Positions 1 through 64,000 of a stretch of DNA of 64,000 bases are shown here, piece by piece. This DNA comes from Treponema sp. Its GTDB lineage: Bacteria; Spirochaetota; Spirochaetia; Treponematales; Treponemataceae. The first letter of the stretch is position 1. The number at the start of each line of letters is the position of its first letter. The DNA is taken from contig JAGAZO010000020.1 of the NCBI GenBank assembly GCA_017940005.1, positions 186,001 through 250,000 of the forward strand, given 5' to 3'. The notes below the pieces were generated by a model. The model searched no databases. It was given only the letters and a program-made list of their open reading frames with translations, and was not told the origin of the DNA. Position numbers and translations under genes: made by a program.

Positions 1-1020
1 TGTGTGCACAATGCCCGTGCCGTCTTCCGTTGAAACAAAGTCGCCGTTGAAAATGCGGAACGCGCCGTCAGAGCCGTCCTCGTTTACCGCAAAGCGCGCA
101 AAATACGGAAAGAGCGGCTCATATTTCGCGCCGAGAAAATCCCTGCCTTTTTTTGTATAGATGATAGTGTAGTCGCTTTCATTTTTGTAGTATGCGCCCA
201 GCCGCGCCGCCGCAAGAATGTAGCAGTCGCCCGACTCGTTGTCACGGACTTTCACGTAGTCGATGTCGCTCCCCATGCACAAGCCTTCGTTAGACGGAAG
301 CGTCCACGGCGTTGTGGTCCACGCAAGGAAATACGTGCTGCCATTTGCAAGCTCGCTATCTGCGATGTTCTCCGGTGCGCGCGTCACTTTAAAGCGCACC
401 GTGATTGCCGGGTCGGTGACGTCGCGGTAGCCGAGCGAAAGCTCGTGGTTTGAAAGCACTGTCGCGCAGCGGGGACAATACGGCAAAATGTAGCTGCCTT
501 CGTATATCAGGTGCTTGTCCCACAGCGCTTTCACCACCCACCAGATTGATTCCATGTAGTCGGGCGCCATCGTCTTGTAGTCGTTGTCAAAATCAACCCA
601 GCGCCCCATGCGCGTAATCGTCCGCTGCCACTCTTTTGTGTAACGCAGGACGCTCGCGCGGCACGCGTCGTTGAACTTTTCAACACCGTACGATTCAATC
701 TCATGCTTTGAATTGATGCCGAGCTCTTTTTCGATTAAGTTTTCAACTGGAAGACCGTGACAGTCCCAGCCAAAACGCCGCTCCACTTTTTTGCCTTTCA
801 TCGTGTGGTAGCGCGGAATGATGTCTTTGATGGTGGACGGAATAAAGTGACCGAAGTGCGGAAGTCCTGTTGCAAACGGAGGCCCGTCATAAAACACATA
901 TTCTTCTGCGCCGCTTCTGTTTTGAATCGATTTTTTGAACGTGTCGTTTTTTTGCCAAAACGCTAAAATGTCTTCTTCCATCTTCGGGAAGTCTGCTTTC
1001 GGATTAACCGGTGTATACAC
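1..1020 (-). CDS. ileS: Isoleucyl-tRNA synthetase, N-terminal 340 codons (runs off window)
   Basis: Class I aminoacyl-tRNA synthetase charging tRNA-Ile in the cytoplasm. The start is GTG at 1020: AGAGG lies 8 nt upstream and an in-frame TAG just before it rules out a longer protein. The HIGH signature appears as PHFGH at residues 54-58, inside GPPFATGLPHFGH. This is the form of the eukaryote-like (IleS2-type, often mupirocin-insensitive) enzymes; ordinary bacterial IleS has a NGxIHIGH version. A CPRC pair and the editing-domain motif TTPWTLPSN are also visible. The KMSKS loop and C-terminus lie outside the window. It is divergent from smc. The enzyme identity is certain; the subtype is read from motifs only. 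Confidence 0.95.
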   Translation of the reverse strand, partial: MYTPVNPKADFPKMEEDILAFWQKNDTFKKSIQNRSGAEEYVFYDGPPFATGLPHFGHFIPSTIKDIIPRYHTMKGKKVERRFGWDCHGLPVENLIEKELGINSKHEIESYGVEKFNDACRASVLRYTKEWQRTITRMGRWVDFDNDYKTMAPDYMESIWWVVKALWDKHLIYEGSYILPYCPRCATVLSNHELSLGYRDVTDPAITVRFKVTRAPENIADSELANGSTYFLAWTTTPWTLPSNEGLCMGSDIDYVKVRDNESGDCYILAAARLGAYYKNESDYTIIYTKKGRDFLGAKYEPLFPYFARFAVNEDGSDGAFRIFNGDFVSTEDGTGIVHT

Positions 1021-1101
1021 AAAACGCCTCTAGTATAAAATTGCTCTAATCCGTAACAGTATGACAGAAAATGCAGAAAAATGCTAGATGCTTCAAGGTT
1101 G

Positions 1102-1130
1102 TTGATTGAGCGCACCATATTCACTATAAT
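1102..1130 (+). promoter_or_regulatory. Sigma-70-type promoter for smc
   Basis: TTGATT at 1102-1107, a 17-nt spacer, and a perfect TATAAT at 1125-1130. This would start transcription near 1137 and give a leader of about 47 nt before the chosen smc start. Confidence 0.6.
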
Positions 1131-1183
1131 AGAAAAACGCTTTGCAGCGTGGTAGACGCGCAATTGTAGAGCGCGAGGTGCAT

Positions 1184-4100
1184 GTGTTTTTAAGAAGTCT
1201 TGACATTTTTGGTTTTAAATCATTCGCAGACCGCACCCACATCGATTTTGCAGACGGCATCACCGCGCTTTTAGGTCCTAATGGATGTGGCAAAAGCAAC
1301 GTCGTAGACGCAATAAAATGGGTGCTCGCAGAGAACAAAGTAAAAAATCTGCGCGCAGACAAAATGGAAGACGTTATCTTCAACGGTACTGAACGCAGAC
1401 CGCCGCTGGGCGTTGCGGAAGTGACGCTCACCATTATGAATGAAAACGGTCTTATCCAACTGGAAGAAAGTGAAATTGCCATAAAGCGACGGCTGTATCG
1501 TTCTGGCGAAAACGAATATTTCATCAACAACAGGCAGGCAGGTCCAAAAGAGATTCGCTCGCTGTTCATGGACACAGGCGTGGGCAAAGCAGCGTACTCT
1601 GTCATGGAGCAGGGAAAAATCGACCAAGTGCTCTCGTCAAAGCCAGAAGACCGCCGCTATCTTTTTGAAGAGGCGGCAGGCATAAGCCGCAGCAAAGCTG
1701 AATGCGCAGAAGCGGAACGGGAGCTTGAGCGCACGCGTATGAACATGCAGCAGATTGAAATCGCCATGGCGGAGATAAAACGGCAGTACGACACGCTCAA
1801 AGTGCAATCGGAAAAAACGACAGCGTACCGCGCAGTAAAAGAGGAAATCTTCAACGGTGAGCTTGACATAAATTTATTAAAATTGAAAAATTTCGTGCAG
1901 GAAAAAGCGCACAACGAAGAGCAGCTCAAACTTGTCGAGCAAAAGCGTAGCACGGTGCGGAGCGAGATTGAAGAAATCAACAACACACTTTCTGACAACA
2001 TGGACAAAGTGAAAGCCATGCAGGAGACTGTCTACGCAAAACAGGCAGATTTAATTGGCGTTCAAAAAGAAAAAAACGGCAAGGAAGATTTAATAAAACA
2101 GTTCAACGTGCGCGCAGCTGAATCAAAAGAAAAGCTCAGCCAGCTTGAAGCGCACAAAAAGACGATTCAAGAATCAATAGACAGCTTGAACGAAGAAATT
2201 GACGAAAAAAATGCGCAGCTGCACGAAAAAGCAAAGCAGATTGACGACATCAAAAAGAATATCGCTTCTTTTGATAAAAACATTTCTGATGCAGGAATGC
2301 AGATTGATGAAAACGACGCGCATGTTGTAGAATCGCAAAATCATATCGCGTCATTGCGTGAAGCGCGCGCCGTTCTCCAAAAAGATTTGGCGGCAATCAC
2401 AGAAGACATTGTAACAAAACTCGATGCTAAACTGAAGGACGCAGGATTTTCTGAAAGCGCAATGACAAGCGCAAAAGAAAAACTTGACAATGTGCTCAAC
2501 CGTTTAAAAATCTTTACAGCAGGGCGGAAAAATATTTTTGCAGATTTTGCTGCGACAGGAAATCACCGTGCAGAAGAAAGCGCAAAAATAGTCGGCGAAG
2601 CAGCTGACGCGTTTGCAGAAACAGGCAAGCTTGTTGCAGAACTCGACAACGCGCTTGCAGCATATGTAAAGGCATCTCCTGCGTTTATCACCGAGTTTCT
2701 TGCGCCAGAAGGTATTATGACAAAAAAGCGCGCCATAGACACGCAGATTGCAGAAAACCGCGTGCGCGTTGCGCATATCAACGACTATATTGCGGAACTT
2801 CACGGCGCAAATGAAACGCTTGCGCAAAAAATTGACGAGTACAAAGACACGCTCAACAAATTGAAAGTAAACGAAGCGCAGATGCGCGAACAGATGACTG
2901 CAAGCGAAGAGCAAGCGGCAATCTTGCGCCGCTCGCTTGCAACGCAACAACATGCGCTGCACAACACTGAAAGCGACATAAGCGATGAAACAAAGCGCGC
3001 AGAAAATTTGAATGAGCAAATAGACGCAGTACAGCAGGAGATTACAGAAATTGACAAGCGGGGAAAAGAGCTTGCAGATGAGCTCAAAAAACTCGACGAA
3101 GAAATTATTAAGTACAATACAAATGTTTCAGGCAAGCAAAATGCGCTGCGCAAAAAGCAGGAGGAACAGAATAAGTTTCAAGCGCAGTATGAAAAGCTTT
3201 CGCTTTCGCTCGCGTCATCTGATACCGAAATAAAAAATATCAAGCAAAACTTTCAAGACACGCACTCACGCGATTTAATGGAATTTGAAGAGCGCATGTA
3301 TAAAATCACAAAGCCGCACGCAGAAATTCGCGAGGAGCTTTCAAAAGCGCGGGAGCATCTAAAATCGCTCGGCCAAGTGAATCTCATGGCGCCTGAAGAA
3401 TTTGTCGAGGTAAAAGACCGCTACGAGCGGCAGCAAACAAACTACAATGACACAAAAAAGAGCCTCGAAAACTTACAGCGCGTCTCTGACGAAATCAAAT
3501 CAAAATCATCAGAGCTGTTTCTCGACACGTACAACAAAATCAAGAAAAATTTTCACAACATGTTTCGCCGCCTTTTCAACGGCGGACGCGCGGAATTGCG
3601 CCTGCTCGACCCCGACAATGTTTTAACAAGCGGCATAGACATTTACGCGCAGCCGCCGGGCAAAAAACTTGAAAACATTGCGCTCCTTTCAGGCGGCGAA
3701 AAAACGATGACGGCGATTGCGCTGCTGTTTGCAACATACCAAGTGCGCCCTTCCCCATTCTGTCTGCTCGATGAAATTGATGCTGCGCTCGACGACAAAA
3801 ACGTTTCAAGTTTTGTGACAACGCTGCGCTCGTTTGCAAACGTGAGCCAGTACATAGTCATCACGCACAACAAAAAAACTGTCATGGGCGCAAGCACCAT
3901 GCTCGGCATAACAATGGAAGAGTCAGGCGTTTCAAAAATTCTCGCGCTGCGGCTCGACAAAGACATAAAGCTCGGAGCAGTTATCGAAGAAGATGACGCG
4001 CAATTTATCGAAGAAGACGTGCCGCCTGAAAACGCCGTCATTCCACCAAGACCTGCAAAGCGAATCCACAATCCCGACGGCACAATAACTGACCCCGAAC

Positions 4101-4186
4101 GAGCAAAAGCGGTAAAACGCGAAAAACAGCTTGAAAAAGAAGCTGCCATGAAAGTGAAAGCTGCGGAGAAAAATGGCAATGCGTAA
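1184..4186 (+). CDS. smc: SMC chromosome condensation ATPase, short and without a recognisable hinge
   Basis: Chromosome structure and segregation ATPase, acting on DNA in the cytoplasm. Start GTG at 1184: GAGG sits 5 nt upstream, and the protein then opens as SMC proteins usually do (VFLRSLDIFGFKSF). Walker A GPNGCGKSN is at residues 31-39. The ABC signature LLSGGEKTM is near 834 and Walker B CLLDEIDAALDD near 860. Between the heads are two long coiled coils. The protein is 1000 residues; bacterial SMCs usually have 1150-1200. The middle (about 390-520), where the globular hinge should be, reads as more helix with none of the usual glycine-rich hinge pattern. The next gene overlaps its end by 14 nt. 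Confidence 0.93.
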   Translation: MFLRSLDIFGFKSFADRTHIDFADGITALLGPNGCGKSNVVDAIKWVLAENKVKNLRADKMEDVIFNGTERRPPLGVAEVTLTIMNENGLIQLEESEIAIKRRLYRSGENEYFINNRQAGPKEIRSLFMDTGVGKAAYSVMEQGKIDQVLSSKPEDRRYLFEEAAGISRSKAECAEAERELERTRMNMQQIEIAMAEIKRQYDTLKVQSEKTTAYRAVKEEIFNGELDINLLKLKNFVQEKAHNEEQLKLVEQKRSTVRSEIEEINNTLSDNMDKVKAMQETVYAKQADLIGVQKEKNGKEDLIKQFNVRAAESKEKLSQLEAHKKTIQESIDSLNEEIDEKNAQLHEKAKQIDDIKKNIASFDKNISDAGMQIDENDAHVVESQNHIASLREARAVLQKDLAAITEDIVTKLDAKLKDAGFSESAMTSAKEKLDNVLNRLKIFTAGRKNIFADFAATGNHRAEESAKIVGEAADAFAETGKLVAELDNALAAYVKASPAFITEFLAPEGIMTKKRAIDTQIAENRVRVAHINDYIAELHGANETLAQKIDEYKDTLNKLKVNEAQMREQMTASEEQAAILRRSLATQQHALHNTESDISDETKRAENLNEQIDAVQQEITEIDKRGKELADELKKLDEEIIKYNTNVSGKQNALRKKQEEQNKFQAQYEKLSLSLASSDTEIKNIKQNFQDTHSRDLMEFEERMYKITKPHAEIREELSKAREHLKSLGQVNLMAPEEFVEVKDRYERQQTNYNDTKKSLENLQRVSDEIKSKSSELFLDTYNKIKKNFHNMFRRLFNGGRAELRLLDPDNVLTSGIDIYAQPPGKKLENIALLSGGEKTMTAIALLFATYQVRPSPFCLLDEIDAALDDKNVSSFVTTLRSFANVSQYIVITHNKKTVMGASTMLGITMEESGVSKILALRLDKDIKLGAVIEEDDAQFIEEDVPPENAVIPPRPAKRIHNPDGTITDPERAKAVKREKQLEKEAAMKVKAAEKNGNA

Positions 4187-4553
4187 TGTTATCGACAGCA
4201 GTTTTTTTAACAATCTAAAAGAGTTCTTTACGGGAAGCCGCAAATATATTGCATACCTTTCAAGCGCACTCGTCTTGCTTGTGTGCGTTGCGCTCGTCAT
4301 CTTTATTGTGCAAAAAACGCGGAAGCCCAAGACAATTGAACAGTTTGAGCGCGAGCTTGTCACAGAAGGAGAACTGCTCGTGCCCGACGGTCCGCAAGGG
4401 CTGCGCGGATATATCACATCGCGAAAAACAAAAGAAGTGTGGAGCGAAGAAGAGATTGAACGGTGGCTCACGCTCCCATCAGAAAAAGAGCTGACAGACT
4501 TAAAAAATGCAAATGATAAAATCGTTTCTGATATATTGGGAGCCGCGCCATGA
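4173..4553 (+). CDS. Small single-pass membrane protein, unknown function
   Basis: A 126-residue protein. An N-terminal basic stretch is followed by one strong transmembrane helix (about residues 28-48, YLSSALVLLVCVALVIFIVQ). The rest is a soluble charged tail, so it is probably anchored with the tail outside the membrane. Its start overlaps the end of smc, and its stop overlaps the next ATG (ATGA), so all three genes are translationally coupled. An alternative ATG is at 4179. I do not recognise a family. Confidence 0.8.
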   Translation: MAMRNVIDSSFFNNLKEFFTGSRKYIAYLSSALVLLVCVALVIFIVQKTRKPKTIEQFERELVTEGELLVPDGPQGLRGYITSRKTKEVWSEEEIERWLTLPSEKELTDLKNANDKIVSDILGAAP

Positions 4554-6130
4554 AAAGAGTATCGATTATCATTTTTGCGATTGCGATGAGCGCGCTGTGG
4601 TTTTCTTGCGCGTCAAACAAAGCGATTGCAACTAGCGAAAGCATGTCAAACAAAAAGCAAGTGACAGAGCGTGAAAACATGGCAGCGCACACGAGCAACA
4701 GTGCAAATGACAACAGCGGGAAAAATAACAGCGACCTCACCGAGCCTGTCGATACAGCGCACGCAGAGCCAGACATATTTGACGACAACATGCGCCCGGT
4801 AAGCGTGATTGACGAGCCGCTTGTCCACGATGAGCGCGTGCCGCAAAACGATGCGCAAGATGACTCGACACGCCAAACAGCGCAGCAACGTTTGGCCGCA
4901 CAGCAAAATGATGCACAAAATGCCCCAGCACCCCAGACGATGCAGCAAAGTGATGCAGTGCGCGAAATGCAAAACGCAGAACGGAATGCAGGGCAGAACA
5001 AAATGCAAAGCGCATCTGCCATACAGCACGACGGCGCAGCACAACAGCAAGATGCGCGTACAGCGGCACCCCGTCAAAACGCAACAGCACCTGCTCAAAC
5101 GGCAGCACAGTCGAGCAGCACGCACAGCGCCGCTCCGTCACTCACGGGACAATCTGCACGCCAAAGCGATGCGAACAGCTCACAACAATCGAGCGCCGTC
5201 ACAGCAGAGCCGGAAGTGACATTTGCAGAAGGTACTAACAGCGAAAGTGATGAAGCAGACTTATCGCCTGTTGACGCAAGCGCGACTGTCGCAGCAGAAA
5301 AAAACGCAATTCCGTCGCGCGCTGTTTTTGTGGATAAAAACGGCTATCTTGAGGTCGTGTATCCTGGTACAGGCTGGGTGTATCTCGGAGAGACAAACGG
5401 CACAAAGAACATGATTTTTTTTGGGAGAAAGCTTGGAGAGACGGACACTGTTTTTACACTGCGCGCGCGACAGTCGGGAACAACAATTCTACATTTTTAT
5501 AAAAACGACGCGCTCACAGGAAACTACATTGACGACTATCTTGAAGTGACAGTCTCTGAAAACGTGGCAGCATCGCAAGAGCATGTTGTCGCGCCGTCGT
5601 ACGCGCTGCTTGTTCCACCGCGTCCCGCCGCACGTGCAGATGAAAATATCGAGCCAGTTGTGCCTCGCGACGACAACATGCAACAGACTGCAGCAGCACA
5701 GCCACAAAACATGCAGAGCACAACAGCACAACGCGATGATGAAGTGCGCACATCAGTACAAACAACAGAGCTGCAAAATACGCAAGCGTTACAACAAAAT
5801 GCGCCTTCAAGCGCGTCGCTCCTTTCAACTGATGACCGCGCGCGTAGCGCAGACGATTTGCTAAAACTTGCACAGGAAGCGTATGAGGCAAAGCAGCATG
5901 AACGCGCGCTCGGACTGCTCACGCTCTTTTTTGAAAAGTCAACGACGCGCATTGATGAAGGGCTGTACTTGCAGGGACAAGTGCTTGAAGCTGCTTCAAA
6001 TGTGCAGAATATAAAAAATGCAATCGCTTCGTATGACGCGCTCATGCAAAATTGGCCTACAAGCGCACTATGGCAAGATGCGCGAAAACGCAGCATTTAT
6101 TTGAAGCGCATGTATATAGACATACGCTAA
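4550..6130 (+). CDS. Lipoprotein with Q/A/N-rich linker and C-terminal TPR-like helices
   Basis: A 526-residue lipoprotein. The signal peptide ends in the lipobox LWFSC (Cys about residue 20). Residues about 100-220 are a low-complexity Gln/Ala/Asn/Ser linker. A compact region of beta character follows, around residues 255-345 (YPGTGWVYLGE, TILHFYKND), then a second linker with prolines. The last 90 residues look like tetratricopeptide helices (ADDLLKLAQEAYEAK onward), as in YbgF/BamD-type cell-envelope proteins. It probably spans periplasmic space. It overlaps the upstream gene by 4 nt. The function is not known; a role in outer membrane or peptidoglycan organisation is inference. Confidence 0.82.
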   Translation: MKRVSIIIFAIAMSALWFSCASNKAIATSESMSNKKQVTERENMAAHTSNSANDNSGKNNSDLTEPVDTAHAEPDIFDDNMRPVSVIDEPLVHDERVPQNDAQDDSTRQTAQQRLAAQQNDAQNAPAPQTMQQSDAVREMQNAERNAGQNKMQSASAIQHDGAAQQQDARTAAPRQNATAPAQTAAQSSSTHSAAPSLTGQSARQSDANSSQQSSAVTAEPEVTFAEGTNSESDEADLSPVDASATVAAEKNAIPSRAVFVDKNGYLEVVYPGTGWVYLGETNGTKNMIFFGRKLGETDTVFTLRARQSGTTILHFYKNDALTGNYIDDYLEVTVSENVAASQEHVVAPSYALLVPPRPAARADENIEPVVPRDDNMQQTAAAQPQNMQSTTAQRDDEVRTSVQTTELQNTQALQQNAPSSASLLSTDDRARSADDLLKLAQEAYEAKQHERALGLLTLFFEKSTTRIDEGLYLQGQVLEAASNVQNIKNAIASYDALMQNWPTSALWQDARKRSIYLKRMYIDIR

Positions 6131-6150
6131 TCACATGAGGAGGATACTGC

Positions 6151-6168
6151 ATGGTGTCACCAAAATGA
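6151..6168 (+). other. Possible five-codon leader ORF
   Basis: GAGGAGG at 6137-6143 is followed 7 nt later by ATG GTG TCA CCA AAA TGA. A second complete Shine-Dalgarno and ATG (the SIMPL gene) comes 22 nt after it. It may be a tiny leader peptide or the remnant of a lost start; the sequence alone cannot decide. Confidence 0.2.
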
Positions 6169-6190
6169 GCGCGCCGTGCAAGGAGGATGT

Positions 6191-6895
6191 ATGAAACAAT
6201 TTATTACAGTGCTGATTTTGGCAATGCTTTCTTTTTCGCTGCTTTCATGCTCTGTTTTAAAAAAGACAGAAGACAAATCGAGAACAATCACAGTAAGCGG
6301 CACGGGAACAGTGAGCGCGCAACCTGACAAAGCGGCTATCATTGTTTCTGTCGTCACGCAGGACTGGATTGCAAAAACAGCAGCAGATTCAAACGCGGAG
6401 ATTATGACGCGCGTTCGAGAGGCCGTTATTGCAGCAGGAGTGAGCGCGAGCAATATCACGACAACGAATTACAATATTTCACGACAAGACACATGGCAAA
6501 ACGGCAGACAAATTCCTGGCCGCTACCAAGTGCGCAACAGCATGAAAATTGTTGTGTACAATACAGAGCTTGCAAGCCCTGTCATAGACACTGCAATATC
6601 AGCAGGCGCAAATGAGCTTACGTCGCTCACGTTTTCCGTAAAAGACGATGCTGCACTTGTGCGCCAAGCAAGGACGCTCGCCGTCCAGGACGCGCAGGAT
6701 ACCGCATCGCTTCTTGCAGGAGCAAGTGGCTGTAAAATTGGGCAAGTAGTGTCTATTCAAGAAAACTACGACACATACGGCATGATGAACCGCGTGAGCA
6801 ACACCGCTTTTGCAAAGGCAGAGGCTGCAACGCCTGTTTCTGCAGGAAACATAGAAGTGAACGCGTCTGTTACAATCACGTATGAACTGCAATAG
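6191..6895 (+). CDS. SIMPL-domain (DUF541) lipoprotein
   Basis: A 234-residue envelope lipoprotein of the SIMPL/DUF541 family (BP26/YggE-like), whose members are tied to oxidative-stress tolerance by an unknown mechanism. Start ATG at 6191 has AGGAGG at 6181-6186. The signal peptide ends in the lipobox LLSC. The domain begins with the typical ITVSGTGTVSAQPDKA and continues with NITTTNYNISRQ; it ends in the usual VNASVTITYEL. A longer reading from 6176 would lack a ribosome site. It sits between the TPR-like lipoprotein and serS, same strand. Confidence 0.88.
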   Translation: MKQFITVLILAMLSFSLLSCSVLKKTEDKSRTITVSGTGTVSAQPDKAAIIVSVVTQDWIAKTAADSNAEIMTRVREAVIAAGVSASNITTTNYNISRQDTWQNGRQIPGRYQVRNSMKIVVYNTELASPVIDTAISAGANELTSLTFSVKDDAALVRQARTLAVQDAQDTASLLAGASGCKIGQVVSIQENYDTYGMMNRVSNTAFAKAEAATPVSAGNIEVNASVTITYELQ

Positions 6896-6921
6896 CACTT
6901 CCCGTTGTGAGGATAGGAAAT

Positions 6922-8220
6922 ATGCTTGACTATAAATTTATTAAAGACAATCTTGATGCGATAAAGCAAAATATCAAAAACCGCAACATGAGCGCAGATG
7001 CAGACGCAGTTGTAACGCTGTACGACGAGCGCACGTCTCTCGTAACGCAGCTCCAAAGCCTCCAACAAAAACGCAACGAAAACGCGGCCGCAATGAAAGG
7101 CAAAATGGATGAAAGCGCGCGCAAAACACTCATAGAAACAGGCAAGCAGCTCAAAGATGATATTGCCGCAACAGAAAAAAAACTTTCGCAAACGGAAAGC
7201 GCGCTTGAAGAAGCGGCGCGGAAAATTCCGAACATGGCGCATCCAAATGCTCCCATAGGAAAACTTGATTCAGAAAATCTTGAAGTAAAAAAAGTGGGAA
7301 CGGTGCGTTCGTTTTCGTTCAAGCCAAAAGACCACGTTGCGCTCGGCGAGTCGCTCGACATCATAGACTTTGAGCGCGGCACAAAAGTCTCCGGACAAAA
7401 ATTTTATTATCTCAAAAATGAAGCAGTGTTTCTTGAGCAGGCGCTCATCATGTACGCGCTCAACATATTGCGCAAGCACGGCTTTACACCGTTCATCACG
7501 CCCGACATTGCAAAGCAGGAAATTTTACAGGGCATAGGATTCAATCCACGCGGCAATGAATCGAACGTATACTGTATAGAAGATGAGAATACGTGCCTCG
7601 TGGCGACTGCGGAAATCACGCTCGGCGGCTATCATTCAGGCGAAATACTTGAAAAGTCAAAACTGCCGCTTTTGTACTGCGGGCTTTCACATTGCTTCCG
7701 TCGAGAAGCGGGCGCGGCAGGACACTTTAGCAAAGGCTTGTACCGCGTGCACCAGTTTGACAAAGTTGAAATGTTTGTGTACTGCCTGCCCGAGCAGTCC
7801 GACGAGCTGCACGAAAAGCTGCGCCAAATTGAAGAAGAGATTTTTACCGGGCTCGGCATTCCGTTCCGCGTCGTTGACACATGCACGGGCGACTTGGGCG
7901 CGCCCGCATACCGCAAGTGGGATTTGGAAGCGTGGATGCCAGGCAGAAGCGATGAAGCGCATCCCGATGGCGACTGGGGCGAAGTCACCTCCACGTCAAA
8001 CTGCACGGACTATCAGGCGCACAGGCTCGGCGTAAAATACAAAGACGACGACGGCAAAAATAAATTCGTGCACATGCTCAACGGAACGGCAATCGCAGTC
8101 GGGCGCGCCATGCTCGCTATTCTCGAAAATTATCAAAATGAGGACGGCTCCATCACCATTCCCGATGCGCTCAAACCATTGTGTGGATTTGATAAAATCG
8201 CACCAAAACACGAGGCATAA
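6922..8220 (+). CDS. serS: Seryl-tRNA synthetase
   Basis: Class II synthetase that charges tRNA-Ser (and tRNA-Sec where present). It has 432 residues, normal for the family. Start ATG at 6922 with GAGGA 8 nt upstream. The first 100 residues form the tRNA-binding coiled-coil arm. Motif 2 is HCFRREAG and motif 3 is GRAMLAILENYQNEDG. The family tail SITIPDALKP is followed by a short extension. It is 2 nt upstream of the permease gene and probably co-transcribed with it. Confidence 0.97.
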   Translation: MLDYKFIKDNLDAIKQNIKNRNMSADADAVVTLYDERTSLVTQLQSLQQKRNENAAAMKGKMDESARKTLIETGKQLKDDIAATEKKLSQTESALEEAARKIPNMAHPNAPIGKLDSENLEVKKVGTVRSFSFKPKDHVALGESLDIIDFERGTKVSGQKFYYLKNEAVFLEQALIMYALNILRKHGFTPFITPDIAKQEILQGIGFNPRGNESNVYCIEDENTCLVATAEITLGGYHSGEILEKSKLPLLYCGLSHCFRREAGAAGHFSKGLYRVHQFDKVEMFVYCLPEQSDELHEKLRQIEEEIFTGLGIPFRVVDTCTGDLGAPAYRKWDLEAWMPGRSDEAHPDGDWGEVTSTSNCTDYQAHRLGVKYKDDDGKNKFVHMLNGTAIAVGRAMLAILENYQNEDGSITIPDALKPLCGFDKIAPKHEA

Positions 8221-8222
8221 AA

Positions 8223-9365
8223 ATGACTGGACGTGAGTCAATTGCACATCAAATCGCATACTTGCTGATGTTTATTGCAACAGTTTTGCTTTTCACCGTA
8301 CTAAAGATAACTGCCAACGTCATCATTCCTGTGCTCATTGCAATCATGCTCTCGTTTGTCATGCTTCCCATTGTGCGCGGCATGAAAAAAATCCGCGTAC
8401 CGTGGGTGCTTGGCGTCATAATCGTTACGCTGTTTGTCATCATCTTCATCGTCGTTGTCGGCACACTCATAGTCATCAGCTTAAAAACGATAATCGAGCA
8501 ATACCCGAAATACGAGCTCAAATTTCTTTCGATTTATGAATTTTTTGCAAACCGCCTCAATCTTCATTTTGATGCGGAAAAAAGTTTTTTTTACAATATC
8601 CAAACTGCATTCGGAGACCAAATAAATATCGGCTCATTTTTGCGGCGCGCTATGATTTCCATTTCTACAAACATGATAAGCATTGTGAGGACGCTCATGG
8701 TCGTCATACTCATGTTTGCGTTTCTCCTCATAGAAATGAGCATTACGAGTGAAAAACTCAAAGATGCGTTTGACGACGGACATATGAAAGGGCGCATGCT
8801 CGGCATGATAAAGCATATCATGATTCAAGTGATGCACTTCCTCTCGATAAAATTTTTCATCTCGCTTGCAACAGGTTTGCTTGTCTATGGCGCGTCAAAA
8901 ATTGTTAAGCTTGATTTTGCAATTGTGTGGGCGTTCCTTGCATTCATATTGAATTTTATACCGACATTCGGCTCAATCGTTTCTGTTGTAGCAACTTCTA
9001 CATTCGCACTGCTGCAATTTTTTCCGTATCCTGCGCCCATCATGTTTATCTTTTTGAGCACGACGCTCATCAACATGATGCTCGGCAACATTATTGAACC
9101 GCGCATTCAAGGGCACAACTTAGGCATTTCGCCGTTTGTCATCCTCGTCATGCTCTCGCTCTGGGGCTGGATGTGGGGATTCATGGGCATGATTATGGCG
9201 GTGCCGCTCACTGTCATCATAAAAATCATATGCGAAAATGTGCCGCTGCTCCACCCTGTCGCTATTTTGCTTGGAAACAGACCGCAAGACACGCGCAAAG
9301 AATTTGACGCATACGATGAGATGCAGGAAACTGGCGGCGGCACGGCAGCATCGTCAATACGGTAG
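8223..9365 (+). CDS. AI-2E family (TqsA/YdiK-like) membrane permease
   Basis: A 380-residue polytopic inner-membrane protein of the AI-2E transporter superfamily (PF01594 type). Two N-terminal helices are followed by a third strong hydrophobic segment, an amphipathic soluble stretch (residues about 95-150) and a C-terminal bundle. The family signature region FILNFIPTFGSIVS and the NIIEPRIQG motif are present. Members export autoinducer-2, or act as Na+/H+ antiporters or other exporters, so substrate cannot be assigned. Start ATG at 8223, with GAGG in the end of serS. Confidence 0.88.
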   Translation: MTGRESIAHQIAYLLMFIATVLLFTVLKITANVIIPVLIAIMLSFVMLPIVRGMKKIRVPWVLGVIIVTLFVIIFIVVVGTLIVISLKTIIEQYPKYELKFLSIYEFFANRLNLHFDAEKSFFYNIQTAFGDQINIGSFLRRAMISISTNMISIVRTLMVVILMFAFLLIEMSITSEKLKDAFDDGHMKGRMLGMIKHIMIQVMHFLSIKFFISLATGLLVYGASKIVKLDFAIVWAFLAFILNFIPTFGSIVSVVATSTFALLQFFPYPAPIMFIFLSTTLINMMLGNIIEPRIQGHNLGISPFVILVMLSLWGWMWGFMGMIMAVPLTVIIKIICENVPLLHPVAILLGNRPQDTRKEFDAYDEMQETGGGTAASSIR

Positions 9366-9488
9366 GAATATTTAAAAACAGCACTAAAATAGCATGCCGT
9401 TTTTAACTGCGGGTTTGCTGAAAACTCGCATATTGATTGCACATTCTCATTTCATTACAAACGCACGGGTTTGAACAGCTCCGATGTA

Positions 9489-9523
9489 CCCGCGAGAATG
9501 ACATTTGCCGTACTCCTCGCGGG
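9489..9523. other. Inverted repeat in a gene-free stretch
   Basis: CCCGCGAG at 9489-9496 pairs perfectly with CTCGCGGG at 9516-9523 across a 19-nt loop. No T-run follows on either strand, so this is not a standard terminator. Apart from it, 9366-9560 shows no gene, RNA or clear promoter. Confidence 0.35.
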
Positions 9524-9560
9524 CATAGGTGAGTAGCTACAATCGATACTGGTAAAACTT

Positions 9561-9597
9561 ATCAACTGTAGTCGGGGGAGCAGGTACTGATTCCAAT
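9561..9597 (-). repeat. Orphan copy of the 3' end of the SH3b lipoprotein gene
   Basis: On the plus strand this 37-base stretch begins with the same 18 bases (atcaactgtagtcggggg) and ends with the same 13 bases (tactgattccaat) as 11926-11961. About 31 of 37 positions match. At 11926-11961 the sequence is the last codons and stop of an intact gene; here nothing upstream of it remains, and an indel breaks the frame. It abuts the decayed transposase. Confidence 0.7.
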
Positions 9598-9608
9598 CGA
9601 GTATGTAA

Positions 9609-10553
9609 ATTTTTCTGTATTATTCCTTCGGGATGAGCACACGGGACATCCAGCGATACTTGCAGCAGGTTTGCGGGGCGAGATGTCTCCTGAAACAATC
9701 TCACGCATTACCGAATCCGTCATGGTCGATGTGTGTGAATGGCAGAACAGAGCGCTTGACAAATCATATCCGATACTTTTCCTCGACGTGCTGCGCGTGA
9801 ACTCGCGGCAGGACGGAAAAAACATCAACAAAGCCCTTTATATAGCCCTTGAAATCAACTGGAAAGGCAGAAAAGCGGTCTTGGGGCTTATGGCTGACCG
9901 ACACCGAAGGAGCAAAGTTCTGGACACGCAGTCCGCACAAGCGGACAATAAAATAATCTCCTTGCAGTGCGCGGCGGAACCGCATGAGTGTGCTCACGGA
10001 TATTAAAAATCTCGGAGTTGAAGATATTCTTATTGCCTGCATAAACGGACTTACAGGATTTCCTGATGCGGTCAGGGAGGTTTTGGCGGACACCCACATC
10101 CAGCACTGCATCGTCCACATGATTCGAAGCTCCACGAAGTTCGTCTCTTACAAAGATCTGAAGGCCGTCTGCCGTGACCTGAAAGAAGTATACGCTGCAA
10201 TAAATGCTGAAAGCGGGCATAAGGCTCTGCAAGAATTCGGCAAGAAGTGGAACGGCAAATACCCCATGATTCAGTCCTCTTGGGAGCACAACTGGAATGA
10301 CTTCACAGAGTTCTTCAATTCCCCGAAGGACATTCGCAGGGTAATTTATACGACGAACACAATCGAGTCGCTAAATTTCTCGCTGAGAAAAGTCACCAGA
10401 AACAAGTCAAGTTTCGCTGATGATGATTCGATATACAAGGTTGATGTACCTTGCGATTAAGAACACTGGCGCACACTAGACTATGCCAATTAAGGAATGG
10501 AGCTGGCAGTCAACCAGTTCGCTATCTTTTTCGACGGGCGCCTTCTGCTTTGA
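9609..10553 (+). pseudogene. IS256-family (mutator-type) transposase, multiply broken
   Basis: DDE transposase fragments that can be read only by changing frame. GMSTRDIQRYLQQV breaks near 9680 into MSPETISRITES. That breaks near 9890 into WLTDTEGAKFW. A 60-base insertion with an in-frame TAA (9924-9983) follows, before MSVLTDIKNLGVEDI. A one-base insertion lies near 10441, a Trp codon has become TAG at 10477, and one base is lost near 10503 before ELAVNQFAIFFDGRL. The first catalytic Asp (FLDVL) and the Glu (TTNTIESLN) remain. The second Asp site reads ING where the family has VDG, an Asp-to-Asn change. The N-terminal third is missing. Confidence 0.9.
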
Positions 10554-10590
10554 TAGAATTACCATTTACACAGATTTTATGACAGGCTCT
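9609..10590 (+). mobile_element. Remnant of an IS256-family insertion sequence
   Basis: Contains the decayed transposase (9609-10553). At the right edge, 10561-10590, is a sequence of the terminal-inverted-repeat type seen in this family (ATTTACACAGATTTTATGACAG). No matching left terminal repeat was found before 9609, where the element instead abuts the orphan gene end at 9561-9597. The left part has therefore been deleted or rearranged and the element is inactive. Confidence 0.75.
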
Positions 10591-10665
10591 CGTAGCATTT
10601 TTACCGCAGGCAAAAAATTCGTATCTATTTGCACCTCTATTCTTTCGAACGATGCCACATAAAGA

Positions 10666-11103
10666 TTATTTATATTTTATATATATAAAGGCATTTGAAA
10701 TTCTCTCTTCATTTAATTTACCTATCGAAAACTCATGTCTAATTACTTCTTTCTGAATTGGTTCTAATTCTATGATTAGGGAATATTTTCTTTCTTTATT
10801 CAATATATCTAATTCATTTGTATTTAAATTAATATTTTTTGAAGAAATAAAATTTAAATCTTGTCCAAAAATATAATTTGTTCTTAAATGAAGAGAAACA
10901 ATATTATATTTTTCTTTTACGGTTAGTTCTATTTTATATTTTGGATAAATCAAATCTCCGTTATATTCTGATAAAATAGTTACTCTAGCTATCTGTACAA
11001 TTTTTCCAATTTTTGGATTTCCAAAACCTTTTAATTCTTTTGAATTACAACTAATACAAAAAGATAAGAATATACAAACTAAACAAATGTATTTTCTATT
11101 CAT
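10666..11103 (-). CDS. Small AT-rich lipoprotein, unknown (immunity candidate)
   Basis: A 145-residue lipoprotein: signal peptide with lipobox SFCISC, then a beta-rich body with no family I recognise. The coding sequence is extremely AT-rich (a hand count of the line at 10801 gives 7 G/C in 60), unlike the housekeeping genes. Its start overlaps the end of the broken gene at 11096-11373. Together with the genes up to 12754 it forms an AT-rich minus-strand cluster downstream of the giant LytM-tipped protein. An immunity or accessory role is inference from that position. Confidence 0.72.
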   Translation of the reverse strand: MNRKYICLVCIFLSFCISCNSKELKGFGNPKIGKIVQIARVTILSEYNGDLIYPKYKIELTVKEKYNIVSLHLRTNYIFGQDLNFISSKNINLNTNELDILNKERKYSLIIELEPIQKEVIRHEFSIGKLNEERISNAFIYIKYK

Positions 11104-11373
11104 CGATGTTTCCTTTTCTAAAAATATTTCTTAACCAATTACTATTTTTGACAGAATAATTTACTTGTTCATCTCCATTTTGAATTCCGAGCTCATATCT
11201 TAAAATATTCATAACCTCACGATTATCAGCATCATTTTCAGTTACTACACAGCCCTTTGAACAAGGTTTATTTTGGTCAGGTGCAGGAGGATGTAAAAAT
11301 CTCCTTTATCATCAAATAACGTAGGAGGAATCATAATAATTATCAATATAGCCCCCATAATACTCTCAAACAT
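11096..11373 (-). pseudogene. Frameshifted small gene with an S-x-G-C motif
   Basis: Read from ATG 11373, the frame runs MFESIMGAILIII... LFDDKGDF and then hits a stop. One extra base in a five-T run near 11298 restores a second open frame, LHPPAPDQNKPCSKGCVVT and on to the stop at 11096. The piece HPPAPDQ(x4)CSKGC resembles the His...Ser-x-Gly-Cys active site of YkuD/DUF2778-like peptidoglycan-modifying domains. That resemblance is tentative. The gene overlaps the next lipoprotein by 8 nt and follows the membrane protein by 9 nt. A sequencing error in the homopolymer cannot be excluded. Confidence 0.5.
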
Positions 11374-11382
11374 TTTAATATC

Positions 11383-11808
11383 TTATTCTTGGTTTTTCAT
11401 GTGGTCAGTATATGATTTTTTTATTTTATCAATTATTTGATGAATTATCATTGCAAGAAAAAATCCAACTGATAACAAACCAAGCAAAATACTACCACCC
11501 AATAAAATTATTCGTCCAATAATTTTATCTGAAAATGATAAAAAAATAAAAAGACCTATAGTTCCAATTAGCAAGATAAAAAAAAGTTTTAAGAAAATCT
11601 CAAGTATTTCTTTTAGATTTAAAGTTTTCTTAAAAAAATTAGAATATTTGCAATAATATAAAAAACCAAACCCGGAATAAATAGTAGATAATATAATGGT
11701 GCCAATACTATGACTGCTGAACAAAAAAGAAAAACGCAATGAAAATGGAATAGAGACTATCATAATTAAAGTGAAGATACTCAAAAAATTCGTGTCTCGT
11801 TTTTTCAT
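11383..11808 (-). CDS. Four-helix membrane protein, unknown (immunity candidate)
   Basis: A 141-residue, very hydrophobic and Ile/Phe/Leu-rich protein with about four transmembrane helices, in helical-hairpin order, and a basic C-terminal tail (DKIKKSYTDHMKNQE). The line at 11521 has about 12 G/C in 60. I recognise no family. Small polytopic proteins of this kind are common as immunity partners of secreted toxins, and it lies in the AT-rich cluster behind the giant peptidase-tipped protein. That role is inference. Confidence 0.7.
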   Translation of the reverse strand: MKKRDTNFLSIFTLIMIVSIPFSLRFSFLFSSHSIGTIILSTIYSGFGFLYYCKYSNFFKKTLNLKEILEIFLKLFFILLIGTIGLFIFLSFSDKIIGRIILLGGSILLGLLSVGFFLAMIIHQIIDKIKKSYTDHMKNQE

Positions 11809-11819
11809 TCTTCTCTCTC

Positions 11820-11900
11820 CTATCGCATATCCCAGTCAGATGGATGGTCGCGTCTTCTTCGTAATTCACTCGATTCTTTGCAGACGTAGGATGATTTGGT
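11820..11900 (-). other. Short stop-bounded coding fragment, possible gene debris
   Basis: Between the SH3b gene and the membrane protein gene, the minus strand carries a 26-codon open stretch ending ESSELRRRRDHPSDWDMR and a TAG at 11820-11822. It has no start codon or ribosome site. The Arg-rich ending looks like the C-terminus of a lost protein, perhaps a displaced toxin tip. The rest of 11809-11926 shows nothing else. Confidence 0.2.
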
Positions 11901-11925
11901 TCAGAATTGCTGCAGAAAAAGCTGC

Positions 11926-11961
11926 ATCAACTGTAGTCGGGGGTCACATACTGATTCCAAT
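11926..11961 (-). repeat. 3' end of the SH3b gene, parent copy of the 9561-9597 duplicate
   Basis: Holds the last codons (WNQYVTPDYS) and the TGA of the SH3b lipoprotein gene. It shares 18 bases at one end and 13 at the other with 9561-9597. Confidence 0.7.
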
Positions 11962-12754
11962 ATTCTGACTCATGTTCAGCAAATGCAGCTTTAATCCGTT
12001 CCTTGTCATGCTCGTTGAAATATATTTTTGCAAATCCTCCAAATACCCAGCCTTCTGTTCCATCTGCAAGCTGCACTTTGTACCAAGGAAACTCCAGATT
12101 GTCTATTTTGTCCTTACTCTCGGTGCAATCGATGAGATAAATATCGTCAAACTTATTGAATTTGCCTATCACTTTCGTATCTACTTTAGTGTCGGGATTT
12201 TCTCGGACACGCAAGCCATCCGTAATAACAAGCGCGTGACAATTCCCTTTTGAAACCACAATTTTACTCAAATCTATACCACCATCATAGCCATCTTCAC
12301 CATTGTTGCCATCAGATGACAATCTTCTCTCTATTTGCTTCTTTGTAATTATAGCGCTTTCCTTTTTAGGATAATTATAATCTCTATATGCTGGTTCACC
12401 ACGCAGGATAAAATTACAAGACAAATACGACACTATAACAGTATTGTTTATAATTTCATGTGTATCATATTGCTGGTGATAATATGATGCTCCGTAAGAA
12501 CATTCCCACTCCCCATGATCATTTTCTATAGTGCCTGCATAGCCTCCATCCTTACGCTGAATATAAAAACGAAATTGATTCTGGCTAATAAGCTCTTGCA
12601 AAGAAACGGTGCTATCATCGCTTTCTTCATCATCCAGCAACTCACTTTCGGGTTCAAATTCAGCTATCACTGTCGCTATTTGTTTCTTTGCGCATGAATT
12701 AAATATTAAGCACGCCAATACCATAATGCATATTAAAAGTATTTTAGCTTTCAC
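11927..12754 (-). CDS. SH3b-domain lipoprotein next to the LytM-tipped giant protein
   Basis: A 275-residue lipoprotein. Start GTG at 12754 has AAGGAG 7 nt upstream; the nearby ATG runs straight into TGA. The lipobox is LIFNSC. After an acidic stretch (LLDDEESDDS), residues about 175-245 form a bacterial SH3 domain (ITDGLRVRENPD ... FPWYKVQLADGTEGWVFG). SH3b domains often bind peptidoglycan. It is the first gene after the giant M23-tipped protein on the same strand, with a terminator between. Protecting or binding the cell wall against that peptidase is a plausible but unproven role. GC is about 35% in a sampled line. Confidence 0.78.
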   Translation of the reverse strand: MKAKILLICIMVLACLIFNSCAKKQIATVIAEFEPESELLDDEESDDSTVSLQELISQNQFRFYIQRKDGGYAGTIENDHGEWECSYGASYYHQQYDTHEIINNTVIVSYLSCNFILRGEPAYRDYNYPKKESAIITKKQIERRLSSDGNNGEDGYDGGIDLSKIVVSKGNCHALVITDGLRVRENPDTKVDTKVIGKFNKFDDIYLIDCTESKDKIDNLEFPWYKVQLADGTEGWVFGGFAKIYFNEHDKERIKAAFAEHESEYWNQYVTPDYS

Positions 12755-12782
12755 TTCATTTCTCCTTAATTTTCATTATAAA

Positions 12783-12817
12783 AAATCTCCCATAAAGCAA
12801 TTACTCATGGGAGATTT
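12783..12817 (-). terminator. Rho-independent terminator of the giant gene
   Basis: AAATCTCCCAT (12783-12793) pairs with ATGGGAGATTT (12807-12817), an 11-bp stem with a 13-nt loop. On the minus strand it is followed by a T-run that leads into TATAAT. That hexamer could serve as a -10 box for the SH3b gene, though no good -35 is spaced correctly. Confidence 0.75.
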
Positions 12818-12823
12818 ATAAAT

Positions 12824-15800
12824 CTAGTGCACATAAAATTTTTTATTGTCATAAAAGGCAGTTGGATCGTAAACAGTTCTCCAGCTTCCATTGTACATAC
12901 TGCCACTCGTATAACTATTTCCAAGAAGCATTTGCATTGTTGTAGTTGAATAATACTTATTATCTGTCGTATATATAGAATAATGTAAATGGGCACCAGT
13001 CGTCTTTTCGCCTGTATTGCCGAATACTCCAACAACTTGTGACGATGAATAATAGGTGTCGTTAATCAAAGGTGATTTTTCTTTCAAATGTCCATATTCC
13101 CCATATATACCTGTAGAAATAAAAATATCTTCAAAATTATACCCATATTCCATTTGAAGCGTCCAACCTTCTGCATCATTCCAATCATTTGAAAAAACTT
13201 TCCCTCCTATACCAGCAAGAATATTTTGGGAACCAGAATCAATAACCAAATCGATTCCATAATGCAAATTATTATAACTTTTATAATAATTCAAATAGTC
13301 AGATAGTAAAACACCATTTTTATTTCTAATGTAATCGCCATAACTACCAGAAATACGGATGTCATTAGATTCAAAGAAACTTCCCGCATTGTTATAGAAA
13401 TTCTCTTTCGCCGCATACAGATTGGCATACCGTTGCCACGCAGCATCGGGCACATCCTTTTCAACCGCACCCTCAAGGAATCTCCCATAATTCGCCGCAA
13501 TGTTCGCATCCACCGTCAAGTCGTAATGATGCACAAATGCCCGCGCCACTATTGTGTTCCCGTACTGCCCGAATACTGTCGCGCCGTCAATTCGTTTTCC
13601 CATGTTAAGTGCGTCCACATCTACGTTGTCGGTAAATGACCATTTTCCCGCGCCGCTTTCGCCGACCGTTCCATCCCTGCTATTCCAATACCATTTGTCA
13701 CTATTATACGGATTTGCCTTGTCGACGGTATGCGTCATGCCGTATTTTTCCATAAGTCCGCGCACCGCATGTTTCTGCTCTTCCGTCGCATTCTTGCCGC
13801 ACAGTATTTCTACAAGGCTTCCCTCTATGCCCTGCGACTTGGTCTTGTAAATGAGGTTTCCGTTTTCATCGTACAGGTTCGCTTTTCCGTCGTACTCGAT
13901 GCTGCCGTCGCCCAGCAGCTTCCAGTAGTCCGCGCTGGAATCATAGGTAGCTCCGACGTACCGCCCGAACGCGCTCCAGTCGCCCGTGAGCTGCGCGTAC
14001 TGGTACACCGCCATGTCCATAACAAGCTGTCCGTCCGTGTCCTTCAGCTTATCGTCAGCCCTCATGCGCAGCGCCATCTCCGTGTGCACTTTCGCCGCTC
14101 TCGCCGTCTCCGCCGCGTTGTCCATGCCAACCATGCCGTCACGGTATGCCTCGTGCCCAAGCCGCACCGCGTTCTCGTACGCGTTCCCACTGTCCTGCAT
14201 CGCTATCGTGCGTCCGCCGCTTCCGTTGCTTACTGTCTGCGCCACATGCTCCGTGCCAACGGCAAACACGAGCTCGTCCTTGCCGCTCGCAAGCCGCGCC
14301 GCCGTGTTCTCCTGCGTCCAGTCTCCGTACACGTACGCTTTGTACGCCGCATCTCCTTTCGCGCTTCCGTTCGACCGCGCGTAGCTTCGCAATGCAGCGC
14401 GGTCTGCAGCCCGCTTGGCGAATGTGTACATGCTGCCTGCCACGTCAATGCCGCCCGTGCCTATCCGTGCCGTCACTCCACCGCTCCCGAAGTTCACTTC
14501 CAGTACTCCCGTTCCTTGCAAATTATTTATTACGCGCTCCCACGTGAGCTCTCCGCCTTTGCTGACCGTTCCAAGCTGCCCGCTTCCGTTGCTCCGCGCC
14601 ACAGCGCTTCCCAGCATGTCCGCCACTGCTCCGATGCTCGCCACGTTTATCGTGATTCCGCCCATGTCGTCATACGCCTGCCTCCAGTCGCCGCCCGCGT
14701 ACGCCACATATACTCCGTACTCGGTCGCGTTGCCTGCAACTTTCGTTCCCAAGCTTATAAGTGAACCATAGAACTTGTTCGTCTCTGCGCTCAGCGCGTT
14801 CGTAAGACCCGTGCTGAGTCCGCCCGTTACGCCTGCTCCCAGCGAGGACGCGACGGTACTCGCGCTCCACCAGCTCCTGTTCGCGCTTTCCCAGTCCATA
14901 GCAAGCCTGCCGTTCGCGTCCACGTGCACCGCGTTCATGTAGCCGTTCGCGACTGATGTCGCGTAGCTGCTGCCTGCGCTCCATGCGGCTGTCGCCACGC
15001 CTTTGAGTGCTGCGCTTCCCAGCTTATCTATCGCTCCACTTACTGCGCTTCCTGCTGCACTCATACCCATGCCCAACGCAAAACTCGCCCCCGCCTTGCC
15101 TATATCTACAGCAACTTCAAGCGGTGTTTTATACTCTATTGCCAGATCAAGCGTTCCAAACAATGCGTCATCCATTAACGCTATCCATTTGTGCCCAGTC
15201 GCATTCGCTATTATGTCACATGCTATAGATGTCAGCTGCTTGAGCGTTGGCGGTTCTACAAGTCCTCCTGCCGCCCACAGCTTTTTCTCGTACGGTGCTT
15301 TTGCCAGCTCAGTGCTTCCGTGCTGCATCATCATCTCGTTCCATGTAAAATCGAGCATGATAACGTTCAGCTGTCCGCGTCCGTATGCCGCTATGTTAGC
15401 TTCTGCGTCTTTTGTAAAGTCAGGGTTATCTGTAAATACAGGAACATATCCGAGATGTTCCCCAAGCTCTCCGTCGCGGATTTCTACAACGGATTTCTGT
15501 AGCTCGCGGTATTCCTGCTGAAGCTCCTTGTATTCAGACTGTTTTGCCTCGTAATCTTTCGTGGTATTCTCACTAATTTTATTCAGTTTGTCAAGCACTT
15601 TTTCAAGTTCTTCCAGACGCGCTTTTTTCTTCTTGTATGATGCAACGGCTCCGTCGTTTTCCTCCGATGTACTATATTTCGATACATCTCCAGATTCCGC
15701 TATATTTCGCGCTATTACGTGCTGTTTTATTCCGCCATCTGCATCAGCAGCTCCAAATATGCGCGTGCTCCATTCATCGAGCTCTTTCTGCGCATTTGCA

Positions 15801-18800
15801 ACGGCTGTCATTATCATCATGTCGTCAGCATCGTTGCCAACAGAGAGTTTTACGCCAGGTACATCCGTCTTGAAATGCTCGTATTTCCGCACAATCTGCG
15901 TTTCGCTCTTTCTCCCATACATGTAGGCATCAACTGTAACTGTCCGCCGATACACCCCGTCAATATGATACCCTGCGCTGCTTACAAGTTGTTCTTCCCA
16001 TGCATCCATGTTATCGTTTTCTGCTGCTATGCGCGACATGTACTGCTGCTTAAGTTGCTCTATGCGCAACGATGCTTGTTCAGCTGCAAGTTTTGCCGCA
16101 AGACGCTTCATTTCACTTTCAATGCCGCCCTGCGTTTCAAGCGCGGCACGCAGCGATTCTGTTCCAGCAATGCTCATGGAGTTTCCCTTGCGAACTGTCT
16201 TTCCTGCATTTTTCGCTTGTACTGCAAGGTTTCCCGCAGCTACACCAAGCTGCTCCATAAGAGAGCCGTCATAAAGGCTTGATACCCACGCGTTCATATC
16301 AGCGCTGATTTTTTTCACCGCGCTGTCCCGCGCTACAGCTTCCTGTATTGCGGCGAGCCCCGCTGCTATTTCTTTGCCCGCGTTAAGCCCGCTCGCTTCA
16401 AGTAATTCCCAGTCACCAACATTTTGCGCATACACATACTGCTCTACGAGCCATTTCTCTTTGCGCGAAAGAAAATCAGTATATCCATCTTCCCATGCAT
16501 TGCTTTTCTCTGCATATTCTTTGATAAACTTTTCACGCCACATATTGTAGCTACTGTTTATTTTGCCTTCCGCTTTTACCCATTCCTCTTCCGCTCGAGC
16601 AAGTATTTGCAGTATTTGAGATTCTAATGTTTCCCGCTGTATATGCATATCATTGAGCAACAAATCAAGTTCAGTTTTCCGTGCATCATATAATAGCTGC
16701 ATCTCATTGGAAAGCTCTGCACTATATTCAGCAGAAAGGTTTCCCACCATATTCTCAATATATGATTCAGTTACATTACGATAGCTTATATATTTTTCAT
16801 CTCCAAATTTGCTGTATAATGCCTGCAAGTTATTCCGATGAACAGTCTCTCTCCATGTAGCTGTACCCCATGCATTTTCTGCAAGCGTGGCTAGTTCTTG
16901 TATGCTGATATGTTCACCTAAAACATCATCTGCTGCTTTCACGCCGAATGTAAGTTCTGCTACGCTATTGTTATATGTTTTTGCTGCATCATATTGTGCT
17001 TTACGCAACATCATGGCTTTAGACTCCAGTGCTTCATATGCATTTTTTTGCGAGACTGCAAGCACATTACCCATTGCGGCAATCACATCAACTGCAGAAG
17101 CATACCCATATCCTCCGCTTTCAGCACGCTTTTTCTTCTGCACGCTCTCAAATAAATCTTTCATGTTTGTTTGACGGGCAACATTGTCAAAAAGCTGTGC
17201 TTCGAGCTTGCTCATCTCCAATACGTTTTCTACAGTGCCATCTGCTTTTTTCTCGACAAGATTGCTCTGTTTGAGCATTTCAGCAAGGCTTGCTCTGAAC
17301 ATATCATACGTTATCTCTTTTGCCTTGCCCGATTCGTTACTGTCTTTCGCGTAATCACTTGTGCCATATTTCAAAAGGTCAAGCTTCTTTTGCTCCTCTA
17401 CGCGGTTCTGCTCCGCTTCATCATACGCCTGTATAAGTTTTTCGATTGACTGCTCTTTGCTCCGCCTGACACTGCGCTCTGCTCCACTGATTTCCTGAAT
17501 ATCTTTTCTTTTGGAAAAAAATGAAAACGCTATGTCAACGAATACAAGACTTGCTATCGTCGCAGCAATAGCTGGAACAAGCATCCAGAGCGTAACGGGT
17601 GTTATCATGGCATAAAAACCTGCCGCAACAACAGAGAAATATGCTGCTAGTATCGTATTATCACGTTCACTTGATTTGATGTTTTCACAGAGCGCTGCAT
17701 ACGTCTGTTCTCTAAGCAAACTTCCAGCACGCTCCTCAAGATTTTCATGAACATTTGCAAGGTATGTGCCTCGATACAAAAAGTATTTTGCAATGTCAGC
17801 CTCTCCTCCTCCGCTCATCACATCCTCATATACTTTTTTAAGCAAAGATGTTCGAAAGCTATTGTATGAAGTAAGAAGGTTTGACGCATGAAATTTATCA
17901 TGCACTATTGTAACGTTTGCTCCTGACAAAATATCATTCAGCGGATTTTCGTATTTATACCGTCCATCATCGAGTTTTGCAAACCATTCATCCTGTTGCG
18001 ATGTATCTCCAAGCGATTCGAGATACATCGCAGCAAGCACAACTTTTTCAAGATATTCAGGGCGTTTTTCCAATCCTGTATACCACTCAAACGCATCGTA
18101 TCGAGCTTTTTGCATAGAGAGCATTGTTTCGTCGCTCATGCGATATAGTTTTTCTTGAGCTGCAAAATAACTGTCTTTTGCATCATTCATACTTTCATGC
18201 TGCTGCACAAGTATGTTGTCGCATGCTGTGTAATTCAAGCGGAATGCATATGTTCCTCCTGATTCTTCAATGCGTGCAAAATATGATGCCGCTTTATCAT
18301 ATAATTGAATATCTGGCTCCGCGCCACCAAGTGCTCCCTGCTGAATCAATGCTGAACGGGCTTGTTCTACTTTTGCTTCGGCAAAAGCAAGCGCTTGCTT
18401 TTGCTGTTCTATTGCAGCATTGAGCTCATATTGTGCTACCACCGCAGTGTAGTATGCTTCATACGCAACGCTATACTCGTCAAACAGTTTGTTGTACGAC
18501 TCGTCTGCGAATGCCCGTTCTGTCGCGACGCGTCTGTTTGTTTGCATGCCGCTTATCAACTCAAAAGACGCAGCAGCGGCGGCATGAGCCTTTTTCACAC
18601 GCTCAAATTTTTCTACTGGAGATTCATAGCCCGCTTCACGTTCAGTTGAATCAGTGTGCAGATATTCATTTTCTGCCCATCGTTGCACTTCTTCCTGTAC
18701 GCGATGCTCAAGTCGAGCACATTCAAGCTCGTCATATTTTCCATTGGTAATGTCAAGCATAGCATTATACTGCCTGCATGCGATAGAATATGCAGTCAAT

Positions 18801-21800
18801 GCCGTCTGCTGTTCCGCAAACGCATTTTTATATTCAGCTTCTGTAGCTGTCATTGCCTTATATGCGGCATTCACATTCTCACGTTGCGTCTCTGTGCTTT
18901 CATAAAAATTTTTGAGCACAGCAACGAGCTTGCCAAGAGTTGCAAGATATGCATGGCGCATAGTATGCGCTGCTGTGATTGCGCAATTCTTCTGCATCAT
19001 TTCCTCGTACGCTGCATCTATCATCTGCGCTATAAGAAAATCCCTTGCACTAATTTCTTCCATCTCATCTGTGGAAATTTTAATAGATTCATCTTCATAT
19101 TCATATTCCGTTTTTGAAAAGAAATACGATGCACACATATCATGCCATGTCGCCTCGTCTGATACTGCAAAATCGATGGATAAAAGCTCATCAGTAGCTT
19201 CTTTTTTATTTTCGCTTATCCGCTCTTGAATAGGAGAATTGTGTACAACCTGCCATTCGCTATATCCTGCAAGCGCAGCTTTTGACTGCGCGACAGAATG
19301 AGCTTCTTTTGCATAAAGCTGACGTATGCTTTCGCTGATGCGTGCGTTTTCTTCTACTTCATATAATTTTGCAAACGCCTCTTTCATTGCGAAAAAATCA
19401 TCTTGCAATATACGAATGAGCTCTGCACTTGTTGATACACCGTTCGCGCTGGCAATCAACGAAGCTTGTCTTGCAGCAGCATCATAACGGAGCGGCACAG
19501 CAATTCCGTACAGCATGACAGCGCGCAATTCTTCAGCGATTGCCAAGTCCTGTTTTGCAATCCACGTATCTACATCACCATCAAGATAGGCGTTATATTC
19601 TGCAACTTTCTCATGTATTTCAACATACCGTGCAAGATCGTCAAATTGCGCTTCATCTTTTGACACAAGGTAGCTGTTCGCAGCTTTAATGTCTTGCATG
19701 TTTCGTTCCGCGCACAGGTATGCATACAGCACATCGCGCCCCGCAAGATACGTGCTGTACCAGCTTGCGGCAAGTACATCATCTGATTCACTTTCTACAG
19801 CACGTGCAATAGCTTCAGTTATTCCATAACGCTTTTTATCTGCCTCATACTGCTCATTGATTTCTGCAAGCATGCGCATCTGTGTCGCGGCAATATCTGC
19901 GTGCATTTTTTTCAAATCGCTGTCAGTAAAAAAAACTATCTCTTCCTCTTGCCTGCTGCCATTACTGTCAGCGCTTTTACAAACCATAAGCGCATATTGC
20001 TCATTGAGCGTACACAGTATAAATTCTGCACTTATGTTATGAGCTTTGTCATATTCTGAAAGTTCGTCAGTTATTCTGAATTGCTGCCATACTGCTTCAT
20101 AAAAATCATGCTCCGTCTTGCCGTACGCAGCAATAATTTCGGCAAGCTTTGCCATGCGCTCTTCTCCAAGCAGAGATGCAATATACATTTTGCACGCATC
20201 ATGCGAGAAGTTTTCGCGCGCAAAACAAAATGGCGCTAATATTGCGACACGTGCTTCCATCTCTTTTTTATTGACAAATAGCTCTATTGCACGTTGCGCG
20301 TTGTCTGCCCGCTGTATCACTTCAGGCTTTTGTTCTGATATGCCTGCATACCATGACTGAGCCTGTTTTTCTCCGTCAAAAAGTTCAGCGCCCCTTTCGT
20401 TGTATAAGCGGAATATCGTTTCTGCAATTTTCTCGCGTGCCACAGCGTTTTTGCCAAGTGTTTTGAGTACTGCACTCTCTTCAGTTTTTGAAAGGCATGC
20501 AAGCACCGCTTCTTTGCCGCTGAAATCAGACACTTTTGTCAAAAGCAAATCTGCTGCATATGCAATGACACTGTCATACACTGTCCGTTTTATTCCAGAT
20601 GCAGCAGAAAACATTGCAAATCTCTCATCTGCAATAATTTCAACTATTGTTTCAACATTTTGTAATTTTTCTTGCCATGAATTGTAAAGCGCTATATTCT
20701 GCTCATGCGTCATCACTGCACCCTCATGAGCTGTCCTATCCGCTGCATATTCCTCTGCAATCTTTTGCAGTGCAGCTTCAGATGTCGCCGATTTATTTGC
20801 CACTGCGCTTTGCGCATAATCGCGCACAAGCTGCGCAACATACAGCTCAAGCGCCTGTCTTCCGACAACACCGAGCCCGTCTGCTGCCGCATACAGCGAA
20901 ACAACATGCGCAACGAGTGCTTCATCATTTTTTTCATTGGGCGCTGCAAAGCTATTCAGCAAATCGACAATCTTGTCTTTTGCCTCATCATTCTTTTTAT
21001 TGAGCAACGCAGCTTTGCATGAACCATATTGTTCTGCTACCGATGCAAGCAGCAGTTCATCACCATATGCTGCAAATAAATTTGCTTCATACGTCGACTC
21101 GATAAGCGCGCTGATACCTGTCGTAAGCCCACCATAATTGAGCAGCATGTGCATCCTGTCATCATGTCTGTTGTCACGGACATACGCAAGCTGCTTTTTT
21201 GCAGCAAGGCGAGCAATAGCATCGAGCGTTTCTTTTATCGAAACACAGCTCTCATACAGCGCGCTTTCAGTTTTACCTGCATGTTTAAGCGATGCAAGTT
21301 TGCCGTTAATAATCTCGCTATATGATGCAATATATATTGCAAATTTCTGTTCAGCATCCACAGCAGCATTGACTGTTGTAATCTTGTCCTGTATATACTG
21401 TCGTGCAAGCTCATGCTCTTTTTGGGCTTTCCGTATACGCACATTAATTTTCATGACAGAGGCATCTATCACGTCTTGTGCATTGCTTATATCCAATTCA
21501 GAAACAGCAGTGCCATCCGCATATTTACCAGTACGCACAAGCAGACGCATATCTTCTATTTCAGCTAATTCGCTCATGCATTCGGTATACAAGCATGCTT
21601 TTAATTCATTGAATACAACATCATCATCTATCACTGCTTTCGCATCAAGTTCTTCATAGCTAAAAATCTTATTTTGCGTTTCTGCGTATTCAAGCTGCGA
21701 AAGCAACATCACCTTCTGCCTTTTGAGTGATGCATTTGCATACGCCTGCACTGCCCGATAATATTCATCAAAGTGCTGTTTTTTGTCTTCACCGCTTTCA

Positions 21801-24316
21801 CTGTTGTTAATCGCAGCTAATACAGCTTTAATCTGCTCAACATTCGCCATGCTGCTCAAACTGTTGTACGCGTTCTGCGCTGTGCGATATGTGTCTTGAG
21901 CTTCTTTGAGCGCCGCAAGCGCTTTTTGAACGTTATCAGCCGCAGCCTCCGCTTCTTGCAACAACGCACCAACTTTCTGCTGTTGCATTTCAAGCGATTC
22001 TACAGCTGAATCATATGCAGCTTTTTTTGCTTCATAATTTTTCATTGCAACATTGAGTTTTTCTCTGCTCGTTTCCTGCCAATCAACAGAAGAAGTTTCG
22101 TTATTCACATAATCGACCACAGCCTGAGCAACTGCGAGCTCTGCATCCCAATACGTTTTTACTGCCTGTGCTTTGACGACTTCATTTTCAAGCTCGTCCA
22201 TATACGATATTGCATTGCTTTCTGATGACATGTCACTTTCCGCTGCATATGTTCTTGAAAGCGTGCTTCCAGTGAGCTGATACAGCTTTGTCATCGCGGC
22301 AACAGCTTGATCGTAATAACCAGCTACATGCGTTTTGCTACCATTTGCAGCTACTTCGTCATATCCAAGGAAAAGACTGTCAAGCCATACAGCAAGATTC
22401 TCATCTGTGCCGTATATGATATCGTTTGAATCCCAGAGTGCGGCAAGCTCCTCTCCCGCCATCGCGTTATGAGGTTGTATTTCAACAAAGAGATTTTTTA
22501 ATAAATCATTTTCGAGCAGCACAGCGGCAAGCTGTTCATATGTCGTTTCACGTAAGCAGCCCTGCCAGCTATACAATTTTGTTTTTAAAGCAGCGTCATG
22601 CACAAGTTCTTTTTCCAGCGTTTTTATCTGTCTATCCGCATCATCTATCTGTCGCTGAATGGCAAAGGAGCTCTCCGTTGTGCCGCTATCTGACGAGTCC
22701 TGATACGAGCTGCTTGAAAAACTCATGCGTTTCTGAAGGCCGTCTACAAGTTCTTTCAGCGCAGCAACAGTCACTTCTTTGAGCGTTATCGCATTTTCTT
22801 GCACTGCTATGCGCTTACTGAGTTCATTCATGAGCATTGCTTTATATGCTTTTTTCCAAATTGCAAGATTGTTTTTGACTTTCTGCGCATCTTGCTTATT
22901 TTTTAAATACTCGTTTGAAATTTTCCCGTCAGCTAAAAACGCTTTTATAACGGCAGCATATTCTTCCCGTAATGCAGTGGACACATCTTCTGTTTTCCAA
23001 TATGAATACAGCCCATTATATTTTTCGCTCCAATGCTCATACCACGCATCAATACCATCAGCGCACATCTTCATCATGTCGCGATATGTATTGTAAATAT
23101 GCTGTTGCACTTCAATAGTCTTTTCATGGTCTGTCTTTTGTGACTGCAAAACAGAAACATAGCTGACAAGCTCTGCCTCAATTTCTTGAGCAAGCACAGA
23201 TTCTTTTTCCATGAGTGTTTTTCGCATCTCATATATTTTTTCAGTAATTTTCTCATTCCACGCTTTTCGTCTATCAGACAATTCTTTATACGCTGCTGCC
23301 CATACTTCTTCATCATTGAGATATACGCGCTCGGCATTCTTTTCCCATTCACTGCGCGATATTAAAAAATTGCGCTCTGCTTCATCCCATTTTGCCATGC
23401 TTGATGCAAGTGTTTTCTCAAAACGACTAAACCAGTCCTTCTCATCAAGTGATATGCCGTCTGCATCTGATACGACAAGCTCTGTATCAAGCAAGCGCAC
23501 GAGTGAATCTATGTCGCTGTCCGTCTGCCTTTCTGCATCGCGCGCAAGACCGCGCGCTATCATCTGAGCCGCCTCACTGTCCGATACTTTCCTGATAGAA
23601 TGCTGGTCGTACAGCAATTCATTCATGAGCATATTTGTTTCAGCTTGAGCAATGAGCGCATACTCATTCTTTACATATGACGCATAAGCATTGCTGTAAC
23701 GGCTTATTATGAGCTTTTTTTCATCGTCTGACAGATGTAAAGACGAAAGCCGTTCCATGAGCTCCATTCCCTTTCCGCTGTGTTCGACCTCCCAGCGACT
23801 GTAGTATTCATCAATGATGCGCTCCACTTCAACATGCCACTGCGCCTTTGCGTTTTCAGCTTCATCTGCATGCACTGCGCGCGTCGCTTCTCCGTCTTGC
23901 AGAGCATAGTTCCAGCTCTCTGCCGCCGTGCGCAGCGCAGCTGCAAGAGCACTTCCGTACTCTAAACCAACCGATTCATACATGCGCGCAACACTCCATC
24001 CTGCAAACGCGCGTTCTGCTTCCATTCGATAGAACACTTCTGCCTCACTACGCGCTTTTTCCCATTCAGACGCATTTTCAGCATCCCTGACATTTACGCT
24101 TTCCCATGCGCTCATTGCCGCAAGCAATCCTGTCTCGCAGATACTGTGCCATGACTCAGCGTTTCGCACTCGCTGCGCACGGTCAAGATACTGTTCGAGC
24201 CGAGCATGTCCTGTGCTGCGCTCATATGCAAGCGGAGTTGCAGGGAGCAGGTTCGTACCCATTACAAGCGCTATAATCGCGCATACTGTACGATGCTTTA
24301 TAGAATAGTTTTGCAT
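12824..24316 (-). CDS. Giant exported protein (3830 aa) with C-terminal M23/LytM peptidase; polymorphic-toxin-like
   Basis: Start ATG 24316 with GAGGAGG just upstream. An N-terminal signal peptide is followed by about 2200 residues of mostly Ala/Glu/Tyr-rich helix and coiled coil. A transmembrane hairpin lies near 2217-2262, with more coiled coil to about 2900. A Gly/Ala-rich hydrophobic zone lies near 3065-3130. The tip (about 3643-3830) is an M23 zinc peptidase with all ligands: HYGID (His3685, Asp3689), YGHL (His3743), HLH (3776, 3778). M23 enzymes cut peptidoglycan crosslinks. GC differs along the ORF: about 45% over most, near 70% in sampled lines at 14401 and 14821, about 28% at 13081 in the tip. 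Very large proteins of this general plan are known in spirochetes (I recall TIGR04388 in Leptospira); membership is untested. Toxin function is inference. Confidence 0.85.
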   Translation of the reverse strand: MQNYSIKHRTVCAIIALVMGTNLLPATPLAYERSTGHARLEQYLDRAQRVRNAESWHSICETGLLAAMSAWESVNVRDAENASEWEKARSEAEVFYRMEAERAFAGWSVARMYESVGLEYGSALAAALRTAAESWNYALQDGEATRAVHADEAENAKAQWHVEVERIIDEYYSRWEVEHSGKGMELMERLSSLHLSDDEKKLIISRYSNAYASYVKNEYALIAQAETNMLMNELLYDQHSIRKVSDSEAAQMIARGLARDAERQTDSDIDSLVRLLDTELVVSDADGISLDEKDWFSRFEKTLASSMAKWDEAERNFLISRSEWEKNAERVYLNDEEVWAAAYKELSDRRKAWNEKITEKIYEMRKTLMEKESVLAQEIEAELVSYVSVLQSQKTDHEKTIEVQQHIYNTYRDMMKMCADGIDAWYEHWSEKYNGLYSYWKTEDVSTALREEYAAVIKAFLADGKISNEYLKNKQDAQKVKNNLAIWKKAYKAMLMNELSKRIAVQENAITLKEVTVAALKELVDGLQKRMSFSSSSYQDSSDSGTTESSFAIQRQIDDADRQIKTLEKELVHDAALKTKLYSWQGCLRETTYEQLAAVLLENDLLKNLFVEIQPHNAMAGEELAALWDSNDIIYGTDENLAVWLDSLFLGYDEVAANGSKTHVAGYYDQAVAAMTKLYQLTGSTLSRTYAAESDMSSESNAISYMDELENEVVKAQAVKTYWDAELAVAQAVVDYVNNETSSVDWQETSREKLNVAMKNYEAKKAAYDSAVESLEMQQQKVGALLQEAEAAADNVQKALAALKEAQDTYRTAQNAYNSLSSMANVEQIKAVLAAINNSESGEDKKQHFDEYYRAVQAYANASLKRQKVMLLSQLEYAETQNKIFSYEELDAKAVIDDDVVFNELKACLYTECMSELAEIEDMRLLVRTGKYADGTAVSELDISNAQDVIDASVMKINVRIRKAQKEHELARQYIQDKITTVNAAVDAEQKFAIYIASYSEIINGKLASLKHAGKTESALYESCVSIKETLDAIARLAAKKQLAYVRDNRHDDRMHMLLNYGGLTTGISALIESTYEANLFAAYGDELLLASVAEQYGSCKAALLNKKNDEAKDKIVDLLNSFAAPNEKNDEALVAHVVSLYAAADGLGVVGRQALELYVAQLVRDYAQSAVANKSATSEAALQKIAEEYAADRTAHEGAVMTHEQNIALYNSWQEKLQNVETIVEIIADERFAMFSAASGIKRTVYDSVIAYAADLLLTKVSDFSGKEAVLACLSKTEESAVLKTLGKNAVAREKIAETIFRLYNERGAELFDGEKQAQSWYAGISEQKPEVIQRADNAQRAIELFVNKKEMEARVAILAPFCFARENFSHDACKMYIASLLGEERMAKLAEIIAAYGKTEHDFYEAVWQQFRITDELSEYDKAHNISAEFILCTLNEQYALMVCKSADSNGSRQEEEIVFFTDSDLKKMHADIAATQMRMLAEINEQYEADKKRYGITEAIARAVESESDDVLAASWYSTYLAGRDVLYAYLCAERNMQDIKAANSYLVSKDEAQFDDLARYVEIHEKVAEYNAYLDGDVDTWIAKQDLAIAEELRAVMLYGIAVPLRYDAAARQASLIASANGVSTSAELIRILQDDFFAMKEAFAKLYEVEENARISESIRQLYAKEAHSVAQSKAALAGYSEWQVVHNSPIQERISENKKEATDELLSIDFAVSDEATWHDMCASYFFSKTEYEYEDESIKISTDEMEEISARDFLIAQMIDAAYEEMMQKNCAITAAHTMRHAYLATLGKLVAVLKNFYESTETQRENVNAAYKAMTATEAEYKNAFAEQQTALTAYSIACRQYNAMLDITNGKYDELECARLEHRVQEEVQRWAENEYLHTDSTEREAGYESPVEKFERVKKAHAAAAASFELISGMQTNRRVATERAFADESYNKLFDEYSVAYEAYYTAVVAQYELNAAIEQQKQALAFAEAKVEQARSALIQQGALGGAEPDIQLYDKAASYFARIEESGGTYAFRLNYTACDNILVQQHESMNDAKDSYFAAQEKLYRMSDETMLSMQKARYDAFEWYTGLEKRPEYLEKVVLAAMYLESLGDTSQQDEWFAKLDDGRYKYENPLNDILSGANVTIVHDKFHASNLLTSYNSFRTSLLKKVYEDVMSGGGEADIAKYFLYRGTYLANVHENLEERAGSLLREQTYAALCENIKSSERDNTILAAYFSVVAAGFYAMITPVTLWMLVPAIAATIASLVFVDIAFSFFSKRKDIQEISGAERSVRRSKEQSIEKLIQAYDEAEQNRVEEQKKLDLLKYGTSDYAKDSNESGKAKEITYDMFRASLAEMLKQSNLVEKKADGTVENVLEMSKLEAQLFDNVARQTNMKDLFESVQKKKRAESGGYGYASAVDVIAAMGNVLAVSQKNAYEALESKAMMLRKAQYDAAKTYNNSVAELTFGVKAADDVLGEHISIQELATLAENAWGTATWRETVHRNNLQALYSKFGDEKYISYRNVTESYIENMVGNLSAEYSAELSNEMQLLYDARKTELDLLLNDMHIQRETLESQILQILARAEEEWVKAEGKINSSYNMWREKFIKEYAEKSNAWEDGYTDFLSRKEKWLVEQYVYAQNVGDWELLEASGLNAGKEIAAGLAAIQEAVARDSAVKKISADMNAWVSSLYDGSLMEQLGVAAGNLAVQAKNAGKTVRKGNSMSIAGTESLRAALETQGGIESEMKRLAAKLAAEQASLRIEQLKQQYMSRIAAENDNMDAWEEQLVSSAGYHIDGVYRRTVTVDAYMYGRKSETQIVRKYEHFKTDVPGVKLSVGNDADDMMIMTAVANAQKELDEWSTRIFGAADADGGIKQHVIARNIAESGDVSKYSTSEENDGAVASYKKKKARLEELEKVLDKLNKISENTTKDYEAKQSEYKELQQEYRELQKSVVEIRDGELGEHLGYVPVFTDNPDFTKDAEANIAAYGRGQLNVIMLDFTWNEMMMQHGSTELAKAPYEKKLWAAGGLVEPPTLKQLTSIACDIIANATGHKWIALMDDALFGTLDLAIEYKTPLEVAVDIGKAGASFALGMGMSAAGSAVSGAIDKLGSAALKGVATAAWSAGSSYATSVANGYMNAVHVDANGRLAMDWESANRSWWSASTVASSLGAGVTGGLSTGLTNALSAETNKFYGSLISLGTKVAGNATEYGVYVAYAGGDWRQAYDDMGGITINVASIGAVADMLGSAVARSNGSGQLGTVSKGGELTWERVINNLQGTGVLEVNFGSGGVTARIGTGGIDVAGSMYTFAKRAADRAALRSYARSNGSAKGDAAYKAYVYGDWTQENTAARLASGKDELVFAVGTEHVAQTVSNGSGGRTIAMQDSGNAYENAVRLGHEAYRDGMVGMDNAAETARAAKVHTEMALRMRADDKLKDTDGQLVMDMAVYQYAQLTGDWSAFGRYVGATYDSSADYWKLLGDGSIEYDGKANLYDENGNLIYKTKSQGIEGSLVEILCGKNATEEQKHAVRGLMEKYGMTHTVDKANPYNSDKWYWNSRDGTVGESGAGKWSFTDNVDVDALNMGKRIDGATVFGQYGNTIVARAFVHHYDLTVDANIAANYGRFLEGAVEKDVPDAAWQRYANLYAAKENFYNNAGSFFESNDIRISGSYGDYIRNKNGVLLSDYLNYYKSYNNLHYGIDLVIDSGSQNILAGIGGKVFSNDWNDAEGWTLQMEYGYNFEDIFISTGIYGEYGHLKEKSPLINDTYYSSSQVVGVFGNTGEKTTGAHLHYSIYTTDNKYYSTTTMQMLLGNSYTSGSMYNGSWRTVYDPTAFYDNKKFYVH

Positions 24317-24413
24317 TTTGCCTCCTCACAAAACAAAATTCAGCATTGACGCTCCGTCATAAAACGTGCAGTGAAGTGCCTGCATTTTGGCACTTTCCTC
24401 GCATTCCTCTGAC

Positions 24414-24441
24414 GCAATATCCGTCTCAATAAGATTGTCAA
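24414..24441 (-). promoter_or_regulatory. Promoter of the giant gene
   Basis: On the minus strand a perfect TTGACA (24441-24436) is followed after 16 nt by TATTGC (24419-24414), giving a leader of roughly 90 nt. The leader contains a 7-bp hairpin, AAGTGCC/GGCACTT with an 8-nt loop (24374-24395), without a T-run. The -10 is weak. Confidence 0.4.
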
Positions 24442-24556
24442 AAAAATTTCAATTCATGAGTTTTTTTCTGATTTTTTTTGATTTGTGCGAATTGTCACTT
24501 ATCTTTTTACAGCAAGATTGATAATTAATTAAAATATGGCGCGGCATACAATTATG

Positions 24557-24565
24557 TGATATACT
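24557..24565 (+). promoter_or_regulatory. Extended -10 promoter for the MFS gene
   Basis: TG at 24557-24558 followed by A and TATACT at 24560-24565 is an extended -10. No convincing -35 is present. It would give a leader of about 33 nt. Confidence 0.4.
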
Positions 24566-24604
24566 TATTGTGTAATCAAAACAGATTTGCATTTGGAGGA
24601 TAGC

Positions 24605-25915
24605 ATGAAACTGAATTACCGCCGCACCATGCTCATCGGTCTTGCATTCTTGTCAATTTCCGCGTTTTGGCAAATGTACGACAACATTATCCCGCTCATC
24701 CTGCAAAACAATTTCGGCATAAAAGAGACAGTCACTGGAATTATCATGGCGTTCGATAATATTCTGGCGCTCGTGCTGCTGCCGCTGTTCGGCGCGCTTT
24801 CAGATAACGTCAGCACTAAAATTGGAAAACGCATGCCGTTCATACTTGTCGGCACAGGAGTTGCCATAGTCCTTATGCTGGCACTCATGGGAGCAGTGCA
24901 TGTGCACAATATCGTTGCCTTTATCACCATTCTGCTTTTGCTGCTCGTAGCAATGGGGCTGTATCGCTCGCCTGCTGTCGCGCTCATGCCCGATTTGACA
25001 AGCGCTCCGTTGCGAAGCAAAGCAAACGCAATTATCAATTTGATGGGTTCATTCGGCGCGATTTACACGCTCATCATGATTCGCGTGCTGCTTGCAAAAG
25101 GAAACGATGCGAACTACTTTCCCGTATTTTTTGCAGTGGCGCTTTTTATGGCAATCACTGTTGCAATCCTGTTTTTCACCATTAACGAAAACAATATCAA
25201 GGCTGAAGTAGCGCAGGAAACTGACAGCATGCAGAATACTGCCCTGCAAAAAAATGAAGCGGCAGTGCAGCGGCATGAAACGAATTCTTCTCCAAAAATG
25301 AGCGCGCCTGTAAAACGCAGCATGATTTTTTTGTTGCTCTCGATTTTCTTCTGGTTCACCGCATACAACGCTGTTACAACAGCTTTCTCTCGCTACACGA
25401 TGCATGTATGGGGCGCAGAGGGCGGAGAGTTCGCATCATATTTGATGGTCGCAGTAGTCGTGTCAATCATAAGCTACATTCCCATAGGACAGATTTCAAG
25501 CAAAATAGGACGCAAAAAAACTATCCTCATGGGCATTGCGCTTTTAGGCGCGAGTTACTTTGCGGCAACATTTCTCAGAACAAACAACCCCGTGATTTTT
25601 GTGCTGCTCGCATGCGTCGGATTCGCGTGGGCTGCAATCAATGTCAACTCCTATCCAATGGTTGTGGAGATGAGTGCAGCGAGCAACATTGGAAAATTCA
25701 CCGGGCTGTACTATACATTCTCAATGTCTGCGCAAATTGTTACGCCCATTCTCTCTGGATTTTTGCTCGAACACGTTTCATATGTGACGCTCTTTCCGTA
25801 TGCCACAGCATTTTCGTGCCTCGCGTTCATCACCATGACTTTTGTCAAGCACGGCGACAACAAGCCCGAAGCAAAAACTGCGCTTGAAGCGTTGGGAGAC
25901 GCAGGAGACGATTAA
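24605..25915 (+). CDS. MFS transporter, sugar/GPH-like or SLC45-type
   Basis: A 436-residue, 12-helix major facilitator protein of the inner membrane. Start ATG 24605 with GGAGGA 4 nt upstream; a longer reading from 24587 has no ribosome site. The loop DNVSTKIGKRMPFILVGTG after helix 2 is the MFS motif-A region, in the form seen in GPH/SLC45-like sugar carriers; the repeat in the second half is QISSKIGRKKTIL. A hydrophilic loop of about 45 residues separates the halves. The substrate is unknown, probably a sugar. GDPD follows 4 nt after the stop. Confidence 0.85.
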   Translation: MKLNYRRTMLIGLAFLSISAFWQMYDNIIPLILQNNFGIKETVTGIIMAFDNILALVLLPLFGALSDNVSTKIGKRMPFILVGTGVAIVLMLALMGAVHVHNIVAFITILLLLLVAMGLYRSPAVALMPDLTSAPLRSKANAIINLMGSFGAIYTLIMIRVLLAKGNDANYFPVFFAVALFMAITVAILFFTINENNIKAEVAQETDSMQNTALQKNEAAVQRHETNSSPKMSAPVKRSMIFLLLSIFFWFTAYNAVTTAFSRYTMHVWGAEGGEFASYLMVAVVVSIISYIPIGQISSKIGRKKTILMGIALLGASYFAATFLRTNNPVIFVLLACVGFAWAAINVNSYPMVVEMSAASNIGKFTGLYYTFSMSAQIVTPILSGFLLEHVSYVTLFPYATAFSCLAFITMTFVKHGDNKPEAKTALEALGDAGDD

Positions 25916-25919
25916 ACGT

Positions 25920-26735
25920 ATGGCGGCAGTTGTCATTATTTTATTAATCATCATTGCGCTTTACCTCTTCGCGATTGCGCCGCGCATGTTTGGAAAGCCT
26001 GACACGCGCGCATTTGAACATATCCTCTATGCGCATCGCGGGCTTTTTGACAACGAAGCGCAGCACCCAGAAAACTCTCTGGCAGCGTTTAAACGTGCGC
26101 TTGAAGCGGGCTACGGCATAGAGACTGACGTGCGGCTTTCAAAAGACGGCGTGCCTGTGCTGCATCACGATGCAACGCTGCTCCGCTCGTGCGGCATAGA
26201 TGGAAATGTGTGCGACTACACGTATGAAGAGCTGCAAGCGTTTCGCCTGTTCAAGAGCAACGAGACAATTCCGCGCTTGAGTGATTTTTTAGAGCTTGTC
26301 GCAGGCAGCGTGCCGCTCATCATAGAATACAAGCTTGAAGCAGGAGAAAAAGCCGAGCCGCTGTGCAACACAGTAAACAGCATCCTCGAAACATATGGCG
26401 GCAGCTATTGCATTGAATCGTTTAATTCGTGGGTGCTGCGCTGGTATAAAAAGCATAATCCGCGCATTGTACGCGGACAGCTTGCAGAAAACTACTTGAA
26501 GACAGGAGTCAAGATGAACAGGGTGCTGTTGTTCACATTGCAAAATTTATTGATAAATTTTTTAACGCGCCCCGACTTTATCGCGTACAATTATGAATTT
26601 CGCAATGCGTTTTCTTTCCGCATGTGCCGCCTGCTTGGCGCGCTGCCAGTCGCGTGGACAATAAAAAATCGCGAGCAGCTTGAAACGGCAAAAGAGATAT
26701 ACCGCGCGTATATCTTCGACAGCTTTATGCCGTAA
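25920..26735 (+). CDS. Membrane-anchored glycerophosphodiester phosphodiesterase
   Basis: Hydrolyses glycerophosphodiesters to glycerol-3-phosphate and alcohol. It has 271 residues. Start ATG 25920, just after the MFS stop. An N-terminal transmembrane helix (VVIILLIIIALYLFAI) anchors it. The GDPD signature is complete: YAHRGLFDNEAQHPENS, then ETDVRLSKDGVPVLHHDATL with the metal-binding Glu/Asp and catalytic His, and later IIEYK. Coupling to the upstream transporter suggests joint use of a host- or lipid-derived substrate; this is inference. Confidence 0.92.
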   Translation: MAAVVIILLIIIALYLFAIAPRMFGKPDTRAFEHILYAHRGLFDNEAQHPENSLAAFKRALEAGYGIETDVRLSKDGVPVLHHDATLLRSCGIDGNVCDYTYEELQAFRLFKSNETIPRLSDFLELVAGSVPLIIEYKLEAGEKAEPLCNTVNSILETYGGSYCIESFNSWVLRWYKKHNPRIVRGQLAENYLKTGVKMNRVLLFTLQNLLINFLTRPDFIAYNYEFRNAFSFRMCRLLGALPVAWTIKNREQLETAKEIYRAYIFDSFMP

Positions 26736-26774
26736 AAACACGACGTAGCATAGATGATTTTACAACAGCAATTT

Positions 26775-26847
26775 TCGGGATAGGGCGACTCGAACGCCCG
26801 ACATCTTGCTCCCAAAGCAAGCGCGCTACCAGCTGCGCTATATCCCG
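26775..26847 (-). tRNA. tRNA-Pro (anticodon UGG)
   Basis: A 73-nt cloverleaf on the minus strand. The acceptor CGGGATA pairs with TATCCCG, with discriminator A. The D stem is GCGC/GCGC with loop AGCTGGTA. The anticodon stem CTTGC/GCAAG holds loop TTTGGGA with anticodon TGG. The T arm GGGCG/CGCCC holds loop TTCGAGT. The 3' CCA is not encoded. Confidence 0.96.
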
Positions 26848-26859
26848 TAAAGTGAATTA

Positions 26860-26888
26860 AGTATAGCATAAAAACAAACTTATGTGAA
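26860..26888 (-). promoter_or_regulatory. Promoter of tRNA-Pro
   Basis: On the minus strand: TTCACA (26888-26883), 17 nt, TATACT (26865-26860), preceded by TG as an extended -10. Transcription would start about 6 nt before the mature tRNA. Confidence 0.65.
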
Positions 26889-26999
26889 GAGCTAAAACAA
26901 CAGTTTCTCACATAACTGTTGCCGCAACGAAAATGCCCGGACAATCGGCAACTGCTTGACGCAACAACATGCCATCGCAGAAACGGCTCGCACGAGCGC

Positions 27000-28478
27000 T
27001 CATACAAGTTCTGCCGCCGCTTCAAGCTCTTCGCCGCGCTCTATAGCTGCAACAAGTGGCCGCACAATGCGCACACGCACTTCACTCCCCGCTTTTGGAA
27101 GCTCTTGCGTGCTGCTTGCAACAGCGCAGTGCAAAAAGTTTTCTGTCATCGCACGAAATTCTTTTTCACCAGGCTTTGCGTTTTCTGCAATTGCGCGAAC
27201 TGTTTTTCCGCCCCACGAATCAATGTACGCAATCTTTTGCGCATGTGCAAACGATGCAAGCGTTTTGACGCGCGCTTTTTTTATTCGCTCAGGTATTTTT
27301 TGCTTCATCGCAAACGCTTCTGTTCCTGGACGCGCAGAAAACGGAAATGCATGGACATATGAAAAATTGCACGCGCGGCAGAGCGCAAGCGTCTTGTCAA
27401 AATCGTCGTCGCTTTCTTCTGGAAATCCTGCAATGATGTCGCATGCAAAAAACGCGCTTTCTTTTGCCGAACGCAGCAATGCTACAGAACGCGCAACATC
27501 TTCTGCACAGTAATTGCGCTTCATCGCTTGGAGCACCGCATCGCTTCCGCTCTGCACAGACAGATGAAAATGAGGACGCACGCGTTCGTCTTTGACAATG
27601 GCGCAAAATCGCTCGTCAATAATTTCAGGATACAAGCTCGATATGCGGAATGCGATGCCGCTCGTCTCTCTTAACAATTTTTCAAGCAAATCTGCAAACG
27701 TGCAATATGCGCCGTCATATTCGCCGCGGTACTGCGCAAGATTCACCGCAGTGAGCACCACTTCCTTTTGTCCCGCCGCTATAAGCTCCTGCACACGCGC
27801 AACAACATCGCGCACAGGAAGCGAAACAGATTTTCCGCGCGCAAGGCGAATTGCGCAATATGAGCATGCGCAGTTGCAGCCGTCCTGTATTTTGAGCGAA
27901 GCGCGCGAATGCGCCAAAAATGTATCTGTGGAAAGACGGAATGCATCTTCAGAAAAATAATATTTACCGCCATCGGCATGCGATGTCGGAGCAGCAAACA
28001 GCGATGAGCGCAACAGTTCGGAAAACGCAAGAGCATCGAAACGCGTGCGCGGTTCAGACTGCATCCTTGCTGCAAGCAGCGCAGGAACATCAGCAAGGCG
28101 CGACTTGCACAATCCCGGAAGCGCGGCGACGCGCCAATCGAGCAGCTCCAATTCACTTTGCGCAAGCTCTGCATAGCAGCCGGTAACTGCCACAGAAGCA
28201 TTCGGACATTTTTCGAGCAGCAAGCGAATCACTCTGCGCGCTTTTTGCTCCGCTTTTTGCGTCACTGCACATGTGTTCACAACGCAGAGCAGCACTGAAT
28301 CAAGCTTCTCGCTTGCGGCGTTCGGCACGTCCATCGTCACAGCAAAACCCGCATCAGAAAAAAAACGAGCTGCAGCTTCGCTTTCAATTTGATTGAGGCG
28401 GCATCCTAATGTTTCAAAAAGAATTTGCGGAGACGGCACGTGTTTACTGCAGCCGTGACGTGATGCGATTTTTGCCAT
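27000..28478 (-). CDS. mtaB: tRNA (t6A37) methylthiotransferase MtaB
   Basis: Radical-SAM methylthiotransferase that adds a methylthio group to t6A at position 37 of ANN-decoding tRNAs. The N-terminal UPF0004 domain has its cluster cysteines in FETLGCRLNQIE, VNTCAVTQKAEQKAR and AVTGCYAE. The radical-SAM motif is GCNCACSYCAIR (CxxxCxxC). Later landmarks are LSVQSGSD and IAGFPEE. A TRAM-like tail closes it. The start is uncertain: ATG 28478 overlaps the TPR gene by 35 nt; GTG 28439 lies just after the TPR stop and gives the usual short N-terminus. Neither has a good ribosome site, so coupling to the TPR gene is likely. It could otherwise be a MiaB relative, but TLGC and length favour MtaB. Confidence 0.88.
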   Translation of the reverse strand: MAKIASRHGCSKHVPSPQILFETLGCRLNQIESEAAARFFSDAGFAVTMDVPNAASEKLDSVLLCVVNTCAVTQKAEQKARRVIRLLLEKCPNASVAVTGCYAELAQSELELLDWRVAALPGLCKSRLADVPALLAARMQSEPRTRFDALAFSELLRSSLFAAPTSHADGGKYYFSEDAFRLSTDTFLAHSRASLKIQDGCNCACSYCAIRLARGKSVSLPVRDVVARVQELIAAGQKEVVLTAVNLAQYRGEYDGAYCTFADLLEKLLRETSGIAFRISSLYPEIIDERFCAIVKDERVRPHFHLSVQSGSDAVLQAMKRNYCAEDVARSVALLRSAKESAFFACDIIAGFPEESDDDFDKTLALCRACNFSYVHAFPFSARPGTEAFAMKQKIPERIKKARVKTLASFAHAQKIAYIDSWGGKTVRAIAENAKPGEKEFRAMTENFLHCAVASSTQELPKAGSEVRVRIVRPLVAAIERGEELEAAAELV

Positions 28479-29289
28479 TGCGCGCATCGGCAGAAGCAGC
28501 ATTGAGCAGCAACGCCTCGTCGTATGCGGCAAGCGATTCATAATAATTGCCCGCCATTTCACGCGCATATCCAAGCCTTGTCCACCATGCGTCGAGCAGC
28601 GGTTCTTTTTTTACGGCGGCAGAAAGAGAAATGTCTGCATGCTGATAGCGCGCTTGGCGTATGTAGATTTCTCCCATAAAGTAATACGCAGCACCAACGC
28701 GCGAACCGCTTTCAGGCACACTTGCAACATAGCGCTGAAACTGCTCAAGCGCGCCGTTGTTTTTTCCAAGATAGTACTTTGCCTCGCCAAAAATCTCTAT
28801 GAGGCGCAAATCGTACGGACTCACTTTCAAGCCGTCGGCAGCGCGCTGCTCCGCTTCCGCATACTGGCGATTTCGCACAAGCGACCAGCACAAAACAACA
28901 TATGACTCAACGCGAGTAGGATCCTGTCTAAGCTCTGATTCGCAGACTGAAATAGCTTCGGGATAGTTCCCATTTTGATACAAGACGAGCGCATCTTGCT
29001 GCTGACGGCGTTGCGGCGCAGTTTGCGTGCGCGTGACAGGAGACTGACGCGGTGTTTCCTGAACAGGGAGCTGCGGATGCGGCGCTTCCTGCCGTTCAGA
29101 TTCTTGCAGCACGGCAGCTGACTGGGTCGCCTGTGGCGAAGAGGGCGGCACAATATCAGTGACAGGTTCAGCCTGAATCTGCCCAGTCGCCGTAGCGGGA
29201 TTTTCAGGAACAACAGTTTCCTGCTCCTGCGCAAAAGCAATGCCTACAAAAAGAACGCCCCAAAACAACAATTGACGAAATACTTTCAT
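28444..29289 (-). CDS. Exported TPR protein
   Basis: A 281-residue protein with a signal peptide (LLFWGVLFVGIAFAQ), a Pro/Gln-rich linker to about residue 100, and then about four tetratricopeptide repeats (ALVLYQNGNYPEAISVCESE; SLVRNRQYAEAEQRAADGLK). TPRs mediate protein-protein contact, here probably in the periplasm. It begins 1 nt after the bactofilin stop, with no ribosome site of its own, so it is read by coupling from bactofilin. The partner is unknown. Confidence 0.82.
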   Translation of the reverse strand: MKVFRQLLFWGVLFVGIAFAQEQETVVPENPATATGQIQAEPVTDIVPPSSPQATQSAAVLQESERQEAPHPQLPVQETPRQSPVTRTQTAPQRRQQQDALVLYQNGNYPEAISVCESELRQDPTRVESYVVLCWSLVRNRQYAEAEQRAADGLKVSPYDLRLIEIFGEAKYYLGKNNGALEQFQRYVASVPESGSRVGAAYYFMGEIYIRQARYQHADISLSAAVKKEPLLDAWWTRLGYAREMAGNYYESLAAYDEALLLNAASADARNGKNRITSRLQ

Positions 29290-29290
29290 A

Positions 29291-29650
29291 TTATTTTACC
29301 ATAGTGCATCTGCCGGTAAATGTGCTACCCGGCTCAAGGACAACTTGTTCAGATATGATGTCGCCATCAAGCGAGCCTGAAGCAGTTACAAATACTATTT
29401 TTTTTGCAGTGATATTTCCTTTTACACTTCCTCTAACAAGCACTCTGTTTGCCTTTATATCTGCGTCCACAACAGCACCGCTATCTATGACAAGGTCGCT
29501 CGTGGCATCAATGCTACCTTTTACTTTGCCACGAATCATGAATGGCTTTGCAAACCTGATGCTGCCGGTAAACAAAATATCTGTTTCCACTACAGTATCA
29601 AAAGCTTCTTCCTCAAGGTCGAAGATATCGGTATCCTTTACATCAAACAT
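29291..29650 (-). CDS. Bactofilin-family polymer-forming cytoskeletal protein
   Basis: A 119-residue right-handed beta-helix protein with the bactofilin core: ILFTGSIRFAKPFMIRGKVKG, VIDSGAVVDADIKAN, VLVRGSVKGNITAKK, VVLEPGSTFTGRC. Bactofilins self-assemble into filaments without nucleotide and often recruit peptidoglycan enzymes to shape the cell. The acidic N-terminus replaces the usual proline-rich tail. No Shine-Dalgarno precedes the ATG; the -10 box ends 6 nt before it. Confidence 0.92.
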   Translation of the reverse strand: MFDVKDTDIFDLEEEAFDTVVETDILFTGSIRFAKPFMIRGKVKGSIDATSDLVIDSGAVVDADIKANRVLVRGSVKGNITAKKIVFVTASGSLDGDIISEQVVLEPGSTFTGRCTMVK

Positions 29651-29656
29651 ATATAC

Positions 29657-29685
29657 ACTTTACCGTGAAAAAGATGTGAGGTCAA
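29657..29685 (-). promoter_or_regulatory. Promoter of bactofilin, predicting a leaderless transcript
   Basis: Minus strand: TTGACC (29685-29680), 17 nt, TAAAGT (29662-29657), then GTATAT and the ATG. The predicted +1 is at or next to the A of the start codon. Confidence 0.5.
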
Positions 29686-29708
29686 GATAACACCAGTAAA
29701 AAAACTTC

Positions 29709-29737
29709 TTGCTATTTTGCGCCATACGGTTTATCAT
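29709..29737 (+). promoter_or_regulatory. Promoter of pta
   Basis: TTGCTA (29709-29714), 17 nt, TATCAT (29732-29737); the leader is about 35 nt and ends in GAAGGAG before the ATG. Confidence 0.45.
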
Positions 29738-29778
29738 AAAAAAGTTATTACAAAGCTATCATATGAGAAGGAGATACT

Positions 29779-31098
29779 ATGGCTACATCGAAAAAGACAA
29801 CGGCAAAAAAAACGGCTGCAAACAAAACAGCTCCCAAAGCGAGCGCAAAAAAAACGACGGCTAAAGCCACGGCAAAATCAACAAAGGCAACAGCCAAAAA
29901 GGCTGCCGCAAAAAATTCAACAAAAACAAAAGCGGCGGCAAAAAGAACAGTTGCCAATGCGGGCGCAAAAAAAACTGCGGCTAAAAAGACAACTGCAACG
30001 ACCGCAACAAAATCAAAACAGACTTCAAAAAAATCTGCCGCAGCGACAACAGCAAAAAAGAGCGGCATAGATTTTACCGCCGAGATGCTCAAAAAAGCGC
30101 AAGCATATCAAAAGACGCTCGTGCTTCCTGAAGGCGATGAGGAGCGCACAATCAAAGCGGCAGCAAAAATCGTTTCAAAGAAAATCGCAAAAAAAGTTAC
30201 GCTGCTTGGCGAGCGCGCAAAAATCGAGGCGCTTGCAAAATCGCTCGGCGTGTCGCTTGCAGGCGTTGACATCATAGACCCCGCAACATCGGAATGGCTC
30301 GATGAATTCGGGCGCATCTATTTTGAAATGCGGCAAGGCAAAATCGACAAAAAGACAACTCTTCCGGAAATTCCCGATGTCGCGGCAGGCAAAGCGTACC
30401 TTGTAAAAGATTATTTGAGCTTCGGCGCAATGATGGTGCATACAGGAAAAGCAGACGCAATGGTAAGCGGCGCTCGAGCTGCCACAGCAGACTTGCTCCG
30501 TGCAGGCTTAAAAATAATTGGAACAGAAAGCAGCACGGCATCTTCGTGCTTTGTCATGGACATGCACGATTCTTCTTGGGGCCACAAAGGGCTCATGATT
30601 TTCTCCGACTGCGCGGTAGTTCCGGAACCAGATGCCGAGCAGCTTTCAGACATCGCGGTAGCGGCAGGAAAATCGTGCAAGGCGCTGCTCGGCTGCGAGC
30701 CTGTTGTCGCAATGCTCTCGTTCTCCACAAAGGGCTCTGGCGGAAAACTGCCGCCCGTGCTGCTCGTGCAGGAAGCTGTTCAAAAGGCGCATGAAAAAGC
30801 GCCCGCGCTCTTGCTCGACGGCGAGCTTCAGTCAGATGCCGCGCTCGTGCCGTCAGTCACAGACACAAAAGCGCCCGGCTCTCCCATTCGCGGAAAAGTG
30901 AACACGATTGTCTTCCCGAACTTGAGCGCAGGCAACATAGGCTACAAGCTCGTGCAACGGCTTGCCCACGCTGACGCATACGGACCAGTGCTGCAAGGCT
31001 TCAAAAAACCGATAAGCGACTTGTCGCGCGGCTGCTCTGTCGACGACATTGTCGTCACGTCGGCAATTACGCTTGTGCAGGCAGGAAGCGCGCAGTAA
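29779..31098 (+). CDS. pta: Phosphate acetyltransferase with histone-H1-like N-terminal tail
   Basis: Interconverts acetyl-CoA and acetyl phosphate; with acetate kinase it supplies ATP in fermenters. It has 439 residues. ATG 29779 follows GAAGGAG. Residues about 1-92 are almost only Lys, Ala, Thr and Ser (for example KKTTAKKTAANKT), as in histone H1 C-tails. The catalytic part (about 95-439) is a normal short-form Pta: SGARAATADLLRAGLK, FSDCAVVPEPDAEQLSDIA, MLSFSTKGSGG, NTIVFPNLSAGNIGYKLVQR. The tail has no counterpart in classical Pta and could bind nucleic acid or acidic surfaces. The CapA-like gene follows 3 nt later. Confidence 0.93.
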   Translation: MATSKKTTAKKTAANKTAPKASAKKTTAKATAKSTKATAKKAAAKNSTKTKAAAKRTVANAGAKKTAAKKTTATTATKSKQTSKKSAAATTAKKSGIDFTAEMLKKAQAYQKTLVLPEGDEERTIKAAAKIVSKKIAKKVTLLGERAKIEALAKSLGVSLAGVDIIDPATSEWLDEFGRIYFEMRQGKIDKKTTLPEIPDVAAGKAYLVKDYLSFGAMMVHTGKADAMVSGARAATADLLRAGLKIIGTESSTASSCFVMDMHDSSWGHKGLMIFSDCAVVPEPDAEQLSDIAVAAGKSCKALLGCEPVVAMLSFSTKGSGGKLPPVLLVQEAVQKAHEKAPALLLDGELQSDAALVPSVTDTKAPGSPIRGKVNTIVFPNLSAGNIGYKLVQRLAHADAYGPVLQGFKKPISDLSRGCSVDDIVVTSAITLVQAGSAQ

Positions 31099-31101
31099 CA
31101 T

Positions 31102-32283
31102 ATGAAACAACGGCTCATCCTCCTTGTGCTTTGCATAACGCTGCTCGCAACATGCAGGACTGCGCCGGTGCGCGACAACGCCGCGCCCGCAAAACAGAAA
31201 CAGCGCGAGCCGTTCCAAGAGCGGCTTACGCTGCTGTTTGCAGGCGACATCATGGCGCACAAGCCCAATTACAACATGAGCGACTACTCATCAATCTGGA
31301 GCGATGTTGCGCCGCTCGTCTCATCGTGCGATTTTTCTTTTGCAAACATAGAAGCGCCGGTAGACGACACGCTGCCCTACTCCACGTTTCCCTTTTTCAA
31401 CATGCGCCGCGACTATCCCGAAGCAGCCATAGACGCAGGCTTCAACGTGTTTTCGCTCGTGAACAACCACTCGAACGACAAAGAGCTTTCAGGCATGCAG
31501 CACACGATTGCATGGGCGGAAGAAGCTGCGGAAAAGCGGCGCGGCACAGAGCGCGAAGTCTTTTTTGCGGGACTGAAAAAATCGGCAGACGAAGAGATAG
31601 GCTATAAAATCATGCGGAAAAACGGCTGGACAATTCTCTTTTGCGCGACAACAGAAATCCTCAACAGAAAAATCGCATCGGAATACATGAATTATGTCGA
31701 AGCAACGCCGAGCGCGCGGAACGCTTTCAAAGAGCGCGTCAAGAAAATCAGAGCAGAAAACGAGTGCGACATTTTCATTCTGTCGCTTCATGCGTACATG
31801 CCCGAATACATACGCACTGTGCCGAAAGAACTGCGAACATACTACTACGAGCTGCTCGACTGCGGCGTAGACGTCATCTGGGCAAACCACCCGCACGTAG
31901 TGCTTGAGCGCGAATTTGTCGGCAAAAAAGAAGAAGGCCGTTTTTCAAAATTGATACTGTACGCAAACGGCAACACAATAAGCGCGCAGCGATACGAGCC
32001 GCAATTTTCCGCTCCGCACAACGCGCGCGAATACACAGGCGACGGACTTTTGTACAAAGTCACCTACTTCAAAAAAGACAAGGACGGCGCGCCCATCCTT
32101 GAAGAGACAGAAGCGCACTACATAACAACATACATCACGACAGCGTGGACATTCGTCATTAAATTTCTCAACGACGATTTTATCGACTACTTGAAAAGCG
32201 TGGAGCGGCACAACTGGGCGCGCTACATTGCCGCGCGCAAAAAAATCATGGAGCAAACGCCAGTCATAAAAACATGGCGATAA
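31102..32283 (+). CDS. CapA/PgsA-like calcineurin-fold lipoprotein
   Basis: A 393-residue lipoprotein; the signal peptide ends at lipobox LLATC. The body is a CapA-type (PGA_cap) metallophosphatase fold: LLFAGDIMAHKP, FANIEAPVDD, FSLVNNHSND, ILSLHAYMPEY and WANHPHVVLE hold the usual Asp, Asn and His metal ligands. Family members act in poly-glutamate capsule export or anchoring, and many have unknown substrates. It is outside the cytoplasm, lies 3 nt after pta and ends at a terminator. Confidence 0.85.
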   Translation: MKQRLILLVLCITLLATCRTAPVRDNAAPAKQKQREPFQERLTLLFAGDIMAHKPNYNMSDYSSIWSDVAPLVSSCDFSFANIEAPVDDTLPYSTFPFFNMRRDYPEAAIDAGFNVFSLVNNHSNDKELSGMQHTIAWAEEAAEKRRGTEREVFFAGLKKSADEEIGYKIMRKNGWTILFCATTEILNRKIASEYMNYVEATPSARNAFKERVKKIRAENECDIFILSLHAYMPEYIRTVPKELRTYYYELLDCGVDVIWANHPHVVLEREFVGKKEEGRFSKLILYANGNTISAQRYEPQFSAPHNAREYTGDGLLYKVTYFKKDKDGAPILEETEAHYITTYITTAWTFVIKFLNDDFIDYLKSVERHNWARYIAARKKIMEQTPVIKTWR

Positions 32284-32290
32284 TTGAAGC

Positions 32291-32316
32291 GCGGCATAGT
32301 TTGCCGCATATTTTTT
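32291..32316 (+). terminator. Rho-independent terminator after the CapA-like gene
   Basis: GCGGCA (32291-32296) pairs with TGCCGC (32302-32307) across TAGTT, followed by ATATTTTTT. Confidence 0.75.
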
Positions 32317-32317
32317 A

Positions 32318-32460
32318 GGGTGCATCCGTGCGGGCTTTTTTTCGTATGCCCGCACGGTCGGGCTGCTGCAGGTTGCGGCTTTCGCCTCCAGCCTCCTCGA
32401 TTGCAGGCACGCCCGCAATCTGCGGTGGCCGCTCCGCGCCTTCCGCATCCCTTGCACACC
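32318..32460. repeat. GC-rich structured intergenic block, candidate dispersed repeat
   Basis: CCGTGCGGGC (32326-32335) pairs perfectly with GCCCGCACGG (32348-32357) around a T-rich 12-nt loop. Further on, GATTGC...GCAATC can fold. No ORF or ribosome site is convincing. The block resembles the small GC-rich intergenic repeats that recur in some bacterial chromosomes. Only one copy is in this window, so repeat status is untested. Confidence 0.35.
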
Positions 32461-32503
32461 GCGTGGTTTTGACTATTAGTTTCACTAATAGTCAAAACCA
32501 CGC
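32461..32503. repeat. Perfect 20-bp inverted repeat over a stop codon
   Basis: gcgtggttttgactattagt (32461-32480), a 3-nt loop TTC, then its exact reverse complement (32484-32503). The right arm is the last codons and stop of the lipoprotein gene; the left arm is a mirrored copy just outside it. No T-run follows on the minus strand, so it could block exonucleases rather than terminate. Confidence 0.8.
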
Positions 32504-33444
32504 ACAACTAGCACATATATATCGTCGCTTTTGTTATGTTCATGCGCATCTCCATTGACAAAAGTGACAAGCATTGCCTGTTTATCAGCGGAAGAAAACT
32601 GATTTCCTGTCCAATACCACGCTTTCTCAAGCTCCCGTATTTTGCAACCACTGCCAACAATGTTAAAAAGCATTGCAAGCGAATAGCTGATTGCCTCTTT
32701 GTTGTTGTACACCTGTTTAAGCTCGTATATGCTCGGTATATACCAACCGTCGCCATATTCTTTTGCCCATTTGAACGCGTCACAATCAGCAAGTGCATCG
32801 CTTTCCGTTTTCCCATTTTCTTTATAAATTTTTACAATTTCATTCCAGTTATCGCTGCCATCTATGTCGCTTTCTTGTATTGCAATGATATTTTGCGTAC
32901 AGGCGAGCGTTTCATCTTTTGCCCATACGAGAAACAGTCCAATGTCAAGCCCCACGCAATATGCTTTACCGCCCTTTTCAAACGCAAGCACGCCAACAGC
33001 TTTTCTTGTACCAAGCGTTGCCGCATCTAACGTTACCACATCATCTTTCAGCACCCATGTGCCGTCGTCAAGCAGTATGTCGCCCGCAACATGCCGTACT
33101 TTCCACTTTGCATAGAGCGTTGTGTTCTTTGTGATTGCCGCGGCAAAATTAAACGCTGTCGTACAGTTCTCATCGCTGTACCAGCCGTCAAATAGATATC
33201 CGCTTTTTGTTGGCGCAACAGGCTCCATTGCCTTTTTTCCAGTTTCTACTGTCTGTACAGAAATACTACTGCCGCCGTTAGTATTGAATGTAACGCTGTA
33301 TGTGACTGTTGGCGTACTGCCGCCATCTGAATTATCGATTCCAGAGCTACTGCTTCCAGAATTGCTGCTCGTCGCCTGCTTGCATCCTGCACATATGAGT
33401 GCTGCGCATGCTGCTGCAAGCAAAAAATAATTACTCTGTTTCAT
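32485..33444 (-). CDS. Lipoprotein with InlB B-repeat and Lcl-type C-terminal domain
   Basis: A 319-residue surface-type lipoprotein. ATG 33444 has AAGGTGA upstream; the lipobox is ICAGC. A Ser/Gly/Asn linker is followed by one Listeria-Bacteroides (InlB B) repeat (SVTFNTNGGSSIS ... PVAPTKSGYLFDGWYSDE ... TTLYAKWK). The C-terminal half resembles DUF1566/Lcl domains: WAKEYGDGWYIPSIYELKQVY and KAWYWTGNQFSS. Such lipoproteins are numerous in gut and oral treponemes; their binding partners are mostly unknown. The gene ends inside a perfect inverted repeat and has a palindrome upstream. Confidence 0.85.
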   Translation of the reverse strand: MKQSNYFLLAAACAALICAGCKQATSSNSGSSSSGIDNSDGGSTPTVTYSVTFNTNGGSSISVQTVETGKKAMEPVAPTKSGYLFDGWYSDENCTTAFNFAAAITKNTTLYAKWKVRHVAGDILLDDGTWVLKDDVVTLDAATLGTRKAVGVLAFEKGGKAYCVGLDIGLFLVWAKDETLACTQNIIAIQESDIDGSDNWNEIVKIYKENGKTESDALADCDAFKWAKEYGDGWYIPSIYELKQVYNNKEAISYSLAMLFNIVGSGCKIRELEKAWYWTGNQFSSADKQAMLVTFVNGDAHEHNKSDDIYVLVVRGFDY

Positions 33445-33475
33445 GACATCACCTTACAATATAATTTTTATACAA

Positions 33476-33494
33476 ATATAACATTTTGTTATAT
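33476..33494. promoter_or_regulatory. Palindrome in the promoter region of the InlB-repeat lipoprotein
   Basis: ATATAACA-TTT-TGTTATAT is a perfect 8-bp-arm palindrome, 32 nt upstream of the start codon, in a very AT-rich stretch. It could be an operator. The remaining space to 33627 shows a weak hairpin (CTCACA...TGTGAG) and nothing else. Confidence 0.35.
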
Positions 33495-33627
33495 AAAATC
33501 AATAAAAACCGCCCTATATGAGATTTTTTCTCACATCGCGCTGCTTTTGTGAGCAGAGATTTCCATTCTTTAGCTTTACTTTTTGCTGTCAGCAGCACAG
33601 CACAGATAAAACGTACTAAAGCAGCAG

Positions 33628-33657
33628 TTGGCAGGAATCGCTAAAATGAGGTATAGT
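33628..33657 (+). promoter_or_regulatory. Promoter of hrpA, predicting a leaderless transcript
   Basis: TTGGCA (33628-33633), 18 nt, TATAGT (33652-33657), then six bases and ATG 33664. The predicted +1 falls on the start codon. Confidence 0.5.
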
Positions 33658-33663
33658 GAACGC

Positions 33664-36318
33664 ATGTCAATAGATTATCATTCGCTTCCCGTATATGAAC
33701 AAAAGCAGCGGATACTCGACACGCTCTTACGCAATCAAGTTGTCGTTGTGCAAAGCCCTACCGGCAGCGGAAAAACAACGCAGCTTCCCGTCATACTGTA
33801 CGAGGCAGGCTACGCGTCTTCAGGAATCATCGCGGTAACGCAGCCGCGCCGCATTGCAGCGCTTTCCGTAAGCGAATTCATCTCAAAGCAGCTCGGCACG
33901 ACATATCCCGGTCTTGTGGGATACAAAATGCGCTTTGAAGACAAAACTGACGCAACGACAAAAATCAAGATAATGACTGACGGCATTTTGCTGCAAGAGA
34001 TGAAGCTCGACCCGTGGATGTCAAAATACTCGGTCATCATGGTAGACGAAGCGCATGAGCGCAGTCTGAACATAGACTTTGTGCTCGGGCTTCTCAAGCG
34101 CATTTTAGCTGAACGCAACGACTTCAAAGTGATAATCTCGTCCGCCACAATGAACGCAGAATCTTTTTCTTCGTATTTTGATGACTGCCCCATAGTCACC
34201 ATAGACACAATTACATTTCCTGTAACGCTCGTGTACGACCCGCCGCCCATTGCGACAAGCACTGCCTCTGATGCGGCAAGCGACGCGCTCTTAACAAAAA
34301 TCGAAGACACAGTGCAGCGCGTGCTCGACAACAGAATTGACGGCGGCATGTTGATTTTTTTGCCAGGAGAAAAAATTATCAAGGATTGCCTGCATCGGCT
34401 TGACCACGCGCCATTTGCACGAAAAATACACACGCTGCCGCTCTACGGACGGCTTCCTAAAGAAGAGCAGGAGCGCGTGTTTGAAAACGCGCCGTTCGGA
34501 AAGAAAAAAATAATAATTTCTACGAACATCGCCGAAACGTCCGTGACAATAAGCGACATCACTACAGTAATCGATTCGGGGCTTGCCAAACTCAATTTCT
34601 ATAACCCGCACACATATACGTCGAGCTTGAATGAAACGGCAGTTTCAAAAGCGTCGTGCAACCAGCGCAAAGGGCGGGCGGGAAGAACATGCGAGGGCAC
34701 CTGCTACCGCTTGTACAGCCGCAAAGATTTTGAGACGCGCCAAATGTACACGACTGAAGAAATCTACCGCACCGACTTAAGCGAGGTTGTGCTGCGCATG
34801 GCGGAGCTTGGCATTACGCACTTTTATGACTTTGATTTTATCTCTCCGCCCGGCCGCGAGGGAATCGCAGGAGCGGTAGACACGCTTTTGCTGCTCAAAG
34901 CGATTACAAAAGACAACGAGCTTTCTGCAATCGGAAAACTTATGGCAGAATTTCCGCTTGAGCCGCGTGTCAGCAGAATAATCGTCGAGGCGATTATGAA
35001 ATATCCTGATGTGCTCGAAGAAGCGCTCATCGCAGCTTCATTCCTTTCCGCAAACTCGCCGTTCGTGCTCCCGCCTGGCGAAGAGATGGAAGCGCGGCGT
35101 GCACACCACTCGTTCCGCGATGTTCACGGAGACTTTGTTTCCTACTTGCACCTGTTCCGCGCGTATCAAGGCGCGTCGAACAAAGAGCGATTTTGCAAAA
35201 CGCGCTACTTGGATGAGCGCGTCATGGCAGAAATTGAAAACATAGACGTGCAGCTTACACAGATTGTCACCGACATGCAGATTCCCGTCACTGGCGGCGG
35301 CTCAATGAGCGACTACCTTTGCTGCATTGCAAGCGGCATGATTCAGTTTGTGTGCGTACGCGACGGCAGAGACAACTACCGCACGCTTACAACAGAGCAC
35401 ATATGCATTCATCCGGGAAGCAACATGTTTAGGAGCGACCCGCTGTACATTGTTGCAGGAGAAATCGTGCGAACGTCGCGCATGTTTGCCATGAGCGTTT
35501 CGCCGCTCACGCGGACGCTGCTTGACGCGATAGACGAAACCTTGCGGCAAAAGCTTGAAAAAAAGCGGAGCAAACGCGGCGATGCAGATACGGCGCAAGC
35601 ACGGAAAAACGACCGAACCGCAGAAAATCGCGCGGGAGCGGCGAGCAGCAAACGCAGCGAAAAATCACAACACGGCACGCGGAGCGAAACACATAACGCA
35701 CGGGGTGACAGCGCGTATGAATCACAGCAAGGAGCGGCAAAAAAACATGCGCGGGCAGCTGTAACCGGCGAGCACATTTTGTTCGGAGGGCAAACGTTCG
35801 AACTCAAAAAAATCAAGGGCAAAAAAACAGCACTGCTTCCGTTTGAGCTTTTTATGCAAGCAGTCAAAGCAGAAAGCCTCGTCAATCAAATAGGCGGGTT
35901 ACGCGGAAAAATCATGTTTCAAAATGGGCACACGCTGCTCGACGGCGAAAAGCTTGAGGTAATCATAAAGCTTGCAAAGATGATTCCGCTTGCTCCCGTC
36001 AGCGAAAACACCGTTGCAAAAAAACTCAACATTTCGCTTGCTGACGAAAACGCTTCTACACAGCTTGCCGCCGCGCTCGATACTGTGCTGCGCGTCACTG
36101 TTGCAAAGCAAAAGAGCAAAGAGTACGGATTCGTGTGTCTCTTTACAGACGGCAACGGCACGTACTGGTTCAAAGTGTCGCGCGGCTTTATGACGGCATT
36201 GAACGAAAGCCTCTCGTCGCTCGAAACGCTTATAGACGACGCGAACGCAGACTTCACCGACGAGCAAAAAGAAAAGGTGAACAGCGTATACCGCACGCTT
36301 CACGCGCTGTACGAGTGA
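33664..36318 (+). CDS. hrpA: DEAH-box ATP-dependent RNA helicase HrpA-like
   Basis: An 884-residue superfamily 2 helicase. Start ATG 33664 (MSIDYHSLPV) is chosen because the -10 box ends 6 nt before it; an in-frame ATG at 33646 has a weak AGGA. Walker A SPTGSGKTT is at 31-39 and VDEAHERS near 126. Motif VI is QRKGRAGRTCEGTCYRLYS. Winged-helix, ratchet and OB-fold regions follow. A Lys/Arg/Ala-rich, probably disordered insert of about 70 residues (near 624-695) precedes the last 200 residues, which are not typical E. coli HrpA. HrpA resolves stalled ribosomes or mRNA structure. It converges on the HEAT gene. Confidence 0.92.
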   Translation: MSIDYHSLPVYEQKQRILDTLLRNQVVVVQSPTGSGKTTQLPVILYEAGYASSGIIAVTQPRRIAALSVSEFISKQLGTTYPGLVGYKMRFEDKTDATTKIKIMTDGILLQEMKLDPWMSKYSVIMVDEAHERSLNIDFVLGLLKRILAERNDFKVIISSATMNAESFSSYFDDCPIVTIDTITFPVTLVYDPPPIATSTASDAASDALLTKIEDTVQRVLDNRIDGGMLIFLPGEKIIKDCLHRLDHAPFARKIHTLPLYGRLPKEEQERVFENAPFGKKKIIISTNIAETSVTISDITTVIDSGLAKLNFYNPHTYTSSLNETAVSKASCNQRKGRAGRTCEGTCYRLYSRKDFETRQMYTTEEIYRTDLSEVVLRMAELGITHFYDFDFISPPGREGIAGAVDTLLLLKAITKDNELSAIGKLMAEFPLEPRVSRIIVEAIMKYPDVLEEALIAASFLSANSPFVLPPGEEMEARRAHHSFRDVHGDFVSYLHLFRAYQGASNKERFCKTRYLDERVMAEIENIDVQLTQIVTDMQIPVTGGGSMSDYLCCIASGMIQFVCVRDGRDNYRTLTTEHICIHPGSNMFRSDPLYIVAGEIVRTSRMFAMSVSPLTRTLLDAIDETLRQKLEKKRSKRGDADTAQARKNDRTAENRAGAASSKRSEKSQHGTRSETHNARGDSAYESQQGAAKKHARAAVTGEHILFGGQTFELKKIKGKKTALLPFELFMQAVKAESLVNQIGGLRGKIMFQNGHTLLDGEKLEVIIKLAKMIPLAPVSENTVAKKLNISLADENASTQLAAALDTVLRVTVAKQKSKEYGFVCLFTDGNGTYWFKVSRGFMTALNESLSSLETLIDDANADFTDEQKEKVNSVYRTLHALYE

Positions 36319-36330
36319 GCGACATGCGCT

Positions 36331-37800
36331 CTACTTTGTGCCGTTCGCCTCGTCGTCTTCCATGCCGAGAATTTTCCGCGCGCGCGTCTGATTTACGCCT
36401 GCCTTTTTGTCTGCGGCAAGCGACTGCACCGTACTCGTCACGCCGCCGTACCTGCCCTTTTTGTATATGTCAAGCCCAAGACTCACTGTGGCAACATCTT
36501 TTGAAGAGAGAAAACTGCGGCACACAGCTTCGTACGAAGGCTTTCCATATTTTGCAAGCTCCTTGCCAATTGCATAGCGCAGCGGCTTGTGCAAATCGTC
36601 TTTGAGCGTCTCCTGAGCAAGCGCAAGAATTTGCGCCTCGCCTGCATTGTTTGCAATGAGCGCTTTTACCGCCTCCGCTTTTGTCGCGTCGCCCGCTTTT
36701 TTATCTTCCAAAATTGAGATGAGATAGTCAATGCCGTTTTTTGTGCCAAGCACCGCAATCGCATCGTAGCACGCATTCTTAACAACTTTTTCTTTGTCAT
36801 TCTTGGCGCGGTAAATCAGATACGGAGACGCTTCAGTCATGTTGAGCTTTTTCACTGCCGCAATAGATTCAAGGCGCACTTTGTAATGCTCGTCGCGGAT
36901 TCCCTGCATAATCACTTCTTTTGCTTCCGCGCTTTCCGGATAATTTGCCAATCCCTTGATGACGTACTGGCGAAAATTCGGGTCGCCCGCTTCGTACAAC
37001 TCTACGAGTATGGGAATCGACTCCTGCTTTTTCATGTTGCCGATTGCCTCTGCCGCATACATTCTGATAAACGTATTCTCGTCCTCATTCTGCGCAATGG
37101 ACGAAAGCTTTTCCCACGTTTCAACTGCACCAAGTTTTCCGAGCACTCGTGCAAGTGCCTGACGCTGCGGTGTTGTCAAATCATCGCGTTCAATAAAATC
37201 TGCAAGGTACAACGCTTCGGGCGCGCCGCCAATCTCGCCGAGCGTCGTAAGCGCACCTTCAAAATATTTTGTGTCGTCCAATTCAAGCAGCCGTATGACA
37301 GCGGGAATTGCAGGCTTGCAGCGCACGTCTGAAACATATCTAAACACGAGCGAGACAGTGCTGTCTTTTGTGTCGTATGGGTCGTTCAATATGTCCACAG
37401 CGTAATCTTCAAGACACGGGTCTTTGAAGTGCGCAAAATATTCAAACACTTTTTCACGCACAGAAGGCGTTTTTGTTTTTTGAAACACATCGTATATTTC
37501 ATCTACAAAGCGCGGGTCGTCATTTTTAATAAATTTATTGATAAGCTCAATGATTTCAGGAGACACGCCGTACTGCAACGTGTCGCGGTACTCCTGTACA
37601 GCATCTTTGCCCTCGTCATTGAGCGCAGCTTCCTCGCTTTTTTCCCTGTCTGGCGCACGCGGTCGCTTTGCAGGAGGCACGTCCGCAAATCCTGCTACTG
37701 CCTTTTGCACGCTGTGCTCCTGTACAAGAGCGCTGTCGTCTGCTTCCTGACAAAACACAGGCAACACACAAAACATGAGCGCCAACAAAATGAATTTCAT
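36331..37800 (-). CDS. Exported HEAT-repeat protein
   Basis: A 489-residue protein. Start ATG 37800 with GGAGG at 37809-37813; longer readings lack a ribosome site. The signal peptide is FILLALMFCVLPVFCQ. After a charged linker come about ten HEAT/PBS-lyase-type repeats (for example ALTTLGEIGGAPEALYLADF; AAEAIGNMKKQESIPILVEL; LESIAAVKKLNMTEASPYLI). It is a periplasmic scaffold with unknown partner. It is convergent with hrpA with only 12 nt between. The stretch 37801-37908 to tgt shows no strong promoter. Confidence 0.85.
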   Translation of the reverse strand: MKFILLALMFCVLPVFCQEADDSALVQEHSVQKAVAGFADVPPAKRPRAPDREKSEEAALNDEGKDAVQEYRDTLQYGVSPEIIELINKFIKNDDPRFVDEIYDVFQKTKTPSVREKVFEYFAHFKDPCLEDYAVDILNDPYDTKDSTVSLVFRYVSDVRCKPAIPAVIRLLELDDTKYFEGALTTLGEIGGAPEALYLADFIERDDLTTPQRQALARVLGKLGAVETWEKLSSIAQNEDENTFIRMYAAEAIGNMKKQESIPILVELYEAGDPNFRQYVIKGLANYPESAEAKEVIMQGIRDEHYKVRLESIAAVKKLNMTEASPYLIYRAKNDKEKVVKNACYDAIAVLGTKNGIDYLISILEDKKAGDATKAEAVKALIANNAGEAQILALAQETLKDDLHKPLRYAIGKELAKYGKPSYEAVCRSFLSSKDVATVSLGLDIYKKGRYGGVTSTVQSLAADKKAGVNQTRARKILGMEDDEANGTK

Positions 37801-37908
37801 ACGAGCACCTCCAAGACGGCAGAAATGCGCAACGAGCGCGCACGGCAAAAAAAACACATGCCCATAGCCCAACACAGCCGTTTACAATGAACGCCCCTTG
37901 CATTTTGA

Positions 37909-39042
37909 TTATCGGACATTTCCTGCAGTAAATCGCGCAAGAAAATCACGTTTATATTTTAAAAACCTGTCTTCTTCGATTGCGTTACGCACGTTGGCAA
38001 TCATGCTGTGCAGAAAATACAGATTATGATATGACGAAAGCATCGCGCTTAAAATCTCCTGCTCCTTAAAAAGATGGCGCAAATATGCGCGCGAATACGT
38101 GCGGCACACGTTGCAGTCGCACTCGCTGTCAATCGGTGAAAAGTCGCGCGCAAAACGCTCCTGCTTTATTGAAAGCATGCCGTCATGTGTAAAGTATGAG
38201 CCGTTTCGCGCATTGCGCGTAGGGAGCACGCAATCGAACATGTCAACGCCGTTTGCAACTGCTTCAAGAATGTATTCGGGCGTGCCGATTCCCATGACGT
38301 ACTTGGGCTTTGATTCCGGTAAAAACTGCATCGTGTACTGTAAAAAATGCGCGAACTGCTCTGACGGCTCGCCTACTGAAAGCCCGCCTATTGCGATGCC
38401 CGCAGTCTCAAGCGATGAGACAAACTGTGCGCTTTCTTTTCGCAAATCCTCAAAAAAATTGCCCTGCACTATCGGAAAAAGAAATCCGCCATAACCACGC
38501 GCCCGTTCTTGCTTCCATGCATCAAGCGCACGACGCGCCCACGCCGTTGTAACTGCAAGCGCGTTTTGCGCTTCCGCCCGTTCCACGCCCCAGCCTGTGC
38601 ACACGTCAAGCTGCATCTGTATGTCACTGTTGAATTGTGCTTGCGTTTTGACGACGTTTTCGGGCGTGAACAAGTGACGCGAGCCATCTATGTGGCTTTG
38701 AAACGCGACGCCTTCCTCACTGATTTTTCGGAGCTTTGCAAGCGAAAATACCTGGAAGCCGCCCGAATCAGTAAGAAAATTTTTTTGCCATGTTGAAAAT
38801 CCGTGCAAACCGCCCGCTTCCTGTATTAAATCTGCGCCAGGACGCAAAAAAAGGTGATACGTGTTTGCAAGGATTATTTCAAAGCCTATTTCTTCAAGCG
38901 CGTCTTTTGACACAGCCTTGACAGTTGCGCTTGTGCCTACAGGCATGAACACTGGCGTGCGCACAGCACCGTGAGGCAGTTGCAGCATTCCCGTGCGAGC
39001 AGAGCCATCCGCACTCTTATGAATAATTGAAAATATGTTCAT
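37909..39042 (-). CDS. tgt: Queuine tRNA-ribosyltransferase
   Basis: Exchanges guanine-34 for preQ1 in the GUN anticodons of tRNA-Asp, -Asn, -His and -Tyr. It has 377 residues, normal length. Catalytic Asp residues lie in NFLTDSGGFQVF and FDCVLPTRNARNG. The zinc site is CDCNVCRTYSRAYLRH plus a downstream His. Start ATG 39042 with AAGGA about 9 nt upstream. Confidence 0.97.
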   Translation of the reverse strand: MNIFSIIHKSADGSARTGMLQLPHGAVRTPVFMPVGTSATVKAVSKDALEEIGFEIILANTYHLFLRPGADLIQEAGGLHGFSTWQKNFLTDSGGFQVFSLAKLRKISEEGVAFQSHIDGSRHLFTPENVVKTQAQFNSDIQMQLDVCTGWGVERAEAQNALAVTTAWARRALDAWKQERARGYGGFLFPIVQGNFFEDLRKESAQFVSSLETAGIAIGGLSVGEPSEQFAHFLQYTMQFLPESKPKYVMGIGTPEYILEAVANGVDMFDCVLPTRNARNGSYFTHDGMLSIKQERFARDFSPIDSECDCNVCRTYSRAYLRHLFKEQEILSAMLSSYHNLYFLHSMIANVRNAIEEDRFLKYKRDFLARFTAGNVR

Positions 39043-39058
39043 ATGCTCATATCCTTAT

Positions 39059-39088
39059 ATTATAACGATGCAGTGCAGCACCATGCAA
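39059..39088 (-). promoter_or_regulatory. Promoter of tgt
   Basis: Minus strand: TTGCAT (39088-39083), 18 nt, perfect TATAAT (39064-39059); short leader with AAGGA. Confidence 0.55.
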
Positions 39089-39177
39089 CGAGCAGCAACA
39101 GCACTTGCACATACAGCATAACTGCTCAACACACTATAACAATGTCATAGCGTTATACAAATTTTTACAGCAACGCA

Positions 39178-40254
39178 TCATGTCCTCGTAAAACGTAAAA
39201 GCACAATGCTTATCACCACGAATAAAAATACCGGAAACCACGCTCCTGAAAATGCGGAGATATAACCGAACTTTGCAAGCAGCATAGTCACCATCTGCGT
39301 CACATAAAAAGCGACTGCCGCCCCAATCGAAAGCGCAAGACTTATGAGCATGACATTTTTCGTCGCGTGACCAGAAAGCCCAATAGACAAAAACACGACA
39401 ATGAACACAATGAACGGAAACGAAAACTTCTTGTAATACAGCGAGAGCGCCTCGTTATACGGCAAGCCTGTTCGCTTCAAATGCTCAATGTATTCCTTTG
39501 CTTCTCCCGCAGTTACTTCTTCAACAGAGAGCACGTTGTTGCGGAACGTTTCAGGCGGCTCTGTAAGACGATTGATAAAATCATGCAAAACGGCACCCAT
39601 CACTATTTTTTCATCTCGCGGCGCATACTGCGTTGCATTTTGCAGCCGCCAATGCCCTGCAGTTTCGTCCCATAACGCTGTATCTGCATGAATCACTGCT
39701 CCAAGCGTTTTGTCGTCATTTCTGAACACCAAGTACACATCGTAGAGTCGCTTCTGCGCATTGTCATACACGCTCGCTTTATATATAATGTTTCCGCCTT
39801 CTGCAAGAATGACGAGGCTATTATTGTCAAGCGTTTGCTGCTGATTCAACAGCTCATTTTGTAATTCCTGCTTTCTCGCATATGTGTTGACCGCAAGCTT
39901 GTCATCGAGAAAAAAAAGTCCAAAACTCATAAAAAATGCAAGGACAAGCAGCGGCACCGTAAAACGAAAAAGCGAAACACCAGAAGCAAAAACAGCCGTC
40001 AGCTCATTGTGTGCGTAAAGCGCGCTCAACGTATACGATGTGGCAAACAGTATGCCGAGCGGAATTGCATACCAAAATGTCTTCGGCGTATACAGCAGCA
40101 TTATGCGGAACACTTCCGATGCAGGAACTTGATTTTGTATATAGCGCCATAAGTTCATGAGCAAATCGACAAGATTAAGCACAACAGCCGAAAGAATGAT
40201 TGCGCCAAACAATATGGGAAAAAATTGTTTGTATAAATACTTTACGAGTATCAT
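39178..40254 (-). CDS. lptG: LPS-type export permease LptG (YjgQ family)
   Basis: A 358-residue inner-membrane subunit of the lipopolysaccharide transporter family, with two N-terminal and four C-terminal helices around a periplasmic beta-jellyroll domain. Start ATG 40254 overlaps the upstream stop (ATGA). It begins MILVKYLYKQFFPILFGAI; the second half has FSFPFIVFIVVFLSIGLSG. Many treponemes lack LPS, so the pair may export another lipid or glycolipid; this is inference. The assignment LptG versus LptF is by order and is not firm. Confidence 0.85.
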   Translation of the reverse strand: MILVKYLYKQFFPILFGAIILSAVVLNLVDLLMNLWRYIQNQVPASEVFRIMLLYTPKTFWYAIPLGILFATSYTLSALYAHNELTAVFASGVSLFRFTVPLLVLAFFMSFGLFFLDDKLAVNTYARKQELQNELLNQQQTLDNNSLVILAEGGNIIYKASVYDNAQKRLYDVYLVFRNDDKTLGAVIHADTALWDETAGHWRLQNATQYAPRDEKIVMGAVLHDFINRLTEPPETFRNNVLSVEEVTAGEAKEYIEHLKRTGLPYNEALSLYYKKFSFPFIVFIVVFLSIGLSGHATKNVMLISLALSIGAAVAFYVTQMVTMLLAKFGYISAFSGAWFPVFLFVVISIVLLRFTRT

Positions 40255-41456
40255 TGTTTTTTTAAGCCAAAGTAAAACAGAATTCCCGCTCCGCCTATGA
40301 CAAAGTTTGGAATCCACATGCTCCAAAAACCGTTAAAGCCGTTTCTGCTTGAAGCGTATTGCCCTAAAATCATCATAGCCCAGTAGAAAAAACTGATGAT
40401 AATGCCGACTATCATTCCGATTGTCTGACCGTTTTGTCTGCCGAACATGAGCGCGAGCGGAAGTGCAAGCAGCGCAAAGAAGAACGAACCGAACGGCAAT
40501 GAAAACTTTTTGTTGTATTCAAGCGTATAGATGTTGAGCGTGTATTCGTCAGTATTCGCATTGCGACGCATTTGACGAACAGCTTTACCTAAATCGTATG
40601 CAGTCATTTCGCGCGGGCTTACGCCTGTACCGCCACCGAAAAACGATGATTCAAAAATATTGAGCGTTACTTTTTCCGACTCAAGCACATCGTAATTTGT
40701 GCTGTTGTTTTTATCGAGTATCAGTACGAGCGCGTCAGTCATATTCATCTGCATGAGCACGCCTTCTCTGCGCGCGCTTATCAATTCAGATGCTCCTGCA
40801 ACAATAAAGCGCATGTGATTGCTGTCGCCTTGATCAATCAAAACTAAATCAGATACTAAATTTTTTTCGACATCGCCTATGACAAGCGTCGCATCGTTCA
40901 GCCGCTTTATTGAATGCGCTTCAAGCTCAACAGCAGGATTTGACGAAAGTATTTCGCGGTACAGATTATTGTATTTGATTGTGCCGAGCGGCAAAAGATA
41001 GTCGTTCACAAAAAATGAAACGCCTGAAATGACAACGCCGAGCAGCAACACTGGCTTCAGGATATGCATGTAGCTGAACCCCGACGCGCGGAAAATAATT
41101 ATCTCGTTGTCGCTCATAAAGCGACCAAGACACATGAGGAAGCCCACGAGCGTTGCAAACGGAGCCGACTGCGCAATGATGAACGGCAAACTATACGTCA
41201 TAAGGCGCACGACATCCCACACGGGAGCGCCCTGCCGCAAAATGCGCTCTGCTACGAGCAAAATTTGATTGACAAAAAAAATCGTGAAAAAAAACAAAAA
41301 CAGTATGCCAAAATATAAAAGCAGCTCGCGAACAATGTACTGGTTGAGCACATGCGTGCTGAGCTTTTCACGACGGGAGCGCACACTGTTGGCAATGCTG
41401 AAAACGCGCTTGCATGCAGCAGCAACCGCGCGATTTTTCAAAACAACATTTTTCAT
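40251..41456 (-). CDS. lptF: LPS-type export permease LptF (YjgP family)
   Basis: A 401-residue partner of the next gene, same YjgP/YjgQ fold: VLNQYIVRELLLYFGILFLF at the N-terminus, jellyroll domain in the middle, and four C-terminal helices including SLPFGSFFFALLALPLALMFG. Start ATG 41456 with GAGGG 7 nt upstream. The 42 N-terminal residues before the membrane part are basic and unusual. It is 34 nt downstream of dut in the same direction. Confidence 0.85.
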   Translation of the reverse strand: MKNVVLKNRAVAAACKRVFSIANSVRSRREKLSTHVLNQYIVRELLLYFGILFLFFFTIFFVNQILLVAERILRQGAPVWDVVRLMTYSLPFIIAQSAPFATLVGFLMCLGRFMSDNEIIIFRASGFSYMHILKPVLLLGVVISGVSFFVNDYLLPLGTIKYNNLYREILSSNPAVELEAHSIKRLNDATLVIGDVEKNLVSDLVLIDQGDSNHMRFIVAGASELISARREGVLMQMNMTDALVLILDKNNSTNYDVLESEKVTLNIFESSFFGGGTGVSPREMTAYDLGKAVRQMRRNANTDEYTLNIYTLEYNKKFSLPFGSFFFALLALPLALMFGRQNGQTIGMIVGIIISFFYWAMMILGQYASSRNGFNGFWSMWIPNFVIGGAGILFYFGLKKQ

Positions 41457-41490
41457 GCAACGCCCTCGATTGCATCAAATGGCATCTGGC

Positions 41491-41937
41491 TCATGCGTTT
41501 ACTCCGGTAGAGCCAAAGCCGTTCGCACCGCGCGCCGTTGCATCGAGAAAATCTGCCGTGACAAATTGCGCGTGCATGACGGGCGCAACGACAAGCTGCG
41601 CTATACGGTCGCCATTATTGATTACAAACGGCGCATCTCCCAAGTTGATGAGAATGATTTTTATTTCGCCGCGGTAGTCGCTGTCGATGGTGCCGGGCGC
41701 ATTCAAAATAGCGATGCCGCTTTTTGCGGCAAGTCCCGAACGCGCACGCACCTGCACTTCAAATCCTGCAGGGATTGCAAAAGAAAGCCCTGTGGAAATG
41801 AGCGCATGTTTTCCTGGCTCAAGGACGACAGGAGCGGAAAGGAACGCGCAGACATCGGCACCTGCAGCGCCATCTGTTTTATAGACGGGAAGCTGCGCAC
41901 CTTCCTGCGCCGTGCACTGTATGACAAGCTGCTGCAT
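41491..41937 (-). CDS. dut: dUTP diphosphatase
   Basis: Trimeric dUTPase (148 residues) that hydrolyses dUTP to dUMP, keeping uracil out of DNA and feeding thymidylate synthesis. All five motifs are present: [38 protein letters not shown] and the C-terminal [10 protein letters not shown]. Start ATG 41937 with AGGAT upstream, 38 nt after pnp. Confidence 0.97.
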
Positions 41938-41975
41938 TGCACTGAATCCTTATTGCAAAATCGGGCGCCAGCGCG

Positions 41976-44075
41976 TTATTTTTTTGCCTGCTCATCGAGC
42001 GCGTCAATGTACGAAAGATTGAGCCGCCCCATCTTGTCTACTTCAAGCAGCTTTACAGGAATCTGCTGCCCTTCTTTGAGCACGTCGGTGACTTTTTCAA
42101 CGCGGCCGTGCGAAAGCTTTGAGATATGGCAAAGCCCTTCTTTACCCGGGAGGATTTCAATGAACGCGCCAAAATCCATAATGCGCTTAACAGTGCCATT
42201 GTAAATCGTGCCAGTCTCCGGGTCGTCTGTAATGCCGCGCACCGCTTTTTTAGCAGCTTCGGCGGAAGCTCCCGTCTGACCGTAGATAGTCACCGTGCCA
42301 TCTTCATCCGCATTGATAGTGACGTGGTATTCTGAGCACAGCGCTTTGATAATCTTACCGCCGGGACCGATGAGCGCACCGATTTTATCGACAGGGATTT
42401 TCATTGAAAGGATTTTCGGCGCGTATTCGCTGACCGCTTGCGGCTTGTCTATGCATTTTTCCATAATGGACAAAATGTGCAGCCGTCCCGCTTTTGCCTG
42501 CGCAAGCGCTTCTTTCATAATGTCCATTGAAACGCCGGCGATTTTTATGTCCATCTGAAAACCGGTAATGCCGTCTCTTGTGCCCGCAACTTTGAAATCC
42601 ATGTCGCCGAGATGGTCTTCTTCACCGAGTATATCTGAAAGGATTTTATACTTCTCGTATTTTGGTCCGTCAGTGATTAAGCCCATCGCAACACCGGCGA
42701 CCATCTTTTTAAGCGGCACGCCTGCTGCAAGCATTGAAAGGCAGCCGCCGCATGTTGACGCTTGCGACGATGAGCCATTCGACTCGTAAATCTCTGAAAC
42801 GACACGCACCGTATACGGAAACTCTTCCCTGCTCGGCACCATAGGCGCAAGCGAGCGGCGCGCAAGATTTCCGTGACCGATTTCGCGGCGGCCTGTTGAA
42901 AGCCTGCCCACTTCGCCCACAGAATACGGCGGAAAGTTGTAGTGCAGAATAAAGTGCTCGCTCGTCTTCCCCTCGATGTCGTCGTATTCCTGCTCGTCGA
43001 GCTGCGTGCCGAGCGTTGTCACTGCGAGCGACTGCGTTTCGCCACGTGTAAAAAGCGCAGAGCCGTGCGGGCGCGGCAGCACATTTATCTCGCACGTAAT
43101 CGGACGGATTTCGTCGCACTTGCGGCCGTCAATGCGCACGCCGTCGTCGAGGATAGACGCGCGCAGCAGCTTGTACTGTATGTCGTCAATGAGCGCATTG
43201 AACAGCTTGAGCTGCATTTCATCTTCAAGCTGTTCAGCATATTTTTCTGCAAGCTGCTTTTTCACGTCTTTGACTGCCGCGCTCCGCGCCATTTTGCCGT
43301 CGCGGAAACATGCGTCTTTCATGAGCGGCGTCGCTTCAGCTTCAATCTGTTCGGCATTTGCAAGCGTTACGTCAAGCGGCGCGAGTGGCAGTTTTTCCTT
43401 GCCGCACTGCTTTTGCAACTCGTTTTGCAAACTGCACATCTCCGAGATAAAATGCTGCGCCTTTTCAAGCGCACCGAGCATGACATCTTCGGACGCTTCG
43501 TTCGCGCCGCCTTCCACCATAGTGAAGCCTTCTGCAGTACCCGCTACGACTATCTCAAGCTGCGCTTTTTCAATCTGCGCAAATGTTGGATTGATAATGT
43601 ATTCGCCATCAAGATATGCAACACGGCACGCTGCAACCGGTCCGTGAAACGGAATGTCCGAAATCGTTACTGCAGCAGATGCCGCCACCACTGCGAGCAC
43701 ATCTGGCGTGTGAATGCCGTCAGCAGAAACGCATGTGGGCACAATCTGAATCTCTCGTCCGAATGACATCTCAAAAAGCGGACGCATAGGGCGGTCAATG
43801 AGGCGCGACACGAGAATCTCTTTATCTTTGGGGCGCCCTTCACGCTTTACAAATCCGCCGGGAATTTTGCCTGCGGCATAAAACTTTTCGTTGTAATCTA
43901 CTGTGACAGGAACATAATCCATGCCTTCGACAACATTGTTCGAAGCGCATACTGTCGCAATGACGACAGTGCCGCCCCACTGGGCAAACACGCAACCGTT
44001 CGCCTGCTTTCCAATTCTTCCTGTCTCTAAAATAAGGTCAGCGTCTCCTACTTTTGCTGTTACTCTTTGTACCAT
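41976..44075 (-). CDS. pnp: Polynucleotide phosphorylase
   Basis: Phosphorolytic 3'-5' exoribonuclease, 699 residues, normal length. Two RNase PH domains are joined by a helical linker; ALFTRGETQSLAVTTLG and the FNFPPYSVGEVGR-like stretch mark the second. A KH domain (IGALIGPGGKIIKALCSEY) and an S1 domain (YNGTVKRIMDFGAFIEI) end the protein. ATG 44075 with AGAAGGA. It is downstream of rpsO, the common bacterial order. Confidence 0.98.
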   Translation of the reverse strand: MVQRVTAKVGDADLILETGRIGKQANGCVFAQWGGTVVIATVCASNNVVEGMDYVPVTVDYNEKFYAAGKIPGGFVKREGRPKDKEILVSRLIDRPMRPLFEMSFGREIQIVPTCVSADGIHTPDVLAVVAASAAVTISDIPFHGPVAACRVAYLDGEYIINPTFAQIEKAQLEIVVAGTAEGFTMVEGGANEASEDVMLGALEKAQHFISEMCSLQNELQKQCGKEKLPLAPLDVTLANAEQIEAEATPLMKDACFRDGKMARSAAVKDVKKQLAEKYAEQLEDEMQLKLFNALIDDIQYKLLRASILDDGVRIDGRKCDEIRPITCEINVLPRPHGSALFTRGETQSLAVTTLGTQLDEQEYDDIEGKTSEHFILHYNFPPYSVGEVGRLSTGRREIGHGNLARRSLAPMVPSREEFPYTVRVVSEIYESNGSSSQASTCGGCLSMLAAGVPLKKMVAGVAMGLITDGPKYEKYKILSDILGEEDHLGDMDFKVAGTRDGITGFQMDIKIAGVSMDIMKEALAQAKAGRLHILSIMEKCIDKPQAVSEYAPKILSMKIPVDKIGALIGPGGKIIKALCSEYHVTINADEDGTVTIYGQTGASAEAAKKAVRGITDDPETGTIYNGTVKRIMDFGAFIEILPGKEGLCHISKLSHGRVEKVTDVLKEGQQIPVKLLEVDKMGRLNLSYIDALDEQAKK

Positions 44076-44212
44076 TCTTATCCTTCTAATCTATCGCTTG
44101 ATATGAAATTGTATTGAACTATAAAACAACATCTCACCATGACGCACAAGCGGACAGCCGCCATGCATGCGGCAAGCCGCCGTCGTTCCGCACAAAATGA
44201 TTTTCCCCTAAA

Positions 44213-44253
44213 ACAAAAAGCCTGCCGACCGCAGAGAATGCGTCATGCAGGCT
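44213..44253 (-). terminator. Terminator after rpsO
   Basis: AGCCTGC (minus strand, 44253-44247) pairs with GCAGGCT (44225-44219) over a long loop, followed by a T-run. The remaining spacer to pnp also has a GCCGC/GCGGC hairpin near 44157-44173, which may serve RNase III-type processing. Confidence 0.6.
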
Positions 44254-44258
44254 GTGCG

Positions 44259-44528
44259 TTATTTGCGAAGACCAAGCTCTTTGATGAGCGCACGGTATCC
44301 CTCAAGATTTGTGCGCGCGTAATACTTGAGCAGCTTCCGCCGCGCGCCAACTACTTTGAGCAGCGCACGCTTTGAGTGCTTGTCTTTTGGAAATCTTTTT
44401 TCATGCTCGGTAAGCTGCTTGATTCGCTCAGTGAGCAGCGCAACTTGCACGCGCGTATTGCCGGTGTCTTTTTCATTTACACCGTATTTTGTCACAATAG
44501 AAGACGTCGTTTCTTTTGAAAGTGCCAT
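44259..44528 (-). CDS. rpsO: Ribosomal protein S15
   Basis: Small-subunit protein that binds 16S rRNA at the helix 20-22 junction. It has 89 residues, full length, with the family signature LTERIKQLTEHEKRFPKDKHSKRALL and VGARRKLLKYY. ATG 44528 with AAGGAG upstream. Confidence 0.98.
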   Translation of the reverse strand: MALSKETTSSIVTKYGVNEKDTGNTRVQVALLTERIKQLTEHEKRFPKDKHSKRALLKVVGARRKLLKYYARTNLEGYRALIKELGLRK

Positions 44529-44550
44529 TAATATTCTCCTTAATCAAAAT

Positions 44551-45375
44551 TCAATTTGTTATAAATGCAATCGTCCGTACGCGGCGCGTTTTTTCCGAAG
44601 AGACCTCTAGGCGAAGGTGATGAGGCTCAACATAAAGACGCGCACGCATGCGTGTTTCTGGCGTTACAAGCGCAACAGCATACTCCCCTTCGGGCGGCAG
44701 CACTTGCACAATATGCTCGCGACTGCACGAAAGCATGGAACCGCATTGCGCCCACGGCACATGCGCACAATCAAGCGCATAGTCACGCCCGAGCATGTTT
44801 CCAGCAGCAAAAAAATCACCACGCTGAATCAAAGCGCGTATAAGCGATGAGCTTACGCGTTCTCCGTTGCACAAAACGGGCGCCGCAAATTCTGCGACAA
44901 TGCCGTTTTCCTGCGCAAACTGCGCAATGTTGCTGCTGCCATACGCGCCGCGATGCCCGCACCGAAAGTCAACGCCTTCAGCGATGTAGTTCATGCAGCA
45001 GCACGTGCGCAGCATTGACAAAAAATCACTTCCGTCTATTTTACCAAATTCAGCAGAAAAGTCAATGACTACGGCAAACGACATGCCGTTTTTTTCAAAC
45101 AATTCAAGCCGCTGATTGAGCGTAGTAATGTCGCCGCCATATGCGCTGTCAGCCTTGAATGCACCGAACGACTGGCTGAACGTGACAGCACCGGGTACAA
45201 GCGAGCGCACTGACGACGCAGCGCGCACCATGTCGAAAAGCACTGCGTGGCCAATATGCACGCCATCAAAATTGCCCACAGTGATTGCGCTGCCGTTGGC
45301 AAAGAGCGGCGGCAGGCATTCCGCACCAGAGAAGATTTTTGCAATATTCGTCCACGTGAACACTGTCATGGTCAC
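44551..45375 (-). CDS. ribF: FAD synthetase (RibF-like) with degenerate flavokinase part
   Basis: A 274-residue RibF homologue. The N-terminal nucleotidyltransferase domain is clear: ITVGNFDGVHIGHAVLF and FRCGHRGAYGSS, ending with the VSSSLIRALIQRGDFFAAGNMLGRDY link. Ordinary RibF has about 310 residues and a flavokinase domain with a GFPTAN motif; here the last 85 residues keep only LPPEGEYAV and HHLRLEV-like pieces and lack GFPTAN. The enzyme probably adenylates FMN but may not phosphorylate riboflavin. It is 22 nt upstream of rpsO. Confidence 0.85.
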   Translation of the reverse strand: MTMTVFTWTNIAKIFSGAECLPPLFANGSAITVGNFDGVHIGHAVLFDMVRAASSVRSLVPGAVTFSQSFGAFKADSAYGGDITTLNQRLELFEKNGMSFAVVIDFSAEFGKIDGSDFLSMLRTCCCMNYIAEGVDFRCGHRGAYGSSNIAQFAQENGIVAEFAAPVLCNGERVSSSLIRALIQRGDFFAAGNMLGRDYALDCAHVPWAQCGSMLSCSREHIVQVLPPEGEYAVALVTPETRMRARLYVEPHHLRLEVSSEKTRRVRTIAFITN

Positions 45376-45505
45376 ACACTATAGCATATTTTTGAGTATT
45401 GTAACATCAGCACGGCGACGGGTAAATGTCGATGCATCTGCAAAAAAATCCGCACCGCCCCTATGCAAAAATAGCGCACTTCATTGAAAACTTCGATACG
45501 TCTGC

Positions 45506-45534
45506 TTGTACAATTTTTGCATGAGCAGTACAAT
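45506..45534 (+). promoter_or_regulatory. Promoter of ilvE
   Basis: TTGTAC (45506-45511), 17 nt, TACAAT (45529-45534). The predicted +1 is close to 45541, giving a leader of about 105 nt. Confidence 0.5.
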
Positions 45535-45536
45535 AG

Positions 45537-45568
45537 ACCTGTTCTGAAACTGATATTTCCGAACAGGT
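45537..45568 (+). promoter_or_regulatory. 5'-end hairpin in the ilvE leader
   Basis: ACCTGTTC (45537-45544) pairs with GAACAGGT (45561-45568), and an inner GAAA/TTTC extends the stem. It straddles the predicted transcription start, so it could be an operator or an mRNA-stabilising hairpin. The rest of 45376-45645 shows no gene. Confidence 0.4.
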
Positions 45569-45645
45569 TTACTAGGCACATCATACTGCAAAGCGACGAC
45601 ACAAATCACAGAAGCGCGCAATGCAGCATCATTACAGGAGCGTGT

Positions 45646-46734
45646 ATGGCTGCAAAAAAACAAGCAAAACAGACTGTTGCAAAAGCACAAAAATCGTCTG
45701 CAAAAAAATCACAAAGTAAAGCGATTGATTGGGCAAATCTCCCGTTCTCATATGTAAAGACGAGCAAGCGCTTTGTTGCAACATATAAAAATGGAAAATG
45801 GAGCAACGGCACGCTCACGTCAGACGACACAATTACGCTTTCAGAATGCGCAGCTGTTTTGCAATACGCGCAGACGTGTTTTGAAGGGCTTAAGGCGTAC
45901 ACAACAGAAGACGGGCGCATAGTCGCATTCCGTCCCAACCTCAACGGCGAACGCATGGAAAATTCGTGTCGCGGGCTTGAAATGCCCGTATATCCAAAAG
46001 AGCAATTTGTGGAGGCAGTGCTTGCCACTGTAAAAGCAAATAAAAAATTTGTGCCGCCGTATGGAAGCGGCGCAACGCTCTATATCCGCCCGTACATGTT
46101 CGGCTCTTCTGCTGTCATAGGCGTAAAGCCTGCGGACGAATACGAGTTCCGCATCTTTGTCACACCAGTAGGTCCGTATTTTAAAGGCGGCATAAAACCG
46201 ATTGCAGTGCGCATTTCAGATTTTGACCGGGCAGCTCCGCGCGGTACAGGCAATCTCAAAGCTGGCCTCAACTACGAGATGAGCTTGCGCAACATTGTTG
46301 ATGCGCACAACAACGGGTTTGCAGAAAACGTCTACCTCGACCCAGAAACGCATACTTATATCGAAGAGACTGGCGGCGCAAATATTTTATTCGTTACACA
46401 TGACGGCAAAATTGTCACACCAAAATCGGACAGCATTCTTCCGTCAATCACAAAAAAATCGCTCATGTATGTTGCTGAAACTATGCTGCACATTCCTGTA
46501 GAAGAACGCAAAGTTGCAAAGAGCGAGCTTACACAGTTCCACGAGTGCGGCTTGTGCGGTACTGCCGCAGTCATTTCGCCCATTGGCAAAATAGTTGACC
46601 ACGGCAAAGAAATCGTGTTTCACGGCTGTGCACATGAGATGGGACCTGTACTCAAAAAACTGTACGCTACGCTCACCGGCATTCAGATGGGGCAGATTCC
46701 CGCGCCAAAAGGCTGGCTCTACGAAATAGCGTAA
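45646..46734 (+). CDS. ilvE: Branched-chain amino acid aminotransferase with Lys-rich N-tail
   Basis: Class IV PLP aminotransferase that converts Leu, Ile and Val to their 2-oxo acids and back. It has 362 residues. Start ATG 45646 has ACAGGAG 5 nt upstream. The PLP lysine is in GNLKAGLNYEMSL; other landmarks are CFEGLKAY, LYIRPYMFG, YIEETGGANI and ECGLCGTAAVISPIG. Residues 1-24 are Lys/Ala/Gln/Ser-rich (AAKKQAKQTVAKAQKSSAKK), like a short version of the Pta tail in this window. It converges on the CPBP gene with 3 nt between. Confidence 0.94.
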   Translation: MAAKKQAKQTVAKAQKSSAKKSQSKAIDWANLPFSYVKTSKRFVATYKNGKWSNGTLTSDDTITLSECAAVLQYAQTCFEGLKAYTTEDGRIVAFRPNLNGERMENSCRGLEMPVYPKEQFVEAVLATVKANKKFVPPYGSGATLYIRPYMFGSSAVIGVKPADEYEFRIFVTPVGPYFKGGIKPIAVRISDFDRAAPRGTGNLKAGLNYEMSLRNIVDAHNNGFAENVYLDPETHTYIEETGGANILFVTHDGKIVTPKSDSILPSITKKSLMYVAETMLHIPVEERKVAKSELTQFHECGLCGTAAVISPIGKIVDHGKEIVFHGCAHEMGPVLKKLYATLTGIQMGQIPAPKGWLYEIA

Positions 46735-46737
46735 TTT

Positions 46738-47475
46738 TTACAGTGCGCGTGCAAAAAAATAGCCGAGCACTCCCGCGCCAAAAACATCTGCAAGCGCATG
46801 AGCTACAAAAAACGGAACAAGATTTTTTCTGCCCGTTTTTTCGTACAGCACAAAAAACATGATTCCTACAACGAACGCGATGCCGACCGCAGAAACAACG
46901 CCTTGATACGTATGGAATGAAAACCGTACAAGCAGTGAAAAAAGAAACGCGAGTCGCGTCTTCTCCTGCGGCACGGACAGGCAGATTCCAAGAAAATACA
47001 GCTCCTCGTAAAAACCATTGAGCAGCGAATAGAGGATAAGCGAAATATCTATCGAAGAGAAAATAGTTGCAATTCCTCCTGCTACTGACAAATCAAGCGG
47101 ATTGTGCTGCAGCGCGGCAACGATGATATAAAAAATATCCATGACAAACGAAACTGCGACAAAGAGCGCGACACCTAAAAACACTGCTTTGAACGTAATG
47201 CGCATGTGCCACTGCGAAAAGGCAAAGCGGCGCAACCACAAGTACAGAAGCGCGACGCACAATAAAACTGCTTGCAGCGCAAATGCACCATAGTTGTCGT
47301 TTGTTGAGAACTCGAGCGCATTTTCAAATGAGCTTGTCGCAGCGCTGTGGAAAAAGTTCACCGTCGACATATACACAGCTTCACCGAATAAAATGACAGT
47401 GAGAATCGCAATGTCCCACCATTTCAACTCGCGCATACCAGCGCCGTTTTCTCGTACTTTTTGCAATAAGTTCAT
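46738..47475 (-). CDS. CPBP (CAAX-like) intramembrane protease family protein
   Basis: A 245-residue membrane protein with about eight helices. Start ATG 47475 with GGAGG at 47482-47486. The Abi/CPBP motifs are FYEELYFLG (EExxx; the usual Arg is Leu here), FSFHTYQG and VAHALADVFG, together supplying the Glu and His residues of the intramembrane active site. Targets are unknown; relatives protect against bacteriocins or process membrane proteins. The gap 47476-47599 shows no feature I trust. Confidence 0.82.
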   Translation of the reverse strand: MNLLQKVRENGAGMRELKWWDIAILTVILFGEAVYMSTVNFFHSAATSSFENALEFSTNDNYGAFALQAVLLCVALLYLWLRRFAFSQWHMRITFKAVFLGVALFVAVSFVMDIFYIIVAALQHNPLDLSVAGGIATIFSSIDISLILYSLLNGFYEELYFLGICLSVPQEKTRLAFLFSLLVRFSFHTYQGVVSAVGIAFVVGIMFFVLYEKTGRKNLVPFFVAHALADVFGAGVLGYFFARAL

Positions 47476-47599
47476 CACGTGCCTCCTACTATGCTGCCAC
47501 ACAACGCACAATGTTTTATATATTAATAATTATTAATTTTACTGTATTTGAGAAAATTTGTCACCTGCCCTGTAGTTGGTATGATGCACGTATTCTGCG

Positions 47600-48838
47600 C
47601 TATAGCTTTTCCATCACTTTTGCGTGGAGCACATTGCATGTTTCGTCATTCATACCAAGTTTTTTTGCCGCGATAACATCTGCGAGCGCTTTGTCATATT
47701 CGCCCTCTTCGTAATACGCTTCTGCTCGACGATAAAACGCATGAGATTGGTATTCATTTATTGCAAGTGATTTTGAAAAACTCTTTATGGCTAACTTATT
47801 GTCTTTGAGGATTGAATGGACAATTCCTTCGTAATACAGCGCACGAAAATTTTTTGCATCATATGATGAACTCGCTTTAAAATCTTCAAGCGCGTTCTCA
47901 TATTCGCTCTCGGTAAAATATGCCATGCCACGATGTTTGTGAATTACAGAGAGTACTGCGGCAGGGGGTGATGCTTCAATAATCTGTGTATATATTTCAA
48001 TCGCTTTTAGCAAGTTACCGTCGTTATGTGCGTGGATTGCGTCAAGCAGCAAATCATCTATCGTCCCTTTTACATACATAGAAACGCGGCCAATCTTTTC
48101 GGAAGCTGTTTTTTGCACTTCCTTTTTAATAACATCAAGCTCGTCAACTTTTTCATAAAAGATTCTGCGCCGCTCATTCACTTCTCCTTGCAACTTTTTT
48201 TGATAATCGCGTATCTCTTGAAAAATGATGTCTGCAAGAGTAAGCGACGCATTGATGGATGCAAGTTTTCTTCGTAACGGCAAGTCAAACGGAGAAAACT
48301 CACTTTTGTATACAAGCTCATGTTCTACTTCCGCCCATGCGTCTTGCAAAATTGTACGTATCTGAATCTCGCACACAGCGGCATCAGGCAGTCGCATACC
48401 GGCAAAATCTTTTTCATCAGGTAAACACGACTGTGGTATCTTAACAAGAATATGCGTTGACTCGTATTCAAACTCTTTAAAATTTTGCGCAGGGCCTTTG
48501 CGCTCAATCTCTTTTATTTCAAACAGTTGCTTCAACTGCTCAAGCACAACCGCAGTGTCTTCAAGGAACGCGCATATTATTCTGATTCCCATCATATCGG
48601 TAAGGCAAACAAGCGTTGCTGCATCTGTATTCTGCATTTTTAAACGAAGTATTTTTTTATAATAACTCCTGAATGCTTTTATGCGAACTTTATATGTCGG
48701 TTGAGAGGCAAGCACAATATTTTTTTCAAGCAGCTTTTCAATGTTTTGAGCTGTTTGAGCAAGGTACGGCACATATAGTTCATATGTTTTTTGAATCTGC
48801 GCTTTCAACGGCAGGGTGTCATAAACAATATCTTTCAT
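47600..48838 (-). CDS. RelA/SpoT-type (p)ppGpp synthetase domain fused to TPR repeats
   Basis: A 412-residue cytoplasmic protein. Start ATG 48838 (MKDIVYDTLPL); a longer start would lie inside the flaA terminator. Residues about 30-210 form an alarmone synthetase domain: YKVRIKAFRSYYKKI, LTDMMGIRIIC (Mg-binding Asp), YESTHILVK, and CEIQIRTILQDAWAEVEHELVYK. There is no HD hydrolase and no TGS/ACT tail. A helical linker (about 210-275) leads to four TPRs to the end. It may be a small alarmone synthetase controlled by protein contact. No ribosome site or promoter separates it from the flaA terminator 19 nt upstream. Confidence 0.85.
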   Translation of the reverse strand: MKDIVYDTLPLKAQIQKTYELYVPYLAQTAQNIEKLLEKNIVLASQPTYKVRIKAFRSYYKKILRLKMQNTDAATLVCLTDMMGIRIICAFLEDTAVVLEQLKQLFEIKEIERKGPAQNFKEFEYESTHILVKIPQSCLPDEKDFAGMRLPDAAVCEIQIRTILQDAWAEVEHELVYKSEFSPFDLPLRRKLASINASLTLADIIFQEIRDYQKKLQGEVNERRRIFYEKVDELDVIKKEVQKTASEKIGRVSMYVKGTIDDLLLDAIHAHNDGNLLKAIEIYTQIIEASPPAAVLSVIHKHRGMAYFTESEYENALEDFKASSSYDAKNFRALYYEGIVHSILKDNKLAIKSFSKSLAINEYQSHAFYRRAEAYYEEGEYDKALADVIAAKKLGMNDETCNVLHAKVMEKL

Positions 48839-48856
48839 ACGCGTGCTAAAAACAAA

Positions 48857-48889
48857 AAACGTCCTTATCGCCATTCGATAAGGACGTTT
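48857..48889 (-). terminator. Strong terminator after flaA
   Basis: AAACGTCCTTATCG (48857-48870) pairs perfectly with CGATAAGGACGTTT (48876-48889), 14 bp with a 5-nt loop. On the minus strand a T-rich tail (TTTTTTGTTTTT) follows. Confidence 0.9.
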
Positions 48890-48906
48890 TCAATAATCAT
48901 ATCAGA

Positions 48907-50007
48907 TTATTTTGCATCTGCCGCAGTTGCAGCATTGCCGCCTGTACGAGCAGCATTTGACCTGCCGCCTTCATTGAGGCTTGGAGTAAATTCTGTTTCC
49001 GTTGCCTGCAAAACGCGCTCAATATAGCGGTTAACTTGCTTGTTTCCAAAACGCGCCATTTCAAGCGCTTGGCGTCGTCTCTCGCGTTCAGTTACAATGC
49101 CCCAAAGGTCTTCATCTGCAATGTCGCGCTCTGATGTAAGCACTGCTTTGTCGTAGATGATTTTCACATCTTTGAAGTAACCGATGTAGTCGCCGCCGAT
49201 ATGTGCAGCGTCGCGCGTAACAAGGAAACCCGCAAACTTCACATACGGAACGCCGCGCGGATACACAGGGTATACGCGGATTTCGCGATTGCGGATGTCG
49301 CCAATATACTGCGGGTTGTTCCACTGGAGTTCTTTCCAGCCGTCAAAGCCGAGATAGCCCATGAAATAGCGGCGCTCAATATTGTCGTTGTCTTTGAGCA
49401 GGACATACAGTCCTTCGGGATAGTTCATGCCCAAAGTTGTGACAGCGATAGATTTGATTGCGCCGACATTTTTCACAACGCCGTAGCCGTCTTCAAAAAG
49501 CGTTTTTCCACTCGCTTTTTCTTCATCGGTCTGTTCCTGACGATTTCCGTCTGCATCTGCTTCTGCAAGCGGTTCAAATGCAGGAATGTCAAACGGCGGA
49601 ACGATGCGCGCATTTGCGTTTGAATTCCATGTAGGGAATACGACGCGCACACCCATGACGTTTGAGCCTGCAAACGGTACATCTGCTTCGCCGCGAACAG
49701 GAGCCGCAACAACTGTTGAAAGCCCTACAGACTGGACGTTTCGCGCAGATGAGTTAAGCTCCACTTCCCATTCAGGAAGAGCGAGAGAAGTCTTCATGAG
49801 CTCCTTTTGCTCTTCGGTGAATGTAGCGCCTGCTGCCATGGCAAAATCCATGACTGTGCGGCTGTTTTGCGTCGGATTCCCGTACTCATCTGAAACGCAG
49901 TCTGCATCAAGTTGCGTAAAATCAATGATAACTGATTCTTCAGCAACGAGACCGGCGCCACCAACAAGCAGCATTGCTGCCGCAATTACTAAAAAAGTCT
50001 TCTTCAT
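48907..50007 (-). CDS. flaA: Periplasmic flagellar filament outer-layer (sheath) protein FlaA
   Basis: Spirochete sheath protein that coats the FlaB core of the periplasmic flagella and affects filament stiffness and coiling. It has 366 residues, with signal peptide FLVIAAAMLLVGGAGLVA. Family landmarks are VVFPTWNSNANARIVPPF, YVLLKDNDNIERRYFMGYLGF, LQWNNPQYI and FKDVKIIYDKAVL. The C-terminal 25 residues are Asn/Ala/Gly-rich. ATG 50007 with AAGGAG. It has its own promoter and a strong terminator, so it is a monocistronic, probably abundant mRNA. Confidence 0.95.
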   Translation of the reverse strand: MKKTFLVIAAAMLLVGGAGLVAEESVIIDFTQLDADCVSDEYGNPTQNSRTVMDFAMAAGATFTEEQKELMKTSLALPEWEVELNSSARNVQSVGLSTVVAAPVRGEADVPFAGSNVMGVRVVFPTWNSNANARIVPPFDIPAFEPLAEADADGNRQEQTDEEKASGKTLFEDGYGVVKNVGAIKSIAVTTLGMNYPEGLYVLLKDNDNIERRYFMGYLGFDGWKELQWNNPQYIGDIRNREIRVYPVYPRGVPYVKFAGFLVTRDAAHIGGDYIGYFKDVKIIYDKAVLTSERDIADEDLWGIVTERERRRQALEMARFGNKQVNRYIERVLQATETEFTPSLNEGGRSNAARTGGNAATAADAK

Positions 50008-50049
50008 TGGAAGCTCCTTATACTTTCGATGTAGCTTTGTACCGAATAA

Positions 50050-50078
50050 ATTATCTTATAAGTTTTGTGGTTTGTCAA
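50050..50078 (-). promoter_or_regulatory. Sigma-70 promoter of flaA
   Basis: Minus strand: perfect TTGACA (50078-50073), 17 nt, GATAAT (50055-50050). It is of vegetative type; no sigma-28 motif is seen, which fits FlaA of other spirochetes being made independently of the late flagellar regulon. Confidence 0.75.
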
Positions 50079-50085
50079 GAATAAA

Positions 50086-50547
50086 TTATTGCTTGACAAG
50101 CTCGACTTCCTCATAAGCATATTCACCGGCAACAAATACATCTACAGTATGAATATTTCTAAAATTATACAGGATATTTTTCCTGAATAATTCTATCCCT
50201 TGCTTTATTTCAGATGCGTTTCCATCTTCTGCAAGAAGCGCATCTGAAAGATTTACGTACAGCACGTCGCCGCGCATAAAACACGACTCCGCTTTTGTAC
50301 CCCGCGAAAAAAGTGGCATGTATTCCGCGGTAAGCGGCCCGAGCAACAGCTCGTCAACATACATGTTCACTTTGCCCTGCACAGGATTTCTCGGCAAATA
50401 CCGCGACTCCATGCAGATTTTGCTGTTCGAAGCAGATTCAAACATGAATACATACCTCGTGCCAGGTAAGCGGAAACACCACACAACAAGAGACAGACCA
50501 AGACTTGCCGCACAAACAGCGGCAAGAATCACCGATGATTTTTTCAT
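50086..50547 (-). CDS. GerMN-domain exported protein
   Basis: A 153-residue protein with an N-terminal signal anchor and one GerMN domain (VNMYVDELLLGPL ... GVLYVNLSDALL-like core, ending KNILYNFRNIHTVDVFVAGE). GerMN domains occur in envelope and sporulation proteins, often beside amidases, and are thought to bind other envelope proteins. Here it sits 17 nt after the amidase in the same operon, so it may regulate that enzyme. This is inference. Confidence 0.82.
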   Translation of the reverse strand: MKKSSVILAAVCAASLGLSLVVWCFRLPGTRYVFMFESASNSKICMESRYLPRNPVQGKVNMYVDELLLGPLTAEYMPLFSRGTKAESCFMRGDVLYVNLSDALLAEDGNASEIKQGIELFRKNILYNFRNIHTVDVFVAGEYAYEEVELVKQ

Positions 50548-50564
50548 ACCGTCATCCTACAAAA

Positions 50565-51617
50565 TCATCTTGATGATGTAAACCCTCTTGACCTTTCAAA
50601 GTGCGTGATAAAATCACTTACCCCGTTATATATGCCGAGCGACGCTTTTTGCAGATACTGCTGGCTGCTCAAATTCTGCGCTTCAGCATAATTTGTTAAA
50701 AACCCAAGCTCCACAAGCACGCTCGGCATGTTCGCGTTGCGCACGACAAACCACTCTTCCGCTTTTATGCCTCGTCCTTTTGACGAGTCGCCTATCTGCG
50801 CTGCAAGTCCGTCCATAATAAATTTTGCAATAAGAATACTTTCTGTCGTGTATTCCTCTTCTGTCATCGCGTTGAGAATCGGAAAGAGCGTCGTATCGTT
50901 ATCCGCGTCCGCTTGATTGATGACAGTGCGCCTGTAGCCCGGCGACAGATACCACACTTCATACCCGCTCGCTTTTTTGTCGAGCGACGCGTTGACATGC
51001 ACTGAAATGTACAAAATCGCCTCGTTCTTGTTGAGCTTCACTGCGTTTGCAATGTCAGTGCGCTCTCCCAAAGAAAGAAACGTATCAGTGTTGCGCGTCA
51101 TGATTATCTGCTTGTCGGGATACGCGGCAGTAAGTCGCGCGTACAGCATTTTCCCGACAGCGAGCGTCACATCTTTTTCGCGAATCGCAAGCGTCTTTCC
51201 GTTTTCTCTGAACACCTGGCTTGCGCCAGGGTCCTTGCCGCCGTGACCAGGGTCAATCAAAATCGCACCAACGCGATACGGCATGTGCGCGCTCTCTGTC
51301 TTAAAAAACGATTCCGCATCAGTCATAAAGTCGTGCGAGACGAGCAGCGTGCCGTTTGCAAGTGACGGCGCGTCTGCAAGCGAAAGCTTTTTGTTGTCGA
51401 GCAGCACAAGATTATCGCCTGCACGGAAGCTGATTTGATGACCATTTTTTTCAAGCAAACCTGTCTGCGAAAGGCTGTCCCAATAGACAGCTATGCCCGC
51501 CCGTTCCGCTTCCTCAAGCAACGCAACTTTTTCAGCTGCAAACACGAGCGGCACGAGCGAGAGCAACACAATGAGAACACACATCGTTTGTTTTGGCACA
51601 AAAAACAGTCTACCCAT
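50565..51617 (-). CDS. N-acetylmuramoyl-L-alanine amidase (Amidase_3)
   Basis: Zinc amidase that cuts stem peptides from peptidoglycan glycans in the periplasm. It has 350 residues. Start ATG 51617, with AGAGG 5 nt upstream and 8 nt of overlap with the ATP-grasp gene. After a signal peptide comes a copper-amine-oxidase-N-like region (about 30-110). The catalytic domain has ILIDPGHGGKDPGAS, a downstream Glu in IREKDVTLAV, YISVHVNAS, and the closing VLVELGFLTN. It is probably used for septum cleavage or for flagellar passage through the wall. Confidence 0.92.
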   Translation of the reverse strand: MGRLFFVPKQTMCVLIVLLSLVPLVFAAEKVALLEEAERAGIAVYWDSLSQTGLLEKNGHQISFRAGDNLVLLDNKKLSLADAPSLANGTLLVSHDFMTDAESFFKTESAHMPYRVGAILIDPGHGGKDPGASQVFRENGKTLAIREKDVTLAVGKMLYARLTAAYPDKQIIMTRNTDTFLSLGERTDIANAVKLNKNEAILYISVHVNASLDKKASGYEVWYLSPGYRRTVINQADADNDTTLFPILNAMTEEEYTTESILIAKFIMDGLAAQIGDSSKGRGIKAEEWFVVRNANMPSVLVELGFLTNYAEAQNLSSQQYLQKASLGIYNGVSDFITHFERSRGFTSSR

Positions 51618-53244
51618 TATCCCTCTTCCTCATTAGAGTATCGGCAAAATAGAGCATTCCCTGCACCCCTCCGCGCACACAATTTTTCCAAAATTTTTTA
51701 GCGTCAAATTCAGCATGATTTTTGCACAGCTCGTCAAACAGCGTGCATGTTTGCGAAAATGTGCGGCAGTTCCAATCACGCTCTTGCGACGCGTACAGCG
51801 CTGCAAGCTGTGCAGGAATGTTGTCCGAGACGCGTGCATTTTGCGGAATGATGCCGCATATGGATTCAATGTCTTTCGGCGTGCTGTACGCTGCAGGCGG
51901 AAATTGCGCTTCCGACTTTTCTTCTGCGCCTGAAAGAAATGCGTCTGTGTCTGCATTGTCAGCTTCAAGGCGAAGCACTATGTCTGACACAGCGCGTTCA
52001 GCAGCTGCAACGCTCTCATCGCGCGTCTTTGCAAGCGAAAGCACGTTGCCGCATTTTTGCACATTGTTGCGCGGGAACACAACGCGCTCGCCGTGTGCAG
52101 CACGCGGAAACACATCATTTACCTGCGTGCACGAGGCAGCATGTGCAACACCGACAACTTCTTTGACAACGCCTGGAATTGAAATCCATGCGCGCTCGCT
52201 GCTCGTCTGCGTGCACGGCACATCGTACAATTCGTACGGTGCCCCTATGCCACTGCACGAGTCAGGTGGCGTAAACTGCACAGGATGCCGCATCGCTTCA
52301 AGCGCTTCAGGCGTTTTTCCGCACGCGATGAGCAGCGCCTGCTCGGTGAGGTTGCAGCCTGACGCATACGGATATGTCCAGCCCGACATGTAGCCGCCTG
52401 AAAGACGCGCCGCAATCTCGCCAATCATAGGACCGTTTTCTGTATACTTGATATCTGCTTTTGCAGCTCCGCACGTGAGTCCGAGCGCGCGTGCGCCAAG
52501 CGCAAACGCTGCAATCAATTCGCTTCGTTTTTTTTCATCGATTGCAGCAGGCATCGTATGCCCCATCTCTACAAAATACGGCGGAAAATAGATATGCCTG
52601 TCTGCAAATCCTGTCACAGTAAACGTGCCGTCATATATGAGCGCATCTATTGAATATTCGTCACCGCGCATGTACTGCTCAAGTATCGCTGTGCTCGTGC
52701 GTGAGGAAGCGAGAGCATTTTTCGCCGCTTCTGCAATTTCGTCCGCGCTTCGTATCATGCGGCAACCGCGCCCGCCCATGTTGTCTTGCGGCTTTACAAC
52801 GCATGGAAAGCCAAGCTTTTTCACAAACTCATTGATGCTGCCGTTTGCAATGTCGTCCTGCGTGACGCTAAAAAATTGCGGCGACGGCACGCCGTGTTTC
52901 TCAAAGCAGCTTCTCATGCGCGTTTTGATGCTCGCATTTAGCGCTGCTTCATACGAGTGGCAATGAAGCGACAGCTTTTCTCCAGCATATGAAACTGATG
53001 TTGAAAAATCTGTGCCGGCAGTAAAGATTGCCGCAAGTCCGTCGTCGCGCGCTAAATTTTTTGCAAGTGAAAAAATCGCTTCGCTATCTTTCAAGTCTAT
53101 CTTTTCAAAGCGGTCAGCAAGCGGAACGCACACAGCATGTTCATTTACATCGACGACAACTGCGCAACAGCCGAGTTTTTTTGCAGCTTCGATGGCAGGT
53201 CTTTGCAAAAAACCTGCTCCTAAAATTATTAATTTTTTTTTCAT
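51610..53244 (-). CDS. ATP-grasp ligase in a glycan operon
   Basis: A 544-residue cytoplasmic protein. The N-terminal Rossmann part (KKKLIILGAGFLQRPAIEAAKKLG), ATP-grasp domain with VVKPQDNMGGRGC (about 145-161), YSIDALIYDG, and the metal site MIGEIAARLSGG are clear, as in carbamoyl-phosphate-synthase-like ligases that join a carboxylate to an amine. The last 100 residues are an extension I do not recognise. Its stop overlaps the amidase start, and its ATG lies 4 nt after the fusion gene. Substrate is unknown, probably a sugar acid or amino acid for the same glycan. Confidence 0.82.
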   Translation of the reverse strand: MKKKLIILGAGFLQRPAIEAAKKLGCCAVVVDVNEHAVCVPLADRFEKIDLKDSEAIFSLAKNLARDDGLAAIFTAGTDFSTSVSYAGEKLSLHCHSYEAALNASIKTRMRSCFEKHGVPSPQFFSVTQDDIANGSINEFVKKLGFPCVVKPQDNMGGRGCRMIRSADEIAEAAKNALASSRTSTAILEQYMRGDEYSIDALIYDGTFTVTGFADRHIYFPPYFVEMGHTMPAAIDEKKRSELIAAFALGARALGLTCGAAKADIKYTENGPMIGEIAARLSGGYMSGWTYPYASGCNLTEQALLIACGKTPEALEAMRHPVQFTPPDSCSGIGAPYELYDVPCTQTSSERAWISIPGVVKEVVGVAHAASCTQVNDVFPRAAHGERVVFPRNNVQKCGNVLSLAKTRDESVAAAERAVSDIVLRLEADNADTDAFLSGAEEKSEAQFPPAAYSTPKDIESICGIIPQNARVSDNIPAQLAALYASQERDWNCRTFSQTCTLFDELCKNHAEFDAKKFWKNCVRGGVQGMLYFADTLMRKRDNG

Positions 53245-53248
53245 TATT

Positions 53249-55723
53249 TCAAAACCTGTTTATCTTTTTGCAATACACTTCAAATGTGTCGCCAAGTTTC
53301 AACAAGCGGCTTTTGCGCTCGTACAACTTGTACATGAACGAATCTTTTTTCCAATGCTTCTTTTCCGCTTGCGGAAATCGCTCTGGATGATGTCCCGTCG
53401 AAACTATCTTTTCTACAGTAAATCCGAACTGCTTCAAAATGCTGCGCGTTTTTGATGGCTCCCAAATCGTGTAGTGGTCAGACGGACTTTGATTGTAAAA
53501 CCGCTGCGCATGCATCTTTGCAGAAACGCCTTCGCCAGACGGCGTTGAAAATGCAAACACACCTCCAACTTTTACCAGCTTTGAAACGGCGGCAAGCACT
53601 GAAGCAAGTTCGCGAAAGTGTTCAATCACATACCACATTGTCACCGCATCGAACTCGTACATGCCGAACTCTTGCGCTGCGTTGAATGCGGGAAACTGTG
53701 CATGGGCGGCGGGAAAAAGCAGCGTTGACTGGACATATGCAACAGCCTCCTCCGAAATGTCTGTTCCAAAAACTTGCCAGCCGTCATCGCTCGCAGCAGC
53801 AAGGAACGGACCGTACGCGCAGCCTACATCGAGCAGCACAGGCTTTGCCGCCACATGCTTTTTGTTTTTTACAAGCGCATCTATTTCACGCATGCGCCGC
53901 TTTCCGTGCGCTTTTATCGCGTCAAAATCTTCGAGATACGTTTTGCCGTATTGATTTTTATATTCTTCCGCAAAATACGATGTGCCGTAGTCAGTAGTTT
54001 TTTCAGCTGCTGTCCACGACATGTATATCATGCCGCACGAATTGCACTGCCTGAATGTACGAAACGGCGTGCGCGCAACGATTGCACTTTTTTCAGCATC
54101 GTCAACGTTGCAGAGCGGACACGGCAAACGCATGCTGCCTGCAAGCGAAGCGATATAAGAGCCAAGCGTTTTTTCACCGCGCGCAATTTCAGAATATGTT
54201 GTACTGTCGCGATACAGTTTTTGTGGCGTTACAAAAATCTCCTGCATACGCGCGCTTGTCAATTCGTTTTTTTGCAGACACACAAAACCATACTTTTTTG
54301 CAAGACTGGCATGAAGCGGTGTCGTTGCAACGAGCACAACGCCACACCCTGCGCTTGCAGCTTCGTAGGCGGTAAGCCCGTAGTGCGTGATAACAATATC
54401 GTACTGAAAGAGCTGCTCGCGCAACAGCGGCACCGCGCCGACATACTGCACGCCATTACGCGCAGGAAATTCTTCGCGACAGTGTTCAGGCACAACAGCT
54501 ACTACGCTGCGCGTTCCGTCGGCACACGCCAACACTGCAGGAATTGTCAATTTTTCCGGGTCTTCACCGCCAAAGCAGACGAGCACATTTCTAATATCGG
54601 AGCGTGTTTTGCATTGGCGCGTGCTGCGCTTTTTTTGCGGCAACGATATATATTCTGGTGCCGTGCAGTTTGCGGCGCGCGAAAGATTTGACGGAATGAT
54701 GTCGAGAAGATAATCGCAGTAGTTCGTGTATGAAGAGCCTTCGTCGAGTGCAACAAGCGGCGCACAATCATGCAACGCGGCAGCAGTTTCTCTTTCAAGC
54801 GAAAAGCAGTCTGCAACTATGAGCGCGTATTCATTTTTTTGCGGCTGTGTTCGCACAATTTGCCACTGCGCAAGCGAAGAGCGGGACACAAGCTGCTCGC
54901 ACGACGGCAAGTCAGCATCTTCAGGAATGTATACCGACGCACCCGTCTCTGTTGCTGCCTCGATGCATCGCTGCAAGTGTCCCATGCCCCTGCCCGCTTT
55001 CACCGACGGCACATAGAGCACAGACTGCATCACTCCCGGCGAATTGAACGCGCTCACGATGTGCTCAACAGGGTACGGCTCGCAAGGTGCCGCTCCGCGC
55101 GACAGATGCTGCACCACGGTGAGCGCACGCCGATAATCTGACGCAGTGTCGATTGTCGTGCGAAGTTCTGGAAAATAAAAACGCGATGGAGCTTTGAGCA
55201 TGAGCGCAGAAAACCTGTTGCGATGATTGTACAGCGCTGGTCCCACATGCTCGCGGTCATATGGAACGCTTGTTAATTTTTCTGCTTCGATGAGCGCGTG
55301 CGCGTCAAACACTTCTACACCAGAACCGTGCGGCAGCCCTGTCCACGTGATGTAATCGCATTTTGAAAACGAGATGCGCCGCTTGTATTCGTCGAGGAGC
55401 GCCACCGCTGCTTCGTAAAACAAAAACGGGTTATCCGCAGTGGCGCGCACAACTACGTCAGCATTGATTTTGTCAATGAGCAGGCAAAATCGCTTGAGCA
55501 CGTCTTCGAGCGGCCCTGCAAATATTTCCCAGCCGCATGACGCTGCAACAGGCGCAAGCTCGCCGAATGACGCTTCGTCAGTGGCGACATAATACGCATC
55601 TGCTGGAACTTTGCGCATAGCGTTGAGCGTCCATGCGAGCACAGGTTTTCCGCCCAAATCTTTGAGCGCTTTTCCAGGAAGCCGCGTCGAAGAAATTCTG
55701 CACTGCACGATTACTGCTGTCAT
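53249..55723 (-). CDS. Fusion: SpsF-like cytidylyltransferase + PseG-like glycosyl hydrolase + SAM methyltransferase
   Basis: An 824-residue three-part protein. Residues 1 to about 240 are an SpsF/CMP-KDO-synthetase-type nucleotidyltransferase (VIVQCRISSTRLPGKALKDLGGKPVLAW, VRATADNPFLFYE). About 245-525 resemble SpsG/PseG, a UDP-sugar hydrolase of the nonulosonic-acid pathway (GRGMGHLQRCIEAA, VCFGGEDPEKL, ITHYGLTAYEA). About 535-824 are a methyltransferase with a four-cysteine knuckle (CPLC...CNSC) and SAM motif LLDVGCAYGPF (near 627). It overlaps the glycosyltransferase gene by 4 nt. Likely role: makes an activated, methylated sugar for surface or flagellar glycan. Domain identities are by motif reading. 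Confidence 0.85.
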   Translation of the reverse strand: MTAVIVQCRISSTRLPGKALKDLGGKPVLAWTLNAMRKVPADAYYVATDEASFGELAPVAASCGWEIFAGPLEDVLKRFCLLIDKINADVVVRATADNPFLFYEAAVALLDEYKRRISFSKCDYITWTGLPHGSGVEVFDAHALIEAEKLTSVPYDREHVGPALYNHRNRFSALMLKAPSRFYFPELRTTIDTASDYRRALTVVQHLSRGAAPCEPYPVEHIVSAFNSPGVMQSVLYVPSVKAGRGMGHLQRCIEAATETGASVYIPEDADLPSCEQLVSRSSLAQWQIVRTQPQKNEYALIVADCFSLERETAAALHDCAPLVALDEGSSYTNYCDYLLDIIPSNLSRAANCTAPEYISLPQKKRSTRQCKTRSDIRNVLVCFGGEDPEKLTIPAVLACADGTRSVVAVVPEHCREEFPARNGVQYVGAVPLLREQLFQYDIVITHYGLTAYEAASAGCGVVLVATTPLHASLAKKYGFVCLQKNELTSARMQEIFVTPQKLYRDSTTYSEIARGEKTLGSYIASLAGSMRLPCPLCNVDDAEKSAIVARTPFRTFRQCNSCGMIYMSWTAAEKTTDYGTSYFAEEYKNQYGKTYLEDFDAIKAHGKRRMREIDALVKNKKHVAAKPVLLDVGCAYGPFLAAASDDGWQVFGTDISEEAVAYVQSTLLFPAAHAQFPAFNAAQEFGMYEFDAVTMWYVIEHFRELASVLAAVSKLVKVGGVFAFSTPSGEGVSAKMHAQRFYNQSPSDHYTIWEPSKTRSILKQFGFTVEKIVSTGHHPERFPQAEKKHWKKDSFMYKLYERKSRLLKLGDTFEVYCKKINRF

Positions 55724-56682
55724 ATCTCTGTCACCCAGTTTTCTATGAGATGCTGCATGTCCGTATGAAAGCGCGATTTATTAATCGCTACCCACGCGCG
55801 CGCATCAGCAAACTGTCGGTGCGCTTCAAAAATGCCGCATGACGAATTTGCCAAAAAAGAAAAAAATGATGTACGCGGAATAACGCCGCCTGAATCACTT
55901 TTAAAGCGAGGCGCAATATTTTTTAGATAAAAGTGCAAGTATGTTAAATCGGCTGTCGTATCTTCAATAGGAATATCATCGCTGTACGAAAGCAAAAATG
56001 TTGTCGAGAGACATGTCTGCTCGCCCCACAGCCATGAGCGAAGCGCTAAATCAAGATTTTGATAATACGGAGAAGCGATAGTATAATCAAATCCGCCGAG
56101 CTGAATAAATTTTGTCTTGTTGTACAAGCCGATAAAATCAAACGGATAGAGCGTATGCATGCCGTCTTTTACCACTGTCGAAGAGAGCACGCGGAATTTG
56201 CCTTTTTGAGCAGAGGGAGAAAACTGCACAGGCACTGCATTCTTTTGCGCGTCGAGCAAGCGCGGCACAATGCAATAGCTTCCCGACGACATGAGATGTT
56301 CTGCAAGCCGCGTCTGGAGCATGTTGTGCGTTACGTGGAGCGAATCGCGCAGCACGAGCACATATGGAGCGCGCGCCTCGCTCATGCCAAGATTTATCAT
56401 GTCGCCGTCAGTAACGTTTTCAAGCGGCACGATAAATGTAATCGACGGAAACTTTTTTGCAATCTCTTCGAGGTTGCAGTTTCCCGCATGAGGCTCCAGC
56501 GAGATGATTTGCGAAAAGCCGCATTTTGAAAGCGTTTCGAGCGTGTGCGTGCGGAACTGGCTGCCATGCGAATTGAGCAGCACAACAGTGACATTCGTCT
56601 TTCCCTCATCTGCGCGTGCTCGGCCGCCTATCACCGTTCTGTTGATTTGGTGCTCGTTAAAAATTAAAGGTATAGTATTCAT
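55720..56682 (-). CDS. GT-A-fold glycosyltransferase, family 2-like
   Basis: A 320-residue protein. The first part reads like a GT2 domain (VTVVLLNSHGSQFRTHTLETL, NVTDGDMINLGMSEARAPYVLVLRDSLHVT), where the second segment takes the place of the DxD region, here atypical. Later GGFDYTIASPYYQNLDLALR matches the end of GT2 domains. Start ATG 56682 with GGAA, overlapping the upstream gene by 26 nt and the next by 4 nt. It would transfer the sugar made by its operon neighbours. The acceptor is unknown. Confidence 0.75.
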   Translation of the reverse strand: MNTIPLIFNEHQINRTVIGGRARADEGKTNVTVVLLNSHGSQFRTHTLETLSKCGFSQIISLEPHAGNCNLEEIAKKFPSITFIVPLENVTDGDMINLGMSEARAPYVLVLRDSLHVTHNMLQTRLAEHLMSSGSYCIVPRLLDAQKNAVPVQFSPSAQKGKFRVLSSTVVKDGMHTLYPFDFIGLYNKTKFIQLGGFDYTIASPYYQNLDLALRSWLWGEQTCLSTTFLLSYSDDIPIEDTTADLTYLHFYLKNIAPRFKSDSGGVIPRTSFFSFLANSSCGIFEAHRQFADARAWVAINKSRFHTDMQHLIENWVTEI

Positions 56683-58222
56683 CGCATTTCCTGCACGCTT
56701 CTTCGCGCTCGCCGTTCATGTCGCGTTCAACATATGGCGTAATCCTTTCCCAGATAGATTCAAGCCGTTCTACAAACGCGTTTCCGATTATGTTGTCAAA
56801 TAAAAATTCGCGGCACAGCGGCACATCTCCGTTTGCAAGAATCGTCATGTCACGGCGCATGTGCCAGCACGGATTTCGCTCAAGCGGCGACAAGTCTGCA
56901 GGCTTCCAATCGGGGAGCGCGCCGCAAAATGAATCGTATTTTTGAATTATCACATTCCCGCCGTGCGCCGCATCTTTCCAATACCGATAAAATGATTCAA
57001 GCTCGCATTCGTTTTCGTTTGTGCGCACAAGCTGCGGATAGACATTTTCAGGAAAATGCGTTTGCAGCAGCGTCACCGCCGCTACCGCTTGCGAAAGCGT
57101 TCCCGCCTCGCCGTGCATTTTTTTGTACAGAGCTTCTGTCGCCGCATCAAGTGTGACAATCCATATAATTTTGCCGTCTGCAATAGCTTTGATTTCTTTG
57201 CAAAGCGATTCAGTAACGTGCAAGCCGTTCGTCTCGACGAGCACAGAAAGCCCAGACTCCGAGACGACAGCTTTAACAAAATCTACAAACTGCGGATGAA
57301 GGAGCGGCTCGCCCCACGCAGAAAGCGAGACAACAGCGTTTTCTGAAAGAGCTGCCATCTGCTGTACGAGCGGCGCAAACTGTTCGAGCGTCATGCGCAC
57401 AGCATTTTGTGATGATGGAGCAGTTCCATATTTTTTTTCATATGCAGCTTTATATGGCGAGTACACGACGCTGCCCTCTTCTGCTGGCTCAATGTGCACA
57501 TTGTAAAACGCAGGCACTGTTTTCAAAACAGCAGCAAGGCGCACTGCTGTTTCGCACAACGCTTCCGCATTGTCAGTGTTGCAATGAGAATCGTACACTG
57601 CACGGCACGAATAAAATCCTGCTTTTGTTGAGCACTCAAACGAAAGCCTGTACAACCGCCAGTCTTTTGGCGCAAGCACAGTCTCTATTTCAAACGAGTT
57701 GATGTCTGTTTTGAGCAACGACATGATGCTGTCGCGCTTAACAATTTCACTGCCGATTTTTTTCTGCTGCGAAAGAGACGCAAGGATGATTGCCGCATCT
57801 TTGTTAATAATCTCAGGCGTCATGCCATAGGGATAGCCGTCTGCAAACGTGTACTCTGCAACATATGTTTTGTGCGCGGCAATTAACTCATCTGTCACCG
57901 CTTTATTGAGGAACGGACAGTCAAACGCAGCATAGACAGCAGCATCTGCACCGCGTTCAGCGCACACATGCGCAATCGTTTCAAGCAATGTAGAAACAGT
58001 CCACGCATCTTTTTCTATGAGCGTAATTGACGCATTGTTTTTGCGCGCTTCAGCCTCGCAACGCGCAGCATTTTCTTTTGCAGCGCACACAACAGTGCCG
58101 ACGCTTTCAGGCACAGTGCAAGCCCATGAAAGCGCGCTGTCATACGCAGAAAAATTGCCAAACGATGTTTCAAACGCGTACTGCCCGCTAAAACCAGCAA
58201 AGAGAATCACAACAGTCTTCAT
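56657..58222 (-). CDS. Spiro-SPASM protein (radical-SAM relative without the CxxxCxxC motif)
   Basis: A 521-residue protein. Start ATG 58222; longer readings are repeat-derived. Residues 1-230 look like a nucleotidyltransferase-type domain (AAFDCPFLNKAVTDELIAAH). From about 239 the chain follows a radical-SAM barrel (SLSAWGEPLLHPQFVDFVK, VETNGLHVTESL, WIVTLDAATEALY), but where CxxxCxxC should be it reads YNVHIEPAEEGSVVYSPY with no cysteine. The C-terminal SPASM-like cysteines remain: NPCWHM, VPLCREF, CRKCDEYY. This matches my memory of the NCBI family named spiro-SPASM (TIGR04321). It heads the glycan operon. Its chemistry is unknown; classical radical-SAM catalysis is unlikely. Confidence 0.85.
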   Translation of the reverse strand: MKTVVILFAGFSGQYAFETSFGNFSAYDSALSWACTVPESVGTVVCAAKENAARCEAEARKNNASITLIEKDAWTVSTLLETIAHVCAERGADAAVYAAFDCPFLNKAVTDELIAAHKTYVAEYTFADGYPYGMTPEIINKDAAIILASLSQQKKIGSEIVKRDSIMSLLKTDINSFEIETVLAPKDWRLYRLSFECSTKAGFYSCRAVYDSHCNTDNAEALCETAVRLAAVLKTVPAFYNVHIEPAEEGSVVYSPYKAAYEKKYGTAPSSQNAVRMTLEQFAPLVQQMAALSENAVVSLSAWGEPLLHPQFVDFVKAVVSESGLSVLVETNGLHVTESLCKEIKAIADGKIIWIVTLDAATEALYKKMHGEAGTLSQAVAAVTLLQTHFPENVYPQLVRTNENECELESFYRYWKDAAHGGNVIIQKYDSFCGALPDWKPADLSPLERNPCWHMRRDMTILANGDVPLCREFLFDNIIGNAFVERLESIWERITPYVERDMNGEREEACRKCDEYYTFNF

Positions 58223-58228
58223 CGTTTC

Positions 58229-58234
58229 ATTATC
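58229..58234 (-). promoter_or_regulatory. -10 box of the spiro-SPASM operon
   Basis: Minus-strand GATAAT ends 6 nt before ATG 58222, with no Shine-Dalgarno between. A -35 box is not convincing. Confidence 0.35.
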
Positions 58235-58315
58235 GGCAGAGAACAACCATAAATTGAGAAAAAGCGCACATGGCAGCGCAATTGCACAGCAGCGCATCCT
58301 CACAACGGCGCAATA

Positions 58316-58405
58316 GCGCGGCAACGTGTTCCAGCGGTGCAATCGCACAATGGCACAACAGCGTGGCAATGCGTTCCAGCGGTGCAATCGTGCCATTGCA
58401 CAAAT
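58316..58405. repeat. Two tandem copies of a 45-bp unit
   Basis: Units at 58316-58360 and 58361-58405 share ttccagcggtgcaatcg and more, with a few substitutions. A partial, more diverged copy may precede. It fills the gap between the divergent spiro-SPASM and xseA genes and includes the xseA promoter. 45 bp is 15 codons, so both strands stay open, which makes false N-terminal extensions of both genes. Confidence 0.8.
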
Positions 58406-58424
58406 CGGCATTACCAGTTACAAT
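58396..58424 (+). promoter_or_regulatory. Promoter of xseA, predicting a leaderless transcript
   Basis: TTGCAC (58396-58401), 17 nt, TACAAT (58419-58424), then 7 nt and ATG 58432. There is no Shine-Dalgarno. Confidence 0.5.
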
Positions 58425-58431
58425 CGTTTTT

Positions 58432-59664
58432 ATGAATCAGCTTGCACGTCCTGAAAACACTGTCTTTACTATTTCACAAATCACGAGCGTCATTCAGGAA
58501 TTGCTAGAAAGCGCGTTTAACACAATCACTGTCGAAGGCGAGATTTCAAACTGCAAGCTCACGAGCGCGGGGCACTACTATCTGACGCTCAAAGATTCAG
58601 GCGCGCAGCTCACCGCGGCAATGTGGCGCAGTTACACGCCGTCGCTCACGTTTGTGCCAAAAGACGGCATGCTCGTGCGCTGTACGGGAAAGCTCAACGT
58701 TTATCCGCCACATGGAAAATATCAATTAATAATTTCGCGCATGGAAGTTGCAGGAGAAGGAAACATTCTGCAAATGCTCGAAGACAGAAAAAAGCGGCTT
58801 GCGGCAGAAGGGCTTTTTGATGAAGCGCGAAAAAAGCCGCTCCCGCTATTTCCTAAAACGCTCGGCATCGTGACAAGTCCGACAGGTGCCGCGCTCCGCG
58901 ACATTTTGCAGATTACAAAACGACGCAACCCGTGCGTGTCTGTCATCATCTTTCCTGCAATGGTGCAAGGAGACGGAGCTGACAAAACGATTGCGCGGCA
59001 AATTAAAGCGGCGAACGATTTTCATTTGTGCGATGTGTTGATTGTGGGGCGCGGCGGCGGGTCGCTCGAAGATTTGCTGCCGTTCAGCGAAGAGACTGTC
59101 GTGCGTGCAATCGCAGACTCGGTTATCCCGGTGATTTCTGCTGTCGGTCACGAAATAGATTGGGCGCTTTCAGACTACGCTGCCGACTTCCGTGCGCCAA
59201 CGCCATCAGCCGCCGCAGAGAGCGCAGTGCCACTCAAGAGCGACATCATGCGCACGCTCACAACATATGCTGACGATTTGTACACGACTATAAAGCAAAA
59301 AGTTGAAAACATGAAACTCATTGTGCGCACATTCAATCCAGAAAATCTTGAGCTGCAATTCAGAAACATTGAGCAGCCGCTCCTTGCGCGATTTGACAAT
59401 GCAAAAGTTGCGCTGTTGCAAAATATGGACACGCGTTTAAAAGATGCAAAGCAACACATTGCAATGTGCATGCAAGTGCTCGAAAGCGCAAGCCCTGAAC
59501 GAATTTTTGCGCGTGGCTATTCTATGGTGCGCGATGTTGCAACAAATAAAATAGTGCGCAATGCAGCGCACGTAGCTGTTGGAGCGGAGCTTGAAATTGT
59601 GCCTGCAAGCGGAAAACTGCGCGCGCACGTCACGAAAATTGAGAAACCAGATGCAGACAGATAA
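58432..59664 (+). CDS. xseA: Exodeoxyribonuclease VII large subunit
   Basis: Large subunit of exonuclease VII, which degrades single-stranded DNA from both ends and acts in repair. It has 410 residues, normal length. Start ATG 58432 gives the usual opening (FTISQITSVIQELLE) before the OB-fold (VEGEISNCKLTSAGHYYLTLKD). The catalytic core has LGIVTSPTGAALRDIL, DVLIVGRGGGSLEDLLPF and ISAVGHEIDWALSDYAAD. A coiled coil and the C-terminal RGYSMVRD segment close it. xseB follows after 30 nt. Confidence 0.97.
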   Translation: MNQLARPENTVFTISQITSVIQELLESAFNTITVEGEISNCKLTSAGHYYLTLKDSGAQLTAAMWRSYTPSLTFVPKDGMLVRCTGKLNVYPPHGKYQLIISRMEVAGEGNILQMLEDRKKRLAAEGLFDEARKKPLPLFPKTLGIVTSPTGAALRDILQITKRRNPCVSVIIFPAMVQGDGADKTIARQIKAANDFHLCDVLIVGRGGGSLEDLLPFSEETVVRAIADSVIPVISAVGHEIDWALSDYAADFRAPTPSAAAESAVPLKSDIMRTLTTYADDLYTTIKQKVENMKLIVRTFNPENLELQFRNIEQPLLARFDNAKVALLQNMDTRLKDAKQHIAMCMQVLESASPERIFARGYSMVRDVATNKIVRNAAHVAVGAELEIVPASGKLRAHVTKIEKPDADR

Positions 59665-59694
59665 CGTCACATTTTTTCAGGAGGTATGACGGCA

Positions 59695-59973
59695 ATGAAA
59701 AATTTTGCGCAAAATTTAGAGACGCTTGAAAAGCTCACTGCAGACATCAAGCGCGACGACATATCGCTCGAAGACGCGCTTAAAGATTTTGAGCAGGGCA
59801 TAAAGCTCGCGCGCGGCATGGAAGCGGAAATTGACAGAATAGAAGGCAAAATTCAAATATTGATGAACGAGCCTGCGCCCGAAACAGACACGACTCCTGA
59901 ACTTGATCTATTTTCAGGAGCAGACGAAGCGACAGGAACTGCGGGCGCGCCAAAAGAAGGCACGCGCCAGTGA
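59695..59973 (+). CDS. xseB: Exodeoxyribonuclease VII small subunit
   Basis: Small subunit that coats the coiled coil of XseA. It has 92 residues. ATG 59695 is preferred: AGGAGG at 59679-59684 is 10 nt upstream but only 1 nt from the ATG at 59686. The family core is FAQNLETLEKLTADIKRDDISLEDALKDFEQGIKL. The acidic C-tail is longer than usual. Its stop overlaps the mutL start (GTGA). Confidence 0.95.
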   Translation: MKNFAQNLETLEKLTADIKRDDISLEDALKDFEQGIKLARGMEAEIDRIEGKIQILMNEPAPETDTTPELDLFSGADEATGTAGAPKEGTRQ

Positions 59974-61982
59974 ACCGTCCCGTAAAACAGCTTGCCGCAG
60001 AAGTTGCGCGCAAAATCGCAGCAGGAGAGGTGATTGACCGCCCTGCCGCAATAGTGCGCGAGTTCATCGACAACGCAATAGATTCTGGAGCAGAACATAT
60101 TGCTGTAGAAATTGAAAGCGGCGGCATTGAAAGCGTGCGCGTCGTTGACAACGGAAGCGGCATGACAAAAGCAGATTTGCACAACTGCGCGCGGCCGCAT
60201 GCAACGAGCAAAATAGAGACTGAAACAGATTTATTAAAACTTTCAACGCTCGGTTTTAGAGGAGAGGCGCTCGCATCGATTGCGGCTGTGTGCCGCCTTT
60301 CCATCATGTCGGGCAGCTGGAAAATGCGCGCTTCTGTAACAGAAGACCACATCATCGAGCCGTGCACGCCCATTGAAGGCACAATCGTGCAGGCAGAAGG
60401 CTTATTTGAGAACTTTCCTGCGCGCCGCAGATTTTTAAAACGGCCTGCATCTGAAATGGCGCTCTGCAAAACTATGTTCATTGAAAAGTCACTTGCGCAT
60501 CCTGACATCGCGTTTACGTTCACTGTAGACGGCGCGCGCAAAATGACACTTGCATCGCACGTAGGCTTGACAAAGCGATTTGTACAGGCAGCAGTACCGC
60601 GCGAAAACGAGTCGCTCTTTTATGAAATAAACGGAACAAGTGGCGGAGAAAATCCCGATTGGCAATTTACGTGCGTGCTTGGCGAGCCGGGCGTATCGCG
60701 CACAAATAAAAAAGACATATACATTTTTGTGAACGGACGGCGCATCACAGAATACTCGCTCGTACAGGCGATTGAATACGGCACTCAAGGATTTTTTCCA
60801 AACGGCACCTATCCTGCAGCAGCGCTTTTTGTCACTATGAAAAGCGATCTTGTTGATTTCAACATTCATCCTGCAAAAAAAGAAGCGCGTTTCCATGACA
60901 TTTTACAGCTTCACCACGGAGTGAGCGTCGCGGTGCGTAACTTTTTCCACCAGTACACCGTGCGCACTATGCAAAGCAGTTTGCGTGAAAGTTCTGCGCT
61001 GAAATCGCCTGTGCTCGACTTTGGAAACGCACTCGGTAAGACCAGCAAACTGACTGACAGCGCAAACGGACGCATCGCTTGTGGCGCACGCCAAGCAGAC
61101 AACAACGAGATAGGCCGTCCGCCGCACAGTGATGCACCAGCGTTTGGCGGCACGCAGCTCTCTGCAATCAAAAACCGCACAGCGCTTCGCCCCGCACAAG
61201 ATTTTTCGCGCATCGTGATGAAGCGCGGCAGCGGTACTTTTGCACAGCCGTATGCGCGAAGCTTTTCAGACAAGCGCGAGTTTTCCGACAAGCAAGGTGA
61301 TGAGCAATACAACAGCGAAAAAAACGTATACTACCCGACGCACCGCGAGTACGAAGACGCAACGCTTGAACTTGCAGAGCGCGCGCTTGCAGAAGACGAC
61401 GAGCAAAAAAATCACGAGGCGTTGTACAGCGCGGCACGTAACCCGTTTCACTTTTTGGGCAGCGCGCTCGGCACATTTCTTGTCGCAGAACAAGGAAATA
61501 CGCTCTACATCATCGACAAGCATGCGGCGCACGAGCGCATGCTATACGACAGCATAATGGAAAATCAGGGAAAGAGCCAAAAATTGCTCGTGCCGTATGA
61601 AATCACTACGCAAAACGATGCAGACGACATCTATTTGGCGGGCATCTCAAGCAAGCTGCAAGAAGCAGGCATTGCTATCGCAAACAAGGGAAACAGCACA
61701 TGGGAGATAACGGCCGTGCCTGAACGCTGGAACGGAAGCGAGAGCGATTTATGTCACGCGCTGCTCGACAAGCGTATTCAACCGCAAGAAGTGATTGCGC
61801 ACATCGCCGCAATGACTGCGTGCAAGGCAGCAGTAAAAGATGGCTGCACGCTCGATGACAAGACTGCCGCAGAACTTGCGCAAAGCGCGCTCGCCCTCCC
61901 CGACCCGCACTGTCCGCACGGTCGTCCGGTATGGACGGCAGTTACACGGGAAGAACTTTTCGCGCTCGTCAAGCGGACGTAG
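59970..61982 (+). CDS. mutL: DNA mismatch repair protein MutL
   Basis: Mismatch-repair ATPase that links MutS to strand incision. It has 670 residues. Start GTG 59970, overlapping xseB. GHKL motifs: VREFIDNAIDSGA, VVDNGSGM, and LSTLGFRGEALASIAAV. A disordered linker (about 345-480) follows. The C-terminal dimerisation domain has DKHAAHERMLYD near 516 (the DQHA(X)2E(X)4E metal motif with Asp for the last Glu), AMTACKAAVKDG and CPHGRP. These are marks of the endonuclease-type MutL of bacteria without MutH. Confidence 0.96.
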   Translation: MNRPVKQLAAEVARKIAAGEVIDRPAAIVREFIDNAIDSGAEHIAVEIESGGIESVRVVDNGSGMTKADLHNCARPHATSKIETETDLLKLSTLGFRGEALASIAAVCRLSIMSGSWKMRASVTEDHIIEPCTPIEGTIVQAEGLFENFPARRRFLKRPASEMALCKTMFIEKSLAHPDIAFTFTVDGARKMTLASHVGLTKRFVQAAVPRENESLFYEINGTSGGENPDWQFTCVLGEPGVSRTNKKDIYIFVNGRRITEYSLVQAIEYGTQGFFPNGTYPAAALFVTMKSDLVDFNIHPAKKEARFHDILQLHHGVSVAVRNFFHQYTVRTMQSSLRESSALKSPVLDFGNALGKTSKLTDSANGRIACGARQADNNEIGRPPHSDAPAFGGTQLSAIKNRTALRPAQDFSRIVMKRGSGTFAQPYARSFSDKREFSDKQGDEQYNSEKNVYYPTHREYEDATLELAERALAEDDEQKNHEALYSAARNPFHFLGSALGTFLVAEQGNTLYIIDKHAAHERMLYDSIMENQGKSQKLLVPYEITTQNDADDIYLAGISSKLQEAGIAIANKGNSTWEITAVPERWNGSESDLCHALLDKRIQPQEVIAHIAAMTACKAAVKDGCTLDDKTAAELAQSALALPDPHCPHGRPVWTAVTREELFALVKRT

Positions 61983-62122
61983 CCATGCTCGGCAACAAGA
62001 TACAGCCGAGCGCAAATCGGTATGGCAGGCAAACGGTACGACAGTCATGAACAACGTTTGCAAGCGCATTTGTCACGCATGTGCAGCGCGGCAATAAATC
62101 TGTTCAAGCGGCAAAGCCTGCG

Positions 62123-64000
62123 TCATTTTGCATCCGATGCGTTGCTCGTCATTGCAAAAAGATTGTCCACTTCTGATTTTCGATAATTTGGCTGCTGCGA
62201 GCGAAGCGTTGTCAAATAAGTGCGCGCAGACGCGTTGTCGCCAAGCTGTATGCACACTTTTGCTTGTTCTATATATGCATCCCAGTTTTTGCTGTCGCGC
62301 CGAAGCAACTCCGCATATGTCGTCTTCGCATTGTCATATTGCCCGTCACTCGCATATGTTTGAGCAAGATTCTGTCGCACAGTGTTGTTATTCGGATCGA
62401 GTTTGAGCGCATTCTGAAAATACTGCACCGCATTTTTATAATCCTGCTTTGCAAGATAAGCGCTTCCCAAATTATTGTTGCCCTCAAAGCTGTTTTTATT
62501 CTGATTATATACTTGTGTAAAAAGCGTGAGCGCCATATCCACATCAGGAGGATTCATGCTCATATACATTGTACCAAGATTTATCTTCGTCTTCTCATGA
62601 TTGGGATTGAGACGCAGCACTTCTGTATAAACGGGAATGGCATCAGTTGCATTGCCAGTGTTGTCGAGCATGAGCGCGTAATTGTACACGATATTTGCTT
62701 GAGACGTCGTATTATTTACTGCCTGCCGTGTGTCGTACGCGCGTTTTGCATACGGAAGCGCTTCTACCGTTCTTCCTTGTGCATAGAGCGCCGCAGAAAG
62801 ATTGTAATATGTGACAGGATCTGTCGCGTTCGGATTCAAAAGCGCGAGTGCAGAACGATAGCTTTCCTCTGCTGCGACATAGTTTTCTGCATCGTAGTAT
62901 GTAAGCCCAAGCTCACGCAATGCATCACCGTTTGCGCTGTTTATGCGAAGCACATTATTGTATGCAGCCACCGCACTTTGCACATCTCCTTTTTTGCGAA
63001 GCAAACGCGCTTCCTCAAGATATGCCTTTTCATAGCGCGTGTCTGTGGTCCGAGCAAGTTTAAACGCATCAAGCGCAGCAGCATCCCTGCCGAGCCGCAA
63101 GTTTGCAAGCCCCATATTGTACTGTGCAGGAGCAAAACTGCCATTCAACCGCACAGCAGACTGGAACGAAGCGACAGCTCCGCTGTAATCGCGCTGTAAA
63201 TACTGGACACGACCGAGCTGATAGTGATACACGTAATTTGTTCTGTCGTTTGCAACAGCAGTTGTCAATTCAGAAAGCGCTTTTTGACGGTCGCCGTTTT
63301 CAAGCGCGCTCATGCCGAGTACATAATGGGCTGCCGCATCGTTTGGCGTCTTTTTTACAGCTTCTTCCGCGTAGGTTATAGCAGCAGCGCGCAGCTTTCG
63401 CTTGTCTGCATCGCTGGATACATTTTGAGATGCATCATAGAGCGCAGCAGCAATTTCAGAATTCTTACCGCCCGAAAACTGCGGCTCGCCATCAGAAATA
63501 GGAAGTTTGCTTTGCGCGCGCGAAAAATGATTGAGCGCAGAATCGTACCTGTTGGCATTTAAATCTGATTTTCCCTGCGCAATTTCATCATTCACTGCCG
63601 AAATCTCGCGCTGAAGCGTTCTGTTTTTTTGCGCCAAAGCCTCTTCAGCAGCTTTGCGAGCAGCTTCTTCCTTGCGACGTTGCTCTTCTGCTGCACGCGC
63701 TTGTGCTTGACGCTCAGCCGCAGCCTCTTGCTCCGCCGCACGACGAGTTGCTGCTTCCTGTTCACGCTGCAATCGCGCTGCACGCTCTGCGGCAGTTTCC
63801 TGACTAGATTCCTGCGCGAGCAGTCCCTCAAGTTCCCGCTGATTTTTTTGCGCCTCTGCCTGACTTCGTGCAAGCTCATTCCTTATTGCATCAAGTTCTT
63901 CTGCAGATTTTGCGTTGCTTTCACCCCTGAGTAGAATAAGCTCATTCATAAGCTCATTTGCTTCTCTATCACCGGCATTCTCTTTGAGCAGCCCGTCAAG
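62123..64000 (-). CDS. Large TPR protein, N-terminus outside window
   Basis: The frame is open to the window edge, so the start is missing; 625 codons are seen. The visible N-terminal part is Glu/Ala/Arg-rich coiled coil (EEQRRKEEAARKAAEEA, to about residue 135 of the visible part). About ten tetratricopeptide repeats follow (AAHYVLGMSALENGDRQKAL; YNMGLANLRLGRDAAALDAF; GNNNLGSAYLAKQDYKNAVQYF). It is probably an envelope or cytoplasmic scaffold; its location cannot be told without the N-terminus. It converges on mutL; the 140-nt gap holds no feature I trust. Confidence 0.85.
   Translation of the reverse strand, partial: LDGLLKENAGDREANELMNELILLRGESNAKSAEELDAIRNELARSQAEAQKNQRELEGLLAQESSQETAAERAARLQREQEAATRRAAEQEAAAERQAQARAAEEQRRKEEAARKAAEEALAQKNRTLQREISAVNDEIAQGKSDLNANRYDSALNHFSRAQSKLPISDGEPQFSGGKNSEIAAALYDASQNVSSDADKRKLRAAAITYAEEAVKKTPNDAAAHYVLGMSALENGDRQKALSELTTAVANDRTNYVYHYQLGRVQYLQRDYSGAVASFQSAVRLNGSFAPAQYNMGLANLRLGRDAAALDAFKLARTTDTRYEKAYLEEARLLRKKGDVQSAVAAYNNVLRINSANGDALRELGLTYYDAENYVAAEESYRSALALLNPNATDPVTYYNLSAALYAQGRTVEALPYAKRAYDTRQAVNNTTSQANIVYNYALMLDNTGNATDAIPVYTEVLRLNPNHEKTKINLGTMYMSMNPPDVDMALTLFTQVYNQNKNSFEGNNNLGSAYLAKQDYKNAVQYFQNALKLDPNNNTVRQNLAQTYASDGQYDNAKTTYAELLRRDSKNWDAYIEQAKVCIQLGDNASARTYLTTLRSQQPNYRKSEVDNLFAMTSNASDAK

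Follow-up and report, generated by a model that had tools for sequence, protein, structure and literature searches.

A block of six genes next to flaA in a Treponema genome most likely belongs to the pathway for an acidic sugar that coats the internal flagella of nearly all swimming spirochetes. We consider it probable that the block is a nonulosonic-acid pathway for the flagellin FlaB, not FlaA, and that its first four genes encode most of it. The window is a 64,000-nucleotide stretch of Treponema sp., in which the six genes follow one another in tandem on the minus strand from 58222 to 50086, and then comes flaA (Table 1). An earlier note on this DNA described six overlapping genes. All six lie where it put them; the overlap is real at three junctions (26, 4 and 8 bp), but the remaining two leave 4 and 17 bp between genes, and 78 bp precede flaA. 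Its domain assignments (spiro-SPASM, glycosyltransferase, SpsF/PseG/methyltransferase, ATP-grasp, amidase and GerMN) hold on profile matches. The gene order is identical in 80/80 Treponema loci, contig ends excepted, and the same arrangement recurs in other families and orders; the arrangement is thus not due to chance. Promoter-like sites numbered 23 in the region and 12.3 in shuffled sequence, and terminator-like sites showed no enrichment (19 against 18.5); the hairpin after flaA has by far the longest stem.

Table 1. Features of the six-gene block and flaA (positions in the window)
Feature	Coordinates	Strand	Basis
spiro-SPASM gene, 521 aa	56657..58222	-	TIGR04321, 535 bits; AlphaFold pLDDT 92.6; Foldseek
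N-terminal cytidylyltransferase-like domain of spiro-SPASM, residues about 1-235	57518..58222	-	NTP_transf_3, E 7.5e-4; 6oew
Glycosyltransferase gene, GT-A fold, 320 aa	55720..56682	-	predicted structure; without Pfam family
SpsF-PseG-methyltransferase fusion gene, 824 aa	53249..55723	-	domain matches
SpsF-type cytidylyltransferase domain, residues 1-225	55049..55723	-	CTP_transf_3, E 3e-29; best solved relative 6oew, E 6e-17
PseG-type UDP-sugar hydrolase domain, residues 226-520	54164..55048	-	profile match 3hbm; GxGH
Zinc-ribbon class-I SAM methyltransferase domain, residues 521-824	53252..54163	-	Methyltransf_23, E 5e-19
ATP-grasp carboxylate-amine ligase gene with LAL_C2 domain, 544 aa	51610..53244	-	ATP-grasp_4 and LAL_C2 matches
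N-acetylmuramoyl-L-alanine amidase (Amidase_3) gene, N-terminal Cu_amine_oxidN1 domain	50565..51617	-	Amidase_3, E 3e-44
GerMN (Germane)-domain protein gene	50086..50547	-	Germane, E 1.5e-5
Sigma-70-like promoter TTGACA-17-GATAAT ahead of flaA	50050..50078	-	consensus match only, 11/12 bases
flaA, flagellar sheath protein	48907..50007	-	PF04620 (FlaA), E 8e-78
Terminator-like hairpin, 16 pairs, after flaA	48855..48891	-	longest stem

The distribution of the operon genes follows flagella. Checking co-occurrence, as the earlier note had proposed, we found spiro-SPASM and SpsF-PseG-methyltransferase matches in the same 144/150 spirochete genomes, although these counts are not independent because the losses amount to two clades. 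Flagellin is present in 149/150 genomes. Both matches are absent from five Borrelia-like genomes, the exception that retains flagellin without the sugar genes. They are also missing from a genus without flagella; its sister genus is flagellated and has spiro-SPASM. Within one order, spiro-SPASM scored over the cut-off in 4/4 genomes of the flagellated group and in 0/7 of the flagellum-less one, and the ATP-grasp gene agrees with this pattern in the genomes tested. NeuB was found in 145/150 genomes, and a flagellum-less one (G131) gave no more than a weak match. The T. pallidum-like genome of 1.14 Mb retains one NeuB, PseB-like and PseC-like genes, the fusion gene, spiro-SPASM, the glycosyltransferase and the ATP-grasp gene. 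The proposal of an activated nonulosonic-type sugar, its methylation and an ATP-grasp ligase is supported, and this distribution provides the flagellar link.

A destination at the cell surface, also proposed in the note, is less likely. It would make the operon a source of nonulosonic acid for an LPS-like, capsular or outer-membrane glycan and its place beside flaA incidental. SpsF- and NeuB-type genes do often serve surface glycans, surface nonulosonic acids are known in Leptospira (PMC3438082), and this genome has surface polysaccharide genes. That surface cluster, however, lies on another contig and has PseB, SpsF, aminotransferase and NeuB genes of its own, while the operon genes follow the presence of flagella in one order and persist in the small T. 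pallidum-like genome, and T. denticola has a known FlaB glycan. We therefore regard this reading as improbable.

The fusion gene carries three enzyme domains. On the single sequence, its PseG part scored weakly (27.9 bits against the equivalog cut-off of 153.6). Using a profile of its relatives, the best PDB match was the C. jejuni UDP-sugar hydrolase PseG (3hbm, E 1e-7), and the GxGH motif with the PseG catalytic His is invariant among them. The CxxC...CxxC and LDxGCAxG motifs of the methyltransferase domain are present in most relatives. Outside Treponemataceae, the fusion gene is split into about 230 aa and about 590 aa. The PseF cytidylyltransferase reached 18 bits against a cut-off of 206, and the SpsF-type domain would fill this step. 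For the PseB, PseC and NeuB steps of the pseudaminic acid route, candidates lie elsewhere. In the T. pallidum-like genome, a long PseB-like dehydratase (173 bits, cut-off 408) and a PseC-like transaminase (318 bits, cut-off 424) each fall under the cut-off of the family that fits them best. In this genome, PseB passes the cut-off only in the surface polysaccharide cluster. Contig 7 of this genome carries a third NeuB, orthologous to the only NeuB of the T. pallidum-like genome (43% identity).

From the gene content, domains, conserved active-site residues, co-occurrence and loss patterns observed here, we infer an order of steps, an acyl substrate, a role for spiro-SPASM and an acceptor. PseB/PseC-type enzymes encoded elsewhere would produce a UDP-4-amino-sugar. 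The ATP-grasp ligase, replacing the acetyltransferase PseH, would join a carboxylic acid to the amino group of this sugar, and the fused methyltransferase would methylate either the acid or the resulting adduct. The PseG domain would then take off UDP, the NeuB/PseI enzyme encoded elsewhere would add three carbons, and the SpsF domain would form the CMP-sugar of an acyl-modified, pseudaminic-type nonulosonic acid. A transferase, possibly the glycosyltransferase of the operon, would put the sugar on FlaB Ser/Thr before export (O-glycosylation of periplasmic flagellins). Spiro-SPASM would act as a conserved, mostly non-catalytic partner, plausibly of SpsF, and the amidase, the GerMN-like protein and FlaA would make up a neighbouring module of their own.

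The ATP-grasp residues K107, K151, E189, D264, E276, R280 and N394 of the nucleotide/metal site are invariant in 20/20 relatives. By these residues and its ATP-grasp and LAL domains, the protein is predicted to be a conserved enzyme of the L-amino-acid-ligase type; its best characterised relatives by profile are the L-amino acid ligase BL00235 and BacD. The N-acetyltransferase PseH exceeded its cut-off in 0/38 genomes, and the T. pallidum-like genome gave no match even at E 1e-3. T. denticola-like genomes carry a GNAT protein at 69 bits, under the PseH cut-off of 93, that could acetylate. In T. denticola, a 450.2-Da glycan on FlaB1-3 is essential for filament assembly (PMC9481697). By mass computation, it equals C11H18N2O6 + C7H12O5 (450.185), which is mono-acetyl pseudaminic acid plus C7H12O5. 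An acyl structure has reportedly been described for this glycan. Since PseH is absent over the cut-off and the glycan mass fits C7H12O5, we infer that the methyltransferase and the ATP-grasp ligase stand in for PseH, forming a methylated acyl group and attaching it. The relatives of the ligase would suit a true amino acid, and thus the aminoacylated glycan that the earlier note suggested. We give this little credence, as the substituent that fits the T. denticola mass is nitrogen-free and, in several deep spirochetes, the ligase is fused to an FMN-dependent hydroxy-acid dehydrogenase-type domain; going by the mass, acylation by a methylated hydroxy acid is the better reading. No orthologue of the FMN-dehydrogenase was found in this genome. 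It was therefore rejected as a core gene, and the acyl group may differ here.

FlaB, not FlaA, is the probable acceptor of the sugar. The T. denticola glycan is on the FlaB proteins, and Wyss 1998, by its title, has flagellins glycosylated and sheath proteins not (cited in PMC13144727). Findings from L. biflexa are mixed: no identifiable nonulosonic acid was detected (PMC3438082), which counts against our reading, and cryo-EM suggests glycans on FlaB1 (PMC13144727). Beside flaB in two genomes, we looked for a Maf transferase and saw only FliD, PilZ and unrelated proteins. The acceptor serines may lie in the FlaB motifs VEVSQL and DRIAS. All five Borrelia-like flagellins carry Glu and Asp there and most others carry Ser, a pattern that rests on one clade. 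Some pathway-positive flagellins also have no Ser at one or both sites, and the FliC of Salmonella has Ser in the second motif as well.

It is very unlikely that the six genes form one unit in which flagellar sugar synthesis is tied to opening of the cell wall by the amidase and the GerMN-like protein, the coordination with wall cutting put forward in the note. The gene order is conserved across the class, and T. denticola flaA shares a transcript with the four genes upstream of it (PMC9481697). However, flaA here has its own promoter-like site, the sugar genes are separated from the amidase-GerMN-FlaA block in T. pallidum-like and T. denticola-like genomes, and Borrelia retains glycosyltransferase-amidase-FlaA without any sugar gene, so the link is not supported. 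The amidase, the GerMN-like protein and FlaA are a separate module. Because Borrelia keeps the glycosyltransferase too, we rejected a strict tie of this enzyme to nonulosonic acid. Its Pfam search returned no family and its PDB sequence search nothing significant. Its predicted structure is GT-A (AlphaFold pLDDT 88.8), and the best Foldseek matches are polypeptide GalNAc-transferases (E about 1e-11, TM by query about 0.6).

The spiro-SPASM protein has a cytidylyltransferase-like front half, a degenerate radical-SAM barrel and a four-cysteine SPASM end. Its predicted structure best matched BtrN (4m7t) and the Leptospira cytidylyltransferase 6oew, the latter aligning to the N-terminal domain with TM 0.77 by target length. 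We saw no SpsF signature RxxSxRLPxK among the residues of the spiro-SPASM of this window, and E, V and S replace its CX3CX2C radical-SAM triad. Judged by the replaced triad, it cannot carry out conventional radical-SAM catalysis, and it has the look of a pseudo-enzyme. The triad is absent in 76/99 members and was lost about 8-17 independent times, while the four SPASM cysteines are kept in 98/99. As a tentative proposal, spirochetes may have ancestrally swapped PseH for the ATP-grasp ligase together with a methyltransferase, which would place a methylated hydroxy-acyl group on the flagellar nonulosonic acid, with spiro-SPASM as an obligatory non-catalytic subunit of the CMP-sugar synthetase SpsF and radical-SAM chemistry as optional tailoring lost many times. 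A radical-SAM family whose catalysis was lost repeatedly, and whose protein is still essentially universal, is a good system for asking what an auxiliary cluster domain does alone.

Spirochete flagella are glycosylated, and T. denticola requires the glycan for filament building. The gene set described here is small and has been kept in almost the entire phylum; one of its carriers is a T. pallidum-like genome that is hard to study genetically. The operon suggests an enzyme for the odd acyl group and predicts an exact mass change for each mutant; it also predicts a Borrelia flagellin without such a sugar. In the literature searched here, we found no paper on spiro-SPASM, no gene assignments for the T. 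denticola acyl group and no gene-level account of the synthesis of its glycan.

Four known systems can be compared with the block. T. denticola, of the same bacterial family, carries a nonulosonic-acid glycan on FlaB (Kurniyati et al. 2017, as cited in PMC9481697 and PMC13144727). T. denticola-like genomes share the spiro-SPASM-glycosyltransferase-SpsF-PseG-methyltransferase block and have a separate ATP-grasp gene, whereas in the window all of these genes belong to a single operon that ends at flaA. The sfmABCDE operon of Shewanella oneidensis is alike by gene type (NeuB, methyltransferase, ATP-grasp). That species has no clear PseH, and it requires the operon to modify its flagellin normally; the modification is a mono-acetyl nonulosonic acid of 274 Da that bears a methylated substituent of 236-264 Da (PMC3765264). 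The operon differs in its other substituent genes (IlvB-like, reductase), in having no spiro-SPASM or SpsF-PseG-methyltransferase fusion, in the MAF-type proteins nearby and in the milder defect upon deletion of the ATP-grasp gene (PMC3765264). Within the radical SAM/SPASM superfamily, the window protein matches the spiroSPASM model TIGR04321 over its full length and has a fold close to BtrN, but it and most members have lost the CX3CX2C triad, and it carries an extra cytidylyltransferase-like domain. With the Campylobacter/Helicobacter route (PseB-C-H-G-I-F), the block shares the PseG and cytidylyltransferase steps, and PseB-like, PseC-like and NeuB-type genes lie elsewhere. In contrast to that route, the spirochete set has no PseH over the cut-off, its cytidylyltransferase is SpsF-like and not PseF, its steps are fused to a methyltransferase, and an ATP-grasp ligase is added.

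The operon beside flaA is part of a real, conserved system, and its gene arrangement is not due to chance. The window's host is a Treponema with a 2.4-Mb genome; judged at the operon locus, the named organisms nearest to it are a Treponema MAG from goat reticulum (91% in ATP-grasp) and T. socranskii (62%). The genes and arrangement described in the earlier note are all present. The tabulated order, preceded by divergent xseA and followed by Rel, was rearranged in none of 80 loci with named organisms, genes being absent only near contig or locus ends. Further families of the class share the block (G006, G111, G123, G080, G157, G159), and by coordinate count spiro-SPASM and SpsF lie about 2 kb or less apart in at least 42 genomes from 15 families. 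In nearly every Treponema locus that extends far enough, the RelA/SpoT-TPR gene keeps its position after flaA.

Features of the operon, its flanks and related loci
Feature	Location	Strand	Remarks
spiro-SPASM, glycosyltransferase (GT), SpsF-PseG-MT fusion, ATP-grasp, amidase, GerMN-domain protein, flaA	58222 to 48907	minus	in that reading order
Successive junctions	spiro-SPASM to flaA		-26, -4, +4, -8, +17, +78 bp
Sigma-70-like site	78-bp gap 5' of flaA		TTGACA-17-GATAAT; consensus match only
16-pair hairpin	3' of flaA		consensus match only
RelA/SpoT-type synthetase domain fused to TPR repeats	47600-48874		3' of flaA
45-bp tandem repeat, two copies	58301-58390		between divergent spiro-SPASM and xseA; extends both predicted reading frames
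Two more FlaA-family genes, adjoining	same genome, contig 20, 277904-279223		near contig end, outside window
Second nonulosonic-acid gene set	same genome, contig 17, L146:13728-17719 and 7254-8153		surface-polysaccharide locus
HAD phosphatase, free FMN dehydrogenase	T. pallidum-like G049, L062:9938-11719		directly after SpsF-PseG-MT, in that order
GT, amidase, 182-aa protein in GerMN position, FlaA, chemotaxis-like genes	Borrelia-like L187:5178-8776		182-aa protein without Pfam match

Spiro-SPASM was present in 144 of 150 spirochete genomes, and the SpsF-PseG-MT query matched exactly the same set, in line with the co-occurrence check that the earlier note proposed for the six genes; the latter count takes in any homologous domain, and its weight rests on the absences. 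NeuB (the PseI-type synthase) was found in 145 and flagellin in 149 of the 150. The six pathway-less genomes were five Borrelia-like ones, with flagellin, and the flagellum-less G131. In the order of G131, spiro-SPASM passed the cut-off in four flagellated genomes and in none of seven flagellum-less ones. ATP-grasp was strong in both flagellated genomes tested (G157, G159) and at background only in G131, G150 and G152; none of the three Borrelia-like genomes tested had it, and all other flagellated ones tested gave strong matches. These losses amount to few independent events (two clades).

In most relatives, the RxxSxRLPxK signature is present in the SpsF domain, whose best solved relative is 6oew. 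For the PseG domain, the profile's top match is Campylobacter PseG (3hbm), and the GxGH motif is invariant. The SAM motif of the methyltransferase is intact, usually accompanied by a zinc ribbon. All catalytic-type ATP-grasp residues checked were kept in 20/20 relatives. Among the solved structures closest to this ligase are those of L-amino acid ligase BL00235 and BacD, amide-forming enzymes that join a carboxylate and an amine. The N-acetyltransferase PseH passed its cut-off in 0/38 genomes; a GNAT in T. denticola-like genomes reached 69 bits against the cut-off of 93, and G049 has no match whatever. In G049, a PseB-like dehydratase adjoins a PseC-like aminotransferase, each family being the best match at scores below cut-off. 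The ATP-grasp ligase is proposed to act in place of PseH.

A novel 450.2-Da glycan decorates all three T. denticola FlaBs and is essential for filament assembly (PMC9481697), and the mono-acetyl pseudaminic residue C11H18N2O6 is a 274-Da unit (PMC3765264). By mass arithmetic, 450.185 equals this residue plus C7H12O5. The abstract of a 2017 study reportedly gives the extra group as 2-methoxy-4,5,6-trihydroxyhexanoyl on N7. The combination of no PseH over cut-off, a methyltransferase and an ATP-grasp ligase fits a glycan with a single acetyl, a single O-methyl and a single amide.

FMN_dh-family substrates are 2-hydroxy acids. In many deep spirochetes (L127, L138, L192, L199, L200), ATP-grasp is C-terminally fused to an FMN_dh domain through a cysteine-rich linker (CxxCxxxxC...PGMGG); the Leptospira domain (L129) is degenerate, at 54 bits versus 233 in L127. 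The G049 order from SPASM to HAD-FMN dehydrogenase is that of T. pallidum, TPASS_0285-0291 (PMC4403809). The linkage of FMN_dh to ATP-grasp and the sugar block suggests that the acid used is of the 2-hydroxy type. Because the window's genome lacks an FMN_dh orthologue, the acyl group in its species may differ.

As to the acceptor, the evidence points to flagellins rather than FlaA, in line with the title of Wyss 1998 as cited in PMC13144727. Leptospira FlaB1 has putative glycans between core and sheath (PMC13144727), in contrast to L. biflexa, where identifiable nonulosonic acid was not detected (PMC3438082). Two FlaB motifs have Glu and Asp in Borrelia-like FlaBs versus Ser in most others, which is weak acceptor evidence. 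The earlier note had also allowed for a cell-surface sugar. The window's genome has a separate surface-type set with PseB (529 bits) and PseI over cut-off, an SpsF-like protein, a LegC/PseC-like aminotransferase and NeuB, so such a sugar can be explained without the operon.

The proposed coordination of sugar making with wall cutting was not supported. In Borrelia-like genomes, which lack spiro-SPASM, SpsF, PseG, MT, ATP-grasp and NeuB, GT, amidase and FlaA still adjoin, followed by chemotaxis-like genes. G049 carries the sugar block at about 300 kb, ATP-grasp at 764 kb, NeuB at 611 kb and amidase-GerMN-FlaA at 261 kb, all at separate sites, and in T. denticola-like genomes the last block is also apart from the sugar block. 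Therefore, the two functions can be separated, and GT has no strict tie to nonulosonic acid. GT has a predicted GT-A fold (AlphaFold, pLDDT 88.8), and structurally it is closest to polypeptide GalNAc-transferases, matched along its full length at modest TM-scores; action on protein is plausible. Use of a CMP-nonulosonate as donor would, however, be unusual with such a fold, and the gene persists in Borrelia without the sugar.

In the window's spiro-SPASM, the radical-SAM triad CX3CX2C reads E,V,S. The triad is gone in 76 of 99 members, while 98 retain the full set of four SPASM cysteines. On the tree, whose long branches and many weak forks make loss counts a range, the pattern requires at least 12 changes; losses counted alone numbered 17 on the full tree, falling to 11 once branches below 80% support were collapsed and to 8 at a 95% threshold. 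The AlphaFold model (pLDDT 92.6) has a cytidylyltransferase-like front half (6oew, TM 0.77 by target), in which the SpsF signature was not seen, and a BtrN-like back half (TM 0.72). Because SpsF adjoins spiro-SPASM phylum-wide and this front half shares its fold, we speculate that spiro-SPASM serves SpsF as a structural partner.

The known nonulosonic-acid glycosylation of flagellins accounts for the operon in part. New are the phylum-wide gene set, the proposed replacement of PseH by ATP-grasp, the module split in Borrelia and the repeated loss of the radical-SAM centre. Shewanella sfmABCDE offers a direct precedent, likewise with NeuB, a methyltransferase and an ATP-grasp.
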